Shown here in pieces: positions 1-64,000 of a DNA stretch of 64,000 nucleotides. The notes beneath the pieces were generated by a model, which had not been told where the DNA came from, did not search any database, and saw only the letters and a list, made by a program, of their open reading frames with translations. The position numbers were made by a program, and so were the translations under genes. Position 1 is the first letter of the stretch. The number at the start of each line of letters is the position of its first letter. Origin of the DNA: an uncultured Bacteroidota bacterium (lineage in GTDB: Bacteria; Bacteroidota; Bacteroidia; Flavobacteriales; Flavobacteriaceae); the NCBI GenBank assembly GCA_902554655.1, contig CACDPE010000002.1:62001-126000 (forward strand). The letters run 5' to 3'.

Positions 1-2
1 TA

Positions 3-788
3 ATCATTTACGACGATCTTTCTAAACAAGCAGTTGCTTACCGTGAAGTTTCATTATTATTAAGAAGACCACCTGGAAGAGAAGCTTATCCTGGAGATGT
101 TTTTTATCTTCATTCTAGACTTCTTGAAAGGTCAGCAAAGGTTATTAATGATGACGACATAGCAAAAAATATGAATGATCTTCCAGAGCCATTGAAGCCT
201 GTTGTAAAAGGGGGAGGTTCTTTAACAGCGCTACCAATTATTGAAACTCAAGCTGGAGATGTTTCTGCATATATCCCAACTAATGTAATTTCAATTACTG
301 ATGGACAAATATTTTTAGAATCTGACTTGTTCAATTCTGGTGTTCGTCCAGCAATTAACGTAGGAATTTCAGTTTCTAGAGTTGGAGGATCAGCTCAGAT
401 TAAGTCAATGAAAAAAGTAGCAGGAACGTTAAAACTTGATCAAGCTCAGTTTAGGGAATTACAAGCATTTGCCAAGTTTGGATCAGACCTAGATCCAGTG
501 ACTTTGGGTGTTATTGAAAAAGGTATGCGTAACGTTGAAATATTAAAGCAAGCTCAAAATGACCCTTTTACTGTTGAAGATCAGGTTGCAATTATTTATT
601 TAGGATCAAAAAACTTATTAAAATCTGTTCCAGTTGATAAAGTTAAAGAGTTTGAAAAGAAGTTTTTAGAGCTAATGAATTTAAAACACAGAAAAACTCT
701 TGATTTAATAAAAGAAGGAAAATTAACAGATGATGTAATTGCTACTTTAGAAAAAGTTGGTGCTGAAATAAGCTCATCATACGAATAA
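3..788 (+). CDS. atpA: F1F0 ATP synthase subunit alpha, 3' part (5' end outside window)
   Basis: The reading frame is open from base 3, upstream of the track's Met171: [46 protein letters not shown]...[37 protein letters not shown] is classic AtpA. Followed by atpG. Confidence 0.98.
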
Positions 789-791
789 TTC

Positions 792-1652
792 ATGGCTAAT
801 CTTAAAGAAATAAGAAATAGAATCTCGTCCGTAACTTCTACCATGAAGATTACAAGTGCAATGAAAATGGTTTCCGCAGCTAAGCTTAAAAAAGCTCAAG
901 ATGCTATTACAGCTATGAGACCTTATTCAGAGAAATTAACTGAGTTAATGTCAAATTTTTCTCAAATTATTTCTTCTTCAAGTATTTCTTACTTATCTGA
1001 TAATAGACCAGTGAAAAACATCCTTGTAGTAGTTATTTCATCTAATAAAGGTCTCTGTGGAGCATTTAACTCCAATGTTGTTAAACAATCACTTTTATTA
1101 AAAAATTCTGAAAAGTTTTCCAATGCTAATTTTAGTTATTTAGTTATCGGTAAAAAAGCAAATGATATTCTTTCTAAGACTGAAAATGTAATTGGGAATT
1201 ATAGTTCTATATATGATAATTTAACCTATGAAGAGTCTTCTATAATAACAGAAAAAATTATAGATGAATTTAGCACTGGTAAGTTTGATCATGTTGAGAT
1301 TATTTTCAACAGTTTTAAAAATGCTGCTAATCAAATAATTAAAAATGAACAGTTCCTTCCAATAGTTAGCCCAGATGAGTCTGAGCCACTGTCAGATTAT
1401 ATATTTGAACCTTCAATGGAACAAATTGTTTCAGAGCTTGTTCCAAAATCTTTGAAGATTCAACTATTTAAATCAATAAGAGACTCATTTGCAGGAGAAC
1501 ATGGAGCTCGAATGACAGCCATGCATAAGGCAACTGATAATGCTACAGAATTAAAAGATGATTTGGTTTTAACTTATAATAAAGCTAGACAAGCTGCAAT
1601 TACCAATGAAATTTTAGAAATTGTTTCAGGTGCAGAAGCTTTAAAAGGATAA
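792..1652 (+). CDS. atpG: F1F0 ATP synthase subunit gamma
   Basis: N-term MANLKEIRNRISSVTSTMKITSAMKMVSAAKLKKAQ and C-term ARMTAMHKATDNATELKDDLVLTYNKARQAAITNEILEIVSGAEAL are typical AtpG. Confidence 0.98.
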   Translation: MANLKEIRNRISSVTSTMKITSAMKMVSAAKLKKAQDAITAMRPYSEKLTELMSNFSQIISSSSISYLSDNRPVKNILVVVISSNKGLCGAFNSNVVKQSLLLKNSEKFSNANFSYLVIGKKANDILSKTENVIGNYSSIYDNLTYEESSIITEKIIDEFSTGKFDHVEIIFNSFKNAANQIIKNEQFLPIVSPDESEPLSDYIFEPSMEQIVSELVPKSLKIQLFKSIRDSFAGEHGARMTAMHKATDNATELKDDLVLTYNKARQAAITNEILEIVSGAEALKG

Positions 1653-1661
1653 TTTAACTTC

Positions 1662-2096
1662 ATGAAAGTTAAAATTATTAATAAATCTAATAATCCAATT
1701 CCTAAATACGAGACTTCTCTTTCAGCTGGAATGGATTTACGTGCTTATTTAAAAGGCTCAATAACTTTACATCCTGGAGAAAGAAAGTTAATAAAAACTG
1801 GGTTATACATCGAATTGCCCGAAGGTTGTGAAGCACAAGTAAGGCCTAGAAGTGGTTTAGCCTTTAAAAATGGAATTACTGTTTTAAATTCACCTGGTAC
1901 TATTGATGCTGATTATAGAGGAGAGTTAGGGGTCATTTTAATTAACCATTCTAACGAAAATTTTATTGTCAAAAGTGGAGACAGAATAGCTCAGTTAGTA
2001 ATATCAAAATTTGAAAGAGTAGAATGGGAATCCACAGAAAAAATAAACTCAACACTGAGAGGGTCCTCTGGGTTTGGCAGTACTGGAAGTAATTAA
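1662..2096 (+). CDS. dut: dUTP diphosphatase
   Basis: dUTPase motifs AGMDLRA, RPRSGLA, GTIDADYRGELGVIL, GDRIAQLV, RGSSGFGSTG. Confidence 0.97.
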   Translation: MKVKIINKSNNPIPKYETSLSAGMDLRAYLKGSITLHPGERKLIKTGLYIELPEGCEAQVRPRSGLAFKNGITVLNSPGTIDADYRGELGVILINHSNENFIVKSGDRIAQLVISKFERVEWESTEKINSTLRGSSGFGSTGSN

Positions 2097-2108
2097 TATC
2101 TTCACGGG

Positions 2109-2864
2109 ATGCGTTTTTTGTATCTACTTATATTGATTTCATTAATAGGTTGTGGTACTACAAAAGAAAAAGCAGTAATTAATAATTCTGTTTTTAAAAA
2201 AAATTTAAGTGTCAAAAAATCAGTTTTTTCTCCCTTCGTTTTTGATAAAATACTTATTTCAAGTAAAGTTAATTTTCAATATAATCAGCAGTTTTTAACA
2301 TTTGATTTAACATCACGAATTGATTCAGGCTCAAAAATTTTATTTTCTGGTAACCTTTTCTTGCCAATTTTTAAAATATTAATAGATAATGATAGAGCAT
2401 ATGGATACGACAGAATAACAAAAAGTTTTTTTGAAAGCTCAGTTGATGATATAAATAAAAAATATAAAATTGTTTTTGGATTAAATGAATTGCAAAATAT
2501 TTTGATTGGAAATCCAATTTTTCCATTTGAAGAAATAAATAAATCAAACAAATTAGCTGTAAATGAGGGACTCTTAATTAACTATAAATATAAAAATTTG
2601 CAATATAAGTTTTTGTTTGATGATAAATTACTAAAGTTAAAAAATCAGTCAATAATTCATTATGAATCAGGAACATCAATACAATTTTTTTATTCTGGCT
2701 CTCTCAACAAAAAGCTCAAAGATATTCCATCTTTAGTTTCGGTTAAAATCAATTATGAAAACGATTTTATTTATTTAAAAATAATTAATAGGTCAATAGT
2801 TTTAGAAAGAGATTTTCCATTCTCATATAAAGTACCAAAAGGTTTTAAAAAAATTAATTTATGA
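2109..2864 (+). CDS. DUF4292-like lipoprotein
   Basis: Lipobox SLIGC at N-terminus; position between dut and an EnvC-like gene; overall DUF4292-like pattern. Confidence 0.75.
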   Translation: MRFLYLLILISLIGCGTTKEKAVINNSVFKKNLSVKKSVFSPFVFDKILISSKVNFQYNQQFLTFDLTSRIDSGSKILFSGNLFLPIFKILIDNDRAYGYDRITKSFFESSVDDINKKYKIVFGLNELQNILIGNPIFPFEEINKSNKLAVNEGLLINYKYKNLQYKFLFDDKLLKLKNQSIIHYESGTSIQFFYSGSLNKKLKDIPSLVSVKINYENDFIYLKIINRSIVLERDFPFSYKVPKGFKKINL

Positions 2865-4054
2865 AAATAAGATCATATATTATCATCATTTTAATGCCTT
2901 TTGTTAGTATTGCTCAAACTCAAAAAATAGAAGATTTAGAAAATGAAAGAAAAGTTTTAAAAAATGAAATATTAGAAATTAATTCATTATTAATTAATAA
3001 TTCTAAAAAAAAGAAAAACGCTTTTAATGATCTAGAAAGTTTAACCTACAAAATAAATAAGACAGAGACTCTAATTAAATTAACAAATGATCAAATTAAT
3101 CTTTTAAATTTTGAGGTAGAAAAAAATGAGGATAAAATAGATAAATTAAATGTAGAAATTATAGCTGCTAGAAAAGATTATTCAGACATGATATTCAACT
3201 CTTACAAAAGTAGACTTAAGGAAAATAGATTGATGTTTCTATTATCTGCAGAAAATTTTTTGCAAGCATTTAAAAGATCACAATATTTTGAACAGTTTTC
3301 TCAGAACAGAAAAGAAATGGCATTATCTATACAAACAAAAGTGGGAACGGTAAAAAAAATTATTGATACTTTAAAAACTAAAATTTCCGTGAAGGACTCT
3401 TTAATTAATTTTAATTTGAGTGAAAAAAAAATATTATCTAATGAAAAAAAAGAACAGAATAATTTAATTAGGTCTTTGAGAAAAAAAGAGAGCGCATACA
3501 AAAAACAAATTAATGATAAACAAAGACAAGCATCGCTTTTAGATAAAGAAATTGATCGCTTAATAAAGGAAGCGATAAAAGAATCAAATATAAATTCTTC
3601 TTTATCAACATTTTCATTAACTCCAGAAGCTAAAGCTTTAGCAGAAAGTTTTTATAAAAATAAAGGCAAGCTTCCTTGGCCAGTTGAGAGAGGAGTAATT
3701 ATTCAAAAATTTGGTTTACAATCACACCCTGTTGTTAAAACAACTAAAATAAAAAGTAATGGAATTGTTATTGCTACAACTAAAAATGCAAACATAAGAT
3801 CAGTGTTTAATGGAAAAGTGCTTTCAATTCTAAAATTTAAAGGTAGCAATTTGACTGTTTTGATTCAGCACGGAAATTACATTAGTGTATATAAAAATTT
3901 ATCAAAAGTATATGTTAATAAAGGACAAAATGTTGAATCATATGATATAATTGGTGAAGTGTTTAGTAGTAATTCTGAATCAAAAACAACCCTGCAGTTT
4001 AGTATTTTTAATAACACAACTGCACTAGACCCTTATTTATGGATAGCAAAGTAA
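2861..4054 (+). CDS. Murein hydrolase activator EnvC-like, coiled coil plus M23 domain
   Basis: Signal peptide, long coiled coil, C-terminal M23-like domain (LPWPVERGVIIQKFGLQSHPVVKTTKIKSNGI...). Overlaps the upstream gene by 4 nt. Confidence 0.88.
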   Translation: MKIRSYIIIILMPFVSIAQTQKIEDLENERKVLKNEILEINSLLINNSKKKKNAFNDLESLTYKINKTETLIKLTNDQINLLNFEVEKNEDKIDKLNVEIIAARKDYSDMIFNSYKSRLKENRLMFLLSAENFLQAFKRSQYFEQFSQNRKEMALSIQTKVGTVKKIIDTLKTKISVKDSLINFNLSEKKILSNEKKEQNNLIRSLRKKESAYKKQINDKQRQASLLDKEIDRLIKEAIKESNINSSLSTFSLTPEAKALAESFYKNKGKLPWPVERGVIIQKFGLQSHPVVKTTKIKSNGIVIATTKNANIRSVFNGKVLSILKFKGSNLTVLIQHGNYISVYKNLSKVYVNKGQNVESYDIIGEVFSSNSESKTTLQFSIFNNTTALDPYLWIAK

Positions 4055-6828
4055 TTGATAAAAATAAAGTTCGTAAATCCATTGATATTAAAGGTGCAGA
4101 GATGCACAATTTGAAGTCAATTGATCTAAAAATTCCAAAAAAACAATTAGTAGTTATTACTGGGTTGTCAGGGTCAGGAAAATCTAGTTTGGCTTTTGAT
4201 ACAATTTATGCTGAAGGTCAAAGAAGATTTATTGAAAGTCTTTCATCTTATGCCAGACAGTTTTTAGGAAAACTAAATAAACCAAAAGTTAAAACAATAG
4301 ATGGGTTATCACCGGCTATAGCGATAGAACAAAGAGTAAATAACTCTAATCCAAGATCAACTGTAGGAACTTCTTCTGAGATATATGAATATATTAAATT
4401 ATTATATGCTAGAATAGGTAAAACAATATCTCCAGAAACTGGAAATGAAATTAGAAAAGATAATGTTAATAGCGTTTTAGATTTTATTAGATCATTTAAT
4501 GAGGGAGATAAGTTTATAATTATGAGTAATCTTAATCCACCTCAAGATTTTAATGTTGCAGATTTCTTGGCTATATATTCGAGTCAAGGTTTTGCAAGAA
4601 TTGAAATAAACAATAAGATTTTATTAATTGAAGACTTTCAAGAGAGTAAATTCGACAATATTTATTTGGTTATTGATAGATCTATTTTCAGTAAAAATGA
4701 AGATTATCTAAACAGAACAATTGATTCAATTGAAAATGCATTTAATATTGGTAATGGTTCTTTATTAATCAAGAAACTGGATGATAATTCATATCATCAT
4801 TTCACCAAAAAATTTCAAGAAAATGGTACTAATTATATTGAGCCAAATGAACATTTATTTAGCTTTAATAATCCGTTTGGGGCTTGCTCAACCTGTGGTG
4901 GTTATGGCGATATAATTGGAATTGATCCAGATCTTGTGATACCTAACACATCATTATCGGTTTATGATGAATGTGTAGCTCCGTGGAGAGGTCAAAAACT
5001 TAAAAAATATAAACAACTTTTACTAAAAAATGCTCACTTATTTGATTTTCCAATACACAGGCCATATTTTGAATTATCTAAAGATCATAAAGAATTAATT
5101 TGGAATGGAAATGAGCACTTTAAGGGTATTCACTTTTTCTTTAAAAAATTAGAAGAAAAAATGTATAAAATTCAAAACAGAGTAATGTTATCTAGGTACA
5201 GAGGTAGAACACTATGTTCGGATTGTAAAGGGAAAAGATTAAGAAAAGAAGCCAGTTATGTAAAGATTAATGGATTATCAATTACTGATCTTGTTGATAT
5301 GCCTATATCTAAACTTTTAGATTTTTTCAATCAAATAAAATTGACTGGTGAGTCAGTTAAAAAAAGTGAGAGACTATTAAAAGAAATTATAAGTAGATTA
5401 GAATTCGCTAAAAATGTTGGTTTAGGATATTTGACCTTAAATAGAAAATCTAACTCACTCTCCGGAGGGGAAACTCAAAGAATTAATTTAGCCACATCTC
5501 TTGGAAGCGCTCTAGTTGGATCTATTTATGTTCTTGATGAACCTAGTGTTGGTCTTCACCCTGAGGATACTTTAAAATTAATTGAAATCCTGATAAATTT
5601 AAAAAAAATAGGAAATTCAGTATTAGTTGTTGAGCATGATGAAGATATAATTAGAGCTGCGGATCATATATTAGATCTTGGGCCAGGCGCAGGTTCTGAA
5701 GGAGGAAATATTGTTGCACAAGGTAATTTAAAAAACCTACTTAGATCTAATTCCCTTACTGCAAAATATTTGAATAAATCATTAAGTATTGAAGTTCCAA
5801 AGTCTCGTCGAAAAATAAAAAATAAGCTATCACTTTTTGGATGCAGGGAAAATAATTTAAAAAATATTAATGTTGATTTCCCCTTAAATATGATGGTCTG
5901 TGTTACAGGTTTGTCTGGAAGTGGTAAAACAACACTTGTTAAAAATATTTTATTTCCAGGATTATTAAAGAAAAAAGGGATTTTTAAAGAAAAACCTGGT
6001 CAGCATAGTGATATTAAAGGTGATTTTGATGAAATTAATTCAATTGAATATATCGATCAAAATCCAATTGGTCAATCATCAAGATCTAATCCTGCAACTT
6101 ATATAAAAGTATATGATGATATAAGGTCATTATTTGCAAACCAAAAGATATCTAAGCACTATGGCTATAAGCCTAAACACTTTTCATTTAATGTTGATGG
6201 AGGAAGATGTGATGAATGTAAAGGAGAAGGGTCTATAAAAATAGAGATGCAATTTATGTCTGATATTATTCTTCAATGTGAAACATGTAAAGGAAAGAGA
6301 TTTAAAAAAGAAGTTTTGAAAGTTAAATTTGAAAAAATGAATATTGACGATGTTTTAAACTTAACGATTAAAGATGCGTATAATTTCTTTCAAGAAAATA
6401 AACAGAACAAAATAACAAATAAACTCAAAGCTTTACTTGATGTAGGTATGGGATACGTTAAACTTGGACAATCCTCATCTACTCTCTCAGGGGGTGAAGC
6501 CCAAAGAATAAAGTTAGCTTCTTTTTTATTAAAAGGTAGTTGTAAGGAAAAAACACTCTTTATTTTTGATGAACCAACTACTGGCCTTCACTTCCACGAT
6601 ATTAAGAAGCTTATAAAATCATTTAATTTATTGATAGAGTTTGGACATTCAATAATTATTGTTGAACATAACTTAGATTTGATAAAATCATCAGACTACA
6701 TTATTGATCTTGGTCCGCATGGTGGAGATAAAGGTGGAGAATTAGTATTTAAGGGCACTCCTGAACAGTTAATTAAAGACGGGAAGTCTTTATTGGTAAA
6801 TCACCTAAAGCCTAAGCTTTCCGTATAA
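4039..6828 (+). CDS. uvrA: Excinuclease ABC subunit A
   Basis: Walker A GLSGSGKSSLAFDTIYAEGQRR; duplicated ABC signatures NSLSGGETQRINLA and STLSGGEAQRIKLA; zinc-finger cysteines CSTCGG/CSDCKG/CDECKG/CETCKG. Confidence 0.98.
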   Translation: MDSKVIDKNKVRKSIDIKGAEMHNLKSIDLKIPKKQLVVITGLSGSGKSSLAFDTIYAEGQRRFIESLSSYARQFLGKLNKPKVKTIDGLSPAIAIEQRVNNSNPRSTVGTSSEIYEYIKLLYARIGKTISPETGNEIRKDNVNSVLDFIRSFNEGDKFIIMSNLNPPQDFNVADFLAIYSSQGFARIEINNKILLIEDFQESKFDNIYLVIDRSIFSKNEDYLNRTIDSIENAFNIGNGSLLIKKLDDNSYHHFTKKFQENGTNYIEPNEHLFSFNNPFGACSTCGGYGDIIGIDPDLVIPNTSLSVYDECVAPWRGQKLKKYKQLLLKNAHLFDFPIHRPYFELSKDHKELIWNGNEHFKGIHFFFKKLEEKMYKIQNRVMLSRYRGRTLCSDCKGKRLRKEASYVKINGLSITDLVDMPISKLLDFFNQIKLTGESVKKSERLLKEIISRLEFAKNVGLGYLTLNRKSNSLSGGETQRINLATSLGSALVGSIYVLDEPSVGLHPEDTLKLIEILINLKKIGNSVLVVEHDEDIIRAADHILDLGPGAGSEGGNIVAQGNLKNLLRSNSLTAKYLNKSLSIEVPKSRRKIKNKLSLFGCRENNLKNINVDFPLNMMVCVTGLSGSGKTTLVKNILFPGLLKKKGIFKEKPGQHSDIKGDFDEINSIEYIDQNPIGQSSRSNPATYIKVYDDIRSLFANQKISKHYGYKPKHFSFNVDGGRCDECKGEGSIKIEMQFMSDIILQCETCKGKRFKKEVLKVKFEKMNIDDVLNLTIKDAYNFFQENKQNKITNKLKALLDVGMGYVKLGQSSSTLSGGEAQRIKLASFLLKGSCKEKTLFIFDEPTTGLHFHDIKKLIKSFNLLIEFGHSIIIVEHNLDLIKSSDYIIDLGPHGGDKGGELVFKGTPEQLIKDGKSLLVNHLKPKLSV

Positions 6829-8274
6829 AATATTTTTAATCAATTTATTAATTGGTTTTGAAACATTCATGAAATAAATTATTGTAGTATAAATTATTGA
6901 AATTAAAACCGAATCAATAATTATAGACATTATACTGTTGTCAGTTATTTTGAAATTTTGAAAAGTAAAAAACATTACAATAATTATCGAAATTACTTTT
7001 AAACTATTTATAGAGTAAGGACTAATTTTTAATTTATATTTTATAAAAATAATTTTTAAACCTGTAAAAAAGAGTACAACTATAAGTGTTGAAAGGGCAG
7101 CGCCATTAATACCATATATATCAATCAAAATATCATTTAAAAAATAAACTGAAAAAGCCATAAGAATAGAAAAAGGCAGTGTGATTTTGTAGAATTTTGA
7201 AGTTGCTAAAATTGCAGGGCCACAGCCAAAAGACATTAAAATTAATTTACTTATAGAGATCATTAGAACAACCCAAATACCATTTGAATAATCCTTCTCA
7301 ATCATTAAATCGTAAAAAGGTGAAATACTGGAATTAATTAATAAAAAAATTAACCCCGCAACAATTAGTAAATTAATTGAACTAGATGAGTATAATTTTC
7401 TTAATTCATTAAAATTATTTTCATTAAGAGCTTTAGCTACTAAAGGGTTAATTATTTGAAACATAGCACGCCCAGGAATTTCAACAACAGTTGCTATGAA
7501 TACAGCTACCGCATAAAATGCAGTTTGACCTATTGCTTGTTTTTGAGGAATCATAAATTTATCAATATCAATTAAAATGCTTGCAGCAGATCCAGCTAAA
7601 AGAATGTACAATGAATATATTAAAATACTTTTAGTGTTTTTAGGAATAGAAAAAGTGAATTTTGGTAAATACAAACTGAAAGAGTAAAAAATCATGATTA
7701 TAAGTCTTAAATAATAAAGACCAGTTAGCCACCATATAAAATTTTCTTTTGTTATTTGATTTAGATAAACTAGAGTGAGTAAAGTTAAAACTGCTAATCT
7801 TGGAAATATTTCTTTTAAAAAATTTCCAAAAACTGATTTTAGTTGAACCCTAGCCCATGAATAAAATACTTCAAAATACGACGTAGCAAAGGCAACAAGA
7901 AAGATTACCCAAACATAACTTTCAATTATAGGATTTTCAATTGACAAGAACGACGCAATTATATCATGAAACTCAACAACCAAAAACGTAATTGGAATTA
8001 TAGTAATTAGTGGCAGAAAAATGATAGAAGACATAAAGATGTCTTTTTCATTTTTAGTATTAAAAGAACTAAAATATTTTATAATGGTGTGTTGACTTCC
8101 AAAAGAAATCAAAGGTTGAAGAAGGTTTGAGGTAGCTAATAAAAAAACAACTAAGCCATAATATTGTTCCTTTAAAAAAACAGGATAAAAATATAGCGTA
8201 TTAACCCCTCCAATAAGCAATGCAAAAGCTATAATTATAATATTCTTATATGACTGATTAAAAACAATACCCAT
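6805..8274 (-). CDS. Oligosaccharide flippase / polysaccharide biosynthesis membrane protein
   Basis: Multi-pass hydrophobic protein of ~489 aa of MATE/Wzx type, next to glycosyltransferases. Confidence 0.85.
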   Translation of the reverse strand: MGIVFNQSYKNIIIIAFALLIGGVNTLYFYPVFLKEQYYGLVVFLLATSNLLQPLISFGSQHTIIKYFSSFNTKNEKDIFMSSIIFLPLITIIPITFLVVEFHDIIASFLSIENPIIESYVWVIFLVAFATSYFEVFYSWARVQLKSVFGNFLKEIFPRLAVLTLLTLVYLNQITKENFIWWLTGLYYLRLIIMIFYSFSLYLPKFTFSIPKNTKSILIYSLYILLAGSAASILIDIDKFMIPQKQAIGQTAFYAVAVFIATVVEIPGRAMFQIINPLVAKALNENNFNELRKLYSSSSINLLIVAGLIFLLINSSISPFYDLMIEKDYSNGIWVVLMISISKLILMSFGCGPAILATSKFYKITLPFSILMAFSVYFLNDILIDIYGINGAALSTLIVVLFFTGLKIIFIKYKLKISPYSINSLKVISIIIVMFFTFQNFKITDNSIMSIIIDSVLISIIYTTIIYFMNVSKPINKLIKNILYGKLRL

Positions 8275-9548
8275 TATAATTTTGATATAATTTCATCAAT
8301 TTTAATTGTAATATTTGAAGACAAAAATTTATTATTTGTTTTTTGACTATTCACCTTTCCATCTTTATAATCACTAAAGCATTTATAAATATAATTTTTT
8401 AAATCTTGATAGTTGTCATAGCTAAATGACATTCCAGACTTAGTTTCTACTATAATTTTTTCAAGATCACTTCCTTTATTGGAAATTCCTAGAATTTTTT
8501 TTCCAGATGATAAGTAATGAAAGAACTTTCCAGGAACAATATCATCACATCCTTTAACATTTACTGAACAAACAATCAAAACTTCAGAAATACAAATTTC
8601 TTTATTCAAATCTTTTTGGGACATGTAAGAAATAATCTTTCGATTTTCAAGATTTCTAAATTTTTTTGTTTGTAATATTTCAAAATCAATATTACCTATC
8701 AAAACTATTTCAACTAATTCCTTAAATGAATTATCTGTATCGACTAAGTTTTTTAAAACTGTCCATAGCATTTTTGGGTTTTGAATAGCCTTTAAAGATC
8801 CTGCATATAGAATTCGGAATTTATTGTGTGGTTTAGGAGAAATTAATTTATTAAAACCGCTATGTATACAGTAACTGTTTTTATTTATATTTTTAAATTG
8901 AGCTTTTAGAGATTCTGATGTTGTTAGTACAGCATTACTAGATTTAACAATTTCTATTTCTTTTTTTTTATGTTTTTTTTGTGTTGATTTGAACTTGTTT
9001 AATAATTTGTTTTGAAAAAAATTAGACCATGGATCTCTAAAATCCGAAATCCATTTTATTCCATCATTCTTTTTTAATCTCTCGCCAACGTAGTGTAACG
9101 AGTGCGGTGGCCCAGAAGTTATTAAACAATCTAATTGGTTCTTTTTATTATAGTTTGAAATATATTTTATTGATGGTGATATCAAATATTTTCTTGTATC
9201 GGGAAAGAAAAAAAGTTCTCTAATTAGCAGTATAAAATTTGAAATAATGTAATTTAAACTTATATCAGCCTTACTTGATGTTAGCCCATAACTTTCACTT
9301 GGCTTAGAGCTTCTTAAATTTAGAAAATTTGGCAACTCAAATCCTGAAATAAAATTCACTTTTAATTTAGAATCAACGTTTTTTAATAATTCATTATCCA
9401 CAATTGGATACTTAGGATTTTTAAAAGTAAAAATGTGAATATCGTGACCTAACTTTGCAAGCTCATTTGAAAATCTGAGCCATCTTTGAACTCCAGACCC
9501 TCCAGCTGGTGGCCAATAGTAAGTTAATATTCCAATTTTTTTACTCAT
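8274..9548 (-). CDS. Glycosyltransferase (GT4-like)
   Basis: N-term KIGILTYYWPPAGGSGVQRWLRFSNELAKLGHDIHIFT; polysaccharide cluster context. Confidence 0.88.
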   Translation of the reverse strand: MSKKIGILTYYWPPAGGSGVQRWLRFSNELAKLGHDIHIFTFKNPKYPIVDNELLKNVDSKLKVNFISGFELPNFLNLRSSKPSESYGLTSSKADISLNYIISNFILLIRELFFFPDTRKYLISPSIKYISNYNKKNQLDCLITSGPPHSLHYVGERLKKNDGIKWISDFRDPWSNFFQNKLLNKFKSTQKKHKKKEIEIVKSSNAVLTTSESLKAQFKNINKNSYCIHSGFNKLISPKPHNKFRILYAGSLKAIQNPKMLWTVLKNLVDTDNSFKELVEIVLIGNIDFEILQTKKFRNLENRKIISYMSQKDLNKEICISEVLIVCSVNVKGCDDIVPGKFFHYLSSGKKILGISNKGSDLEKIIVETKSGMSFSYDNYQDLKNYIYKCFSDYKDGKVNSQKTNNKFLSSNITIKIDEIISKL

Positions 9549-10719
9549 ATATTTTTATCAGATCTTTTGATACTACACTGTTGTTTAATTTAGAAATAGC
9601 ATCATAACAGTTGTTTTGAATTTTTGAATAAAGCTCCTTGTTTTTAACCATTAAGAGCAAATTTGAAATAAAATCTTCAACATTTTTTTCTTTAAATATT
9701 TTTCCACATTTAAATTTATTAACAAGCTCTGCTTGAGCTATTGAGTCGCTGCATAACAAAGGAATATTAAATGAAATATATTGAAAAATTTTATTGGGAT
9801 AAGTTGTATCGTGATGTTGGTTTCTGTAAAGAGGAGAAAGTCCAATATCAGAAATTAATAAATATTTGTATAAATCCTCTTCCTTTTGCCATCCAATAAA
9901 GTCAACTAAACTTGAAATTTTTAGCTTATCAATTTTGGACTTTATTTTTTGGTCATAAGAACTTTTTCCAATAATTATTAGTTTAATTTCTGGGACCTCT
10001 TTTGCTACAGAAATCATTGAATCTAAAACTGTATCTAAACCTCTTCTTTTGGAAGTATTTCCAATGTATAATAAAACATAATTTTTTGCATACTTTTTCT
10101 TTAACTTTTCATCATACTTTTTATTTTGGTAGAAGCTTTTTCTAACTGTATTTGGATAAACGATAACATTGTCATTTGAAATTTTACATCTTTTTATTAT
10201 CTCTTTCTTTGCTTGATGGGTTACTACAATTACTTTTTCTGCTTTTGAGATATATTCCTCCTCAGCTTTTTTCCATCTTTTAATACTGATTAAAAGCTTT
10301 CCTAAAAAACTATTTACATGTTTGTAAGATTTCATTATCTCATGCCTGTTTTCATGTAAGTCAAGAGTGTATTTCAGTTTATATTTATTACTAACACCAA
10401 CAGCAGCTTTAGCAATTTGTATATCATGAATATGCATCCTATCAATCTTGTTATTAAGAACAAAATCTTTAATTTTTGACTTCATTAAAATTGAGTATAA
10501 AGGAAAATCATTTGCTAGAGCAGATAGTTTATATGTCAATGATGAGCAGTAATATCTTCTAACTTTTATATCATTTATTATCTCACTTTTAATATAATTT
10601 TTTTGATATGATAAACAGAACAAATAAACCTCATGACCATTTTTAATAAGTTCTTCACATTCATTAGTGACCCTTGCATCACTTGGATAAATAGCGTCTA
10701 GAATCATTCCAATTTTCAT
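9541..10719 (-). CDS. Glycosyltransferase family 4-like
   Basis: N-term GMILDAIYPSDARVTNECEELIKNGHEVYLFCLSY; C-term LLISDIGLSPLYRNQHHDTTYPNKIFQYISFNIPLLCSD. Confidence 0.9.
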   Translation of the reverse strand: MKIGMILDAIYPSDARVTNECEELIKNGHEVYLFCLSYQKNYIKSEIINDIKVRRYYCSSLTYKLSALANDFPLYSILMKSKIKDFVLNNKIDRMHIHDIQIAKAAVGVSNKYKLKYTLDLHENRHEIMKSYKHVNSFLGKLLISIKRWKKAEEEYISKAEKVIVVTHQAKKEIIKRCKISNDNVIVYPNTVRKSFYQNKKYDEKLKKKYAKNYVLLYIGNTSKRRGLDTVLDSMISVAKEVPEIKLIIIGKSSYDQKIKSKIDKLKISSLVDFIGWQKEEDLYKYLLISDIGLSPLYRNQHHDTTYPNKIFQYISFNIPLLCSDSIAQAELVNKFKCGKIFKEKNVEDFISNLLLMVKNKELYSKIQNNCYDAISKLNNSVVSKDLIKIYE

Positions 10720-10728
10720 AATAAAAAA

Positions 10729-11295
10729 TTAAAGATTTAAAACACCCTTGTAATAATTAGTATAGTTTCCAAGAGACTTTTCAGCATACACAGCATAGTA
10801 CCTATTTGTAAAATTTCTTAGTAATGGCCTAATGCCTAATTTAAAAGTAGGGTTCTTCCAGTACTCTTTTTTCTTTATTTCCCAGCCTGATTTTTCTAAT
10901 AGCCAGTCAAATTGCCATGCCTCAAATTCATGGTAATGACGATCCCATTCGTCATTCTTATTTTTATAAGCTCTAGAAAACCATAGGTTTAATGGAACTG
11001 TCACAAAAAGTCTTTTACAATTCAAATTTTTTAAAAGGGGAAAAGGAGAAACTAAATGTTCTAGAATTTCAAATCCAGTAACAAGATCAACCTCTTTAGG
11101 TATTTCAATGTTATATTCAAAATCAAAATCTTGACCTTTACTGTTAATGACCCTGTAACCTTCTTTTTCCATTATTTCTGAAAATGGATTTCTAATCCCA
11201 AGGTCATAAATTACTCCACCTTTAGGTAAAATACCTTTAAGCATTGTTAGGGTTTTTTTGTATCGGTATTTTGGAATTTTATTATACATTAACAC
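10729..11295 (-). CDS. Class I SAM-dependent methyltransferase-like protein
   Basis: GVIYDLGIRNPFSEIMEKEGYRVINSKGQDFDFEYNIEIPKEVDLVTGFEILEHLVSPFPLLKNL resembles the methyltransferase fold. Confidence 0.75.
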   Translation of the reverse strand: MLMYNKIPKYRYKKTLTMLKGILPKGGVIYDLGIRNPFSEIMEKEGYRVINSKGQDFDFEYNIEIPKEVDLVTGFEILEHLVSPFPLLKNLNCKRLFVTVPLNLWFSRAYKNKNDEWDRHYHEFEAWQFDWLLEKSGWEIKKKEYWKNPTFKLGIRPLLRNFTNRYYAVYAEKSLGNYTNYYKGVLNL

Positions 11296-13702
11296 TCTTT
11301 TTTATATAAAATCCTATTGAAAGTAATAAAATCAAAATTGAAAAAATAGAGATAATAGATCCAGTTAATATAATAGGAGGATCAAACCAAAAATGTAATT
11401 CATATTTTCCTGCAGGAACTTCCATCCCTCTTAGCAAATAATTAACTCTTTGATGACTTAAAGGTTTTGAATCAATGGATTTATCATCACTATTAACGAT
11501 CATAACATTCCAACCTTTATTGTAATAAGCCTCGGAAAAAACAGCAAACTGGTCTGAGATTACATCCACTTCATAAATCAATTTATTTGCTAGTTTTTCC
11601 TTTAGAACAATTGAGTTTTGTGGGTCTTTTTTATAAGATTTATCACTTATATTTTGAGATATCGCAGTTTTTTCAAAGTCTATGTTATTTAGCTGTAATA
11701 TTTCTTTATCAAAGCTTTCAACAGAAACTACCTCATCAACAAACCATGCAGAACCTAAAATATTTTCATTAGTTTTTAGCTCAAGTTCATTGTTTTGATT
11801 TACATCGATAATATACTTCACATTAAGCATATCAAGAACTTTGTAATTTCTGTTAAATAAATAAAAATCAAATAAGTCTTGCATTTTTTGTGGTCTAGCC
11901 GCATTATATCCAGAGATTGATTTGTGAAAATATGATGTACGACCGTTAGTTAAACCTCTGTATGGTTCAAAAACTCTAAAATCACTTTTGTCATTCTTTA
12001 TTTCAAGATCGAAAACATTTGCTTTAAAAGGATTAGAGATAGAAGATTTAGCAACAAAATCATCTTTGTTTACATATTTTTTATCAATAGACCATAAGTC
12101 AGTGGCTATGATTAAAAACAGAATCAATAAACTATAATTTTCTTTTATTTTTTTATTAATACTAGCATATAATACTCCAAAACATAGGATTACAAAAACA
12201 GAACTTCTTAAAATATCTGACTTATAAACTATGATTCTTTCATCTATAATCATTTTAAGTATTTCTGGATATTGATTAAATGGCTCAAAGTTGGATTTAA
12301 AATCAAATAAACTTTCACCAAAAAAATATAAAATACCAAATACTGAAAGAAAAGCTAATACAACTTTTAATAATTTCTTAAGTGTAATTATTTTTTCACT
12401 TCCTTTTTTATAAAACTTATATAGACCAAGAATAGCAATAAATGGAACCAAAAATTCAATTAATACTTGTATAGATGATACTGCTCGGAATTTATTGTAG
12501 AATGGAAAATAGTCTATAAATATATCTGTTAAAAAAGAAAAGTTTTTTCCCCAAGACAAAAACAAAGTGAATGCAAATGCGCTTAACACCCAAATTAAAT
12601 TTATTCGATCAAGGAAAAATAAACCAATAACAAATAAGAAAAATACTGTCACACCTATGTATGCTGGAGCCTCAACTATTGGTTGATCTCCCCAATAAAG
12701 TCTAGCATTTTCATAAATTATTTTAGCACTTTCGGAATCGTAATTTCTGAGATTTTTGAAAAAATTAGAATCTTTATCAATTAGATCTCCACTGCCACCA
12801 CCAGTGAATCTAGGAACAATTAGGTTAAAACTTTCAGTTATTCCATAGCTATATTCTGTAATATATTCACGAGTCAAACCACCTGTGTTTTGTCTCTTAG
12901 ATCCATCAGGATTAATTGTAAGTTCAGAGTTGCCTCTTGTGCTAAAATCTGTATATTCTTTAGTAGCAAGGATTGAAGTTGAATTTAGTGAAATTGCAAG
13001 AACTATTGCTCCAATAAAACCAGTATATTTTTTATAGTTAATATTCTTATTTTTTATTTCGTTAAATAAATGAATTAATGCTAAAAGACCAGATAACATC
13101 ACAAAGTAGTAAGTCATTTGATAATGATTTGCATTAATCTGTAACCCAAATCCTAGAGTTGCTAAAATGAATCCAATCAAGTATTTTTTTTCAAATAAAT
13201 TATATACTCCTGCAATAGCTATAGGAGCATACCCAATTGCAAGCGCTTTGGTATTATGTCCAACTCCTAATATTACAATAAGATAGGTCGAAAAAGCAAA
13301 AGCAAAAGCACCAATAACAGCAAATTTTTTTTCTATTTTAAGCGAAATTAAAAGAATGTAAAAGGATAATAAGTAGATAAATAAATAATCAGCAGGCCTT
13401 GGAAGAAACCTTAGGGTTTTATCAATTTTATCAAGTATGTCAAAAGGATATTTAACTGCAACTTGGAATGTAGGCATTCCTACAAATGCATTGTCTAGCC
13501 AGTAAGGCTCTTCATTGAAAGATTCTCTATGATCAACAATCTGTTTTGCCATTCCTGAAAACTGAACTATGTCAGACTGAAAAAGAGCCTTTCCTGAAAG
13601 TAATGGATTGAAATATGCTAAAGAGATAACTGCAAAAAAAGTGGTTATTGCTATGTGATAAATAGAATTACGTGTGAAAAAAAAATTAATCAATTTCTTC
13701 AT
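11282..13702 (-). CDS. YfhO family membrane protein
   Basis: 806 aa multi-pass protein with typical YfhO N-term (FNPLLSGKALFQSDIVQFSGMAKQI) and soluble C-terminal domain. Confidence 0.88.
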   Translation of the reverse strand: MKKLINFFFTRNSIYHIAITTFFAVISLAYFNPLLSGKALFQSDIVQFSGMAKQIVDHRESFNEEPYWLDNAFVGMPTFQVAVKYPFDILDKIDKTLRFLPRPADYLFIYLLSFYILLISLKIEKKFAVIGAFAFAFSTYLIVILGVGHNTKALAIGYAPIAIAGVYNLFEKKYLIGFILATLGFGLQINANHYQMTYYFVMLSGLLALIHLFNEIKNKNINYKKYTGFIGAIVLAISLNSTSILATKEYTDFSTRGNSELTINPDGSKRQNTGGLTREYITEYSYGITESFNLIVPRFTGGGSGDLIDKDSNFFKNLRNYDSESAKIIYENARLYWGDQPIVEAPAYIGVTVFFLFVIGLFFLDRINLIWVLSAFAFTLFLSWGKNFSFLTDIFIDYFPFYNKFRAVSSIQVLIEFLVPFIAILGLYKFYKKGSEKIITLKKLLKVVLAFLSVFGILYFFGESLFDFKSNFEPFNQYPEILKMIIDERIIVYKSDILRSSVFVILCFGVLYASINKKIKENYSLLILFLIIATDLWSIDKKYVNKDDFVAKSSISNPFKANVFDLEIKNDKSDFRVFEPYRGLTNGRTSYFHKSISGYNAARPQKMQDLFDFYLFNRNYKVLDMLNVKYIIDVNQNNELELKTNENILGSAWFVDEVVSVESFDKEILQLNNIDFEKTAISQNISDKSYKKDPQNSIVLKEKLANKLIYEVDVISDQFAVFSEAYYNKGWNVMIVNSDDKSIDSKPLSHQRVNYLLRGMEVPAGKYELHFWFDPPIILTGSIISIFSILILLLSIGFYIKKSVNV

Positions 13703-13916
13703 AATCTATGTATTCTCCTACCTGTTCCTTTTTTTTCTCTTCTTTTTTCGGAGCTTTATGAAACGGATTGTTTTGTCCTCCCATTTTGGTAAACTTTTCA
13801 AAGTTTTTTTTGATTATGTATCTTAATAAATATGGAGCAAGACGTTTAAGTAGATAGCTAAAAACAATAAAAAATAATAAAATGTATATAAAAATCATTA
13901 TAATTAATAATGTCAA
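13686..13916 (-). CDS. DUF4834-like small membrane protein
   Basis: One TM segment followed by a charged tail; adjacent to YfhO as commonly seen in Flavobacteriia. Confidence 0.65.
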   Translation of the reverse strand: MTLLIIMIFIYILLFFIVFSYLLKRLAPYLLRYIIKKNFEKFTKMGGQNNPFHKAPKKEEKKKEQVGEYIDYEEID

Positions 13917-13962
13917 AAATACAATTAATCAAATAATGGTTTTAAATTCAGCTATATTTTAA

Positions 13963-15054
13963 ATGAAAAATAAATTATTTGTAATCATCATATTTTGTTC
14001 ATCATGTTTATTTTCACAATATACAGAAACGATTAATTCAAATAGACCAGGTACTTCACACGGTGCATTCTCCGTTGGACGAGATGTTTTACAATTTGAA
14101 GTTGGATTAAAAAACTATTCTTTAACTCATTCAAACTTAAATAATTCAAAAATTAATGGGTTAAGTTCGTCTTATAATGTTAGGTATGGACTGTACTTAG
14201 AAAATCTAGAAATATTTTTAAAGGGCAGTTATAATTATAGTGACATTATTGATAATTATAAAACTTATTCCACTGATACTCAAAAATTTTTAGCAGAACA
14301 TTCCTTGGGTTTAAAGTATTTAATTTTTGACCCTTTCAAAAATAAAAAATGGTATAGTCAAGATTTATATAGCTGGAACTCAAATAAAAAAATTAGATGG
14401 ACTGATTTAATTCCTGCTATTTCAGTTTTTATAGGTGCTGATTATTTATTTAGTGATAACATACATTATGATGATCCATATTTTAACTTGAAAAAAGAAA
14501 GCTTTGGATATGAAGATCAGAAAACTTTATCTCCTTTTTTTGGTATTGCAACTCAAAATCATTTTTTAGGAAAATGGGTTATTGTCAATAATTTATCATT
14601 AGAAAATGTCGGATCAGATTATGGAAAGTTAAATTACATTTTTACTTTAATTCATAATTTGAGCAATCCAAAATGGAGCATTTTTGCAGAATATCAAATT
14701 ATAGAAAACGATATATATTCAGACAACTTTTTTAAATTTGGAATAGCTAATCTAATCTCAAAAAATTTACAAGTAGATTTAAATTTTGGGGGTAGCTTTA
14801 AAGATACGCCTTCCAAAAGTTATATTGACTTAGGTTTTTCAAAACGATTTGATTGGCATAAGGATAAACTACCAATTGATAGAAAGAAATTAAAAGAGTT
14901 TAGAGATAAGAAAAAACAAGAAAAGAAAACAGAAAAAAGCAATAGAAAAGATTCTAAAAATGTTGGAAAACAAAATAAAAAACAATCAAGGCAAGAAAAA
15001 AAACAATTAAAAAAATCTAGTAAGCCTAATAAAAAGAAATTTTTAATATTCTAA
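13963..15054 (+). CDS. Predicted outer-membrane beta-barrel protein with Lys-rich C-terminal extension
   Basis: Signal peptide, ETINSNRPGTSHGAFSVGRDVLQFEVGL start typical of transporter/OMP-like Bacteroidetes proteins, alternating beta pattern, then a basic tail. Confidence 0.65.
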   Translation: MKNKLFVIIIFCSSCLFSQYTETINSNRPGTSHGAFSVGRDVLQFEVGLKNYSLTHSNLNNSKINGLSSSYNVRYGLYLENLEIFLKGSYNYSDIIDNYKTYSTDTQKFLAEHSLGLKYLIFDPFKNKKWYSQDLYSWNSNKKIRWTDLIPAISVFIGADYLFSDNIHYDDPYFNLKKESFGYEDQKTLSPFFGIATQNHFLGKWVIVNNLSLENVGSDYGKLNYIFTLIHNLSNPKWSIFAEYQIIENDIYSDNFFKFGIANLISKNLQVDLNFGGSFKDTPSKSYIDLGFSKRFDWHKDKLPIDRKKLKEFRDKKKQEKKTEKSNRKDSKNVGKQNKKQSRQEKKQLKKSSKPNKKKFLIF

Positions 15055-16181
15055 TGATTAAGATTATTACTGTTAAAACCCATAAACAAATTAAAGACTT
15101 TGTAATGTTTCCATTTAAACTATATAAAAACTGTGATTATTGGGTTCCGCCTATAATTAAAGAGGAAATTGAGGCAATGGATACTAGTAAAAACCCAGTA
15201 TTTAAAAATGCAGAAGCAGAGTTTTATCTTGCCTTTGATGAAAAAGAAAATATTGTCGGAAGAATTGCAGCTATTGTTAATTGGGTAGAAATAAAAGATC
15301 AGAAAAAAAATAAATTAAGGTTTGGGTGGTATGATACGATTGATGATATAGGTGTCAGCAGGAAGTTAATTGAAAAAGTATTAGAATTTGGTAAAGAAAG
15401 AAAATTAGAATTTATTGAAGGCCCAGTTGGTTTTTCAAATATGGATAAAGCTGGATTGTTGACTTATGGTTATGATGAGCTAAACACTATGATTACATGG
15501 TATCATTATCCTTATCAGAAGGAACATCTTATTAAATTAGGTCTTAAACAATTAGCAGAATGGGTTGAGTACAAAATCAAAATTTTTTCTGCTGAAGATG
15601 CTCCTGAAAAAGTTAAGAAATTTTCAAAAATAATTCAGCAAAGGTATAATCTTAAGGTTGTAAATTTTAAATCAACAAAGCAGATTATACCTTATGTAGA
15701 TAAAATGTTTGAGCTATTAAATGTAACCTATTCTAATCTTCAGACATATGTAACAATAAAGCAATATCAAATTGATTTTTACAAAGAGAAATTTATCAAA
15801 TACATTCATCCAGATTTTATTAAATGCTGTTTGGATGAGAATGATAATCTAATCGCTTTTTTAATTACCATGCCTTCATTTTCCAGAGCATTAAAAAAAA
15901 TAAATGGTAAAATTGGTCTAATGGGCTATTTTCATCTTTTTAAAGCTCAACATTTTAATGATAGAGTTTCACTTTACCTGATTGGTGTTGATCCTAAGTA
16001 TCAAAGTAAAGGTGTAACAGCTGTTATTTTTAATGAATTACAGCAAACATTTAACAATAGAGGAATTCTTGAAGTTGAAACTAATCCAGAGCTTGTTGAA
16101 AACAAAGCTATTCAAGCATTTTGGAAAAATTATGAAAGTACTCTGCATAAAAGAAGAGCAACATTTACTAAGAAAATCTAG
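15054..16181 (+). CDS. GNAT-like N-acetyltransferase family protein
   Basis: EEIEAMDTSKNPVFKNAEAEFYLAFDEKENIVGRIAAIVN and YLIGVDPKYQSKGVTAVIFNEL resemble acetyltransferase motifs. Confidence 0.7.
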   Translation: MIKIITVKTHKQIKDFVMFPFKLYKNCDYWVPPIIKEEIEAMDTSKNPVFKNAEAEFYLAFDEKENIVGRIAAIVNWVEIKDQKKNKLRFGWYDTIDDIGVSRKLIEKVLEFGKERKLEFIEGPVGFSNMDKAGLLTYGYDELNTMITWYHYPYQKEHLIKLGLKQLAEWVEYKIKIFSAEDAPEKVKKFSKIIQQRYNLKVVNFKSTKQIIPYVDKMFELLNVTYSNLQTYVTIKQYQIDFYKEKFIKYIHPDFIKCCLDENDNLIAFLITMPSFSRALKKINGKIGLMGYFHLFKAQHFNDRVSLYLIGVDPKYQSKGVTAVIFNELQQTFNNRGILEVETNPELVENKAIQAFWKNYESTLHKRRATFTKKI

Positions 16182-16183
16182 AG

Positions 16184-17566
16184 ATGGAAATCAATGATGA
16201 TATAGTTGCAATTTCATCTGCTCCTGGAATGGGAGCAATAGCAATAATAAGAATCTCTGGACCTAATACAATTTCTAAATTTCAACCTTTTTTTAATTCA
16301 AAAAAGAAAAAAAAATTAGCAAATCAAAATTCTCATACTCTTCACTTTGGAGAGTTTGTTATAGATGATAATGTCATTGATGAAGTGTTAGTGTCTATTT
16401 TTAAAAAAGGAAAATCTTTTACTGGAGATGAGTCAGTTGAAATAACTTGCCATGGTTCAACATTTATTCAAAAATCTATTGTAGAAACTTTATTAAAAAA
16501 TAATATTAGGCTTGCTAAGCCAGGAGAGTTTACGATGAGAGCTTTCTTGAATGGTAAGCTTGATTTGACTCAGGCTGAGGCTGTTTCGGATTTAATTTAT
16601 TCAGATTCACAGGCAATGCATAAAATTTCTCTTAATCAAATGAGAGGAGGATTTCAAAGTGAACTTAAGCTATTAAGAGCGGACCTTCTTCATTTTTTGT
16701 CAATGATTGAGCTAGAGTTAGATTTTTCTGAAGAAGATGTTTCATTTGCTAATAAAGAAGATTTAATTAAGCTCGTTGATAAAGTTGAAAAGAAATTAAT
16801 CTCCCTAAAGGATAGTTTTAAACTTGGAAATGCAATTAAAAATGGAGTTCCAGTAGCAATTGTAGGCAAGCCAAATGCTGGGAAGTCCTCTCTACTAAAT
16901 TCATTATTAAACGAAGACAAAGCGATAGTTTCAAATATTCCAGGAACAACTAGAGACGCTATTGAAGATACGATGTTTATTAATGGAATTAAATTTAGAT
17001 TTATTGATACTGCTGGATTAAGAGAAACATCAAATGAAATTGAAATTAAAGGAATTGAGAGAACTAAAGAGAAAATTTTAAAATCTTCAGTCTTAATTTA
17101 TTTATTTGATATCAATGATACTAATGAAAAGGAGATTTTAAATGATTTTGAAAAGTTTCATACCAATGATTTAAAAATCATATTAGTCAGAAACAAAATT
17201 GATTTAAAAAGTAAAACCAAAATTAATATAGACAACTTTAAAAAATACAATATCAAATCAATTTTAGAAATATCAGCAATTGATAAAGACTCAGTTAGTG
17301 TTTTTCGAGAAAAATTATCAAATGAATTTGGTAGTGATTCATCTGATAATGGTGTTATTGTAACAAACTTAAGACATTATAATGCTCTTTCTGAATCAAT
17401 CAACGCAATTGAAAAAGTAAAAGAGGCAATTGAAAACGAAGTCCCGGGAGATTTACTTTCAATTGATTTAAGAAATGTAATTGATTCTGTTGGTGAAATT
17501 ACAGGCGAAATTAGTAATGATGAAATGTTGGGAAATATATTCTCTAACTTTTGTATTGGTAAGTAA
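16184..17566 (+). CDS. mnmE: tRNA modification GTPase MnmE
   Basis: DDIVAISSAPGMGAIAIIRISGP start; G domain GKPNAGKSSLLNSLL, DTAGLRET; C-terminal FCIGK. Confidence 0.98.
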   Translation: MEINDDIVAISSAPGMGAIAIIRISGPNTISKFQPFFNSKKKKKLANQNSHTLHFGEFVIDDNVIDEVLVSIFKKGKSFTGDESVEITCHGSTFIQKSIVETLLKNNIRLAKPGEFTMRAFLNGKLDLTQAEAVSDLIYSDSQAMHKISLNQMRGGFQSELKLLRADLLHFLSMIELELDFSEEDVSFANKEDLIKLVDKVEKKLISLKDSFKLGNAIKNGVPVAIVGKPNAGKSSLLNSLLNEDKAIVSNIPGTTRDAIEDTMFINGIKFRFIDTAGLRETSNEIEIKGIERTKEKILKSSVLIYLFDINDTNEKEILNDFEKFHTNDLKIILVRNKIDLKSKTKINIDNFKKYNIKSILEISAIDKDSVSVFREKLSNEFGSDSSDNGVIVTNLRHYNALSESINAIEKVKEAIENEVPGDLLSIDLRNVIDSVGEITGEISNDEMLGNIFSNFCIGK

Positions 17567-17666
17567 CGAAAGTTTCCTTTATTATATAAATACATTCTTC
17601 TACTTACTTTAACCCATATGGTATTTACTTTTACTTTCTTTTGTTTGGATAATATTTGTAAATAAA

Positions 17667-17729
17667 GTGTACGAAAAGTGTACTAAAAATAAAGATTAGT
17701 ACACAAAGTGTACGAAATAGTGTACGAAA
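17667..17729. repeat. Cluster of GTGTAC(G/T)AAA direct repeats with one inverted copy
   Basis: GTGTACGAAA at 17667-17676, GTGTACTAAA at 17678-17687, GTGTACGAAA at 17708-17717 and 17720-17729; inverted TTAGTACAC at 17696-17704. Confidence 0.9.
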
Positions 17730-17787
17730 AAGTGGATGCCCTAAAAAAAGGGATAATTTCATATATTAGGTTGATAAATAACCTTCA

Positions 17788-17970
17788 TTGAAGTTGAAAA
17801 AAGAACATAGAATTCTGTTATTATACATATTATTTGTTCCGTGTTATCTTTTCTGGCTTCACGAGTATTTAAATGGTAGAGCTGGTGATTGGTTTGAATT
17901 TGCATATATGAACTTCTTGCTTGCTATATGTACTTGGGTTGTTTTTTTCAGAAAAGAAAAGAAAAAATGA
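17788..17970 (+). CDS. Small two-TM hypothetical protein
   Basis: 60 aa hydrophobic ORF (TTG start); its stop overlaps the likely downstream start (ATGA at 17967-17970). Confidence 0.6.
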   Translation: MKLKKEHRILLLYILFVPCYLFWLHEYLNGRAGDWFEFAYMNFLLAICTWVVFFRKEKKK

Positions 17971-19058
17971 AAAAATATTTAAATCTCATAATTATTTCTT
18001 TAATCTTTTCTTGTGCATCACCACCTGATATAAAAGAAATTAAAGGAATTACTTTAAAAGCTCCAAAGCCGGAAAATATTGAAAAGTTTTTAAATTTTGT
18101 TACAGATGTTTTAGATCCAGATGAAATAAATACAATTATTTTCAGAATAGGATGGAATTATGAATTTTCTTCACATCCTGAGTTAATTGATGAAGATGCT
18201 CTATCTAAAGCTGAGGTGAAAAAAATTGTCAAACATTGTAATTCTCTTGGAATTCAAGTAATTCCACAAATAAATTTACTAGGCCACCAATCAACTTTAA
18301 TAAGAGATCAGAATGGCATAGCAATCAAAACAAAGTTGAGACCTCTTCTAGCTAATTATCCAGAATTTGACGAAACACCAGAGATTAAATTACCAGAAAA
18401 TTATAAGTGGCCAAATGAAGACGGATTGTATACAAAAAGTTATTGCCCTCTTCACCCAGATGTTCATGAAATTGTCTTGGCTATTGTCGACGAGTTAATA
18501 AACGTATTTGGATCAAAATATTTTCACGCAGGAATGGATGAGGTTTTTTATATCGGAAATGATAATTGCTCAAGATGTTCAGGAAAAAGCAAGGCAAAAT
18601 TATTTGCTGATGAAGTAAATTTAGTAAACTCATTTTTAAAAGAAAAAAACGTGGAACTTATGATTTGGGGTGATCGTATGATTGATGGTTTTGAAACTGG
18701 TTTAGGAATGTGGGAAGCAAGTGAAAATAACACTCATGGTTCTGTAGATCTAATTGATAAAAATGTTATTGTTACAGATTGGCATTATAGAACAGTAACA
18801 AATACACATGATTATTTTATTAAAAAAGGTTTTAGAGTTATAACCTGCCCATGGAACGTTACAGATGTGGCGGTTGGAAATTATGAAAATTACAAAAAAA
18901 ATAATAGTGATTTGTATTTAGGATTATTACAAACGGTATGGATGCCTTCGGAAGATTTTATTGATCTATACTATGACAGACCAGTAGATGTCGTTGAAAG
19001 GAGAAGAAGATCAATTGATACATATAAAAAACTTGTTTCACTTTGGAAATCTGAATAA
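17967..19058 (+). CDS. GH20-like beta-N-acetylhexosaminidase family lipoprotein
   Basis: Better start than the track's 17928: MKKYLNLIIISLIFSCASPPD lipobox. GH20-like HAGMDEVF catalytic motif, WGDRM, barrel-like layout. Confidence 0.8.
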   Translation: MKKYLNLIIISLIFSCASPPDIKEIKGITLKAPKPENIEKFLNFVTDVLDPDEINTIIFRIGWNYEFSSHPELIDEDALSKAEVKKIVKHCNSLGIQVIPQINLLGHQSTLIRDQNGIAIKTKLRPLLANYPEFDETPEIKLPENYKWPNEDGLYTKSYCPLHPDVHEIVLAIVDELINVFGSKYFHAGMDEVFYIGNDNCSRCSGKSKAKLFADEVNLVNSFLKEKNVELMIWGDRMIDGFETGLGMWEASENNTHGSVDLIDKNVIVTDWHYRTVTNTHDYFIKKGFRVITCPWNVTDVAVGNYENYKKNNSDLYLGLLQTVWMPSEDFIDLYYDRPVDVVERRRRSIDTYKKLVSLWKSE

Positions 19059-19063
19059 AAACA

Positions 19064-19168
19064 TTGAGTAAAAAAATTATTCTTGTAGTTATAATTCTTG
19101 CTTTTATATATTTACGGGTTGAACTTGGAGTAGGAATTTTTTTCCAAGATGATTGGGGAGGAGATTAA
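19064..19168 (+). CDS. Very small single-TM protein (34 aa)
   Basis: TTG start; MSKKIILVVIILAFIYLRVELGVGIFFQDDWGGD, not in ORF track. Confidence 0.35.
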   Translation: MSKKIILVVIILAFIYLRVELGVGIFFQDDWGGD

Positions 19169-19359
19169 TTTTCAATTAATATTGAATCTCCTTGCTGAAT
19201 TTTTTCTTTTGCTAATCTTAATTTCTCCTCTATCTCAATTCTTGATTCTTTAATCTTTTTTGCAGTTTGTTTAGTATTATAGTCAGTCCATAACATAAGA
19301 AATACTGTGAAAATAAAAATTGATATAATTAAAATTTTATACTCTTTAGATTCCTTCAT
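19165..19359 (-). CDS. Small single-TM protein with charged helical tail
   Basis: 64 aa, one TM, overlaps next gene by 4 nt. Confidence 0.55.
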   Translation of the reverse strand: MKESKEYKILIISIFIFTVFLMLWTDYNTKQTAKKIKESRIEIEEKLRLAKEKIQQGDSILIEN

Positions 19360-19544
19360 TTTTTATTCTTAAAATAAATACTCAATGAAATCGGTAACAT
19401 TGTAATTACAAAATAAATAACATATGTCAGACTTGAATTCAAAAAGCCAGGTAAGTAATCACTAGTCAAATCACTCATAACAAAAAAAAATAGAGCTAAA
19501 ATCATTGTTAAACTAGCACCATTATTAATAAATATTTTTTTCAT
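19356..19544 (-). CDS. Small membrane protein
   Basis: 62 aa hydrophobic ORF, 4-nt overlaps with both neighbours suggest an operon. Confidence 0.55.
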   Translation of the reverse strand: MKKIFINNGASLTMILALFFFVMSDLTSDYLPGFLNSSLTYVIYFVITMLPISLSIYFKNKK

Positions 19545-19957
19545 TTACTTAATCTAAAAGTTATTGGAATAGAAAAAGGCACTCTAACAGCTTTTCCATT
19601 AACTCTGCCAGGTCTTAGTTTAGGAATCAACGAAACTATTCTTTTTGCCTCAGCTTCAAGCATAGGGTCAGGTCCTCTTGCTCTGATTTTATCAATATAT
19701 CCCCCTGTTCCAATTATAAATTGTACAAAAACTCTACCTTCAATTTTTCTTCTTTGAGCGATTTTTGGATACCTAAGATTCTTAATAATATGGGTTTGGA
19801 TTTTTTTCTGGAAACAATTTCTCAATTGTTGATTTTTCATATTTACTTCACATCCTGGATAAATTGGAATTCTCTCCACGCTATTAAAATCAAATTCTTT
19901 TTCCTGACTTAATAAGGTTGAGGAGAAAAATAGTAATAGTAGAATTAGTTGCTTCAT
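19541..19957 (-). CDS. TonB C-terminal domain protein (energy transducer TonB-like)
   Basis: PIYPGCE...NLRYPKIAQRRKIEGRVFVQFIIGTGGYIDKIRARGPDPMLEAEAKRIVSLIPKLRPGRVNGKAVRVPFSIPITFRL matches the TonB_C pattern. Confidence 0.9.
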   Translation of the reverse strand: MKQLILLLLFFSSTLLSQEKEFDFNSVERIPIYPGCEVNMKNQQLRNCFQKKIQTHIIKNLRYPKIAQRRKIEGRVFVQFIIGTGGYIDKIRARGPDPMLEAEAKRIVSLIPKLRPGRVNGKAVRVPFSIPITFRLSK

Positions 19958-20014
19958 ATTTAGTTTATGATGTAATTACTGTATAAAGAACCAAGCAAAT
20001 AGTAAAATAAAATA

Positions 20015-20347
20015 CTAAAGTTTTTTATAAGTTGAATTCCCATAGCCCAGGATTGGATAAAATATAAAAGGAAGAAAAAGTAATCCAATTGTAAAACCAA
20101 CTCCTTTTCCAAAGGATTTTGAAAGTAAGTTAGTCATCCAAATACCAATCCCTATGCCTACTATTGGTATAAAAAATAAAAATAAAAACCACCAGGGTTT
20201 TCCTAAAATATCCAGTAAAACCAATGTTGAATATATAGGTATAATTGATGTCCATCCCGGTTTACCTGCTTTTGTGTAAATTAACCATGTTGGTATTATA
20301 ACTAAAGGAACAATAAAGAAAACTATGAAAAGAAACAATACACTCAT
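20015..20347 (-). CDS. DUF5684-like membrane protein
   Basis: IYTKAGKPGWTSIIPIYSTLVLLDILGKPWWFLFLFFIPIVGIGIGIWMTNLLSKSFGKGVGFTIGLLFLPFIFYPILGYGNSTY is typical. Confidence 0.8.
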   Translation of the reverse strand: MSVLFLFIVFFIVPLVIIPTWLIYTKAGKPGWTSIIPIYSTLVLLDILGKPWWFLFLFFIPIVGIGIGIWMTNLLSKSFGKGVGFTIGLLFLPFIFYPILGYGNSTYKKL

Positions 20348-20469
20348 ATTTAAATTTAAAAAAATTATGAATTATATCTTTTCAAATAAATACACATAAT
20401 ATAATATTTATTAAATATTTAATTTACAACTCTAAATATTTAAATTTCAATAAATTAACTTTATAAAAA

Positions 20470-20589
20470 ATGAAAAAGCTCAAAGGATGTCTAATGTGGT
20501 TTTTAATAATAGCATTCGTTCTCATTATTTTTGTATATATGTTTGATGATACTATTGCTGATTACATCCCAGATCCACCAAGTGATTAA
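20470..20589 (+). CDS. Very small single-TM protein (39 aa)
   Basis: MKKLKGCLMWFLIIAFVLIIFVYMFDDTIADYIPDPPSD, ends 1 nt from next CDS; not in ORF track. Confidence 0.45.
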   Translation: MKKLKGCLMWFLIIAFVLIIFVYMFDDTIADYIPDPPSD

Positions 20590-21069
20590 ATGAAAAAACT
20601 AAATTTAACTATATTATTTTTTTTACTTTTTTTTGGATGTTCAAGTTTTCAAGAAAAAATACCTCATGTTACATTAGAAGGTGCCTGGTATAAGGAATCT
20701 AAAATTATTTTCAGTTTAGGTGTCGCTACTGATACGCTACCATACGACGGAGTACTTAATGAAATTTATACTAAAAATTATTACATAACTCTTGTAAATA
20801 ATATTAAAATTGATTCTGTTACAATGAAAGATAAAGATTTAGGATTCGCAGAATCAGGACAATACGAATTGATGGACAATTATTTAATTAAAAAACTTAA
20901 ATATGGTACGGCATGGATTCCTGATGCCATAAAAAAAAGAAAGAATTCAGAAAATGATTACTTAGAAGTAAAGTTTAAAGTTGATGTTAACGATGATTAT
21001 TTTCTTAAATTCACTAAAATTGATTCTAGCGGTAATGGTTCAGCTGATTTAATGAAAAAGATTAAATAA
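20590..21069 (+). CDS. Hypothetical lipoprotein
   Basis: Lipobox LFFGCSS; no family recognised. Confidence 0.65.
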   Translation: MKKLNLTILFFLLFFGCSSFQEKIPHVTLEGAWYKESKIIFSLGVATDTLPYDGVLNEIYTKNYYITLVNNIKIDSVTMKDKDLGFAESGQYELMDNYLIKKLKYGTAWIPDAIKKRKNSENDYLEVKFKVDVNDDYFLKFTKIDSSGNGSADLMKKIK

Positions 21070-21078
21070 TATATAAAA

Positions 21079-21417
21079 TTGAAAAAATTAATTCTCTTAA
21101 TTTATTTATTAATTTTTGTTTCTTGTGCAATGACTACAGAACAGCTTGAAATTGAAGTGAAAGCGAGCATAGTTGAAACATTAAAGGATGATCCAGAATA
21201 CGAGGGTGTCGAAGTTATTGACTTATCACTAATCCATAAAAGCGGGAATGAATACATCGGGATTTTGAATGTAATTGAGCCAAACTCTTTTGCAGAAGCA
21301 TGGAATTATTTATTACAAACTGATGCATTAAATGTAGATGGCATTGAGGCTAAATATGATGTCGAAGTAATATATGATGGTCAATCATTTATCTGGGAAA
21401 TATTTAAGAAAGAATAA
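21079..21417 (+). CDS. Hypothetical lipoprotein
   Basis: TTG start; MKKLILLIYLLIFVSCAMTTEQLE lipobox. Confidence 0.65.
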   Translation: MKKLILLIYLLIFVSCAMTTEQLEIEVKASIVETLKDDPEYEGVEVIDLSLIHKSGNEYIGILNVIEPNSFAEAWNYLLQTDALNVDGIEAKYDVEVIYDGQSFIWEIFKKE

Positions 21418-21453
21418 AAAATTAATGAAAGGAAATAAGAGTACAGATTAAAT

Positions 21454-21615
21454 TTGAAAGATCTAAATTCATTAAATAAACATATTTGTTATTCCTGTAA
21501 TAAAGAGATTGACTTTATTTGGTCAAGCGGAATATATAATAGCAATCCAACGGCTAGATTATGTTTTGATTGTAAACAAAGATTAATAGAAAATGCCTAT
21601 AGAAACACTAAATAA
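21454..21615 (+). CDS. Small zinc-ribbon-like protein (53 aa)
   Basis: TTG start; MKDLNSLNKHICYSCNKEIDFIWSSGIYNSNPTARLCFDCKQRLIENAYRNTK has two CxxC pairs; not in ORF track. Confidence 0.5.
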   Translation: MKDLNSLNKHICYSCNKEIDFIWSSGIYNSNPTARLCFDCKQRLIENAYRNTK

Positions 21616-21635
21616 ATAATTTATTTCAGAGTAAA

Positions 21636-21896
21636 ATGAAAACATCTGTAGAAATTACATTAATGCCATTAAATGATAATTATAAAGAAATAATAAAAAA
21701 CTTTATAAAATCTATTAGAAATGAAGGATTTGAAATTTTAGAAAACCCATTGAGTACTCAAATTTATGGTGATTTTGAGCCATTAATGGAAATGCTTATT
21801 CAAAAAATTAAAACAGCATTTATGAACTCTGATGGAATAATGATCAACTTAAAAATTGTTAAAGGAAATAGAATAAATTATAAAGCTGATTTTTAA
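21636..21896 (+). CDS. Thiamine-binding-like small protein (YkoF/MTH1187 superfamily)
   Basis: EITLMPLNDNYKEIIKNFIKSIRNEGFEILENPLSTQIYGDFEPLMEMLIQKI resembles the family layout (ALSTQVxGD). Confidence 0.7.
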   Translation: MKTSVEITLMPLNDNYKEIIKNFIKSIRNEGFEILENPLSTQIYGDFEPLMEMLIQKIKTAFMNSDGIMINLKIVKGNRINYKADF

Positions 21897-21927
21897 AAAA
21901 ATATATTGAATAAAATAAATTTAATTA

Positions 21928-22056
21928 ATGGATAATTTTAATATGGGAGGAGATTATGACTCAATCCCAAAGTTAAATAAGAAACAAAAAAAAATTTTTA
22001 AAACAGTAGTTTTTGGATTAATACTGATTTTGATCATTATTATTTTTTTTGAATGA
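21928..22056 (+). CDS. Very small single-TM protein (42 aa)
   Basis: MDNFNMGGDYDSIPKLNKKQKKIFKTVVFGLILILIIIIFFE; not in ORF track. Confidence 0.4.
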   Translation: MDNFNMGGDYDSIPKLNKKQKKIFKTVVFGLILILIIIIFFE

Positions 22057-22116
22057 TTATTTAATTTTGATTCTTATTTAAGTCTTTATAGATTTGAAGC
22101 TTAAACTCAATTAATT

Positions 22117-22602
22117 ATGAAATATATATATTCAATTTTACTGTGCGCTTTTCTATTTAGTTGCACAAATTCTAATCAATCAGTTATAAAGACTGATGAT
22201 GATCTCACAGCAAATATTAAGCTTCAATATGAAAGTTATGTAGCAAATGATTTTAGTTTTTCAGATCAATATTCTGAAGATGTAGTATCAAGGATCAATA
22301 ATTTAGTAATAGATGATCGTGATAATTTAATGACAGGCTGGAAATCACATCATGAAGTTTTATTTGAAAATATTGATATTCAAGATGTATATGTCCACAC
22401 AAATTATTTTAGTGATGGTGCAGTATGGTCAAACGCTTGGTTTACATGGACTGCTGAGGGTCAAACAACTGGTGAAGAATATTCAAATAGAGGCCATTTT
22501 GATTATAGATGGGAAGATGGAAAAATTGTGGAACTTTTGGCTTACTTTAGCGAATATCCTGAAGCAACTGAGACTGCTGCATATGCAGCATCTCAGGAAT
22601 AA
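22117..22602 (+). CDS. NTF2/SnoaL-like lipoprotein
   Basis: Lipobox FLFSCTN; SNAWFTWTAEGQTTGEEYSNRGHFDYRWEDGKIVELLAYF is SnoaL-like. Confidence 0.7.
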   Translation: MKYIYSILLCAFLFSCTNSNQSVIKTDDDLTANIKLQYESYVANDFSFSDQYSEDVVSRINNLVIDDRDNLMTGWKSHHEVLFENIDIQDVYVHTNYFSDGAVWSNAWFTWTAEGQTTGEEYSNRGHFDYRWEDGKIVELLAYFSEYPEATETAAYAASQE

Positions 22603-22612
22603 ATCTTGCTTA

Positions 22613-22650
22613 AAACAAAAAAGCCCTCAATCATGAGGGCTTTTTTATTT
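22613..22650. terminator. Bidirectional intrinsic terminator
   Basis: AAAACAAAAAAGCCCTCAATCATGAGGGCTTTTTTATT hairpin with A/T tracts on both sides between convergent genes. Confidence 0.9.
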
Positions 22651-22664
22651 AGTTTAGTACATAA

Positions 22665-23351
22665 TTAAAAATCAGCTATTCTTACCATCATATAGGTATT
22701 AACAACTTTTCTAATTCCGCTGACTTTCGCAGAATATTTTGCAAACTCTGGAGTTGAATACATCTGTTTAGTTCTTGAAAGAGCAGTCTCTAGATCAGGA
22801 GCTCCAACCCATACAAAATGAGAAAAATCTGCTTTTTTCCCGCTAATAGGATAACCAACACCATATGAGTTGTTTTCGTAACCAAGAGATGTAGCTAATT
22901 TCTGAGAAAAATCTGCAAATTCTTTTACATAAGTAGCCGGATCTGATACTTCCATTTCATAGATAAAAAATACTTGATCCGGAGTCCAGTCATTTTTGTA
23001 CCATACTGGTGTGTTTAAAGCTGTATTTACAGGCGTTATGTAACGATTAAGTTTTTCACCAAATACCTGAGCTACAGAGGACATAAACCAAGAGTTTGAA
23101 AAGTTAGCAAACGCAGCCTCATTTGGAAAACAAAATTGAACAGAATGAGTTGCTTGATTAGTGCCGTTAAATTGATATGCAAATAAAGACTTTGATCCTT
23201 CAATATTCTTTGCCCACTCAGTTTCCATCATACCTTTTAGAGCTGAAACAACCATTTCAGGTTCCTCAGCTTTAAAATCAAAAAATGCACAGTATTGGGA
23301 AAACGAATAAGATGAGAATAAAATTGTAAATAGTAGTATATATTTTTTCAT
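22665..23351 (-). CDS. Secreted hypothetical protein, possible two-repeat alpha+beta barrel
   Basis: Signal peptide MKKYILLFTILFSSYSFSQ; two similar halves by eye. Confidence 0.6.
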   Translation of the reverse strand: MKKYILLFTILFSSYSFSQYCAFFDFKAEEPEMVVSALKGMMETEWAKNIEGSKSLFAYQFNGTNQATHSVQFCFPNEAAFANFSNSWFMSSVAQVFGEKLNRYITPVNTALNTPVWYKNDWTPDQVFFIYEMEVSDPATYVKEFADFSQKLATSLGYENNSYGVGYPISGKKADFSHFVWVGAPDLETALSRTKQMYSTPEFAKYSAKVSGIRKVVNTYMMVRIADF

Positions 23352-23472
23352 TTTATAAATTTTAAACCTAAAATATAATTTTAATATTTAATATTTGTTA
23401 ATAAACCTTTAAAAGTTGAAAGCATGAATATTTTTTATTAATTTTTAAATTGGATACATAAAATAATCAATA

Positions 23473-24003
23473 ATGAAAAAATATATTTTAACCATACTAT
23501 TAATTGTTCCTTTTTTACTTCAATCTCAAAATTTTCGTGGTCTTGATAAGAGCCCAATGGACCAAGCAAAATTTCCATTAAGTAATAGAGTTACTGAAAA
23601 AGTTGCTGTCATTACATATAGCAGACCACAATTAAATAATCGCTCATTTAAGGATATTGTTCCATTAGATAAGGTTTGGAGAACAGGGGCCAATGAAGCG
23701 ACAGAAATTAGATTATACAGTGACATCATAATTGATGATAAAAATATTTCTGCAGGAACTTATACACTATTTACTATCCCTGAAGAAAATCAAGTTACAG
23801 TTATAATTAATAGCGCTACAAATATTTGGGGAGCTTACAGCTATAAGTCTGAAAAAGATGTAATCAGAGTAAAAGTACCATTAGTTAAAAGTGATGAGTC
23901 ACTAGAAGCTCTTTCAATTACTTTTTCGAATGAAAATGAGCAACCTAAAATTCACTTTGGATGGGAATATATGAGATTTGAACTGCCATTTGATGTATTA
24001 TAA
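23473..24003 (+). CDS. DUF2911 domain protein
   Basis: YSRPQLNNRSFKDIVPLDKVWRTGANEATEIRLYSDIIIDDKNISAGTYTLFTIPEE is the DUF2911 signature. Confidence 0.92.
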   Translation: MKKYILTILLIVPFLLQSQNFRGLDKSPMDQAKFPLSNRVTEKVAVITYSRPQLNNRSFKDIVPLDKVWRTGANEATEIRLYSDIIIDDKNISAGTYTLFTIPEENQVTVIINSATNIWGAYSYKSEKDVIRVKVPLVKSDESLEALSITFSNENEQPKIHFGWEYMRFELPFDVL

Positions 24004-24015
24004 TTAAAGTAAGAA

Positions 24016-24648
24016 GTGAAAAATATTCTTTTATTTTTACTTTTTTCCCCCATTATTTTACTTAGTCAGGACGAAAAAAAAAGAAATGGATTAAAAAAAT
24101 TTATTCAACAAGCTGAACAACTTGCTAAAGATTTAAGAGTAGAAAAAAGTAGTCCAAAGGATTACTTTTTTTCTTCTTCTGATATTGGTAACACAAGTTT
24201 TAATACTGCTGATAGGATTGCTATAAAAGATGTTATTGATGCCTATGGTTTTTATTGGGACTCGAATAATCTTGAAGGTTATTTGTCATTATTTTCAGAT
24301 TCGGCAAAAGGCGTAACAGTAGATGCTAATGGCAATGTAGAGCAGTACTATATAAAATCAGATTTACAAGTTAATAATGGAAAGAAAAGAATGCAGTATT
24401 TTATTGAGAATCAAATGCAAAGAAGACATATTATGGCAAATTCTTTTTTTATTGAGTTAACAAATAATTATGCTCACTTGAGGCAGTATATGATTCTTTT
24501 AACCACAAATAATAAAAAGAGAACTGAAATTTTAACTCCCATTAATTATGTGTTTAAATTAATGAAATTCAATGATACTTGGAAAATAGTATATAGAGAA
24601 ATAAACTTAGATAAACCACTTGACCTCTCTTTGTCAAGCAATCCTTAA
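24016..24648 (+). CDS. SnoaL/NTF2-like secreted protein
   Basis: GTG start, signal peptide, DRIAIKDVIDAYGFYWDSNNLEGYLSLFSDSAKGVTVDANG. Confidence 0.75.
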   Translation: MKNILLFLLFSPIILLSQDEKKRNGLKKFIQQAEQLAKDLRVEKSSPKDYFFSSSDIGNTSFNTADRIAIKDVIDAYGFYWDSNNLEGYLSLFSDSAKGVTVDANGNVEQYYIKSDLQVNNGKKRMQYFIENQMQRRHIMANSFFIELTNNYAHLRQYMILLTTNNKKRTEILTPINYVFKLMKFNDTWKIVYREINLDKPLDLSLSSNP

Positions 24649-26382
24649 TCAGTTTATTATTTCACCATTTTTAGCATTACTTGCGCCAATATTAGGCGTT
24701 GAGTTAATATTTAATTTGTGACCAAAGAAATCGGTAGTAGGTATTGATTCAACATTTGAAAAAATGACAGATTCACTAGTAGGTATTGCAGGATGGGAAA
24801 ACCTACCAGAATATGGTATACCAGAATTTATAGCACCACTCTCTTTTAATAGTTGATATCCCTTTTCATTATTTAATTCTTCATTATAAAAATGAGGATT
24901 TTTATCAATAGAATCAGAATCTAGATTTATAAATCTACTGTCAATATTTCCGTAAAATAAATTATTTGTCATAGATATATTATCATCCCTTACATTTACT
25001 TGTTTCGTACCAATCGATGATCCATTAATAGAGTAAAAAATATTATTAAAAACCCTTGTGTTATTTGCTTTAAGATCAATTGCGGTAGCATAAGGGTTGT
25101 TTGTTCTATTTATTACAATTGTATTATTATATATATAACTATTATTTGAAGCATAGCCTTCATCACCTCCAATTTTATCATTTAACCAAATTGTATGATT
25201 ACTGTTTCGCCAATTAGGATTATCTCTCCATCCATCATTAACACTTATATTAAATCTATACACAGCAGTCTCATTTCCACCTAAAATTTCAACAAATCCA
25301 CCCTCACAATCTTCCATGTAGTTGTATTGAATAAAAGTATTTATATTTTTATGATCAACATGAATACCATGAGAGTCAAGTATTCCTCTAATCCCTACAG
25401 CTTTATTTCTTTGAATTATTGTATTAATACTATTCCAATTCCAAACTGCACTTCCTCTCCCAATCATTCTTGAGTTAGTTTTTGCCCCCGGTTTATTAAA
25501 AATATTATCTTCAATTAAAACATTTCTAGCACGTGAGGGTAAAATACAAGTACCGCCAATTTCTTTAAATTCATTATTCCTAAAAACAAAATCAGTATGT
25601 CTATTATCAAGTCCATTGTTTGCATTTGAGTGTTTTACATGAACACCAAATCTTTGTAAATCAGTAAAGAAATTATTTTCAAATAATACATTATTAATAT
25701 GTGCCTTTCCCCAGTCAGTGAAAAATCTAACTCCTGCAACTTCAAATTGATTGAATGCTTCTTGATTTGATGGATCAACCTGAGTAATAGCATAAATATT
25801 TTTAAAAGTCATATTTCTAAAAGTGAAATTATTCATAATGTCATCACTTGAATTGTGAATATAAATTCCAAAACTATCAGAATCTTTAACCCCACTTTTC
25901 TTGTTTGTTCTATTGTTCTGTATCTCTAAACCATCAAATACTATATTATCACTATTATTAACATATATTGCTTCTTGAAAATCACCACCACTTATGTTGC
26001 TGCCACTCCCAGTTATAATGGGTTTATTATTTGATGAACCAAATGATGTTATAACAATCGGTTTATCTTGTGACCCTGAACCAGTGATTTTAAAATGGCC
26101 AGTGAATGTATCACCTTTTTTAAAAAAGATGCTGTCACCTTCAGAAAATTCAATATTTGAAATTTTTGATAAAGATTTCCAGGGGTTACTTTGACTTCCA
26201 TTTGAATTATCATTTCCTGAGGAACTACTCAAATAAAATGTTGTTCTTTCTTCATCACTATTGTTATCATTGTTTGAATTGTTATTAGAATTATTGTTTG
26301 AATTGTCAATGGTATTATTAATTGAATCTGATTTACTACAACTAACAGTTAAAAAAACTAAAATTATTAATATTGATCTCAT
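24649..26382 (-). CDS. Right-handed parallel beta-helix lipoprotein (candidate polysaccharide lyase)
   Basis: Lipobox LTVSCSK, Asn-rich linker, YLSSSSGNDNSNGSQSNPWKSLSKI start and repeated beta-helix rungs. Confidence 0.8.
   Translation of the reverse strand: MRSILIILVFLTVSCSKSDSINNTIDNSNNNSNNNSNNDNNSDEERTTFYLSSSSGNDNSNGSQSNPWKSLSKISNIEFSEGDSIFFKKGDTFTGHFKITGSGSQDKPIVITSFGSSNNKPIITGSGSNISGGDFQEAIYVNNSDNIVFDGLEIQNNRTNKKSGVKDSDSFGIYIHNSSDDIMNNFTFRNMTFKNIYAITQVDPSNQEAFNQFEVAGVRFFTDWGKAHINNVLFENNFFTDLQRFGVHVKHSNANNGLDNRHTDFVFRNNEFKEIGGTCILPSRARNVLIEDNIFNKPGAKTNSRMIGRGSAVWNWNSINTIIQRNKAVGIRGILDSHGIHVDHKNINTFIQYNYMEDCEGGFVEILGGNETAVYRFNISVNDGWRDNPNWRNSNHTIWLNDKIGGDEGYASNNSYIYNNTIVINRTNNPYATAIDLKANNTRVFNNIFYSINGSSIGTKQVNVRDDNISMTNNLFYGNIDSRFINLDSDSIDKNPHFYNEELNNEKGYQLLKESGAINSGIPYSGRFSHPAIPTSESVIFSNVESIPTTDFFGHKLNINSTPNIGASNAKNGEIIN
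26260..26322. repeat. Low-complexity Asn/Ser codon repeat in linker of the beta-helix gene
   Basis: Encodes INNTIDNSNNNSNNNSNNDNNSD; imperfect ATTGTT/GAATTG repeats on + strand. Confidence 0.75.
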
Positions 26383-26404
26383 GAATCTTTTATTTTAAGA
26401 CAAT

Positions 26405-27319
26405 TTAATTTTTTTCATAAACTCTTAAATAGTCAATAACAAGTGAATTAGGAAAAATAGTGTTTCCTTCATCAACAACCCTCATTAGGCCATTATTCAT
26501 AACAATACACATTGTCTTATTTGGCCAGTCTTCAATCGGTACATCACTCCCTTTATTTTTTGTATGAACTAATTCTCCATCAATATACCATTTCATTACA
26601 TTTTCAGTCCAATTAAAGCCAAAAACATGAAACTTGGATGAAGAATTGTATGTCGATTGAAAATTTTTAAGCGCATAACTATGATCCTTTTTATCGTTCC
26701 ATAAACCATATATAAAACGCATATACATTTCATCACTTCTGTTTGTATTAAAAAATTTTCCAAAATATTCCCAAATATCAATTTCAGGTGGCCATTTTCT
26801 ATTTTCAGAATCATCAATTAGCCATATGGCAGGCCATACTTTATCACCTTTAGGAAATTTAGCTTTAATTTCAAGATAGATGTTCTTATTGGTACCATTA
26901 AAATTTATTTTTTGTAGCGAGTTTACCCACCCCGTTGAATAATTAAATTGGCCTACAGGGTCAGTTCCTGTAATTGATTGTTTTCTGTTTTCTAAATAGA
27001 GTAAACCATTATTTACATAAACATTGTCATCCAAAAGATATCCATCATAATTATTATTGAGTAAATTTTCTCCTCCTGTATTTTTATTCCAAATCATTCT
27101 AACTGATGAGTTAGTACTGTGAGTAAGTCCTTTAGACCAATTGTTATTTTCAAAACTATCGAACTCATCGCTTGAAATTAAATTATAATCTGATGGTATA
27201 TATTCTGATTTTAAATTATTGTTTTCCTCATTAGGAGATATAACTTCTTCTTCACTTTCTCCACCACTACATGAAATAAAAATGAACATTAATACAGATT
27301 TTACGAACTTGTTAATCAT
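26405..27319 (-). CDS. GH16 family glycoside hydrolase lipoprotein (laminarinase/agarase-like)
   Basis: Catalytic motif EIDIWE in WPAIWLIDDSENRKWPPEIDIWEYFG; lipobox FISCSGGESEEE. Confidence 0.9.
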   Translation of the reverse strand: MINKFVKSVLMFIFISCSGGESEEEVISPNEENNNLKSEYIPSDYNLISSDEFDSFENNNWSKGLTHSTNSSVRMIWNKNTGGENLLNNNYDGYLLDDNVYVNNGLLYLENRKQSITGTDPVGQFNYSTGWVNSLQKINFNGTNKNIYLEIKAKFPKGDKVWPAIWLIDDSENRKWPPEIDIWEYFGKFFNTNRSDEMYMRFIYGLWNDKKDHSYALKNFQSTYNSSSKFHVFGFNWTENVMKWYIDGELVHTKNKGSDVPIEDWPNKTMCIVMNNGLMRVVDEGNTIFPNSLVIDYLRVYEKN

Positions 27320-27420
27320 TATATAAAGTTATTAATGAGTATAATTATAATACATACCAAAATTATCTTGTCTCTTTAATTTATTAACTTAACGCAATTA
27401 AAGTTAACTTATTTTATTAC

Positions 27421-28227
27421 ATGAAATTTTTAAGATTATTCAGAAAGCAATCTATAAAAAACAAAGATTATTTTAAATATGCTGTTGGAGAAGTTTTTTT
27501 AGTTGTAATAGGTATTTTAATAGCTCTTTCTGTAAATAATGCAAATGAAGAAAGAAAGCTTAGAAAAGAAGAAAAAAAGGTTCTATTGTCTCTTCACAGC
27601 GAAATTTCTAATAACCTTAAAAGTCTAAAAATTTCACTTTCAGAAAAGAAAAAAATTATTGATGTTAATAAAGAAATTTTAAAATATACTGGGCCTAATT
27701 CTGAATGGAAATCTGAATCAAGATTAGATAGTTTAATGTACTTTTTTTCTGTATCAGGATGGATTTATGTCGCAGATAATGGCGTTTTAAATGAAATAAT
27801 TAATTCTGGAAAACTTTCATTAGTAAATAATTTTAAAATAAAAAACTTAATATCCTCTCTTCCTCAGCAAATTTCACAAATAATTGAGGAAGATAGATTA
27901 TACAGAGATGATTTACATCAATATTTCTTGCCATATGTTAGCAAAAATTATAAACTAAGAAATATTACAAAATATAGACAGCTGTATAAGTATAATGAGT
28001 CTGACCTAGGGAATTCTAAATATGAGTTTGACAATCTTAAATTAATAAATGATTTAGAATTTGAAAATATTTTAACTATTCAAGCTATCTGGATTAAATT
28101 TTCAATTGAAATGTGTGAAAATTTACTTATTAAATTTTCTCAGCTACAAGAATTAATTGAGCTTGAGTATAATGACGTTGACTATGACAGACTAAATCAA
28201 GATTTAGAGGAAGGGTTTTGGGGTTAG
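27421..28227 (+). CDS. DUF6090-like membrane-anchored protein
   Basis: YAVGEVFLVVIGILIALSVNNANEERKLRKEEKKVLLSLHSEI. Confidence 0.8.
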   Translation: MKFLRLFRKQSIKNKDYFKYAVGEVFLVVIGILIALSVNNANEERKLRKEEKKVLLSLHSEISNNLKSLKISLSEKKKIIDVNKEILKYTGPNSEWKSESRLDSLMYFFSVSGWIYVADNGVLNEIINSGKLSLVNNFKIKNLISSLPQQISQIIEEDRLYRDDLHQYFLPYVSKNYKLRNITKYRQLYKYNESDLGNSKYEFDNLKLINDLEFENILTIQAIWIKFSIEMCENLLIKFSQLQELIELEYNDVDYDRLNQDLEEGFWG

Positions 28228-28231
28228 AAAA

Positions 28232-29038
28232 TTAATTCCAAACACCTCTGTCAATATTTAAAAGTAATTCTTTATAATCAACATCAGTATATTTTGATTC
28301 TATTAATTTTTGCATTTCCAAATATTTGATCTTTAGTTTTTCAAGCATTTCAATATTAAATTTCAAATAACTAGACTGCATTGAAATTAAATTCTCAAAT
28401 TCTTTATTCCGAAGTATAGAATTATAATCATATTTAAAACTTGAAAAGCCTAAACTAAGTTTTGAGTACTCAGTAAAATCAATATAATTAGTAGAATTTC
28501 TTACAGGTGCAATTTTATTAAAAAATGGATTCCAATATTGCCAAACACCAGTTCGAAGTGCTTGATCTTGCTCAAATATTTGGGAAAATGTTTTTGGTAA
28601 AGATGATATTAATACTTTTAAATTAGTGTCTGTTATTATAGATAATTTACCAGAATATATAATTTCATTCAAAACCCCCTCCTGAGGAACATGTCTCCAT
28701 CCTGAAAAATTTGAGTAAACAAGTAAACTATCAAAATTTTTTTCAGATTCCCATTTTCCATTTGGACCAGTATATTTTAAAAACTCGTTACCTACATCAA
28801 TAATTTCTCTTTTTTTTTCAACAACGAAATTGAGGTTTAATAAACTAGACGAAAGTTCATTATGAAATGAAAGCAATAATTTTTTTTCTTCTTTTCTAAA
28901 TTTTCTTTCTTCATTTGCATTGTTTACAGATAGAGCTATTAAAATACCACTTATTATTAATACAATTTCAATTAAAGCATACTTGTAGTAGTCCTTATTT
29001 ATTTTTCCAAAATTTCTAATTATTTTGAGAATTCTCAT
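28232..29038 (-). CDS. DUF6090-like membrane-anchored protein (paralogue of 27421..28227)
   Basis: YALIEIVLIISGILIALSVNNANEERKFRKEEKKLLLSFHNEL; conserved along full length with the neighbouring gene. Confidence 0.8.
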   Translation of the reverse strand: MRILKIIRNFGKINKDYYKYALIEIVLIISGILIALSVNNANEERKFRKEEKKLLLSFHNELSSSLLNLNFVVEKKREIIDVGNEFLKYTGPNGKWESEKNFDSLLVYSNFSGWRHVPQEGVLNEIIYSGKLSIITDTNLKVLISSLPKTFSQIFEQDQALRTGVWQYWNPFFNKIAPVRNSTNYIDFTEYSKLSLGFSSFKYDYNSILRNKEFENLISMQSSYLKFNIEMLEKLKIKYLEMQKLIESKYTDVDYKELLLNIDRGVWN

Positions 29039-29148
29039 TCTTTATTAATTATATCTAATTTACAAATTAAGTGTTAGTGGCAACAACATGTTAAAATATG
29101 TGTTAATAAATCATTCATATTTCATAAATTAGAGAGAATTAAGGAAAA

Positions 29149-30840
29149 ATGAAAACAGAATACGATGCAATAGTTATTGGGACAGGTGTTAGTGGAGGTT
29201 GGGCTGCCAAAGAACTATGTCAAAAAGGTTTAAAAACCCTTGTCCTTGAAAGGGGAAGAATGCTAAGTCATCCACAAGATTATACTACTGCTAATATGGA
29301 TCATTGGGATTTCCCATCTGGTGATCGAATTTCTAATGAGATTAAGAAAAATCAACCTAAACAAAGTAGAACTGGATATGTAAATACGGAATCAACAAAA
29401 CATCTGTTTGTTGATGATTTAAAGCACCCTTACAATGAGGATAAGCCATTTAACTGGATAAGAGGATATCATGTTGGTGGAAGATCTTTAACCTGGGGAA
29501 GGCAAAGCCATCGACTTACAAAGTTTGATTTTGAAGGAAATGCAAAAGAAGGTATTGCAGTAGATTGGCCAATAAGATATAAAGATTTAGCACCGTGGTA
29601 TGATTATGTTGAAGATTATATTGGAGTTAGCGGTGAAAATTTAGGACTTCCTCAATATCCAAGTGGTAAACTTTTAAAACCTATGGAGATGAACTGTGTT
29701 GAAAAAGTTTTAAAAGAATCACTTGCTAATAAATATGATGACAGAGTTTTAACATTAGGTAGAGTAGCTCACATAACTGAAGGAACAAAACCAGGAAGAG
29801 GAAGAGTTAGTTGTCAATATAGAAATCGCTGTAGAAGAGGGTGTCCTTATGGAGCATATTTTAGTAGCAATTCATCAACACTACCTGCTGCTGAAGATTC
29901 AGGAAATATGACGTTAAGACCAAACTCGGTTGTTCATGAGATATCATACGATGAGAATATGGGGAAAGCAACTGGTGTAAAAATTATTGATGCTGAAACT
30001 ATGATGACATATGAGTTTAAAGCAAAAATTATTTTTGTTTGTGCTTCTGCTATTGGTTCAACATCAATTTTAATGCAATCAAAATCAAACAGATTTCCTA
30101 ATGGCATGGGGAATGATTCTGGTGAGTTGGGACATAATTTAATGGATCATCATTTTCAAGTTGGAGCAAGTGGTAAGTTTGAAGGACTTGAAGACAAATA
30201 TTATTATGGCAATAGACCTACTGGTGTATATATTCCAAAATTTAGAAATATTGGCGGTAAAACAAATAGAAAAGATTTCTTGAGAGGTTATGGTTATCAA
30301 GGTGGAGCAAGCAGAGGAGATTGGACAAAACAAGTAGCTGAATTAGCTTACGGCAAAGAATTGAAAGAAGCTATTTTATCTCCTGGAAATTGGAGAATGG
30401 GTCTTACTGGATTTGGAGAAATTCTCCCATATCATGATAATAAAATGTATTTGAACTATGATAAGAAAGATAAATGGGGTCTACCAACTGTTACTTTTGA
30501 TGCGTCTTTAAAGGAAAATGAATTAAATATGAGAAAAGATATGCAGCAACAAGCAATTGAAATGCTAGAAAGTGCTGGATTTAAAAACGTTATTGGCACT
30601 GGTAAAAAATATAATTTTGGAAATGGCATACACGAAATGGGTACTGCAAGAATGGGACGTGACCCAAAAACTTCAGTTTTAAATAAGTTCAATCAAATTC
30701 ATTCAGTCAAAAATGTTTTTGTCACTGATGGCGCTGCAATGACTTCAGCGGGTAATGTTAATCCTTCTTTAACTTACATGGCGCTTACTGCTAGAGCTGT
30801 AGATCATGCCGTTAAAGAGTTAAATAAAAGAAACTTATAA
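29149..30840 (+). CDS. GMC family oxidoreductase
   Basis: YDAIVIGTGVSGGWAAKELCQKGLKTLVLERG FAD-binding; C-term MGTARMG...VTDGAAMTSAGNVNPSLTYMALTARA. Confidence 0.95.
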   Translation: MKTEYDAIVIGTGVSGGWAAKELCQKGLKTLVLERGRMLSHPQDYTTANMDHWDFPSGDRISNEIKKNQPKQSRTGYVNTESTKHLFVDDLKHPYNEDKPFNWIRGYHVGGRSLTWGRQSHRLTKFDFEGNAKEGIAVDWPIRYKDLAPWYDYVEDYIGVSGENLGLPQYPSGKLLKPMEMNCVEKVLKESLANKYDDRVLTLGRVAHITEGTKPGRGRVSCQYRNRCRRGCPYGAYFSSNSSTLPAAEDSGNMTLRPNSVVHEISYDENMGKATGVKIIDAETMMTYEFKAKIIFVCASAIGSTSILMQSKSNRFPNGMGNDSGELGHNLMDHHFQVGASGKFEGLEDKYYYGNRPTGVYIPKFRNIGGKTNRKDFLRGYGYQGGASRGDWTKQVAELAYGKELKEAILSPGNWRMGLTGFGEILPYHDNKMYLNYDKKDKWGLPTVTFDASLKENELNMRKDMQQQAIEMLESAGFKNVIGTGKKYNFGNGIHEMGTARMGRDPKTSVLNKFNQIHSVKNVFVTDGAAMTSAGNVNPSLTYMALTARAVDHAVKELNKRNL

Positions 30841-31473
30841 ATGAAAAGAAGACAATTAATAAAAAATTTAGGTTTAGGTTTTGGTGCAATTACCATTACA
30901 CCAGCTGTATCAAGTTTACTTCACAGTTGTAGTGATGGAACTAGCTGGAACCCAGTTTTTTTTAGTAAGAGTCAGATTACCTTATTAACAAATTTAACTG
31001 AGCTTATTTTACCTTCTGATGATAAAGTCCCAGGTGCTAAAGAACTAAATTTAATAAAATTTATTGATTTATATATTGTTAATATGTTTGAAGACAAACA
31101 ACAAAAACTATTTAAGATCTCTCTTGATTGTTTTGTTGAAAATTGTTTATCTATTTCTAAATTAAATCAAATTAGTAATGATGACTTGGAATCAAGACTA
31201 AAATATTTTTTTAAAGATAATGTCAATTCACATAAAGTCTGGAACTCAGAATACAATAAGTTTACTAGACAATTTGAAGGTGTTGAATCTAATCCGCCAG
31301 TTGAAGCATTTTCTTACAGATTTCTAAATACAATTAGACAACTTACCATAACATCCTTTAAGTGGTCTGAAGTAATTGGTGAAAATGTCTTAGCTTATAA
31401 TCCAATTCCTGGAAGACAAGTTGGTTGTATGGACTTAGATGAAGCTACTGGAGGACGGGCTTGGTCACCATAG
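30841..31473 (+). CDS. Gluconate 2-dehydrogenase subunit 3-like protein with Tat-like signal
   Basis: MKRRQLIKNLGLGFGAITI twin-arginine start; LTELILPSDDKVPGAKELNLIKFIDLYI; abuts the GMC gene. Confidence 0.88.
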   Translation: MKRRQLIKNLGLGFGAITITPAVSSLLHSCSDGTSWNPVFFSKSQITLLTNLTELILPSDDKVPGAKELNLIKFIDLYIVNMFEDKQQKLFKISLDCFVENCLSISKLNQISNDDLESRLKYFFKDNVNSHKVWNSEYNKFTRQFEGVESNPPVEAFSYRFLNTIRQLTITSFKWSEVIGENVLAYNPIPGRQVGCMDLDEATGGRAWSP

Positions 31474-31511
31474 TATGATTAATTAGGCATATTTGTTGTA
31501 ATCTAAACATT

Positions 31512-31604
31512 GTGAATCTTACATTTTTCGGAGTTGTATCTTTTTTTGTATCCATATTAGTCTTAATTATAATGTATTACTTCATTAAAGAAATTAGCAA
31601 ATAA
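31512..31604 (+). CDS. Possible very small TM protein (30 aa)
   Basis: GTG start; MNLTFFGVVSFFVSILVLIIMYYFIKEISK; weak evidence. Confidence 0.25.
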   Translation: MNLTFFGVVSFFVSILVLIIMYYFIKEISK

Positions 31605-31638
31605 TTCACACTTTTTTCTTTTTAGTTATATTTAGATA

Positions 31639-32571
31639 ATGAAGAATTTATTATCAATATTATTATTTATACCCTATATAATTTTTTCTCAAGAATGTAT
31701 GCCGTGTGAGATTATTGCTAATCCTAATATGGAAATTACAAAAGTAAATTCTAAATGGCCAGATGTCAAAAATAAGAGCATTGTTAAAATAAATTCCTTA
31801 ACTAAAATCATTTATCAAGACCAAGACGATTACTGGGAAAGATATAATATGCGATCATGGTGGATGAGAGATGGTCATGATCCATGGACTGAAGATCCAG
31901 TGTGGGGGGATGGCTATAAAAAACCTGATCTTAATTTTAATTCATGTGTAAATGATAATTATAGATGGAAATGTGGATATTCTTATGTATTAAGACTTCC
32001 TGATAATTTTAAAAAGAATAAAAGATATCCTTTAGTTATTTTTTTGCATGGAGGAGTGAATTCAGATACTCGTCGATTAAATGGAAGAATTCGAACTGTT
32101 AATAGTTTTTATATTCCTAAAAATGATCAATACATAATTGCATCACCTATTAAATTAGGAATAGATTGGAGTGCAAAAAAAATTCAAGATATGATAGCAG
32201 AAATATATTCACAATTAAAAATTGATAAAAAAAGAGTTTATCTAACTGGTCTTAGTATGGGTGGTCGAGGAACTTTTATAGTAGCCTCTGAATTATCAAA
32301 TACTTTTGCAGCAATTATGCCTCTTAGCCCTCATCATACACCTTATTCCTATATATCTCTTGCAGAAAAAGTATCACATTTACCAACTTTTCTTCATCAT
32401 AGTACAAATGATAAAACCTCAAAGTTTTCAGTTGCAGAAGACATGTTTAGCAAGTTGAGTAAAATTAATGATAATGTAGTTTTTGATATCGGAAATTTTG
32501 GTCATTCAGGTTGGAACAAAATTTACTCAAATCCAAAACATATTGAATGGCTTCTTTCTTGGAGAAAATAA
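31639..32571 (+). CDS. Secreted alpha/beta hydrolase (esterase/peptidase S9-like)
   Basis: Signal peptide; RYPLVIFLHGGVNSDTR; nucleophile GLSMGGRGT; candidate His in FGHSGW. Confidence 0.82.
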   Translation: MKNLLSILLFIPYIIFSQECMPCEIIANPNMEITKVNSKWPDVKNKSIVKINSLTKIIYQDQDDYWERYNMRSWWMRDGHDPWTEDPVWGDGYKKPDLNFNSCVNDNYRWKCGYSYVLRLPDNFKKNKRYPLVIFLHGGVNSDTRRLNGRIRTVNSFYIPKNDQYIIASPIKLGIDWSAKKIQDMIAEIYSQLKIDKKRVYLTGLSMGGRGTFIVASELSNTFAAIMPLSPHHTPYSYISLAEKVSHLPTFLHHSTNDKTSKFSVAEDMFSKLSKINDNVVFDIGNFGHSGWNKIYSNPKHIEWLLSWRK

Positions 32572-32584
32572 ACTTTATAATTTT

Positions 32585-32761
32585 ATGAAAGTATTAAAAT
32601 GGATTATTTTTTCAGTTTTTGTCATAATTACAATTTTGAGTTTTATAATTGTTTTTATGATGTATTATAATCTTTCTTTCATTGATTATCCTTACTTGTT
32701 TTCTGGCTTATTGTTTTTTTTCTTATCCATTATAATTTTTAGATCAAAAAAGTTTAATTGA
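32585..32761 (+). CDS. Small two-TM hypothetical protein
   Basis: Better start inside the track ORF 32483..32761: MKVLKWIIFSVFVIITILSFII... (58 aa), located after the esterase stop. Confidence 0.5.
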   Translation: MKVLKWIIFSVFVIITILSFIIVFMMYYNLSFIDYPYLFSGLLFFFLSIIIFRSKKFN

Positions 32762-33668
32762 TCGTGCCATCAATATTAAATTGAGATACAAAATCCCAAA
32801 TTAACTCACTTGTATTTTTTCCATTAAAATCTAATTTGTCACTCCAGTAGTGCCCTCCATTATTAATTTTAATATGTTGAACATAGGCATTTCCTGAGTC
32901 GTCATAATAGATCTGTTGTTCAATTGATCCATTTTGATTAGTTATTATGTCTTCGTTGAAACAGGAATTAAAATTTTTCCACCAACTAACAACATCAGCA
33001 ATTGAAGTGCTCCCATATGAGTCTCCATTATAAAGTACAACCTCATCATTTGTACCATGAATATTTATCATTGCAGTTGGAACTTGTGCATTACAATTTT
33101 GATAACTATCATCTATCATTGTTCCTGCGACAGATCCAATTGCAGCAAATTTTTTAGAGTTACATGCTAAATAATAAGAAAGAAATCCACCATTGGAGTA
33201 ACCGGCAGCGTAAACTCTTTTTTCATTAATAGAATATGTTGATGATATATTTTCAATCATTTTTTCGACAAATCCAATATCATCCACAGAGCTTTTATTG
33301 TCACTAGATGGCGCAGAAGAATTCCAATGAGGAAACCCGCCTAAGAGAGTTCCTTGAGGATAAACAATAATAAAATTTTCATTTTCAGCCAAGCTTCTCA
33401 TGTCAGCTGTTTCAACAAAATCAGATGCTGTCCCACCAAAACCATGAAAATTAATCATTAGGGGATATTCAATATCAGAATTATAATTTGTTGGTACATA
33501 CATTATAAACTGTCTTGATAAACCATCATGACTTACAACACTGTTGAAAAGTCCAGTTTGAACTGATAGAGTGTCAGTTGTAATTCCCTCATTTTTTTCA
33601 CAAGCGGAATAGATAAATACTATAAATATAAATGTGATTATTTTTTTGGAAATTTTCTTTAACATCAA
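32754..33668 (-). CDS. PHB depolymerase-family / CE1-like esterase lipoprotein
   Basis: YPLMINFHGFGGTASDFVETADM, GYSNGGFLSYYLA, NIHGTNDEVV, NGGHYW; lipobox YSACEK. Confidence 0.88.
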   Translation of the reverse strand: MMLKKISKKIITFIFIVFIYSACEKNEGITTDTLSVQTGLFNSVVSHDGLSRQFIMYVPTNYNSDIEYPLMINFHGFGGTASDFVETADMRSLAENENFIIVYPQGTLLGGFPHWNSSAPSSDNKSSVDDIGFVEKMIENISSTYSINEKRVYAAGYSNGGFLSYYLACNSKKFAAIGSVAGTMIDDSYQNCNAQVPTAMINIHGTNDEVVLYNGDSYGSTSIADVVSWWKNFNSCFNEDIITNQNGSIEQQIYYDDSGNAYVQHIKINNGGHYWSDKLDFNGKNTSELIWDFVSQFNIDGTIN

Positions 33669-33675
33669 TATAAAT

Positions 33676-33807
33676 TTACATTATTACAAATTCATAAAAA
33701 AGAACAGTATAGATAACTCCTTTAATAAATCCAATCCAAGACGATTTAATTGGATTTTTCCTAACCCACTCATATTTTTTGTTTAAATATCTTTTCATTA
33801 ATTGCAT
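33676..33807 (-). CDS. Small hypothetical protein (43 aa)
   Basis: MQLMKRYLNKKYEWVRKNPIKSSWIGFIKGVIYTVLFYEFVIM; not in ORF track. Confidence 0.45.
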   Translation of the reverse strand: MQLMKRYLNKKYEWVRKNPIKSSWIGFIKGVIYTVLFYEFVIM

Positions 33808-33839
33808 TATATTTAATAATAAATTTAAAATAAAAATTT

Positions 33840-34718
33840 GTGAGTCAAAGTATTATAAAAAAAGGTTGGTTTAGAGTTGTTATAATAATTCCAGCATTCT
33901 TTTTCTTTGCTGTGATTTTTCAGCTATTAGGCGTAGGCGCTTCGGCATTTTTATCAGGCTTAGGTCTTTTCGATTTTTCTGTTCAGGATTTAGATTCTTT
34001 TAGTAATCTCCCAGCCATGACGATTATACAATATTTTGACTTGATTGGGATATTTATTCTGTTGTGGCTATTCATGAAATATGTAGATAAAGAACCTTTT
34101 ATGAATATGGGTTTTGAAATTAAAGGTAAAAGAAATGATATCATATTAGGAATGACCTTAGGTTTGTTTATGATGGCAGTGGGTTATTTGGTTTTGATTT
34201 CTTTAGGAGAAATTCAATTTTTAAAAATTAACTATGACTTGTCAAGCATAATATGGTTGTTTATTTTATTTATTGGTGTGTCTATTTTGGAAGAAACTTT
34301 TGTTAGGGGATATGTTTTAAAAAATTTACTAAAATCCTTTAATCCAATTATATCATTAGTAATATCATCTGGTATTTTTTCATTATTACACTTTTTGAAC
34401 CCCAACGTTAATTATTTGGCTTTGACAGAACTTTTTATTGGAGGAATAGCTCTTGGTATTTCATATGTTTACACTAGAAATTTATGGTTCCCATTTGCCT
34501 TTCATTTAAGCTGGAATTTCTTTCAAGTTATTTTTGGTTTTAATGTCAGCGGTATGAATACTTATTCTCTGATTGAATTTGAAATTTCAGAACCAAATAA
34601 TTTAAATGGAGGTGACTTTGGTTTTGAGGGTTCCTACTTATCAATAATTTTCACTGTTATAATTATTTATTTTCTAAATAATTATTATAAAAAATTTAAA
34701 ATAAAAAACCCCGAATAA
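33840..34718 (+). CDS. CPBP family intramembrane glutamic endopeptidase
   Basis: EETFVRGYVLKNL, FSLLHFLNPN and FAFHLSWNF motifs in a multi-pass protein; GTG start. Confidence 0.9.
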   Translation: MSQSIIKKGWFRVVIIIPAFFFFAVIFQLLGVGASAFLSGLGLFDFSVQDLDSFSNLPAMTIIQYFDLIGIFILLWLFMKYVDKEPFMNMGFEIKGKRNDIILGMTLGLFMMAVGYLVLISLGEIQFLKINYDLSSIIWLFILFIGVSILEETFVRGYVLKNLLKSFNPIISLVISSGIFSLLHFLNPNVNYLALTELFIGGIALGISYVYTRNLWFPFAFHLSWNFFQVIFGFNVSGMNTYSLIEFEISEPNNLNGGDFGFEGSYLSIIFTVIIIYFLNNYYKKFKIKNPE

Positions 34719-34732
34719 TCGGGGCTTTTTTA
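34703..34732. terminator. Intrinsic terminator overlapping the CPBP gene stop codon
   Basis: AAAAAACCCCGAATAATCGGGGCTTTTTTA hairpin, convergent genes. Confidence 0.9.
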
Positions 34733-34738
34733 ATGTAA

Positions 34739-35515
34739 CTAATTTTGAGCGAATTGAACAAATTTTAATTCAAGTTCATCACCAATAATTCTTTTTCTAC
34801 TGGCTGCACCATGCTTTCTCAACATTTGATCAGTGAATTCAGATGCTTCTGGATATGTCTGAAAATAATCATCAACAAGTGCAACATCCATCGTAAAGTG
34901 AGTTACGTCTTGATTTTCATTATTACTTCTATTAATTACTTTATTAAACTCCCACCAACCTAATTCTCCAGCTTCCATTCTTTTTTCATGCCATTTTTTA
35001 AAATACTTCATTTCGTAATTTTCATAGTCATCATTCAATGCTTGAAAACCATTAAAATAAACTTTAGTTTTACTACCCTGTGGAACTTTCCATTCAGTAT
35101 TATCTAATCTTTCAACCAAAAACCTACTTGTTTTTTTTCTAGTTCCTTCCCATTTTCCAAATTCCTTTTTGTACTTAGATTTTGATAATTTTCCTTTGTA
35201 AGCTTCTCTTCCTAGCTCTTCCCAGTTTACTTGTTTTTTTCTTTGATCTTCATCTTTATAAGCATTCATAACAATATAATCTGGTTTATTTGAATGAGAT
35301 TCATTTTCAGGATCTTTTATAACTTTCCAAACTACCCAGCCGTTTTGTAGATCTCTTGAAATAGCTTCTTTTTTAATTTCAGACCAAAATTTTTCAACTT
35401 CCATATATTGCTCTTCCATACCTTCATTAAGCCAAATTGCTTCATATGAAATTTGCGTTTGAGAAATAGAAAAATTTACAAATAGTAATAGTGATATTGA
35501 TAATAATTTTTTCAT
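34739..35515 (-). CDS. Secreted protein of unknown function, tandem family member
   Basis: Signal peptide; two similar halves (YEAIWLNEGMEEQYMEVEKFWSEIKKEA...GWVVWKVI / YFNGFQALNDDYENYEMKYFKKWHEKRMEAGELGWWEFNKVI). Confidence 0.7.
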   Translation of the reverse strand: MKKLLSISLLLFVNFSISQTQISYEAIWLNEGMEEQYMEVEKFWSEIKKEAISRDLQNGWVVWKVIKDPENESHSNKPDYIVMNAYKDEDQRKKQVNWEELGREAYKGKLSKSKYKKEFGKWEGTRKKTSRFLVERLDNTEWKVPQGSKTKVYFNGFQALNDDYENYEMKYFKKWHEKRMEAGELGWWEFNKVINRSNNENQDVTHFTMDVALVDDYFQTYPEASEFTDQMLRKHGAASRKRIIGDELELKFVQFAQN

Positions 35516-35520
35516 AATAT

Positions 35521-36273
35521 TTAATTTAAAGCAGTACTTAGTTTTTCATTAAAATGATGTCTTTCGGTTGTTCTGCTGTACATTTCAAGAGCATCATTAT
35601 ATTCTTGAGCGTCTTTTCTGTATGCTTCCCATCCAAACATTTCATTATACAATTCTTCCATGTTTTTTTCAGTATCGGGGAATTCACCTCCTACACCATA
35701 CTCATTAAATCCATCACAAATTATGTATTCATTAGTATTTCCACCTGAAATAACTCTAAAAATTCCTGTAATTCCAGTGTAGTTATGTTTTTCATAAACC
35801 ATTTTAGCTCTTTGTAAAAAATGAACAACTGCTTGATCATGGCCAGGCTTTATGAAACGCCTTTGTACTAACATATATTTGAAAGTAGTTGTAGGAGTCC
35901 AGTTATGTGATATTCCAACAAGTCTTCTCCAGACTTTCCAGCCTGTTGATTCTTCAATAAATGGATCAACATTGTCTTTCCAATATTTTAACTCTTCAGA
36001 TCTATCTTCTTGAGAATTCATATAGCTCCAATCTTTCCATCCCACTACTCTTGAATACATACCCTGGTTTTCACCATCCATAATTTCAAAAGTAAACATG
36101 GCATTCTCAGCTGTTGAATTGTATTTTTTCATTTTTTTAGCCGCTGCCTGTATAAATTTATCTTCCATACCTTTTTTAGGTTTTAACTCATAGCTCATCC
36201 ATATTTCAGGGCCATTTTGTGCAGAAATTATCAATGTGAAAAGCATTGATATTATAAGTGTAATTTTTTTCAT
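35521..36273 (-). CDS. Secreted protein of unknown function, tandem family member
   Basis: Signal peptide MKKITLIISMLFTLIISAQ; same size class and domain layout as neighbours. Confidence 0.7.
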   Translation of the reverse strand: MKKITLIISMLFTLIISAQNGPEIWMSYELKPKKGMEDKFIQAAAKKMKKYNSTAENAMFTFEIMDGENQGMYSRVVGWKDWSYMNSQEDRSEELKYWKDNVDPFIEESTGWKVWRRLVGISHNWTPTTTFKYMLVQRRFIKPGHDQAVVHFLQRAKMVYEKHNYTGITGIFRVISGGNTNEYIICDGFNEYGVGGEFPDTEKNMEELYNEMFGWEAYRKDAQEYNDALEMYSRTTERHHFNEKLSTALN

Positions 36274-36291
36274 AATATAAATTTAATTTGA

Positions 36292-37086
36292 TTAGTCCCA
36301 AGTAGAATCTAAATGCTCGTATATTGAGCTTGAAAAAGCTGAATTAAAGTCAGTTAAATCATTTTCTACAATATATTTTCTAAAATTTTGCCAATGAGGA
36401 TTTTCACTAATTCCACCATTTTCTTTATAAGATCTTCTATTTAAAATATCTTCTAAGGAATCATATCCATCAAATGAAATACCATTAGCTATGGTTGATT
36501 CTCCTTCAGAATAAGATCCAGATGTGACAAGAGTAGCAACAGCCCAGTTTGATCCTTTATTTTCTTCTAGTTGTGGTTTTACCACTAACTCCCCCCACGC
36601 TATATTATTTTTAATGAATTTTTCTTTGTCAGGATATGCAAATTTAAATTTATTAAATACAAAGTAATTTGATCTTTCATTATCAAACACAGCACCATTA
36701 ACTTGCCATAATTCATTGTCACTTAAAGATTTCCATTTCCATTTAGAAGAATCTGGTGCTTCAAGACCAAGCCTTTTTGCTTCATTAGGCCCCCATAAAC
36801 TACCTCCTTTCGCATATTGTTCAGGGCTGTTGTAGTGATGGAAAAATACAAATACATTTCTTTTTGAAAATGATCTAAACATTGCCCATCCAGCCCACTT
36901 ACCGTCTTCTACAGCTTGTTTTGATAGAGGTTTATAATATTCCTTATTGGCTTTGATAAATTCTCCAATATTTCCTTCAACTTCTAAGACATGCATTCTT
37001 ATTAAGTAAGGTGAAGGTGAGTCATCTTGAGCTCTAAGACTCAAAATAGGTATTGCTAAAAGCAACAAATAAATTATTTTTTTCAT
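36292..37086 (-). CDS. Secreted protein of unknown function, tandem family member
   Basis: Signal peptide MKKIIYLLLLAIPILSLRAQ; similar pattern IRMHVLEVEGNIGEFIKANKEYYKPLSKQAVEDGKWAGWAMFR. Confidence 0.7.
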   Translation of the reverse strand: MKKIIYLLLLAIPILSLRAQDDSPSPYLIRMHVLEVEGNIGEFIKANKEYYKPLSKQAVEDGKWAGWAMFRSFSKRNVFVFFHHYNSPEQYAKGGSLWGPNEAKRLGLEAPDSSKWKWKSLSDNELWQVNGAVFDNERSNYFVFNKFKFAYPDKEKFIKNNIAWGELVVKPQLEENKGSNWAVATLVTSGSYSEGESTIANGISFDGYDSLEDILNRRSYKENGGISENPHWQNFRKYIVENDLTDFNSAFSSSIYEHLDSTWD

Positions 37087-37248
37087 GTCAATTATTTTAA
37101 AAAAAGCTATAAATAATTATCGATTATTTCTAGTTTTTCAAATTAATATATTGTTAAATTATATTATTCATAATTTGATTATTATTTATTATGAATTTTA
37201 CATTTTAATTAAGAAATTATTATAAAATCAGTATTGTAAATTTATCAT

Positions 37249-37587
37249 ATGTCAGATTCCTTAACCGAAATTATTAACAGGGAACTTAAAAAATTTTATT
37301 TTAAGAATTTTAGACGGAGAGGTAAAAGTTTAAAAACACTAGAACTAATTAAAGAATGTTATTTTGATCAATTTAATTTTTTCATAGATGAAATTGATAA
37401 AATTTTTATTCAAAGTAGAGATATGAAAAGTGAAAAAATAATTGAAAGCTTATTGAATTTTAAAAAGAACGAGGGATGTAATAAAATTATCATGAAAGCA
37501 TTAATAGATGAATTGTCAAACTTTAACAGCGCATTTAAATTGAATTTAGTAGATCATAAATATCTGTTTGAATTTGATGAAGATTAA
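37249..37587 (+). CDS. Hypothetical protein (112 aa, helical)
   Basis: Intact ORF 15 nt upstream of the DUF5687/ABC pair; no family recognised. Confidence 0.6.
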   Translation: MSDSLTEIINRELKKFYFKNFRRRGKSLKTLELIKECYFDQFNFFIDEIDKIFIQSRDMKSEKIIESLLNFKKNEGCNKIIMKALIDELSNFNSAFKLNLVDHKYLFEFDED

Positions 37588-37602
37588 ACCTAGCTTTGTA
37601 GA

Positions 37603-39096
37603 ATGTTTCAATTAATATCCTTACAGTGGAAATCTTTTTTTAGATCAGCATCTTTAGCAGGAAATATTGTCTCTAAAATAATGATGTTCTTTTGGATTTT
37701 TTGGTCTATTCTTATGAGTCTTTCATTAGGTGTAATTCACGGTACTGGCACAAGTATTTTAAATCCTGAAGGAGAAAAAATAAGCGATCCATTTTCTTGG
37801 TTAAATAAAGAGATGATTTATATTATTGGGTATATGATGATTGCAAGATATTTATTTCAAAAGATTCCAATTTTAAATATTCGATCACTTCTTTTAACAC
37901 CATTAAAGAAATCTAAAATTATTCGTTATGCTATGCATCAAACAATTTTTTCGATTTTTAATTTGATAGCTTTTTTCTATTTAATCCCATTTTCAATTAT
38001 GTTGAATTTAGATCCAGATACTGGGTATTTTAATAGTTCAAATCTTCTAATGTGGAATTTGTCAATTATATTGATAGTTTATTTCACCAACTTTTTAAAT
38101 ATTTTACTAAACAAAAAGGATAAACTAGTAATTATATTTGGTGTAGTTCTCACTTTAATTAAAATTCTTGAATACAACAATTTATTGGATATATCTTTGT
38201 ATACAGAATCTGTTTTCTATTCACTGTATGATACTCCAACACTGGTCATTACACCATTAGCTTTACTTATATATATTTATTATTATGTTTTTAATTTTTA
38301 TAGAAAAAACTTATCTATTGATACTGGTTTGAATATGAAGGTTAAAGATGCAAAAATGACTAATTATCAATGGCTTGATAGGTTTGGAACTGCTGCAATT
38401 TTTTTAAAGAATGATTTGAGACTAATTACAAGAGCAAAAAGAGCAAGATCAACAACAATTATGGGAATATTGTTTGTTTTTTATGGCTTTATATTCATGG
38501 CTTTTGATGATTTATATGGTGAAACTATGGAGTTCTTTGGTTTATTTTTTTCAACAGCAGGCTTCATGTTTACTTTTTGCGGTATGGTACCAAGCTGGGA
38601 TAGCAAACATTATCCTTTAATGATGTGTCAAAATATTACATATTTAGATTACATTAAATCAAAGTGGTATCTAGGTTTTGTTGGCACTATTTTTACTACA
38701 ATATTATCTTTATTCATTTATTCTTATTTTGGATTTTATTATGTTGTTGTTATAGTATGCGCAGGACTATACAATCTTGGAGTTAATTCATATACTACAC
38801 TCTGGTCTGGAGCTTTTAATAGAACTGCTATCGATTTAGATTCAAATAAAAACGCCTTTGGTGATAAAAAATCATTTAATTCTAAAACATTATTATTGGT
38901 CATTCCTCAGCTAATTTTACCATGGGTAGTCTTTTATTTTGTTTCAGATAGCTATGATAAATTTATTGGTGCATATGCTGTTGGAATTATTGGAATATTT
39001 GGAATTTTTCTAAGGAATATGATTTTCAAAATAATTCTTAAAACATATAAATCACAAAAATACTCTACAATTTCAGCCTACAAACAAACAAACTAA
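37603..39096 (+). CDS. DUF5687-like membrane protein (ABC permease partner)
   Basis: Multi-pass ~497 aa, followed by an ABC ATPase with 2 nt between. Confidence 0.82.
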   Translation: MFQLISLQWKSFFRSASLAGNIVSKIMMFFWIFWSILMSLSLGVIHGTGTSILNPEGEKISDPFSWLNKEMIYIIGYMMIARYLFQKIPILNIRSLLLTPLKKSKIIRYAMHQTIFSIFNLIAFFYLIPFSIMLNLDPDTGYFNSSNLLMWNLSIILIVYFTNFLNILLNKKDKLVIIFGVVLTLIKILEYNNLLDISLYTESVFYSLYDTPTLVITPLALLIYIYYYVFNFYRKNLSIDTGLNMKVKDAKMTNYQWLDRFGTAAIFLKNDLRLITRAKRARSTTIMGILFVFYGFIFMAFDDLYGETMEFFGLFFSTAGFMFTFCGMVPSWDSKHYPLMMCQNITYLDYIKSKWYLGFVGTIFTTILSLFIYSYFGFYYVVVIVCAGLYNLGVNSYTTLWSGAFNRTAIDLDSNKNAFGDKKSFNSKTLLLVIPQLILPWVVFYFVSDSYDKFIGAYAVGIIGIFGIFLRNMIFKIILKTYKSQKYSTISAYKQTN

Positions 39097-39098
39097 TT

Positions 39099-39797
39099 AT
39101 GATTACATTCAAAAATTTAAAAAAATCTTATTCAAAAAATATCGTTTTAGATATAGATTTATTAGAAATTCCTAAAGGTCAAGCATTTGGTTTGGTTGGG
39201 AATAATGGAGCTGGTAAAACAACTTTGTTTAGTTGTCTATTAGATTTAATTAAACCTACAAAAGGAGAGGTTGTAAATAATGAAATTGAAGTTAGAAAAA
39301 GTGAGGACTGGAAAAAGTTCTCATCGGCTTATCTTGACGAATCATTTTTGATTGGGTACCTCATGCCAGAGGAGTATTTTTATTTCATTGCAGAGTTAAG
39401 AGGTGTTCGCAAAACTGAATTAGATAATTTTCTTAATCAATTTGAGGATCTTTTTAATGGTGAAATATTAGGTGGGAAAAAGTATATAAGAGATCTTTCT
39501 AAAGGAAATCAAAAAAAAGTAGGTATAGTTGCTGCACTTATTGGGTCCCCCTCTGTTGTTATTCTAGATGAGCCATTTGCTAATTTGGATCCAACAACTC
39601 AAATAAGGCTCAAAAAAATAATTAAAAAGTTGTCTGCTGAAAAAGAAGTTACTGTTTTAATTTCTAGCCATGATCTACAGGATGTGACTGAAGTTTCTGA
39701 AAGAATTGTTTTATTGGAAAAAGGAAAAATAGTTAAAGACATTAAAACAAGTAAAAAAACTTTGAAGGAACTTGAATCTTATTTTAATAAGGAATAA
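39099..39797 (+). CDS. ABC transporter ATP-binding protein
   Basis: Walker A GNNGAGKTTL, signature LSKGNQKKVGI, Walker B VVILDEPFANLDP. Confidence 0.95.
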   Translation: MITFKNLKKSYSKNIVLDIDLLEIPKGQAFGLVGNNGAGKTTLFSCLLDLIKPTKGEVVNNEIEVRKSEDWKKFSSAYLDESFLIGYLMPEEYFYFIAELRGVRKTELDNFLNQFEDLFNGEILGGKKYIRDLSKGNQKKVGIVAALIGSPSVVILDEPFANLDPTTQIRLKKIIKKLSAEKEVTVLISSHDLQDVTEVSERIVLLEKGKIVKDIKTSKKTLKELESYFNKE

Positions 39798-39903
39798 GAT
39801 TTTCTTAATCTATTCATAAATAACTTCAAAAACTAATTGTAAGAAGTCACATCTTTATTTTTTGGTAAGATTTTTGGAGATACAATTCAAAAAATATGAA
39901 ATT

Positions 39904-40485
39904 ATGGACAAAATAATACTAACTTTTACATTGTTAATTTCTTTCTTTCTTAATTCCCAAGTGCAAATTAATGTGAATAAAAGTAATATTAAGTGGACAG
40001 GTAAAGAATTGACTACTAAAGAGCATTATGGAGCATTAAAGTTTTCTAAAGCCAATCTTGAATACGAAGATGAAAAACTAGTTGGAGGTGAATTTGTTGT
40101 TGACATGACAACTCTTGATGTACAAGATTTATCAGGTAGAGGAAAAGAACGATTGGAAGGGCATTTAAGATCAGATGATTTTTTTTCAGTTGATAAACAT
40201 AATAATGCCTACTTAAAAATTACTGAGGTTATCCCAGCTGAATTTTCAAGAATCACCCTTAATGAAAAATCTTATGAATTGGTTGGCGATTTAACAATTA
40301 AGGATATTACTCATCCAATAACATTTACATTAAAACCAGAAGATAATCAGTCTTACAAAGCTGAGTTAACATTTGATAGATCCAAATATGATGTCAGATT
40401 TAGATCTGGTTCATTTTTTGAAAATCTTGGAGATAAACTAATTTTGGATGATATAAAGCTGGAAGTTACACTTGTAAAAAACTAA
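39904..40485 (+). CDS. YceI family protein
   Basis: Better start at MDKIILTFTLLISFFLNSQ; SNIKWTGKELTTKEHYGALKF...DMTTLDVQDLSG...HLRSDDFFSVDKHNNAYLKI...LVGDLTIKDITHPITF. Confidence 0.93.
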   Translation: MDKIILTFTLLISFFLNSQVQINVNKSNIKWTGKELTTKEHYGALKFSKANLEYEDEKLVGGEFVVDMTTLDVQDLSGRGKERLEGHLRSDDFFSVDKHNNAYLKITEVIPAEFSRITLNEKSYELVGDLTIKDITHPITFTLKPEDNQSYKAELTFDRSKYDVRFRSGSFFENLGDKLILDDIKLEVTLVKN

Positions 40486-40487
40486 AA

Positions 40488-40574
40488 ATGATTATAAAAG
40501 ATAAACCAATGTGTGGGTGTGGAAATACATCAAATCCGAATGGATATTGTGATGGTTCACATAATAAAAGATAA
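40488..40574 (+). CDS. CDGSH iron-sulfur domain microprotein (28 aa)
   Basis: MIIKDKPMCGCGNTSNPNGYCDGSHNKR contains CxC...CDGSH; lies between YceI and the FMN reductase with stop/start abutting; not in ORF track. Confidence 0.82.
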   Translation: MIIKDKPMCGCGNTSNPNGYCDGSHNKR

Positions 40575-41120
40575 ATGAAAAAAATTGTTGCAATTGGAGC
40601 TAGTTCTTCAATTAAGTCAATAAATAAAGAATTAGCAAATTATGCTGCATCTCAGGTCCCTAATTCAATTACTATTAATGTAAACTTAATTGACTTTGAA
40701 ATGCCAATATACAGTATAGATAAGGAAAAAGAGTATGGAATTCCAAAACTTGCATACAAGTTTAAAGAAATATTAAAAAATTCAGATGGCATTGTGATTT
40801 CCTTTGCTGAGCATAATGGAGTATATACTGCAGCATTTAAAAATATTTTTGATTGGATTTCAAGAGTTGAAAAAGTTGTCTGGTATAATAAACCTATGTT
40901 TCTATTATCAACATCTACGGGAAAAAATGGTGCTAAATTAGTCTTAGAAATAGCTCATTCGAGAATTTCTAGAGGAAATCCATTTACAATTCCTACTTTT
41001 TCATTACCTGAGTTTAATCATAATTTTGAGTTTGATAAGGGAATCATTAATAAAGAACTGAACGAAAATTTTAGAAATTCATTATCAACCTTCATTTTTA
41101 ATATAAGTAATGGCAATTAA
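40575..41120 (+). CDS. NADPH-dependent FMN reductase family protein
   Basis: KKIVAIGASSSIKSINKELANYAA; DGIVISFAEHNGVYTAAFKNIFDWISR. Confidence 0.9.
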   Translation: MKKIVAIGASSSIKSINKELANYAASQVPNSITINVNLIDFEMPIYSIDKEKEYGIPKLAYKFKEILKNSDGIVISFAEHNGVYTAAFKNIFDWISRVEKVVWYNKPMFLLSTSTGKNGAKLVLEIAHSRISRGNPFTIPTFSLPEFNHNFEFDKGIINKELNENFRNSLSTFIFNISNGN

Positions 41121-41859
41121 TATTTTTAAAAAAGAAGATCAAGTTGATGGTAATTTTAATTCTGGAGAAATTTTAGAGAAAAAACCTATTGGATTTCCTC
41201 AAGATAATGGTATTCTTAAACCATATTCAAATATATTTTATTGGGCTCACGCATGGACTCCAAAAAATAAAAGTACAATTGGTTTACATCCCCATCAGGG
41301 ATTTGAAATTTGTAGTTTTGTATTAAAGGGAAATATTAATCACTTTGATACTAAACAAAATAAATGGATACCACTAAGTGAAGGGGATGTTCAAATTATT
41401 AGATCTGGTAATGGAATATCTCATGCTGAAGAAATTGATAAAGAATCAGAGATTTTCCAAATATGGTTTGATCCTGATCTATCAAATTCTCTAAAAAAAG
41501 AAGCAACATATGATGATTATTCATCAAAAGAATTTAAGGTTCTTAATTCTGATAATAAATTAAAAAAAATAATCAAAGGTGATGGTTCACCAATGAAAAT
41601 GGATAGTGAAGGAATTTTTATCAATGAATATTTATTCAGATCAGGGAATCATTTATTGGAAATCAATCAAGGTTTTATACATTCTTATTTTATTCTAAAT
41701 GGTGAATTAGAATATGAAAAAAATATTTTACAAAAAGGAACTTTCTTCACTGTAAAAAAACAAAACAATTTTGAGTTCCAATCATTAAATAAAGCAAGAA
41801 TTTTTGAAATAATTTCTCCTCTATATCCAAAATATAAAACCTATTTTATGTCGAATTAA
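41110..41859 (+). CDS. Pirin family protein
   Basis: IGLHPHQGFEICSFVLKGNINHFD...GDVQIIRSGNGISHAEE...FQIWFDP pirin motifs. Confidence 0.92.
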   Translation: MAINIFKKEDQVDGNFNSGEILEKKPIGFPQDNGILKPYSNIFYWAHAWTPKNKSTIGLHPHQGFEICSFVLKGNINHFDTKQNKWIPLSEGDVQIIRSGNGISHAEEIDKESEIFQIWFDPDLSNSLKKEATYDDYSSKEFKVLNSDNKLKKIIKGDGSPMKMDSEGIFINEYLFRSGNHLLEINQGFIHSYFILNGELEYEKNILQKGTFFTVKKQNNFEFQSLNKARIFEIISPLYPKYKTYFMSN

Positions 41860-41871
41860 TTTTTATATGTT

Positions 41872-42426
41872 ATGAAAAATATCCTCTTAATTTTAATGTA
41901 TATTACTCTTTTTTCGTGTGAATCTAAAAATGAAGTAAATGATTTAAATGAATCAATTGAGCTTCCTGCACTAAGGGTTAATAATTCATTTAGTCAACCT
42001 TACAGAATATTAAGAACTACTATTTCTGAAGCAAATCATTTTGATCAAAAATATGGAAATACTGATCTAACATTAGGTTATGTTTTGAGATACTATTTTT
42101 ATACAGCTATAGATTTGGACAATGATAAGTCAGAGTTAATTAGTATGGATAAAAGTTCTTTTAAATTAAGTAGTACCGAAAACCCTAAGGAATTAGTAAT
42201 TGAGACTATTAATGAAATTAGAAAAATGACCTTTGGCTTTTCTGAATTTAAATCATTTATTGAAAAATATTTTTCTCAATGTGTAGATATATCAAAAATT
42301 GTAAATGATTGTATTGCTATAGAAATATATGACCCTGTTTGTGGATGTAATGGATTTACTTATCCAAATTCAGCTTATGCTTTATGCCATGGAGTTAGTG
42401 ATTACAAAAAAGGACCCTGTAATTAA
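41872..42426 (+). CDS. Lipoprotein with C-terminal Kazal-like domain
   Basis: Lipobox LFSCES; six-Cys C-term CVDISKIVNDCIAIEIYDPVCGCNGFTYPNSAYALCHGVSDYKKGPC. Confidence 0.78.
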   Translation: MKNILLILMYITLFSCESKNEVNDLNESIELPALRVNNSFSQPYRILRTTISEANHFDQKYGNTDLTLGYVLRYYFYTAIDLDNDKSELISMDKSSFKLSSTENPKELVIETINEIRKMTFGFSEFKSFIEKYFSQCVDISKIVNDCIAIEIYDPVCGCNGFTYPNSAYALCHGVSDYKKGPCN

Positions 42427-43295
42427 TTTGCTTTAGGCACTTTTTCCATCTGATTATATATTGCTAAAATTATAATTCCAAATGCAATTCCACTTACTAA
42501 CAAGATAATACTAGTTAGTCCTATTGCACTAAATGATAGCCTTAGTAAAATTGTCGAAATAATAAATCCTGTATTTCTAATTAATTGTGAATATCTCTCG
42601 GTATATTGAAATGAAATTAAAAGAATAAATACATCTACCAATATCAATATTGTAAAGAAATCTATAAAAAATAAATAGTTTAGATTGTCATCAAATGGTT
42701 GATTAGAAAAAACTCCATTATACCAATCAAAAAAACTTATTAAACACAAAGTTGTTAATACAGGAACCAAGATTAAACTTATGATGCGTTTATAATTAAT
42801 GAATCTTTCAAGATTTTTATTAACTGAAAGTTGAGGCAACCTTTCTTTTAATTTTCTAAAAATAAGTATTAAAAAAAATACAAGTAAAATTCCAGACAAA
42901 TCATAGATAAGTTGAACATTATTTTGATTAATAAGCCAATTCCCATCTAAATTGACCTCAGGAATGTCTTTAAAAATCTTTCTTATCAAGATTAATGACA
43001 TTATTTCATATTGTTTGCCAACAGATGTTGTAAATGATCTAGGCAGATAATAAATCAATAAAAATGCTTCATATACTAAAATGAATGAAAATGGTGTATA
43101 TATAGCTGAAATAGGGTTTTGTAATAATGTATCTGAACCAAATGAAAGATTTAGTACACCATTATTGTTTAAAAGTATTAATGTGAGGTGTATTACAAAA
43201 CCTATAGTTGCAAAAAATAAAATAAATTTTTCGAACTTTTTAAGGTTTTTCTCTGAAAAAACCTTCAAAAAAAGTTTTTCAATTTTAGCATTCAT
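42423..43295 (-). CDS. Hypothetical multi-pass membrane protein
   Basis: 290 aa hydrophobic ORF, no family recognised. Confidence 0.65.
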   Translation of the reverse strand: MNAKIEKLFLKVFSEKNLKKFEKFILFFATIGFVIHLTLILLNNNGVLNLSFGSDTLLQNPISAIYTPFSFILVYEAFLLIYYLPRSFTTSVGKQYEIMSLILIRKIFKDIPEVNLDGNWLINQNNVQLIYDLSGILLVFFLILIFRKLKERLPQLSVNKNLERFINYKRIISLILVPVLTTLCLISFFDWYNGVFSNQPFDDNLNYLFFIDFFTILILVDVFILLISFQYTERYSQLIRNTGFIISTILLRLSFSAIGLTSIILLVSGIAFGIIILAIYNQMEKVPKAN

Positions 43296-43425
43296 TCAGC
43301 TAATTTCAATAACAAACGACCAAAAAACATTCCAAATTCATTTTGTTTAGTTTTTTTTTTATATAATTACTGTAAAATAACAACTACTAACTAGCGTTTT
43401 ATTTATGAAAATTAAGTTTTAAAAT

Positions 43426-43599
43426 ATGTTTAAAAATTTTAAAAAATCTACAGTATTATTATTATCAGCAGCTTTTATTTCATTTTTATTATCTGTAACC
43501 CTATGGTTCTCAGGATTTAAAGATGAAGGAATGTATGTTGGGTTGTGGGTTCCCTCAATTTTAGCTTTCGGTTCATTTATAAAACAAAATTACAAGTAA
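43426..43599 (+). CDS. Small membrane protein (57 aa)
   Basis: MFKNFKKSTVLLLSAAFISFLLSVTLWFSGFKDEGMYVGLWVPSILAFGSFIKQNYK; not in ORF track. Confidence 0.6.
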   Translation: MFKNFKKSTVLLLSAAFISFLLSVTLWFSGFKDEGMYVGLWVPSILAFGSFIKQNYK

Positions 43600-43602
43600 G
43601 AC

Positions 43603-43770
43603 ATGGAGATCTATTTATTTTTCGTAGGATTTTTAGTTACATGCTTGGTTATAGCTAGTATTTTTTTAATTAATTCAGAAGAAAAGGATAAATACAGCGA
43701 CATTGATAAATCAAATGAAGTAGATTATGACGGTATGGGAAACTATGGTAGGTTCCCGCAAAAAAATTAA
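43603..43770 (+). CDS. Small membrane protein (55 aa)
   Basis: MEIYLFFVGFLVTCLVIASIFLINSEEKDKYSDIDKSNEVDYDGMGNYGRFPQKN, 3 nt after the previous small ORF. Confidence 0.6.
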   Translation: MEIYLFFVGFLVTCLVIASIFLINSEEKDKYSDIDKSNEVDYDGMGNYGRFPQKN

Positions 43771-44114
43771 CTTTTTCTTCTAGCTTCTATAAAGCTTTTA
43801 ATGAAAAAAATTAATGCTATGACAGAGGACATAATCATTGCTGATACTCTACCAATTGCAATATCGTTTCCTCTTTCGATTGCACCATTTAGTGGCATAA
43901 ATAGACCAATCAGACAAATAAAGGTTATTAAGACCGCTATATGAGCAATTATTTTATTCTGATTTTTTACACCATTAGTACATAAAAGTAAAATAACACC
44001 AAAGATTACAGGAATTAATGCAGTTATTGACTTACCGTCACCATCAAAATAACCCCAACTTCCAACAGCTATAAGTATAATTGAATTTAAAAGATTTGCT
44101 TTAGATGAATTCAT
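43767..44114 (-). CDS. Hypothetical membrane protein
   Basis: 115 aa, multiple TM segments. Confidence 0.65.
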   Translation of the reverse strand: MNSSKANLLNSIILIAVGSWGYFDGDGKSITALIPVIFGVILLLCTNGVKNQNKIIAHIAVLITFICLIGLFMPLNGAIERGNDIAIGRVSAMIMSSVIALIFFIKSFIEARRKS

Positions 44115-44136
44115 ATTTTTCTTTTAAAATTAACAC

Positions 44137-44880
44137 TTATAATATATATGGCAAAACAGCTTTTCTTTTCTTTGGATAATTGTCAAAGTGCTCATTATAC
44201 CATTCATGATGATTTAATGCTCTTGGTACTAAATTAAAAAAAGTCCAAAGTGCAAAACTAAGTGCAGCAAAATTAAATGCAATGAAGAAATAACCTATCC
44301 ATTCGATTATTTCTCCAAAATGATTTGGACATGAAATTAACCTAAACATGCCTCCATTAGGAATTTTGTATCCATCACTATCTTTTCTTAGTGAAATAAG
44401 TTTATTATCAGATTGAATATTAATTAACATTCCAGCTATAAATAAGAATACTCCAATTATAAAAATTGTATTAATATTTATATCGGAATTTAGAAAATAT
44501 CCGACATATATACCGTTCAATAAGCCATTTATACAATTGAACACAAATGCACTAATAGCAATGGATATTGGCATCTTCTTATTCTTAGTTTTAATTCTCA
44601 ACGGAAAAATAATGACTCTATTTAAATAGTGTATAAACCATAAACTGATAAGTAATATTGACTAAGAATTCAATTCATTTTTTCCAAAAACACTAATCAA
44701 TGGCATCAATAGTAATGCAGGAAGTTCCATCCAAAACCACCCCCAAGAATTATTAATCATAAAACCCCAACCATCTGATGAATGTCTTCCATACGGAGCC
44801 CTTACTTTACTTATTATTAAATAAGAAAAAGTCAATAAACCAATTACAATCCACAATAAAATAAACTTATCAATAGACAT
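44137..44880 (-). pseudogene. Steroid 5-alpha-reductase-like (SRD5A / DUF1295-type) gene interrupted by one in-frame TAG
   Basis: Track ORFs 44662..44880 (RAPYGRHSSDGWGFMINNSWGWFWMELPALLLMP) and 44137..44601 (NGGMFRLISCPNHFGEIIEWIGYFFIAFNFAALSFALWTFFNLVPRALNHHEWY) are in the same frame. The 20 codons between them read SILLISLWFIHYLNRVIIFP and complete the expected family sequence; only TAG at 44664-44662 breaks it. Confidence 0.85.
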
Positions 44881-45007
44881 AAAGAACTACTTATATTAAT
44901 ATCTAAAGTCAATTTAGAAAAAACTTGGGAACTATGTTTTTAAGTTTTTAAAAATTTATTTTCATAATTAAATAAATTTTAATCAATAGTTTAATTTTAT
45001 AAATGTT

Positions 45008-45793
45008 ATGATACTTAAAAATTACAGAATAAATGCATTTAATTCTGAAAATTTATTTGGTAATCCAGCTTGCGTAATTCCTCTAGAAAGTTGGTTGTCT
45101 GATGATAATCTACTTAAAATTGCCAAAATAAATAATGTCTCTGAAACCGCTTTTTTTATAAAAAAAAAATCAAAATTTCATTTGAGATGGTTTACACCAG
45201 ATATAGAAATGGATTTGTGTGGCCATGCGACTATAGCTGCAGCACATTGTATATATAAACACCTAAATTTTAATTCAAAAAAAATATTTTTTGATTCTAA
45301 CAGTGGCGATTTATCTGTAAATGTCATTAATGATTTATATCAATTAGATTTTCCTAAACGTAAACCAATTGAATCTGATTTGCCTGAAGAAATTTATAAT
45401 TCTTTAAATGTTAAGCCTGAAAAAGTATTAAAATCAAGAGATTATGTTTTGGTTTATAATAATATTGAGGATATAATAAATATTAAAATTGATAGAAAAA
45501 TTTTTGATAAAATAAATATTGATCCAGGAGGTGTAATTTTAACTTCATTAGGAAACGATTGCGATTTTATTTCCAGATATTTTACTCCTCAGTCTACTTA
45601 TTTTGAAGACCCTGTAACAGGATCTTCTCATTGTTCATTAATACCATACTGGAGTTCGGTTCTTAAAAAAAATGAAATGATTGCTAAACAACTTTCAAAG
45701 GAGGGAGGTCAGCTAATATGTAAAAATTTAGATGATAGAGTATTGATTTTGGGTAAGGCTAAAACTTATTCAGTTGAAGAAATTTTTATTTAA
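45008..45793 (+). CDS. PhzF family phenazine biosynthesis-like isomerase
   Basis: YRINAFNSENLFGNPACVIPL, RWFTPDIEMDLCGHATIAAAH, RYFTPQSTYFEDPVTGSSHCSLIPYW. Confidence 0.95.
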   Translation: MILKNYRINAFNSENLFGNPACVIPLESWLSDDNLLKIAKINNVSETAFFIKKKSKFHLRWFTPDIEMDLCGHATIAAAHCIYKHLNFNSKKIFFDSNSGDLSVNVINDLYQLDFPKRKPIESDLPEEIYNSLNVKPEKVLKSRDYVLVYNNIEDIINIKIDRKIFDKINIDPGGVILTSLGNDCDFISRYFTPQSTYFEDPVTGSSHCSLIPYWSSVLKKNEMIAKQLSKEGGQLICKNLDDRVLILGKAKTYSVEEIFI

Positions 45794-45890
45794 TTTTTAT
45801 AACTCTAAGTTTTTACAAAAATAAATTAACTTTAATAATATAAAATCAATTTTTTGCTAGTTTAAAAATTTAAAATCAAAACATTAAATA

Positions 45891-46325
45891 ATGGATATAA
45901 TAAAAATTATAATATTTACATTATGTATTCTAATAGTATTTTATTCAATAATTAAAAAAAATCGTATTTATTTCAATTACGGTTATCTAATAATTGGACT
46001 ATTAATAATTTTTGATCAAATAAATATTTACATTGACAATTTAGATCCTTTAAACTTAGCAATAGCTTGTCTTTGGTTAATTCAGGTAGTTTTAGTCATT
46101 CCAAATAGATTACCCCCTTTAACTAAAGATGGAAGCGTAGTTGCAAAATCAGCTGTTCCTAAAATAATGATTAGCCTTTCTATAATAAATTTTTTTGGTG
46201 CTTTTTATGCATCGCAAGTAGATTATATTCCTTCAGCTGCAGTTTATGGGCATATGATTTTAGGTCTGCTTCCAATCTTCCCTGCATATTTTTTACTAAC
46301 GGGAAAAATAGAAACCATAGATTAG
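45891..46325 (+). CDS. Hypothetical membrane protein
   Basis: 144 aa multi-pass ORF. Confidence 0.6.
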   Translation: MDIIKIIIFTLCILIVFYSIIKKNRIYFNYGYLIIGLLIIFDQINIYIDNLDPLNLAIACLWLIQVVLVIPNRLPPLTKDGSVVAKSAVPKIMISLSIINFFGAFYASQVDYIPSAAVYGHMILGLLPIFPAYFLLTGKIETID

Positions 46326-47207
46326 TTATTTTTTTGTAGTTAAATATAAACCTGTAAAAATTAACATTGATGCAACTATTATTGTAGCACTTAAAACGTC
46401 AGACTTAGAGTATATAGCATATGCTACACCGATCACTGGTTGTAAATATACAAAAACAGCAACTTCACTTGACTTTAATCTAGTTAACGCATATCCATTT
46501 AAGAAATAAGTCATAAAAGTTGTACAAATAACTACATACAACATTGGCAATATGGCATCATATAATGGTAAATTAGTCCATTCAACGAGTATAAATTGGT
46601 TAATTCCTAATGGAAAATTAAATATTAATCCAATTAAAAAAAGCCATTTGAAAAGAGTTATTAAATCATATTTTTCTGCCATAGGTTTTACAATTATTAA
46701 GTAATACGCATAGCTTATACTATTTATTATAAATAAAAAATTTCCAAGGGGAATATTTCTGCCTATTGAACTGGTCATATCTGCATTGATAATTAATATC
46801 ATTGCTCCTATAAAACCAAGAAAAATTCCAATAATTTTAGATGAATTAATTTTATTCTTAAATATGAAGTAAGATAAAATAACAACAAAAATAGGTGTGA
46901 TAATTATTAATATTGAGCTGTTTATAGGTGTTGAATAGTCTAATCCTGCAATGAAAGTAGCAATGTTTATACCCATTCCAAAAAGACCACATTTGAGAAT
47001 TGTTAATCTATCCTTTTTTTCTATTTGTTTAGAATCAAAGAATAGACTAATAACCCAAAATAAAATGGTTGCACCCAGCACTCTTAATAATACAAATCCA
47101 AGTGAACCTATGTAAATAGGCATTACTGATTTAGCTACAGTATGATTAATTCCATAAATAGTGGTTGCTAAGGTAGCAGCACCAAGAGCGAAAATCTTTC
47201 TTTGCAT
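46326..47207 (-). CDS. EamA/DMT family transporter
   Basis: Ten-TM-like layout with two EamA repeats. Confidence 0.9.
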   Translation of the reverse strand: MQRKIFALGAATLATTIYGINHTVAKSVMPIYIGSLGFVLLRVLGATILFWVISLFFDSKQIEKKDRLTILKCGLFGMGINIATFIAGLDYSTPINSSILIIITPIFVVILSYFIFKNKINSSKIIGIFLGFIGAMILIINADMTSSIGRNIPLGNFLFIINSISYAYYLIIVKPMAEKYDLITLFKWLFLIGLIFNFPLGINQFILVEWTNLPLYDAILPMLYVVICTTFMTYFLNGYALTRLKSSEVAVFVYLQPVIGVAYAIYSKSDVLSATIIVASMLIFTGLYLTTKK

Positions 47208-47214
47208 TGTACAA

Positions 47215-47796
47215 TTACTGACTAACTAATTTTGAAATATATTTTCCAACCATATCAAACTCCAAATTAACAGTATCTCCAACCTTTAAGTTTTTAAAAT
47301 TTGTATGATTGTATGTGTAAGGTATTATAGCTACTGAAAATTTATTCGTTTTAGAATTGACCACTGTTAAGCTAATACCATTAACAGAGATAGATCCTTT
47401 TTCAATAGTAATATTTTCAGACTTTTTATATTTAAAAGAAAAATACCAACTTCCTTTTTCTTCCTTTATATCTTCGCAAATAGCTATTTGATCAACATGC
47501 CCTTGAACAAGATGTCCATCAAGTCGATCACCAATTTTCATTGCTCTTTCGAGATTAATTTCATCACCAATTTTCCAATTTTTAATTGAGCTTTTAAGAA
47601 CAGTTTCCTTGATGGCAACTACAGAGTAATTATTTTCAAAAATGTCTACGACAGTTAGACAAATTCCGTTGTGAGAAATGCTTTGATCAATTTTTAACTC
47701 TGAGGTTAGGTCTGATTCAAATGTAAAAATTAGATTATCTCCATCTTTTTTAATCTCTTTTACCAATGCGATATTTTTTATAATTCCAGTAAACAT
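47215..47796 (-). CDS. ribE: Riboflavin synthase alpha chain
   Basis: MFTGIIKN start; duplicated lumazine-binding motifs ISHNGICLTV and ISVNGISLTV; GHLVQGHVD. Confidence 0.96.
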   Translation of the reverse strand: MFTGIIKNIALVKEIKKDGDNLIFTFESDLTSELKIDQSISHNGICLTVVDIFENNYSVVAIKETVLKSSIKNWKIGDEINLERAMKIGDRLDGHLVQGHVDQIAICEDIKEEKGSWYFSFKYKKSENITIEKGSISVNGISLTVVNSKTNKFSVAIIPYTYNHTNFKNLKVGDTVNLEFDMVGKYISKLVSQ

Positions 47797-47845
47797 TTAT
47801 TTCTATATCTTTAGATGCTCAAAAATACATAATATTAAATTAGAC

Positions 47846-48898
47846 ATGTCAAAAACAAAGCCATTAATAGGAATTTCAACTGGTGACCCAAATGGTATTG
47901 GTATTGAGGTTATTCTAAAATGTTACAGCGATAAGAGAATGTATTATTTTGGCATACCAATAATTTTTTCAAATTATAACTTGATTCAAGATCAATTAAA
48001 CCATCTTGATATAGATGTTGATTTAATTAAAATTGACAAGATTGAGAAGGCTAATTCAAAAAAATTAAACGTTTTAGAGATTACAAATGAAACTTTTGAG
48101 ATAAATTATGGTAAAGTAAACAAAGAGGGAGGTGATTATTCAAGAGCATCTTTGACAGAGGCTTCTAGATATTTAAAAGAAAATAAAATAGATGTTTTAG
48201 TTACAGCTCCAATAAATAAAAAAAATATAAAAAACAGTGATTTCAATTATATGGGTCATACAGATTTTTTAAATAAAACTTTTGATGGTGAAGCTATGAT
48301 GTTCATGATTTCAGATGATTTAAAAGTTGCACTTCTAACTGAACATATACCAGTTAGTAATGTGGTTAATCAAATTTCAAAAGAACTTTTATCAAATAAA
48401 CTTTCAGTGATAAAAAAATCTTTAACTGTAGACTTTGGAATCACCAGCCCTAAAATAGCTGTCCTTTCTATTAACCCGCATGCTGGTGATGATGGTATAA
48501 TTGGAGACGAAGATCAAAAATTTTTAATTCCATCACTTAAAGAAATTTCAAATAATGAAAATCTTCTTTTTGGCCCATTCCCAAGTGATAGTTTTTTTGG
48601 CTCAAACCAATACAAATTATATGATGCCATATTAGCAATTTATCATGACCAAGGCCTTATCCCTTTTAAGACTATTTCTTTTGGAAATGGAGTAAATTTT
48701 ACTGCTGGTTTGGACGTGGTAAGAACTTCACCAGACCATGGCACAGGTTATGATATTGCAGGAAAAAACCAAGCAGACCCTTCTTCTTTTAGATCAGCGA
48801 TTTATTCTGCTATAAAAATATTTAAGAATAGGATATCATTCAACAATGACAACTCTAATCCTCTTGAAATTTCCGATTCAAAATCTTTAAAAAAATAA
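47846..48898 (+). CDS. pdxA: 4-hydroxythreonine-4-phosphate dehydrogenase
   Basis: IGISTGDPNGIGIEVILK, GHTDFL, LSINPHAGDDG, YHDQGLIPFK, VRTSPDHGTGYDIAG. Confidence 0.97.
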   Translation: MSKTKPLIGISTGDPNGIGIEVILKCYSDKRMYYFGIPIIFSNYNLIQDQLNHLDIDVDLIKIDKIEKANSKKLNVLEITNETFEINYGKVNKEGGDYSRASLTEASRYLKENKIDVLVTAPINKKNIKNSDFNYMGHTDFLNKTFDGEAMMFMISDDLKVALLTEHIPVSNVVNQISKELLSNKLSVIKKSLTVDFGITSPKIAVLSINPHAGDDGIIGDEDQKFLIPSLKEISNNENLLFGPFPSDSFFGSNQYKLYDAILAIYHDQGLIPFKTISFGNGVNFTAGLDVVRTSPDHGTGYDIAGKNQADPSSFRSAIYSAIKIFKNRISFNNDNSNPLEISDSKSLKK

Positions 48899-48943
48899 AT
48901 TACAGTTTTTTAATTTATTATATTCGCAAGCTCAATTAATTTA

Positions 48944-49465
48944 ATGAAGCGAAGCGACAAACATATTCTAAAATTTTCTGGATTGAAAGACGGATTACAT
49001 GAATTTTCTTATTCTATTAAAGAGGACTTCTTCAAAAGCTTTAATTATAATGAATTTAATTCTGGACATTTTAAAATAAAGATTCAGCTAATAAAAAAGC
49101 CAACTATTCTTGAGTTAAAATTTTCAAGTTCTGCAATAATAAATGTTAATTGTTCTATTTCAAACGAACCCTTTGATTACAATTTAGTATCTAATTTAGA
49201 TTTGGTTGTTAATTTTGGTGAATATTTTGACGATTCAAATGACGAGCTTTTAATTCTTCCGTTTGGATCTCACTCAATTGATCTTGATCAATACTTTTAT
49301 GAGATGATAGTGTTATCTGTGCCAATTAAACTGATACATCCTGGTATTGAGGATGGTACACTTAAATCAGAAATTTTAAATAGATTGAAAGAATTTGATA
49401 TTAATAAAGAAAAAAGTGTTAATTTCGACCCTCGTTGGAATAAATTGAATGAATTAAAAAAGTAA
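48944..49465 (+). CDS. DUF177 (YceD-like) protein
   Basis: Position directly before rpmF; CSISNEPFDYNLVSNLDLVVNFGE. Confidence 0.85.
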   Translation: MKRSDKHILKFSGLKDGLHEFSYSIKEDFFKSFNYNEFNSGHFKIKIQLIKKPTILELKFSSSAIINVNCSISNEPFDYNLVSNLDLVVNFGEYFDDSNDELLILPFGSHSIDLDQYFYEMIVLSVPIKLIHPGIEDGTLKSEILNRLKEFDINKEKSVNFDPRWNKLNELKK

Positions 49466-49468
49466 ATC

Positions 49469-49663
49469 ATGGCACATCCAAAGAGAAAAACATCGAAAAC
49501 TAGAAGAGACAAAAGAAGAACTCATTATAAAGCTTCTGCTTCTCAAATAGCTACAGACAAAACTACTGGTCAGGATCATTTATATCATCGTGCTCATTGG
49601 CATGAAGGTAAACTTTATTATCGTGGTAAAGTATTAATCGATTCTGTAGAAGAAACAGAGTAA
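49469..49663 (+). CDS. rpmF: 50S ribosomal protein L32
   Basis: [22 protein letters not shown]...[19 protein letters not shown]. Confidence 0.98.
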
Positions 49664-49696
49664 AATCCATAATTTTTTATTCTTTTTTTTAAAATA

Positions 49697-49720
49697 TAAG
49701 CCCTTTTTGGGCTTTTTTTT
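49697..49720. terminator. Intrinsic terminator after rpmF
   Basis: AAGCCCTTTTTGGGCTTTTTTTT hairpin and T-run. Confidence 0.85.
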
Positions 49721-49998
49721 ATGTTTTTATATTATTATTCACTGTTTTATTACATTTTTTTTCGTTTTAACTAAATATTTACTGTTTATTATAATTTCTA
49801 CTAAAACAAACTCAAATTTCTTCAAAAATAAATATAATAAATGCCTTTTTTTGTCACTTTTAATTAAAAAAAACACTTTTTTTACATTAAAATAATCAAA
49901 AAAAGCATGTTTTTTATCTTTTTTTAATTAAAAAACAACTTAATGTTAGAATTAACGTAGTTTTTATTCTTTTTTTTAAAAATAAAGTGTCTTTTATT

Positions 49999-50057
49999 GT
50001 TTTTTTTAATTTTTTTATCATTTTTTTTGTGTTTTTTTTAATTTTTTTATCATTTTT
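49999..50057. repeat. Two direct copies of GTTTTTTTTAATTTTTTTATCATTTTT, period 32
   Basis: Copies at 49999-50025 and 50031-50057 are identical by direct reading. Confidence 0.85.
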
Positions 50058-50080
50058 GCTCATCTATTTAATTATAAATA

Positions 50081-50575
50081 ATGAATTTTAAACAAATCCA
50101 ACAATTAATCAAATTTGTAGCTAGAACTGGCGTTAGTGAGGTTAATATTGAGAACAGTAATATTAAAATCAATATTAAGGGTAACACAAACGATTCAGAT
50201 CAAGCTCAAATTGTTCAACAACCTGTTGTTTCACAAATTCAACCTGTCCAAGCCGCAACCGTTGTTCAACCACCTATTACTCAAGAACCACAACAAGTTG
50301 AATCAGTTAAAGCTTCCGAATCTAATGATGATTCTAATTATCACACTATTAAGTCTCCTATTATTGGTACTTTTTATAGAAAACCATCTCCTGATAAAGA
50401 TAATTTTGTTGAGATTGGTGATCAAATTTCTGAAGGACAAACACTTTGTGTCATTGAAGCAATGAAACTTTTTAATGAAATTGAATCAGATATTTCAGGA
50501 AAAATAGTAAAAGTTCTTGTTGATGATGCTACACCTGTTGAATTTGATCAACCGCTTTTTTTAGTTGAGCCTTAA
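50081..50575 (+). CDS. accB: Acetyl-CoA carboxylase biotin carboxyl carrier protein
   Basis: C-term biotinyl domain with CVIEAMKLFNEIE; Pro/Gln linker. Confidence 0.96.
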   Translation: MNFKQIQQLIKFVARTGVSEVNIENSNIKINIKGNTNDSDQAQIVQQPVVSQIQPVQAATVVQPPITQEPQQVESVKASESNDDSNYHTIKSPIIGTFYRKPSPDKDNFVEIGDQISEGQTLCVIEAMKLFNEIESDISGKIVKVLVDDATPVEFDQPLFLVEP

Positions 50576-50584
50576 TTTTCAATT

Positions 50585-51919
50585 ATGTTTAAAAAAATTC
50601 TAATTGCAAACAGAGGTGAAATTGCAATGCGTGTTATTCGTACTTGTAAAGAAATGGGTATAAAAACTGTTGCAGTTCACTCAAAAGCTGATGAAGAAAG
50701 TTTACATGTAAGATTTGCTGATGAATCAGTATGTATCGGTCCAGCACCAAGCTCTGAATCGTACCTTAAAATTTCAAATATTATAGCTGCTGCTGAAATA
50801 ACAAATGCAGATGCTATACACCCAGGGTATGGATTCTTATCTGAAAATGCTAAGTTTTCTAAAATATGTTCTGAGCATAAGATAAAGTTTATTGGTCCCT
50901 CACCTGAAATGATTGAAAAAATGGGGGATAAGGCAACTGCTGTTTCTACAATGAATTTGGCAAAAGTCCCTACCATTCCAGGATCAGGTGGAGCTGTTGA
51001 TTCTGAAGAAGAGGCTATTAAGATTTCAAATAAAATTGGTTTCCCTGTTATGATTAAAGCCTCAGCTGGAGGTGGTGGTAAAGGGATGCGTGCAGTATGG
51101 AACAAATCGGAATTTTCTAAAAATTGGAACAGCGCAAAACAAGAAGCTGCAGCAGCATTTGGAAATGATGATATGTATATTGAAAAATTAATTGTGGAAC
51201 CTCGCCATATAGAAATACAAATAATTGCTGATCAATTCGGAAATGTTTCTCATCTTTCTGAAAGAGACTGTTCTATTCAAAGAAGACATCAGAAACTTAC
51301 TGAAGAAACCCCATCTCCATTTATGACCAGTAAATTGAGAGAAAGGATGGGGAAAGCTGCTATTAAAGCTGCAAAATTTATTAATTATGAAGGTGTCGGA
51401 ACTGTTGAGTTCTTAGTTGATAATAAAAGAAATTTTTATTTCATGGAGATGAACACAAGAATTCAGGTAGAACACCCAATTACTGAACAAGTCATTGATT
51501 ATGATTTAATAAAAGAACAAATCAAAGTAGCAGCTGGAATAAAAATTTCAGGTAATGATTATTATCCTAAATTACATTCAATTGAATGTAGAATAAATGC
51601 AGAAGACCCTCAAAATGACTTTAGACCTTGTCCAGGAAAAATTACTAATCTTCATCTACCTGGTGGTCATGGTGTAAGAGTTGATACTCATGTTTATAGT
51701 GGATATACTATTTCACCTAATTATGATTCAATGATTGCTAAAGTTATAACTACAGATAGAAATAGAGATGAAGCAATAAATAAAATGAGAAGGGCATTAG
51801 ATGAGTTTATTATTGAAGGAATAGAAACTACTGTACCTTTTCATAGAAAATTAATGGATGATCCAAACTACATAAAAGGGATTTACACCACTAAGTTTAT
51901 GGAAGACTATAAGTCTTAA
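50585..51919 (+). CDS. accC: Acetyl-CoA carboxylase biotin carboxylase subunit
   Basis: [32 protein letters not shown]...GGGGKGMR...[12 protein letters not shown]...[13 protein letters not shown]. Confidence 0.98.
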
Positions 51920-52905
51920 TTAATAATTTCTTTATCTACAAGTAGTTTTGCAATTTGAACAGCATTAGTTGCTGCTCCTTTTCTTAAGTTATCTGCTACA
52001 ATCCACATATTAAGACTATTTTCACAAGAATAATCTTTTCTAATTCTTCCTACAAAAACACTGTTAGAACCTCTTGAGTAAAAAGGCATGGGATATAAAT
52101 TAGCAGTTGTATCATTTTGCACTTCTAAACCCTCAAACTCATTTAGATCCTCAATTAATTTTTCAAGTTTAAATGGGTTTTCTAATGTAATATTTACTGA
52201 CTCACTGTGTCCGCCCATCACAGGAATTCTAACAGCAGTTGCGGTTATGGATATATTGGAATTAAAAATCTTGTTGGTCTCGTTTACTAATTTCATCTCT
52301 TCTTTTGTATAACCATTTTCAAGAAAATCATCACAATGTGGAATTGCATTTTGGTGAATTTGATAATTATAGGCCATATCACCAGACTCACCTTTATATT
52401 CATTTTCAAGTTGATTCACAGCTTTTATACCAGTCCCAGTAATGGACTGATAAGTAGATACAATAATTCTAGTAATTCCGTACTTTTTTTGAATAGGATA
52501 TAAAGCCATTAACATCTGAATAGTTGAACAGTTGGGATTAGCTATTATTTTATCATTTTTAGTTAAAATATTACCATTTATTTCAGGAATAATTAGTTTT
52601 TTTGTTTCATCCATCCTCCAAGCTGAAGAATTGTCAATAACAGTTGTTCCTACTTCTGCAAACTTAGGAGCCCATTCTAAAGAAACACTTCCACCAGCAG
52701 AGAAAATAGCAATATTAGGTTTTAAATTAACAGCATCTGCCATGCCAATAACCTCATACTCTGAACCATTATATTTTATCTTCTTACCGATAGATCTTTC
52801 GGAAGCTACAGGAATAAATTCATCAATTTCAAAGTTCATCTCTTCGAGAACATCTATCATTTCTTGACCAACCATTCCGGTTATTCCAACTACAGCTAAT
52901 TTCAT
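51916..52905 (-). CDS. asd: Aspartate-semialdehyde dehydrogenase
   Basis: [35 protein letters not shown] motifs. Confidence 0.97.
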
Positions 52906-53001
52906 TATATAATATTTAGGGACAAATCTAATTAAAAATCAAATCATCATTTTAAATCAAATGATTTATATCATAATAAAATTAAAATGTTTTATTTAAA
53001 A

Positions 53002-54099
53002 CTAATCTGACAAATAAGTTCTTCTTATTCTTTGGGAAATTGAGGTAAGAATCTCATATGAGATGGTATCTGAATATTTAGAAAAATCTTCAGCTGTTTG
53101 TTTTTCTTCATCAAAAATAATCACTTCATCACCTTCGTTGCAATCCACACTGTTAATATCTATCATTAGCATGTCCATGCATACATTTCCAATAATATCA
53201 CATGGAATATTATTAACTATTAATTTCCCTTTTCTATTTCCAAGTGCTCTAGATATTCCATCAGCATGACCTATTGGAATTATTCCAACTTTTGTATTTT
53301 TTTCTGCAAGGAACCCTCTATTGTAGCCTACTGATTCTCCTTTCTTAACTTCATGAATTTGAGAGATAGTTGAAATTAAGCTTACAACAGGTCTTAAGTC
53401 ACTTCTATAATTATAATCATTACCAAATCCATAAAGTCCAATTCCACTTCTTACCATGTTAAATTGATAATCAGAAAAATTTAATATACCTGAAGTATTC
53501 AATAAATGTTTATCAATTCTTCTATTTAATTTTTTTTCAATGTTTTCAGAAATTTTTTCAAATAAGTTAATTTGACCTTCAGTAAATGGAATCTCAGATA
53601 AATCCTCAGAAGCTCCTAAGTGAGAAAATATATATTTAACATTGATATTATTTGATTTTATAATATCACAAAGAATATTAATATCAGAATATTTAAATCC
53701 AATCCTATTTAATCCAGTATTAAATTTTAAATGTATTGGTTGATTTTGATTCATACTTTTATTGTTTATAAATTCATTCAAAATCTTAAAGGAGTAGATA
53801 TTTGGTTCTAAATCATACTGGAATATATCATTGAAATCTCCAATCTGGGGATGAAGGACTAATATTGGAATTTTAATTGCATTTTCTCTTAATTGAATTG
53901 CTTCAGAGGTATATGCCACTGCTAAATAATCTATGTTTTGCTTTTCTAAACATTTTGCTATTTCAATTGAGTCAGACCCATATCCGAAAGCTTTAACTAC
54001 ACCAAGAAACTTAGTTGTATCAGAAATTTTGCTTTTTAGAAATAAAAAGTTTGAAACTAGATTTTTTAAGTTGATTTTTAGGTAGGTATTATTATTCAA
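53002..54099 (-). CDS. alr: Alanine racemase
   Basis: TTKFLGVVKAFGYGSDSIEIAK PLP-Lys motif; MVRSGIGLYGFG; GNVCMDMLMID. Confidence 0.96.
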   Translation of the reverse strand: MNNNTYLKINLKNLVSNFLFLKSKISDTTKFLGVVKAFGYGSDSIEIAKCLEKQNIDYLAVAYTSEAIQLRENAIKIPILVLHPQIGDFNDIFQYDLEPNIYSFKILNEFINNKSMNQNQPIHLKFNTGLNRIGFKYSDINILCDIIKSNNINVKYIFSHLGASEDLSEIPFTEGQINLFEKISENIEKKLNRRIDKHLLNTSGILNFSDYQFNMVRSGIGLYGFGNDYNYRSDLRPVVSLISTISQIHEVKKGESVGYNRGFLAEKNTKVGIIPIGHADGISRALGNRKGKLIVNNIPCDIIGNVCMDMLMIDINSVDCNEGDEVIIFDEEKQTAEDFSKYSDTISYEILTSISQRIRRTYLSD

Positions 54100-54100
54100 C

Positions 54101-54646
54101 TTATTTTTTTTTCATTTTAGACACATATGCTTTTCTTGAAAGTGGTTCATATTCATTCTTCTCTCCAAGCATAACAACATCGTCATTTTCTAGTTTTCTA
54201 AAACTATATAAAGCAGGTAGACCTGTGTCAGCACATACTGCATGAACTTTTGTTACTTCTTCTGCAATTGCCATTAAATTAGGCATTGGCCCAAAAGGTT
54301 TTCCTAAATAATCCATATCTAATCCAGCAACAATAACTCTTACTCCACCGTTTGCTAATTTATTACATACTTCAACAATGTCATCCGAAAAAAATTGAGC
54401 TTCATCGATTCCAATAACATCAAAACTTTCTTTATGTTTTAATATTTCTGTTGCCTTATTTACGCTTTGTGCTTCAATTTCAATCTTACTATGTGATTGA
54501 ATAGAAGTTTTCTTGTTTCTAGTATCAACTTCAGGCTTAAAAACTTTAAAAGTTTTATTAGCATAGCTTAGTCTTTTCAGGCGTCTTATTAATTCTTCTG
54601 TTTTACCAGAAAACATAGAACCACATATTACCTCAATACTTCCCAC
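54101..54646 (-). CDS. tdk: Thymidine kinase
   Basis: IEVICGSMFSGKTEELIRRLKR, IGIDEAQFF, VIVAGLDMDYLGKPFGPMP. Confidence 0.97.
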   Translation of the reverse strand: MGSIEVICGSMFSGKTEELIRRLKRLSYANKTFKVFKPEVDTRNKKTSIQSHSKIEIEAQSVNKATEILKHKESFDVIGIDEAQFFSDDIVEVCNKLANGGVRVIVAGLDMDYLGKPFGPMPNLMAIAEEVTKVHAVCADTGLPALYSFRKLENDDVVMLGEKNEYEPLSRKAYVSKMKKK

Positions 54647-54695
54647 TATTTATTTCCTTTATTTTTGTTGTAATTTAATACAAAGATAAATTTAA

Positions 54696-55367
54696 ATGTC
54701 AAAGTTAGTTTTAATACCAAGCCCAATTGGCAATTTAGCAGATATATCAAAAAGATCAATCGAAGAAATAGAAAGTTCTAATATCATTTTATGTGAGGAT
54801 ACTCGTCACACAGCAAAACTTATTAATCATTTAGGTATTAAAAAAATACTGAAATCTTATCACAAGTTTAATGAGCACTCGATAGTTGAATCAATAATTA
54901 ATGAAATTAAAAATGGCTTTAAAATTGGGCTAATTTCTGATGCGGGGACACCCGGAATTTCAGATCCTGGATATTTGATTGTTAAGAAGTGTATTGATAA
55001 TGATATTGAAGTTGAATGTTTACCAGGCCCAACTGCTTTGGTACCTGCTTTAGTAATTAGTGGATTACCCTGTGATAGATTTACATTTGAAGGTTTTTTG
55101 CCCTTAAAAAAAGGTAGAAAATCTAGACTAGAAGAACTTACAAATGAAAAAAGAACAATGATTTTTTATGAATCACCACACAAGTTGATTAAAACTTTAA
55201 ATGACTTTGCTAATTATTTTGGATCTGACAGGGATATTTCTGTAACAAAGGAGATTTCAAAAGTTTATGAAACTACTTACAGAGGTAAAGTTTTAGATGT
55301 ATTAAATCAAGTGAATAAATTTAAGATTAAAGGTGAGTTTGTTGTTGTAGTAAAAGGCAAGAAATAA
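54696..55367 (+). CDS. rsmI: 16S rRNA (cytidine1402-2'-O)-methyltransferase
   Basis: LIPSPIGNLADISKRSIE, CEDTRHTAKLINHLGI, ISDAGTPGISDPGY, LPGPTALVPAL. Confidence 0.97.
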   Translation: MSKLVLIPSPIGNLADISKRSIEEIESSNIILCEDTRHTAKLINHLGIKKILKSYHKFNEHSIVESIINEIKNGFKIGLISDAGTPGISDPGYLIVKKCIDNDIEVECLPGPTALVPALVISGLPCDRFTFEGFLPLKKGRKSRLEELTNEKRTMIFYESPHKLIKTLNDFANYFGSDRDISVTKEISKVYETTYRGKVLDVLNQVNKFKIKGEFVVVVKGKK

Positions 55368-55397
55368 AAAAACCCTCAATAAGAGGGTTTTTTTTAA
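55366..55397. terminator. Bidirectional intrinsic terminator between rsmI and the TonB receptor gene
   Basis: AAAAAAACCCTCAATAAGAGGGTTTTTTTT hairpin. Confidence 0.9.
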
Positions 55398-55412
55398 TCT
55401 GTAAAGATTGTA

Positions 55413-58202
55413 TTAAAACCTATACGTGAACCCTAAATTCCATGTTCTTCCCCATCCTGGAAAAACTTTATTGTCAACATTAATACCCTGATGATTTGTA
55501 CTAGTTGGTGTTACAGGATAGTTTGTTGTAGACATAGGATAATACTCCTCATCAAATACATTATTAACATTTAATCTAAGCCTTACATCATCACCAAATA
55601 ATTTAAATCTATATGAAGCTCCCATATCAAAAATTTGATAATCTGGCAATCTCATATCAGTTAAATTTTCATCCATGAAACCATATTCATCAGCAAAAGT
55701 TTCATCCTCATGAATTCCACCAAAAATATCGTCAGCATGGAACAACGAAATATTAAATGTGAAATTATCAGTAGGAGCAACTACTAGATTAGCTCTCGCT
55801 GTAGTTTGAGCACTATCTTCAATTCTAAGTCCGCCTAAGTATAGAGTTGAAGAACCAATTACTTGTCCGTCATTTGTTGTTACTGTTTCATCAGTAATAT
55901 CTTTCATATACTTGTAATTACCAATTGTCGCCATGGCTTCAAGTTTAACATAATTACTGATGTTCCATACACCGTCAAATTCTACTCCAGTATGTAATTG
56001 TTCTACTCCAGTGAAATTTGCTCTACCACTTTCTCCACCAATTCTCATACTTTCCGATAAAAATCTATCTTTCCACGATGTTCTAAAAAGGTTTAAGTTC
56101 ATATTAAGATTACTTGACCTATATCCATAACCAACTTCTAATCCAAAAACTTTTTCATTATTTAAATCAGCATCTGGTGTAACGTAGTTATCATAATTAA
56201 GAAAAACTGCATCAAAATTTGGTGCTTTTGAATAATAACCGCTGTTAACATAAATATTATTTTTTGCATCTATATTAAAGTTAGCTCCACCTTTAATTGT
56301 ACCACCAAGAATATTCTTTTTAGCACTTTTATGCATAGGGTCACTTACTTTATATCTAAAAAAGTCAACTCTTTGGAATCCTTGATTGGCAACAGAACCT
56401 TGTACAAATACAGAATATGTATCGGTGACATATTCAGCTTGACCAAATAAACCTTGCCATGAAACAAGTCCATCATTGTGATAATCAATTTTTTCTTCAT
56501 CATCAGTTGATTTGAATACATTCCAAAGATTACTCATAGTGGAGGGATATTCTTTTTTAGCAATAAATCCACCAGGATAATTTACATTATCAAAATCTCT
56601 GTATCCATCCGCCCCGATTAAATTATCTAACCTTCTGTAATGAATTCCTCTGTAATATCTTAAGTCAGCACCCACTTGATAAGCAAAGTTATCATTAACC
56701 TGAGTCTTAAAATTAATTAGCCCACCTATCCAGTTATGTGAGTTTACTGATGCTCTTCTAATTATACCATTTCTTTTAATACCATTTACTCTTTCGTCAG
56801 CATCATTAACAATATATAAACCGGTAGTTGCGTCGAGAACATTGGTCCTAGTTCCTCCATTATACCAAGTGACTGGTTGACCGCTATTGTTTGCTGCTAA
56901 TTTATCAAAGTCAAAATACCCTGTATTAGGATTTCTAAGAGCGTATCTTCCAGGTTGTGAACCATAATTTAGATCACCACTGAAGTAGTGACCAAATGAG
57001 CCAGCACCTCCAGTTGTAATTCTTCCTAAATCACCTGTTCCACCACCTCTACCAACTGAAGCATAAGCAGTCACAGATAAAGTAGATTTTGAATTTAATT
57101 TACTTTCCCAGTTAACTGATGCAATAGGTTTATGATAAAAATTTCTTCTCATGTTAAAACCTTCACCATTGTACATCCCCCCAGTATAGTTATAATATAT
57201 ACCATGATCAACATATTGTTGTAGAGTAGCTTGATTGTAGTAGCTATAATATCTTTGTTGGTGATATTGAGGTGCACCAGTTACAATAAATTGTACATTA
57301 TTTTTATCATCATCACTTTTCCATCCATAACCCAGAAAATATGAAAATGCTTCAAATTCAGTAAAATCAACAACACCATCACCGCCTGTTCTACTAAAAA
57401 CAAAAGATAGAGCATGACCTCCATCCATAACTCCTGTGTTATAATTAAGAACAGTTTTTAGATAGCCATCGTTACCGACCGTTGCAGCAACTTTACCTCC
57501 TTTTGTAAGCTCAGTCGATTTGGTAATAATATTAATAGTTCCACCAACAGATGAGATTGGGAGTGGAGAAGAACCTAAACCTCTTTGAACCTGCATTGCA
57601 GAAACAACATCTGTTAAACCAGCCCAGTTACTCCAATATACTTTCCCATTTTCCATATCATTAACAGGCATACCATTAATTAATACAGCAATATTTTCTT
57701 GTTTAAATCCACGGACATTTATATAGCTATCACCAAAAGCTCCACCTCGTTTAGTTGCATAAACACCTGGTGTGGAATTTAATAATTCAGGTAGTTCTAA
57801 ATTACCAATTCTTTCTTCAATCTCAGTTGAAGATAGTGTTGAAACAGCTACAGGGGTCTCTCTATCAGTTGCAAGAGATAAACCTCCAAAAACAGTAACT
57901 CCTGATAAAATATTTTCACCTGGACTTAATTTAATTAAACCTAGATCTAAGCTTTCACTCACAGAAATTTCAGCAGATTCATAACCAATGTATGAAATCT
58001 CAATTATAGAGCCTGAATCAGCGTTAATGGTAAAACGTCCATTAAAATCACTTGAAACTCCAGTTGTTGTACCTTGAATTATTATTGAAGCTCCAGGAAG
58101 ACCAGTTCCAGTTTCTGCATCAACAACAATTCCAGTTACAGAATTTTGAGCAAACATTATTCCTGAAAAGAATAATGAAGCAATTAATAAGAATTTTTTC
58201 AT
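55413..58202 (-). CDS. TonB-dependent receptor with carboxypeptidase-like regulatory domain
   Basis: Signal peptide; NSVTGIVVDAETGTGLPGASIIIQGTTTGVSSDFNGRFTI; plug NSTPGVYATKRGGAFGDSYINVRGF; C-term aromatic. Confidence 0.96.
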   Translation of the reverse strand: MKKFLLIASLFFSGIMFAQNSVTGIVVDAETGTGLPGASIIIQGTTTGVSSDFNGRFTINADSGSIIEISYIGYESAEISVSESLDLGLIKLSPGENILSGVTVFGGLSLATDRETPVAVSTLSSTEIEERIGNLELPELLNSTPGVYATKRGGAFGDSYINVRGFKQENIAVLINGMPVNDMENGKVYWSNWAGLTDVVSAMQVQRGLGSSPLPISSVGGTINIITKSTELTKGGKVAATVGNDGYLKTVLNYNTGVMDGGHALSFVFSRTGGDGVVDFTEFEAFSYFLGYGWKSDDDKNNVQFIVTGAPQYHQQRYYSYYNQATLQQYVDHGIYYNYTGGMYNGEGFNMRRNFYHKPIASVNWESKLNSKSTLSVTAYASVGRGGGTGDLGRITTGGAGSFGHYFSGDLNYGSQPGRYALRNPNTGYFDFDKLAANNSGQPVTWYNGGTRTNVLDATTGLYIVNDADERVNGIKRNGIIRRASVNSHNWIGGLINFKTQVNDNFAYQVGADLRYYRGIHYRRLDNLIGADGYRDFDNVNYPGGFIAKKEYPSTMSNLWNVFKSTDDEEKIDYHNDGLVSWQGLFGQAEYVTDTYSVFVQGSVANQGFQRVDFFRYKVSDPMHKSAKKNILGGTIKGGANFNIDAKNNIYVNSGYYSKAPNFDAVFLNYDNYVTPDADLNNEKVFGLEVGYGYRSSNLNMNLNLFRTSWKDRFLSESMRIGGESGRANFTGVEQLHTGVEFDGVWNISNYVKLEAMATIGNYKYMKDITDETVTTNDGQVIGSSTLYLGGLRIEDSAQTTARANLVVAPTDNFTFNISLFHADDIFGGIHEDETFADEYGFMDENLTDMRLPDYQIFDMGASYRFKLFGDDVRLRLNVNNVFDEEYYPMSTTNYPVTPTSTNHQGINVDNKVFPGWGRTWNLGFTYRF

Positions 58203-58326
58203 TTATGAATTGTTTTAATACAGCAAATATTAAGAAAATTTTAACATTTATTGTTATTGGAAGGTTAATTTTATGAACATAAAATGATAAAAAATTAAAT
58301 TTTAATTTATTTATAAAAAACATAAA

Positions 58327-59934
58327 TCAACCTTTTAAATTTTTAAGAAGAGATTCTGTTGATTTATCGTGAGATTTAAGTTTTCCAGAATTTATTTCTG
58401 TTAATAACTTAGCTGCCAGTTTTTTACCAAGTTCAACACCCCATTGATCAAAACTAAAAATATTCCAAATAACACCTTGTACAAAAATTTTATGTTCATA
58501 CATTGCAATTAACATTCCGATGGATTTTGGAGTTAAGCTTTCAAATAAAATAGTATTTGAAGGTTTATTCCCTTCAAATGCTTTAAATGGCGAAATTTCA
58601 TCAATTTTTTTTGTAGTAAGTCCAGACATTATTAATTCCTTTTTTACTTCTTCTAAACTTTTACCATTTAATAAAGCTTCAGTTTGACCTATGAAGTTTG
58701 AAAGTAATTTGTTTTGGTGACTTGTATTGCCATATAGGGATTTTTTAAAACCAATAAAATCACATGGAATTAGTTTAGTGCCTTGATGTATTAGTTGAAA
58801 AAAAGCATGTTGAGCATTTGTACCACTTCCGCCCCATATTATGTTCCCGGTTTGATAATTAATTTTTTCCCCATTTCTGTCAACACTTTTACCGTTACTT
58901 TCCATTATTGCTTGTTGCAGATAAGAAGGTAAATATTTAAGATATTCAGTGTAAGGAATTATAGCTTCAGATTCAACATTATTAAAATTGTTATACCATA
59001 TGCTAATTAAAGCTAAAATTACTGGAATATTTTTTTCAAAAGGAGTGTTTTTAAAGTGAAAATCCATTGAATTAGCTCCTCTTAGTAATTGTTCAAAATT
59101 TTCATAACCAATTGCCAATGAAATTGAAATACCAACAGTTCCCCAAAGTGAAAATCTACCACCTACAAAATTGTACATTGGAAATACAAAGTCTGGATTA
59201 ATTCCAAAATCTTTTACAGCTTCTAAATTTGTAGACACTGCAGCAAAGTGTGTTTGTATATCCTTTTCATCTAGTTTTTTACAAAACCAATCCTTAACTG
59301 TAAGTGCATTTGAAATTGTTTCTTGTGTTGTAAATGTTTTAGAAACAATTATAAAAAATGTTGTTTCAGGATTTAAGTTTTTCAAAACTTCAGTTACATG
59401 GTCACCATCAACATTTGAAATAAAGTGGATATTTAAGTTTGTTTTATAATATTTTAAAGCTTCTACAACCATTGTTGGGCCAAGATCTGAACCCCCAATA
59501 CCAATATTTACAACATCTGTAAATCTTTTCCCATTACTTGTTAGATAATTTCCATTTAAAATGTCGTTACTTAAATTCTTAATTTTTTCTCTGTCTTGTT
59601 TAATATTTTTAAAAAAAGGACTTTTTTTATCAAAGCTTCTTAAAGCTGTATGTAGAACAGCTCTATCCTCAGTCTCATTTATGTTTTCTCCATCAAATTG
59701 CTTATTGATGGCATCCTTTAATTTACATTCTTTAGATAGATTAAAAAGTAAATCAAGAATTTCGTCATCAATTAAGTTTTTTGAAAAATCAACAAAAAGT
59801 CCATCGTTTGAAAGTGAGTATTTTTTTGATCTGTTAGAATCATTTTTGAATAAACTCTTTAAATCTGAAATTGAACCCAAATTTTTAAGTTTTTTCCATG
59901 ATTCTGTTTTTGTTGGATTTATCTTATCTAACAT
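58327..59934 (-). CDS. pgi: Glucose-6-phosphate isomerase
   Basis: VNIGIGGSDLGPTMV, VSKTFTTQET, GGRFSLWGTVG, FDQWGVELGK. Confidence 0.98.
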   Translation of the reverse strand: MLDKINPTKTESWKKLKNLGSISDLKSLFKNDSNRSKKYSLSNDGLFVDFSKNLIDDEILDLLFNLSKECKLKDAINKQFDGENINETEDRAVLHTALRSFDKKSPFFKNIKQDREKIKNLSNDILNGNYLTSNGKRFTDVVNIGIGGSDLGPTMVVEALKYYKTNLNIHFISNVDGDHVTEVLKNLNPETTFFIIVSKTFTTQETISNALTVKDWFCKKLDEKDIQTHFAAVSTNLEAVKDFGINPDFVFPMYNFVGGRFSLWGTVGISISLAIGYENFEQLLRGANSMDFHFKNTPFEKNIPVILALISIWYNNFNNVESEAIIPYTEYLKYLPSYLQQAIMESNGKSVDRNGEKINYQTGNIIWGGSGTNAQHAFFQLIHQGTKLIPCDFIGFKKSLYGNTSHQNKLLSNFIGQTEALLNGKSLEEVKKELIMSGLTTKKIDEISPFKAFEGNKPSNTILFESLTPKSIGMLIAMYEHKIFVQGVIWNIFSFDQWGVELGKKLAAKLLTEINSGKLKSHDKSTESLLKNLKG

Positions 59935-61186
59935 TATTTTGTGTTAAATTGTTTTGATCAAAGGTAATATTTGATTCAATATTATCAAGTTCGTTTTTAA
60001 TTGGGTTCATATATGAAAGATAAATTTCTTTTAACTCATTAGAAATTGGTTTTGCTTCAGGGAGCTTTTGTTTTAATGGATCTACTTGCTTACCATTTTT
60101 CCAAAATCTATAACAAACGTGTGGGCCTGATGTATAGCCTGTCATCCCAACTTCACCTATCTTATCTCCTTGTTTAACTTTAGTCCCTACTTTTAAACCT
60201 CTTTTGTTCATATGTAAATACTGAGTTGAATATGTAGAGTTATGACTTAAAGTTACATAATAGCCATTAGCTCTTGTATAGGCTGACTTTATAACAGTTC
60301 CATCAGCAGTTGCTCTAATTGGTGTTCCAACAGGAGCAGCGAAATCAGTACCATAATGAGGTTTAATTCTTCCATAATATGCAATTTTTCTTCTTAGATT
60401 ATATCTAGATGAAATTCTACTAAATTGAACAGGAGATAGTAAAAATGCTCTTCTCAAATTTTTTCCATTCTCATCAAAATATTCATAGATATTTCTTAAG
60501 CTGTCAGTTTTAAATTCTATTGCATAAAAGGGATCTCCTCTATGCTCAAAATAAGCATTGTGTACACGGTTAAGGCCAATGTATATGCTGTCATCAATGT
60601 ATTTTGATGTGTATAATATTTTGAAATTATCACCCTTTTCAAGTCTAAAAAAATCAATATTCCAAGCATAAATTTCAGAAAGCTCATTTGTTAGTAGAGG
60701 ACTGAGTTTTAATTCTTGCATTGTTTCGGCTAATGAGCTTTTAATAATTCCTGAAGCTTTTTTTTGAATGAGTTTTACTTCTTTTTGTTTTTTTTCTGCC
60801 CAAAGAGAATCATTTAATGAAACAACTATATAATCGATAGAATTAGGTTGGTAAATAAAATATTCAGGTTTACTTAATGAATCTTTTGAGGATAAAATGG
60901 TATAGGGTCTACCAATATTAATTTTTCTAATATCAAAAACTTTTTTTACCTCAGAAACTATATTATAAATTTTTGGATAAAAAAGATTGTTTTTTTCTAG
61001 AATTAAGCCAAAAGAATCTCCTCTGTTAACCGTATCTTTTTTGACATTAAAATTGTTTAAAGTAAAACCAAATTCTTTGATAATTTTTTCTTTATTAGGA
61101 ATTAAAATTTGATCTATTTTTTCCTTTTCACCACAAGAGTAAATAAAAAGTAGAACAATTAAAATTTTGATTGAATTATTGCTCAT
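59924..61186 (-). CDS. M23 family metallopeptidase lipoprotein
   Basis: HYGTDFAAPVGTPIRATADGTVIKSAYTRANGYYVTLSHNSTYSTQYLHM; lipobox YSCGEK. Confidence 0.95.
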   Translation of the reverse strand: MSNNSIKILIVLLFIYSCGEKEKIDQILIPNKEKIIKEFGFTLNNFNVKKDTVNRGDSFGLILEKNNLFYPKIYNIVSEVKKVFDIRKINIGRPYTILSSKDSLSKPEYFIYQPNSIDYIVVSLNDSLWAEKKQKEVKLIQKKASGIIKSSLAETMQELKLSPLLTNELSEIYAWNIDFFRLEKGDNFKILYTSKYIDDSIYIGLNRVHNAYFEHRGDPFYAIEFKTDSLRNIYEYFDENGKNLRRAFLLSPVQFSRISSRYNLRRKIAYYGRIKPHYGTDFAAPVGTPIRATADGTVIKSAYTRANGYYVTLSHNSTYSTQYLHMNKRGLKVGTKVKQGDKIGEVGMTGYTSGPHVCYRFWKNGKQVDPLKQKLPEAKPISNELKEIYLSYMNPIKNELDNIESNITFDQNNLTQNNVR

Positions 61187-62042
61187 TAACTATTATTTTA
61201 AAAGGATTTGTGATTCCTCTGAATGAAGTCAATTCTGCTATTATTGTACCAACTCTAAGGTTTGCTTTGACTTTAATTGGAATTCTGTTATCATCGTTTG
61301 TAACCCATAATTCAAGACCCTTATTACTTCTAAAAACTCTTCCAGCTTCCATGTAAGGATTTAATTTCATACATTCAATTAACCCAAATTTAGTCTTTAA
61401 ATTTTCTACACCTAGAAATTTCATTTTGAAAGGATAATTTTTTTTATCAAAAAAGATATTCAAAGCGATCATATCGCCATTATTTAATTTATTAATATCT
61501 AGGTGTCTTCTTAAAAAATAGAATGTTGAAACTATATCTTGATAATCATCCTTAAGAGCTATTGTCTCTTTTTCATTAGTTATTTTATTAAGTATGGTAG
61601 CTGTTTTATAATTATCATTATAATAAGTTTCAGCTTTTCTTATGTAACCACCCTCATAAATATCTCTTATAGATTTTATTGGTTTTACCTTTTCTAGTGG
61701 AAAAAATGCTTCATATAAATCATCTACTCTAAAAAATAATCTGGCTAAACCTATAGTTTTACCAATTGCAGTTGCCCTAAATACAGTCTCATTATTAAGT
61801 TTTTCTGCTTTAATTTCCAATGATGCATAACTTGTATTAAAAAAACCATAATGAAGTTTATATTCAAGTAATTCACCGGATTTATACGCATCAAATGTTT
61901 TTAAATATAAACTGTCATTGACTATACTTGATTTACTTAGATTTTGAGTGTATGAGGTTGTTGAATAAAAAAAAATGTAAAGTAATAAAGTAAATAAATT
62001 TCCCTTCAACATTGTAAAATTAAAAAATCTAGCTATTATCAT
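61176..62042 (-). CDS. DUF3108 domain protein
   Basis: YKSGELLEYKLHYGFFNTSYASLEIKAEK; LELWVTNDDNRIPIKVKANLRVGTIIAEL. Confidence 0.9.
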   Translation of the reverse strand: MIIARFFNFTMLKGNLFTLLLYIFFYSTTSYTQNLSKSSIVNDSLYLKTFDAYKSGELLEYKLHYGFFNTSYASLEIKAEKLNNETVFRATAIGKTIGLARLFFRVDDLYEAFFPLEKVKPIKSIRDIYEGGYIRKAETYYNDNYKTATILNKITNEKETIALKDDYQDIVSTFYFLRRHLDINKLNNGDMIALNIFFDKKNYPFKMKFLGVENLKTKFGLIECMKLNPYMEAGRVFRSNKGLELWVTNDDNRIPIKVKANLRVGTIIAELTSFRGITNPFKIIVNEQ

Positions 62043-63855
62043 TTAAATAGTTAATAATTTTTTGAGCTTTAGATTTTCCAATTTCATTTATAATTTGAGT
62101 ATCGCTTACGTTTTTTAATCTCGATATGGATTTAAATTTTTTTAATATTTTATTTTTAGTGTTTTCACCAATACCCTTAATACCATCAAGCCCAGAAACA
62201 AGTGCAGATTTTGATCTTTTATTTCTATGAAAACTTATACCAAATCTGTGAGCTTCATTTCTTAGTTGTTGAATTATTTTTAAAGTTTCAGATTTCTTAT
62301 TTAAGTAAAGAGGTATAGGATCATTCGGAAAATACAACTCTTCAAGCCTTTTAGCTATTCCAAGAATAGGTATTTTTTTAAATAAATCAAGATTTTTTAG
62401 ACTTTTTACAGCTGAGCTTAATTGTCCTTTTCCACCATCTATTACTATTAAATTTGGTAATAACTTTTTCTCTTCTAATAATCTTCTATAACGTCTAAAA
62501 ACAACTTCTTCCATTGATCCAAAATCATTTTGTCCGTAGACGGTTTTTATGTTAAATTTTCTATAATATTTTTTTGCTGGCTTACCATTCATAAAAACTA
62601 CGCATGATGCTACATTATTTGTGCCTTGAATTGTTGAAATATCAAAACATTCAATATGTCTGGGCTCAGATTTTAATTTAAGATCAATCTTCATTTGTTC
62701 CATAATTCTATTTATATGTTTTTCTGGATCTATCAGCTGAATCTGTTTATTTCTTTCAAGTCTGAATATTTTTACATTTTTGAAGGATAAGTCTAGTAGT
62801 TTCTTTTTATCTCCTGACTTAGGAACTATAAATTTTAGATTAATTAGTTTTTTATAATCAAATGGTGAAATAATTATTTTCGATTGGGAATTAAATTTTT
62901 CTCTCAAGCTTAAAATAATATGGCTTAAAATCTTTTCATCACTTTCATTCATTTTTTTTCTCACCTCCTGATTGTGAAATCTAACTACTCTTCCATTTAT
63001 AATTTGTAAGTAATTAATAAATGCAAAATCTAAATCCGAAATAATACTAAAAACATCAATATTGCTTAATTTTTGACTAACTACTGTAGATTTTGATTGA
63101 TAATTTTCTAATAAATTTAATTTTTCCTTAACGCTTTGAGCATTTTCATATTCTAAATTTTCAGAAAAATTTATCATTTTTTTCTTTAGAATTGATTTGA
63201 TAAAACTAAACTTTCCATTCAGAATATCTCTAGCATGTTCAATATTTTCATTATAACTTTCCTCTGAAACAAGATTTTTATTTAAACTTTTATCAAATTC
63301 TTTAAAACCAAGTATTAGGCTATGACCACTATTTTTATGAACATTAAGAAAAATTTCATTTTTTGGATTATTAATTTGTTTTTGTGAGAAATTATAATTG
63401 CTTGTTCTAATAGGGTATAATGTTCTAATTAAATTCAATAAGATATTTATAACCTTCACATTTGTATATGGTCCAAAATATTCAGATCCATCTTTTATAA
63501 ATTTTCTAGTCAAAAAAATTCTTGGAAATCTTTCATTTTTAATACATATCCAAGGATAGGTTTTATCATCTCTTAGTAAAATATTGTATTTAGGTTGATT
63601 TTCTTTTATTAAAGAATTTTCCAATAAAAGAGCATCGGATTCGGATTTTACAACTACATGTTCTATGAATTTAGTATTCTTAACTAGGTTTAGGGTTTTT
63701 CTACTTTTTATATTCTTTAGAAAATAAGAGCTAACTCTTTTTTTTAGATTTTTAGCTTTACCAACATAAATAATCTTTTTTTCTTTACTCAAAAACTGGT
63801 AAACACCAGGATCTTCAGGTAATGTTTTTAAAATAATTTTTTTTGATATAGCCAC
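62029..63855 (-). CDS. uvrC: Excinuclease ABC subunit C
   Basis: LPEDPGVYQFLSKEKKIIYVGKAKNLKKRVSSYF GIY-YIG; IECFDISTIQGTNNVASCVVF; LIVIDGGKGQLSSA; C-term HhH. Confidence 0.98.
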   Translation of the reverse strand: MAISKKIILKTLPEDPGVYQFLSKEKKIIYVGKAKNLKKRVSSYFLKNIKSRKTLNLVKNTKFIEHVVVKSESDALLLENSLIKENQPKYNILLRDDKTYPWICIKNERFPRIFLTRKFIKDGSEYFGPYTNVKVINILLNLIRTLYPIRTSNYNFSQKQINNPKNEIFLNVHKNSGHSLILGFKEFDKSLNKNLVSEESYNENIEHARDILNGKFSFIKSILKKKMINFSENLEYENAQSVKEKLNLLENYQSKSTVVSQKLSNIDVFSIISDLDFAFINYLQIINGRVVRFHNQEVRKKMNESDEKILSHIILSLREKFNSQSKIIISPFDYKKLINLKFIVPKSGDKKKLLDLSFKNVKIFRLERNKQIQLIDPEKHINRIMEQMKIDLKLKSEPRHIECFDISTIQGTNNVASCVVFMNGKPAKKYYRKFNIKTVYGQNDFGSMEEVVFRRYRRLLEEKKLLPNLIVIDGGKGQLSSAVKSLKNLDLFKKIPILGIAKRLEELYFPNDPIPLYLNKKSETLKIIQQLRNEAHRFGISFHRNKRSKSALVSGLDGIKGIGENTKNKILKKFKSISRLKNVSDTQIINEIGKSKAQKIINYLNDNS

Positions 63856-63888
63856 TTAACTAAAATAATTATTTATTTGTATTTGAGA

Positions 63889-64000
63889 ATGAACAAAATT
63901 GAAGCCAGAAAAAAATATTTATTTCTTCGATCCAAATTAAACAATGATCAAATTATTACTAAAAGCATTTCAATTGCCAATAATGTATTGAATCTACCAA
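63889..64000 (+). CDS. 5-formyltetrahydrofolate cyclo-ligase-like, 5' part (runs off window)
   Basis: MNKIEARKKYLFLRSKLNNDQIITKSISIANNVLNLP resembles the 5-FCL N-terminus; divergent from uvrC. Confidence 0.7.
   Translation, partial: MNKIEARKKYLFLRSKLNNDQIITKSISIANNVLNLP

Follow-up and report, generated by a model that had tools for sequence, protein, structure and literature searches.

A single in-frame TAG in an SRD5A-family gene of an uncultured Flavobacteriaceae bacterium, probably a recent null allele at the edge of a divergent tract

Introduction

Proteins of the SRD5A family (Pfam Steroid_dh, PF02544) are represented among bacteria by PbSRD5A, for which a crystal structure is available (PDB 7c83), and in human by SRD5A2, in which residues Q56, E57 and Y91 are essential (PMC7815742). 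Belinky et al. (2021, PMC7918605) argued that bacteria widely carry internal stops in genes under purifying selection, and a single stop found in one genome, with a sense codon in all relatives and no other decay, is the pattern of a recent nonsense null allele or pseudogene.

Here we describe a gene of this kind in a window of 64,000 nucleotides (the whole stretch of DNA analyzed, to which all positions refer unless stated otherwise) from a 1.10 Mb draft genome of an uncultured Flavobacteriaceae bacterium, assembled in 47 contigs and 68% complete. The gene shares with PbSRD5A and its family end-to-end homology, the catalytic Glu and Tyr and an NADPH-binding C-terminal domain, and differs from them in having a premature TAG at codon 73 and Met51 in place of Gln. 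Like the in-frame stops described with purifying selection (PMC7918605), its stop lies in an otherwise constrained-looking gene, but unlike those it is conserved in no second genome. It matches a recent nonsense null allele in all the features named above, differing in that the stop adjoins the edge of a recombination-like tract.

Results and discussion

An SRD5A-family gene interrupted at codon 73

The gene occupies the minus strand from 44880 to 44137 and comprises 247 codons followed by TAA, with TAG at codon 73 (44664-44662) as the sole internal stop. A first-pass annotation, made from the sequence alone, had placed the ORFs 44662..44880 and 44137..44601 in one frame and described an SRD5A-type gene intact except for this codon, with a bridge between the ORFs that resembled the family; translation of 44880..44137 and comparison with homologues bear out each of these statements. 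The TAG is separated from a TTG at 44601 by 20 sense codons with no other stop, and the bridge (SILLISLWFIHYLNRVIIFP) is homologous throughout, with H84, Y85, R88 and P93 invariant in 73/73 homologues. The stop divides the product into an N-terminal fragment of 72 aa (44665..44880, minus strand), which has the invariant Glu52 and a YGRH motif and which gave no Pfam match when searched alone, and a C-terminal portion of 174 codons (44137..44661, minus strand), which has the HYxxR motif with Tyr85 and carries the whole NADPH-binding Steroid_dh domain. Directly downstream on the same strand is an intact 115-aa ORF of unknown function (43767..44114), which follows the SRD5A-family gene in the nearest relative too.

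When the TAG is read through, the protein scores 168.9 bits against Steroid_dh (cut-off 22.6) and is matched end to end by the PbSRD5A structure (E = 1.9e-62), and the structure of human SRD5A2 (7bw1) likewise aligns along it. Given this agreement of relatives, Pfam domain and structures, the interrupted frame is not a chance one. In the alignment to human SRD5A2, E52 falls on E57 and Y85 on Y91, and both residues are invariant in 73/73 homologues; the remaining invariant family positions are all intact in this genome. The Gln position of the Q-E-Y motif is occupied by M51 (window about 44728-44730, minus strand), as it is by Met in 70/73 of the Bacteroidota-type homologues, the other 3/73 having Gln. 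Steroid substrate specificity should therefore not be assumed for this protein and, as human SRD5A2 cannot do without this Gln (PMC7815742), the Met51 group may have a different substrate or mechanism, while membership of the family (fold) is unaffected.

Relatives carry a sense codon at the site of the stop

Relatives match the read-through protein over its whole length, with amino acid identities of 96, 95, 88 and 77%. The first-pass annotation had suggested orthologues as a guide to the original codon, and the three nearest relatives (genomes G022, G011 and G018 at 96, 95 and 88%, respectively) all have TTG (Leu) at codon 73, so that the lesion amounts to one substitution, a T>A transversion (TTG>TAG). 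Codon 73 is sense in all homologues inspected: no in-frame stop was found in 73 distinct homologous sequences, nor was a second occurrence of the TAG site found in viral contigs. Uninterrupted full-length orthologues are present in 19/22 other genomes of the genus, and also in other genera; the three genomes of the genus without one are drafts, 57-71% complete. Relatives' orthologues are all single genes rather than naturally separate ones, which upholds the split-gene reading. Residues at position 73 in homologues are mostly L, V, F, Y, I or A, which makes the position a loosely constrained, variable hydrophobic site.

The interruption is also isolated within the part of the genome compared. 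The window and 180 kb of contig 1 were set against about 240 kb of G022 and a stretch of G011; of the roughly 75 orthologous ORFs covered, in which a gene present in both relatives counts twice, this gene was the only one interrupted, and no frameshifts or further stops were met in the genes compared. Other apparent interruptions were discarded as the opposite strand of intact genes, for example 46729-47112, which is antisense to an EamA gene.

We consider it probable that the SRD5A-family gene is a very recent null allele that arose by TTG->TAG at codon 73, whether imported with the surrounding tract or produced later. A single transversion would have turned the Leu codon into a stop, UAG would terminate translation after 72 residues, between the catalytic E52 and Y85, and the truncation would be expected to leave no active enzyme. 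The rest of the gene would be undecayed because the lesion is too young for decay to have set in; such intactness is to be expected of a very young lesion and does not count in favor of readthrough. Pairwise dN/dS over the gene against G022, G011 and G018 is 0.10-0.18, a sign of purifying selection that would also suit a functional gene, and the differences from G022 after the stop (three synonymous and two non-synonymous) are too few to test for relaxed selection. Of the four explanations that the first-pass annotation had offered, the TTG of the three nearest relatives and the one base change best support a recent null mutation or a strain polymorphism, with consensus error retained behind these and both readthrough or recoding and two working polypeptides disfavored, as discussed below.

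The stop lies in a tract of high divergence

The TAG is located 40 bases inside the low-coordinate edge of a tract of 919 bases (44623..45541), amid dense neighboring differences, a setting that the earlier reading from sequence alone could not show. Across this tract the genome differs from G022 by 10.6%, as against 0.4-0.9% in the flanks (0.44% at 42600-44622, 0.4% at 45542-45790 and 0.86% at 46400-47790), whereas G022 and G011 differ from one another in the tract by 3.0% only. The tract covers the 5' third of the SRD5A-family gene and most of its divergent neighbor, an intact PhzC-PhzF family gene (45008..45793, plus strand). The clean flanks place this genome clearly as sister to G022; within the tract it falls outside G022 and G011, yet is closer to both than is G018 (about 17% in the part that aligns). 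A search for the donor in 23 genomes of the genus still returned G022 as the best match, at 90%, and as none of these genomes is nearer to the tract, the donor is unsampled. Judging from these divergences, homologous recombination with an unsampled sister lineage probably brought the tract in, or else it is a strain chimaera in the draft. The TAG may have come with the apparently imported segment of ~0.9 kb or may have arisen afterwards; its position 40 bases inside the edge, surrounded by dense differences, is what makes import conceivable.

The foremost alternative is an artefact of sequencing, amplification or assembly, in which either the consensus base is wrong or two strains were joined near 44623, the real gene being intact. 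The fragmented and incomplete state of the draft is consistent with such an error, as are the closeness of the TAG to the tract edge and the fact that the gene is otherwise perfect and the sole broken one of 75; two strains joined in the draft assembly would give the same pattern of divergence. Divergent tracts do, however, occur elsewhere in the alignment of these genomes, as at 36000-37200, a second, independent mosaic tract in which, over about 1 kb, it is G011 that stands apart, with up to about 25% divergence from this genome and from G022 alike, and mosaicism therefore seems to be general here and natural. The absence of frameshifts and other stops from the genes compared also speaks against an artefact, as does the normal coding of the tract in the PhzF gene. 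On balance we think an artefact unlikely, and we infer that the base is real. Whether a null allele or a consensus error, the case would be biologically ordinary, and would offer at most a modest instance of a newly arisen null allele within a probable recombination tract, in an uncultured Flavobacteriales bacterium.

Evidence that UAG acts as a stop codon in this genome

Recoding of TAG was rejected on several lines of evidence. The release factor RF1 is intact (358 aa), and RF2 is a 345-aa open frame, also intact; one TAA that appeared to lie inside RF1 was dismissed, the profile having merely run beyond RF1's own stop. A suppressor tRNA and further in-frame TAGs had been suggested as signs of recoding, and neither came to light: no CUA anticodon was present among the tRNA genes found, an absence that is not absolute in a draft 68% complete, and the roughly 75 ORFs compared held no other in-frame TAG. 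TAG is moreover the true end of 5/71 genes, which stop at the same point as in the relative, where two of those five end in TAA. UAG is thus read as stop, and the case raises no question on the genetic code; rather, it warns against mistaking a lone stop in a draft genome for recoding.

Programmed or leaky readthrough of UAG, yielding a little full-length enzyme and perhaps serving down-regulation, could be argued from the lack of other decay, from dN/dS below 1, from the many residues tolerated at position 73 and from the internal stops under purifying selection reported in bacteria (PMC7918605). Nevertheless, the argument from such internal stops depends on their conservation, whereas this one occurs in a single genome and hence is not conserved; the intact RF1, the lack of a suppressor tRNA among those found and the use of TAG as a normal terminator speak against readthrough, and the youth of the lesion fully explains the pattern; we therefore regard readthrough as improbable. 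More doubtful still is a variant in which the TAG would serve the unsampled sister lineage as a functional leaky stop that holds the reductase at a low level, and would have been brought here by homologous recombination.

That two polypeptides are translated separately and then come together as an enzyme is scarcely credible, for while both ORFs are still open and the TTG at 44601 is a possible start, no in-frame ATG, GTG or TTG occurs from the TAG up to Tyr85, the product of a restart at that TTG (codon 94, the earliest canonical in-frame start) would be without E52, Y85 and the HYxxR helix, the N-terminal fragment has the Glu without the Tyr, and the relatives all have single genes. Restart of the C-terminal portion was accordingly rejected on the position of its start, beyond Tyr85.

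A neighboring segment shared with a distant member of the genus

Beyond the PhzF gene, G022 and G011 both lack the segment 45860-46288 at the corresponding position. The segment's ORF (45891-46325, plus strand) encodes a membrane-like protein of 144 aa, for which no Pfam match was found, and is 94% identical to an ORF of G021, a distant genome within the genus, where the counterpart lies about 25 kb from the SRD5A locus. This high identity to a distant genome, together with the absence from G022 and G011, suggests a recent transfer between species.
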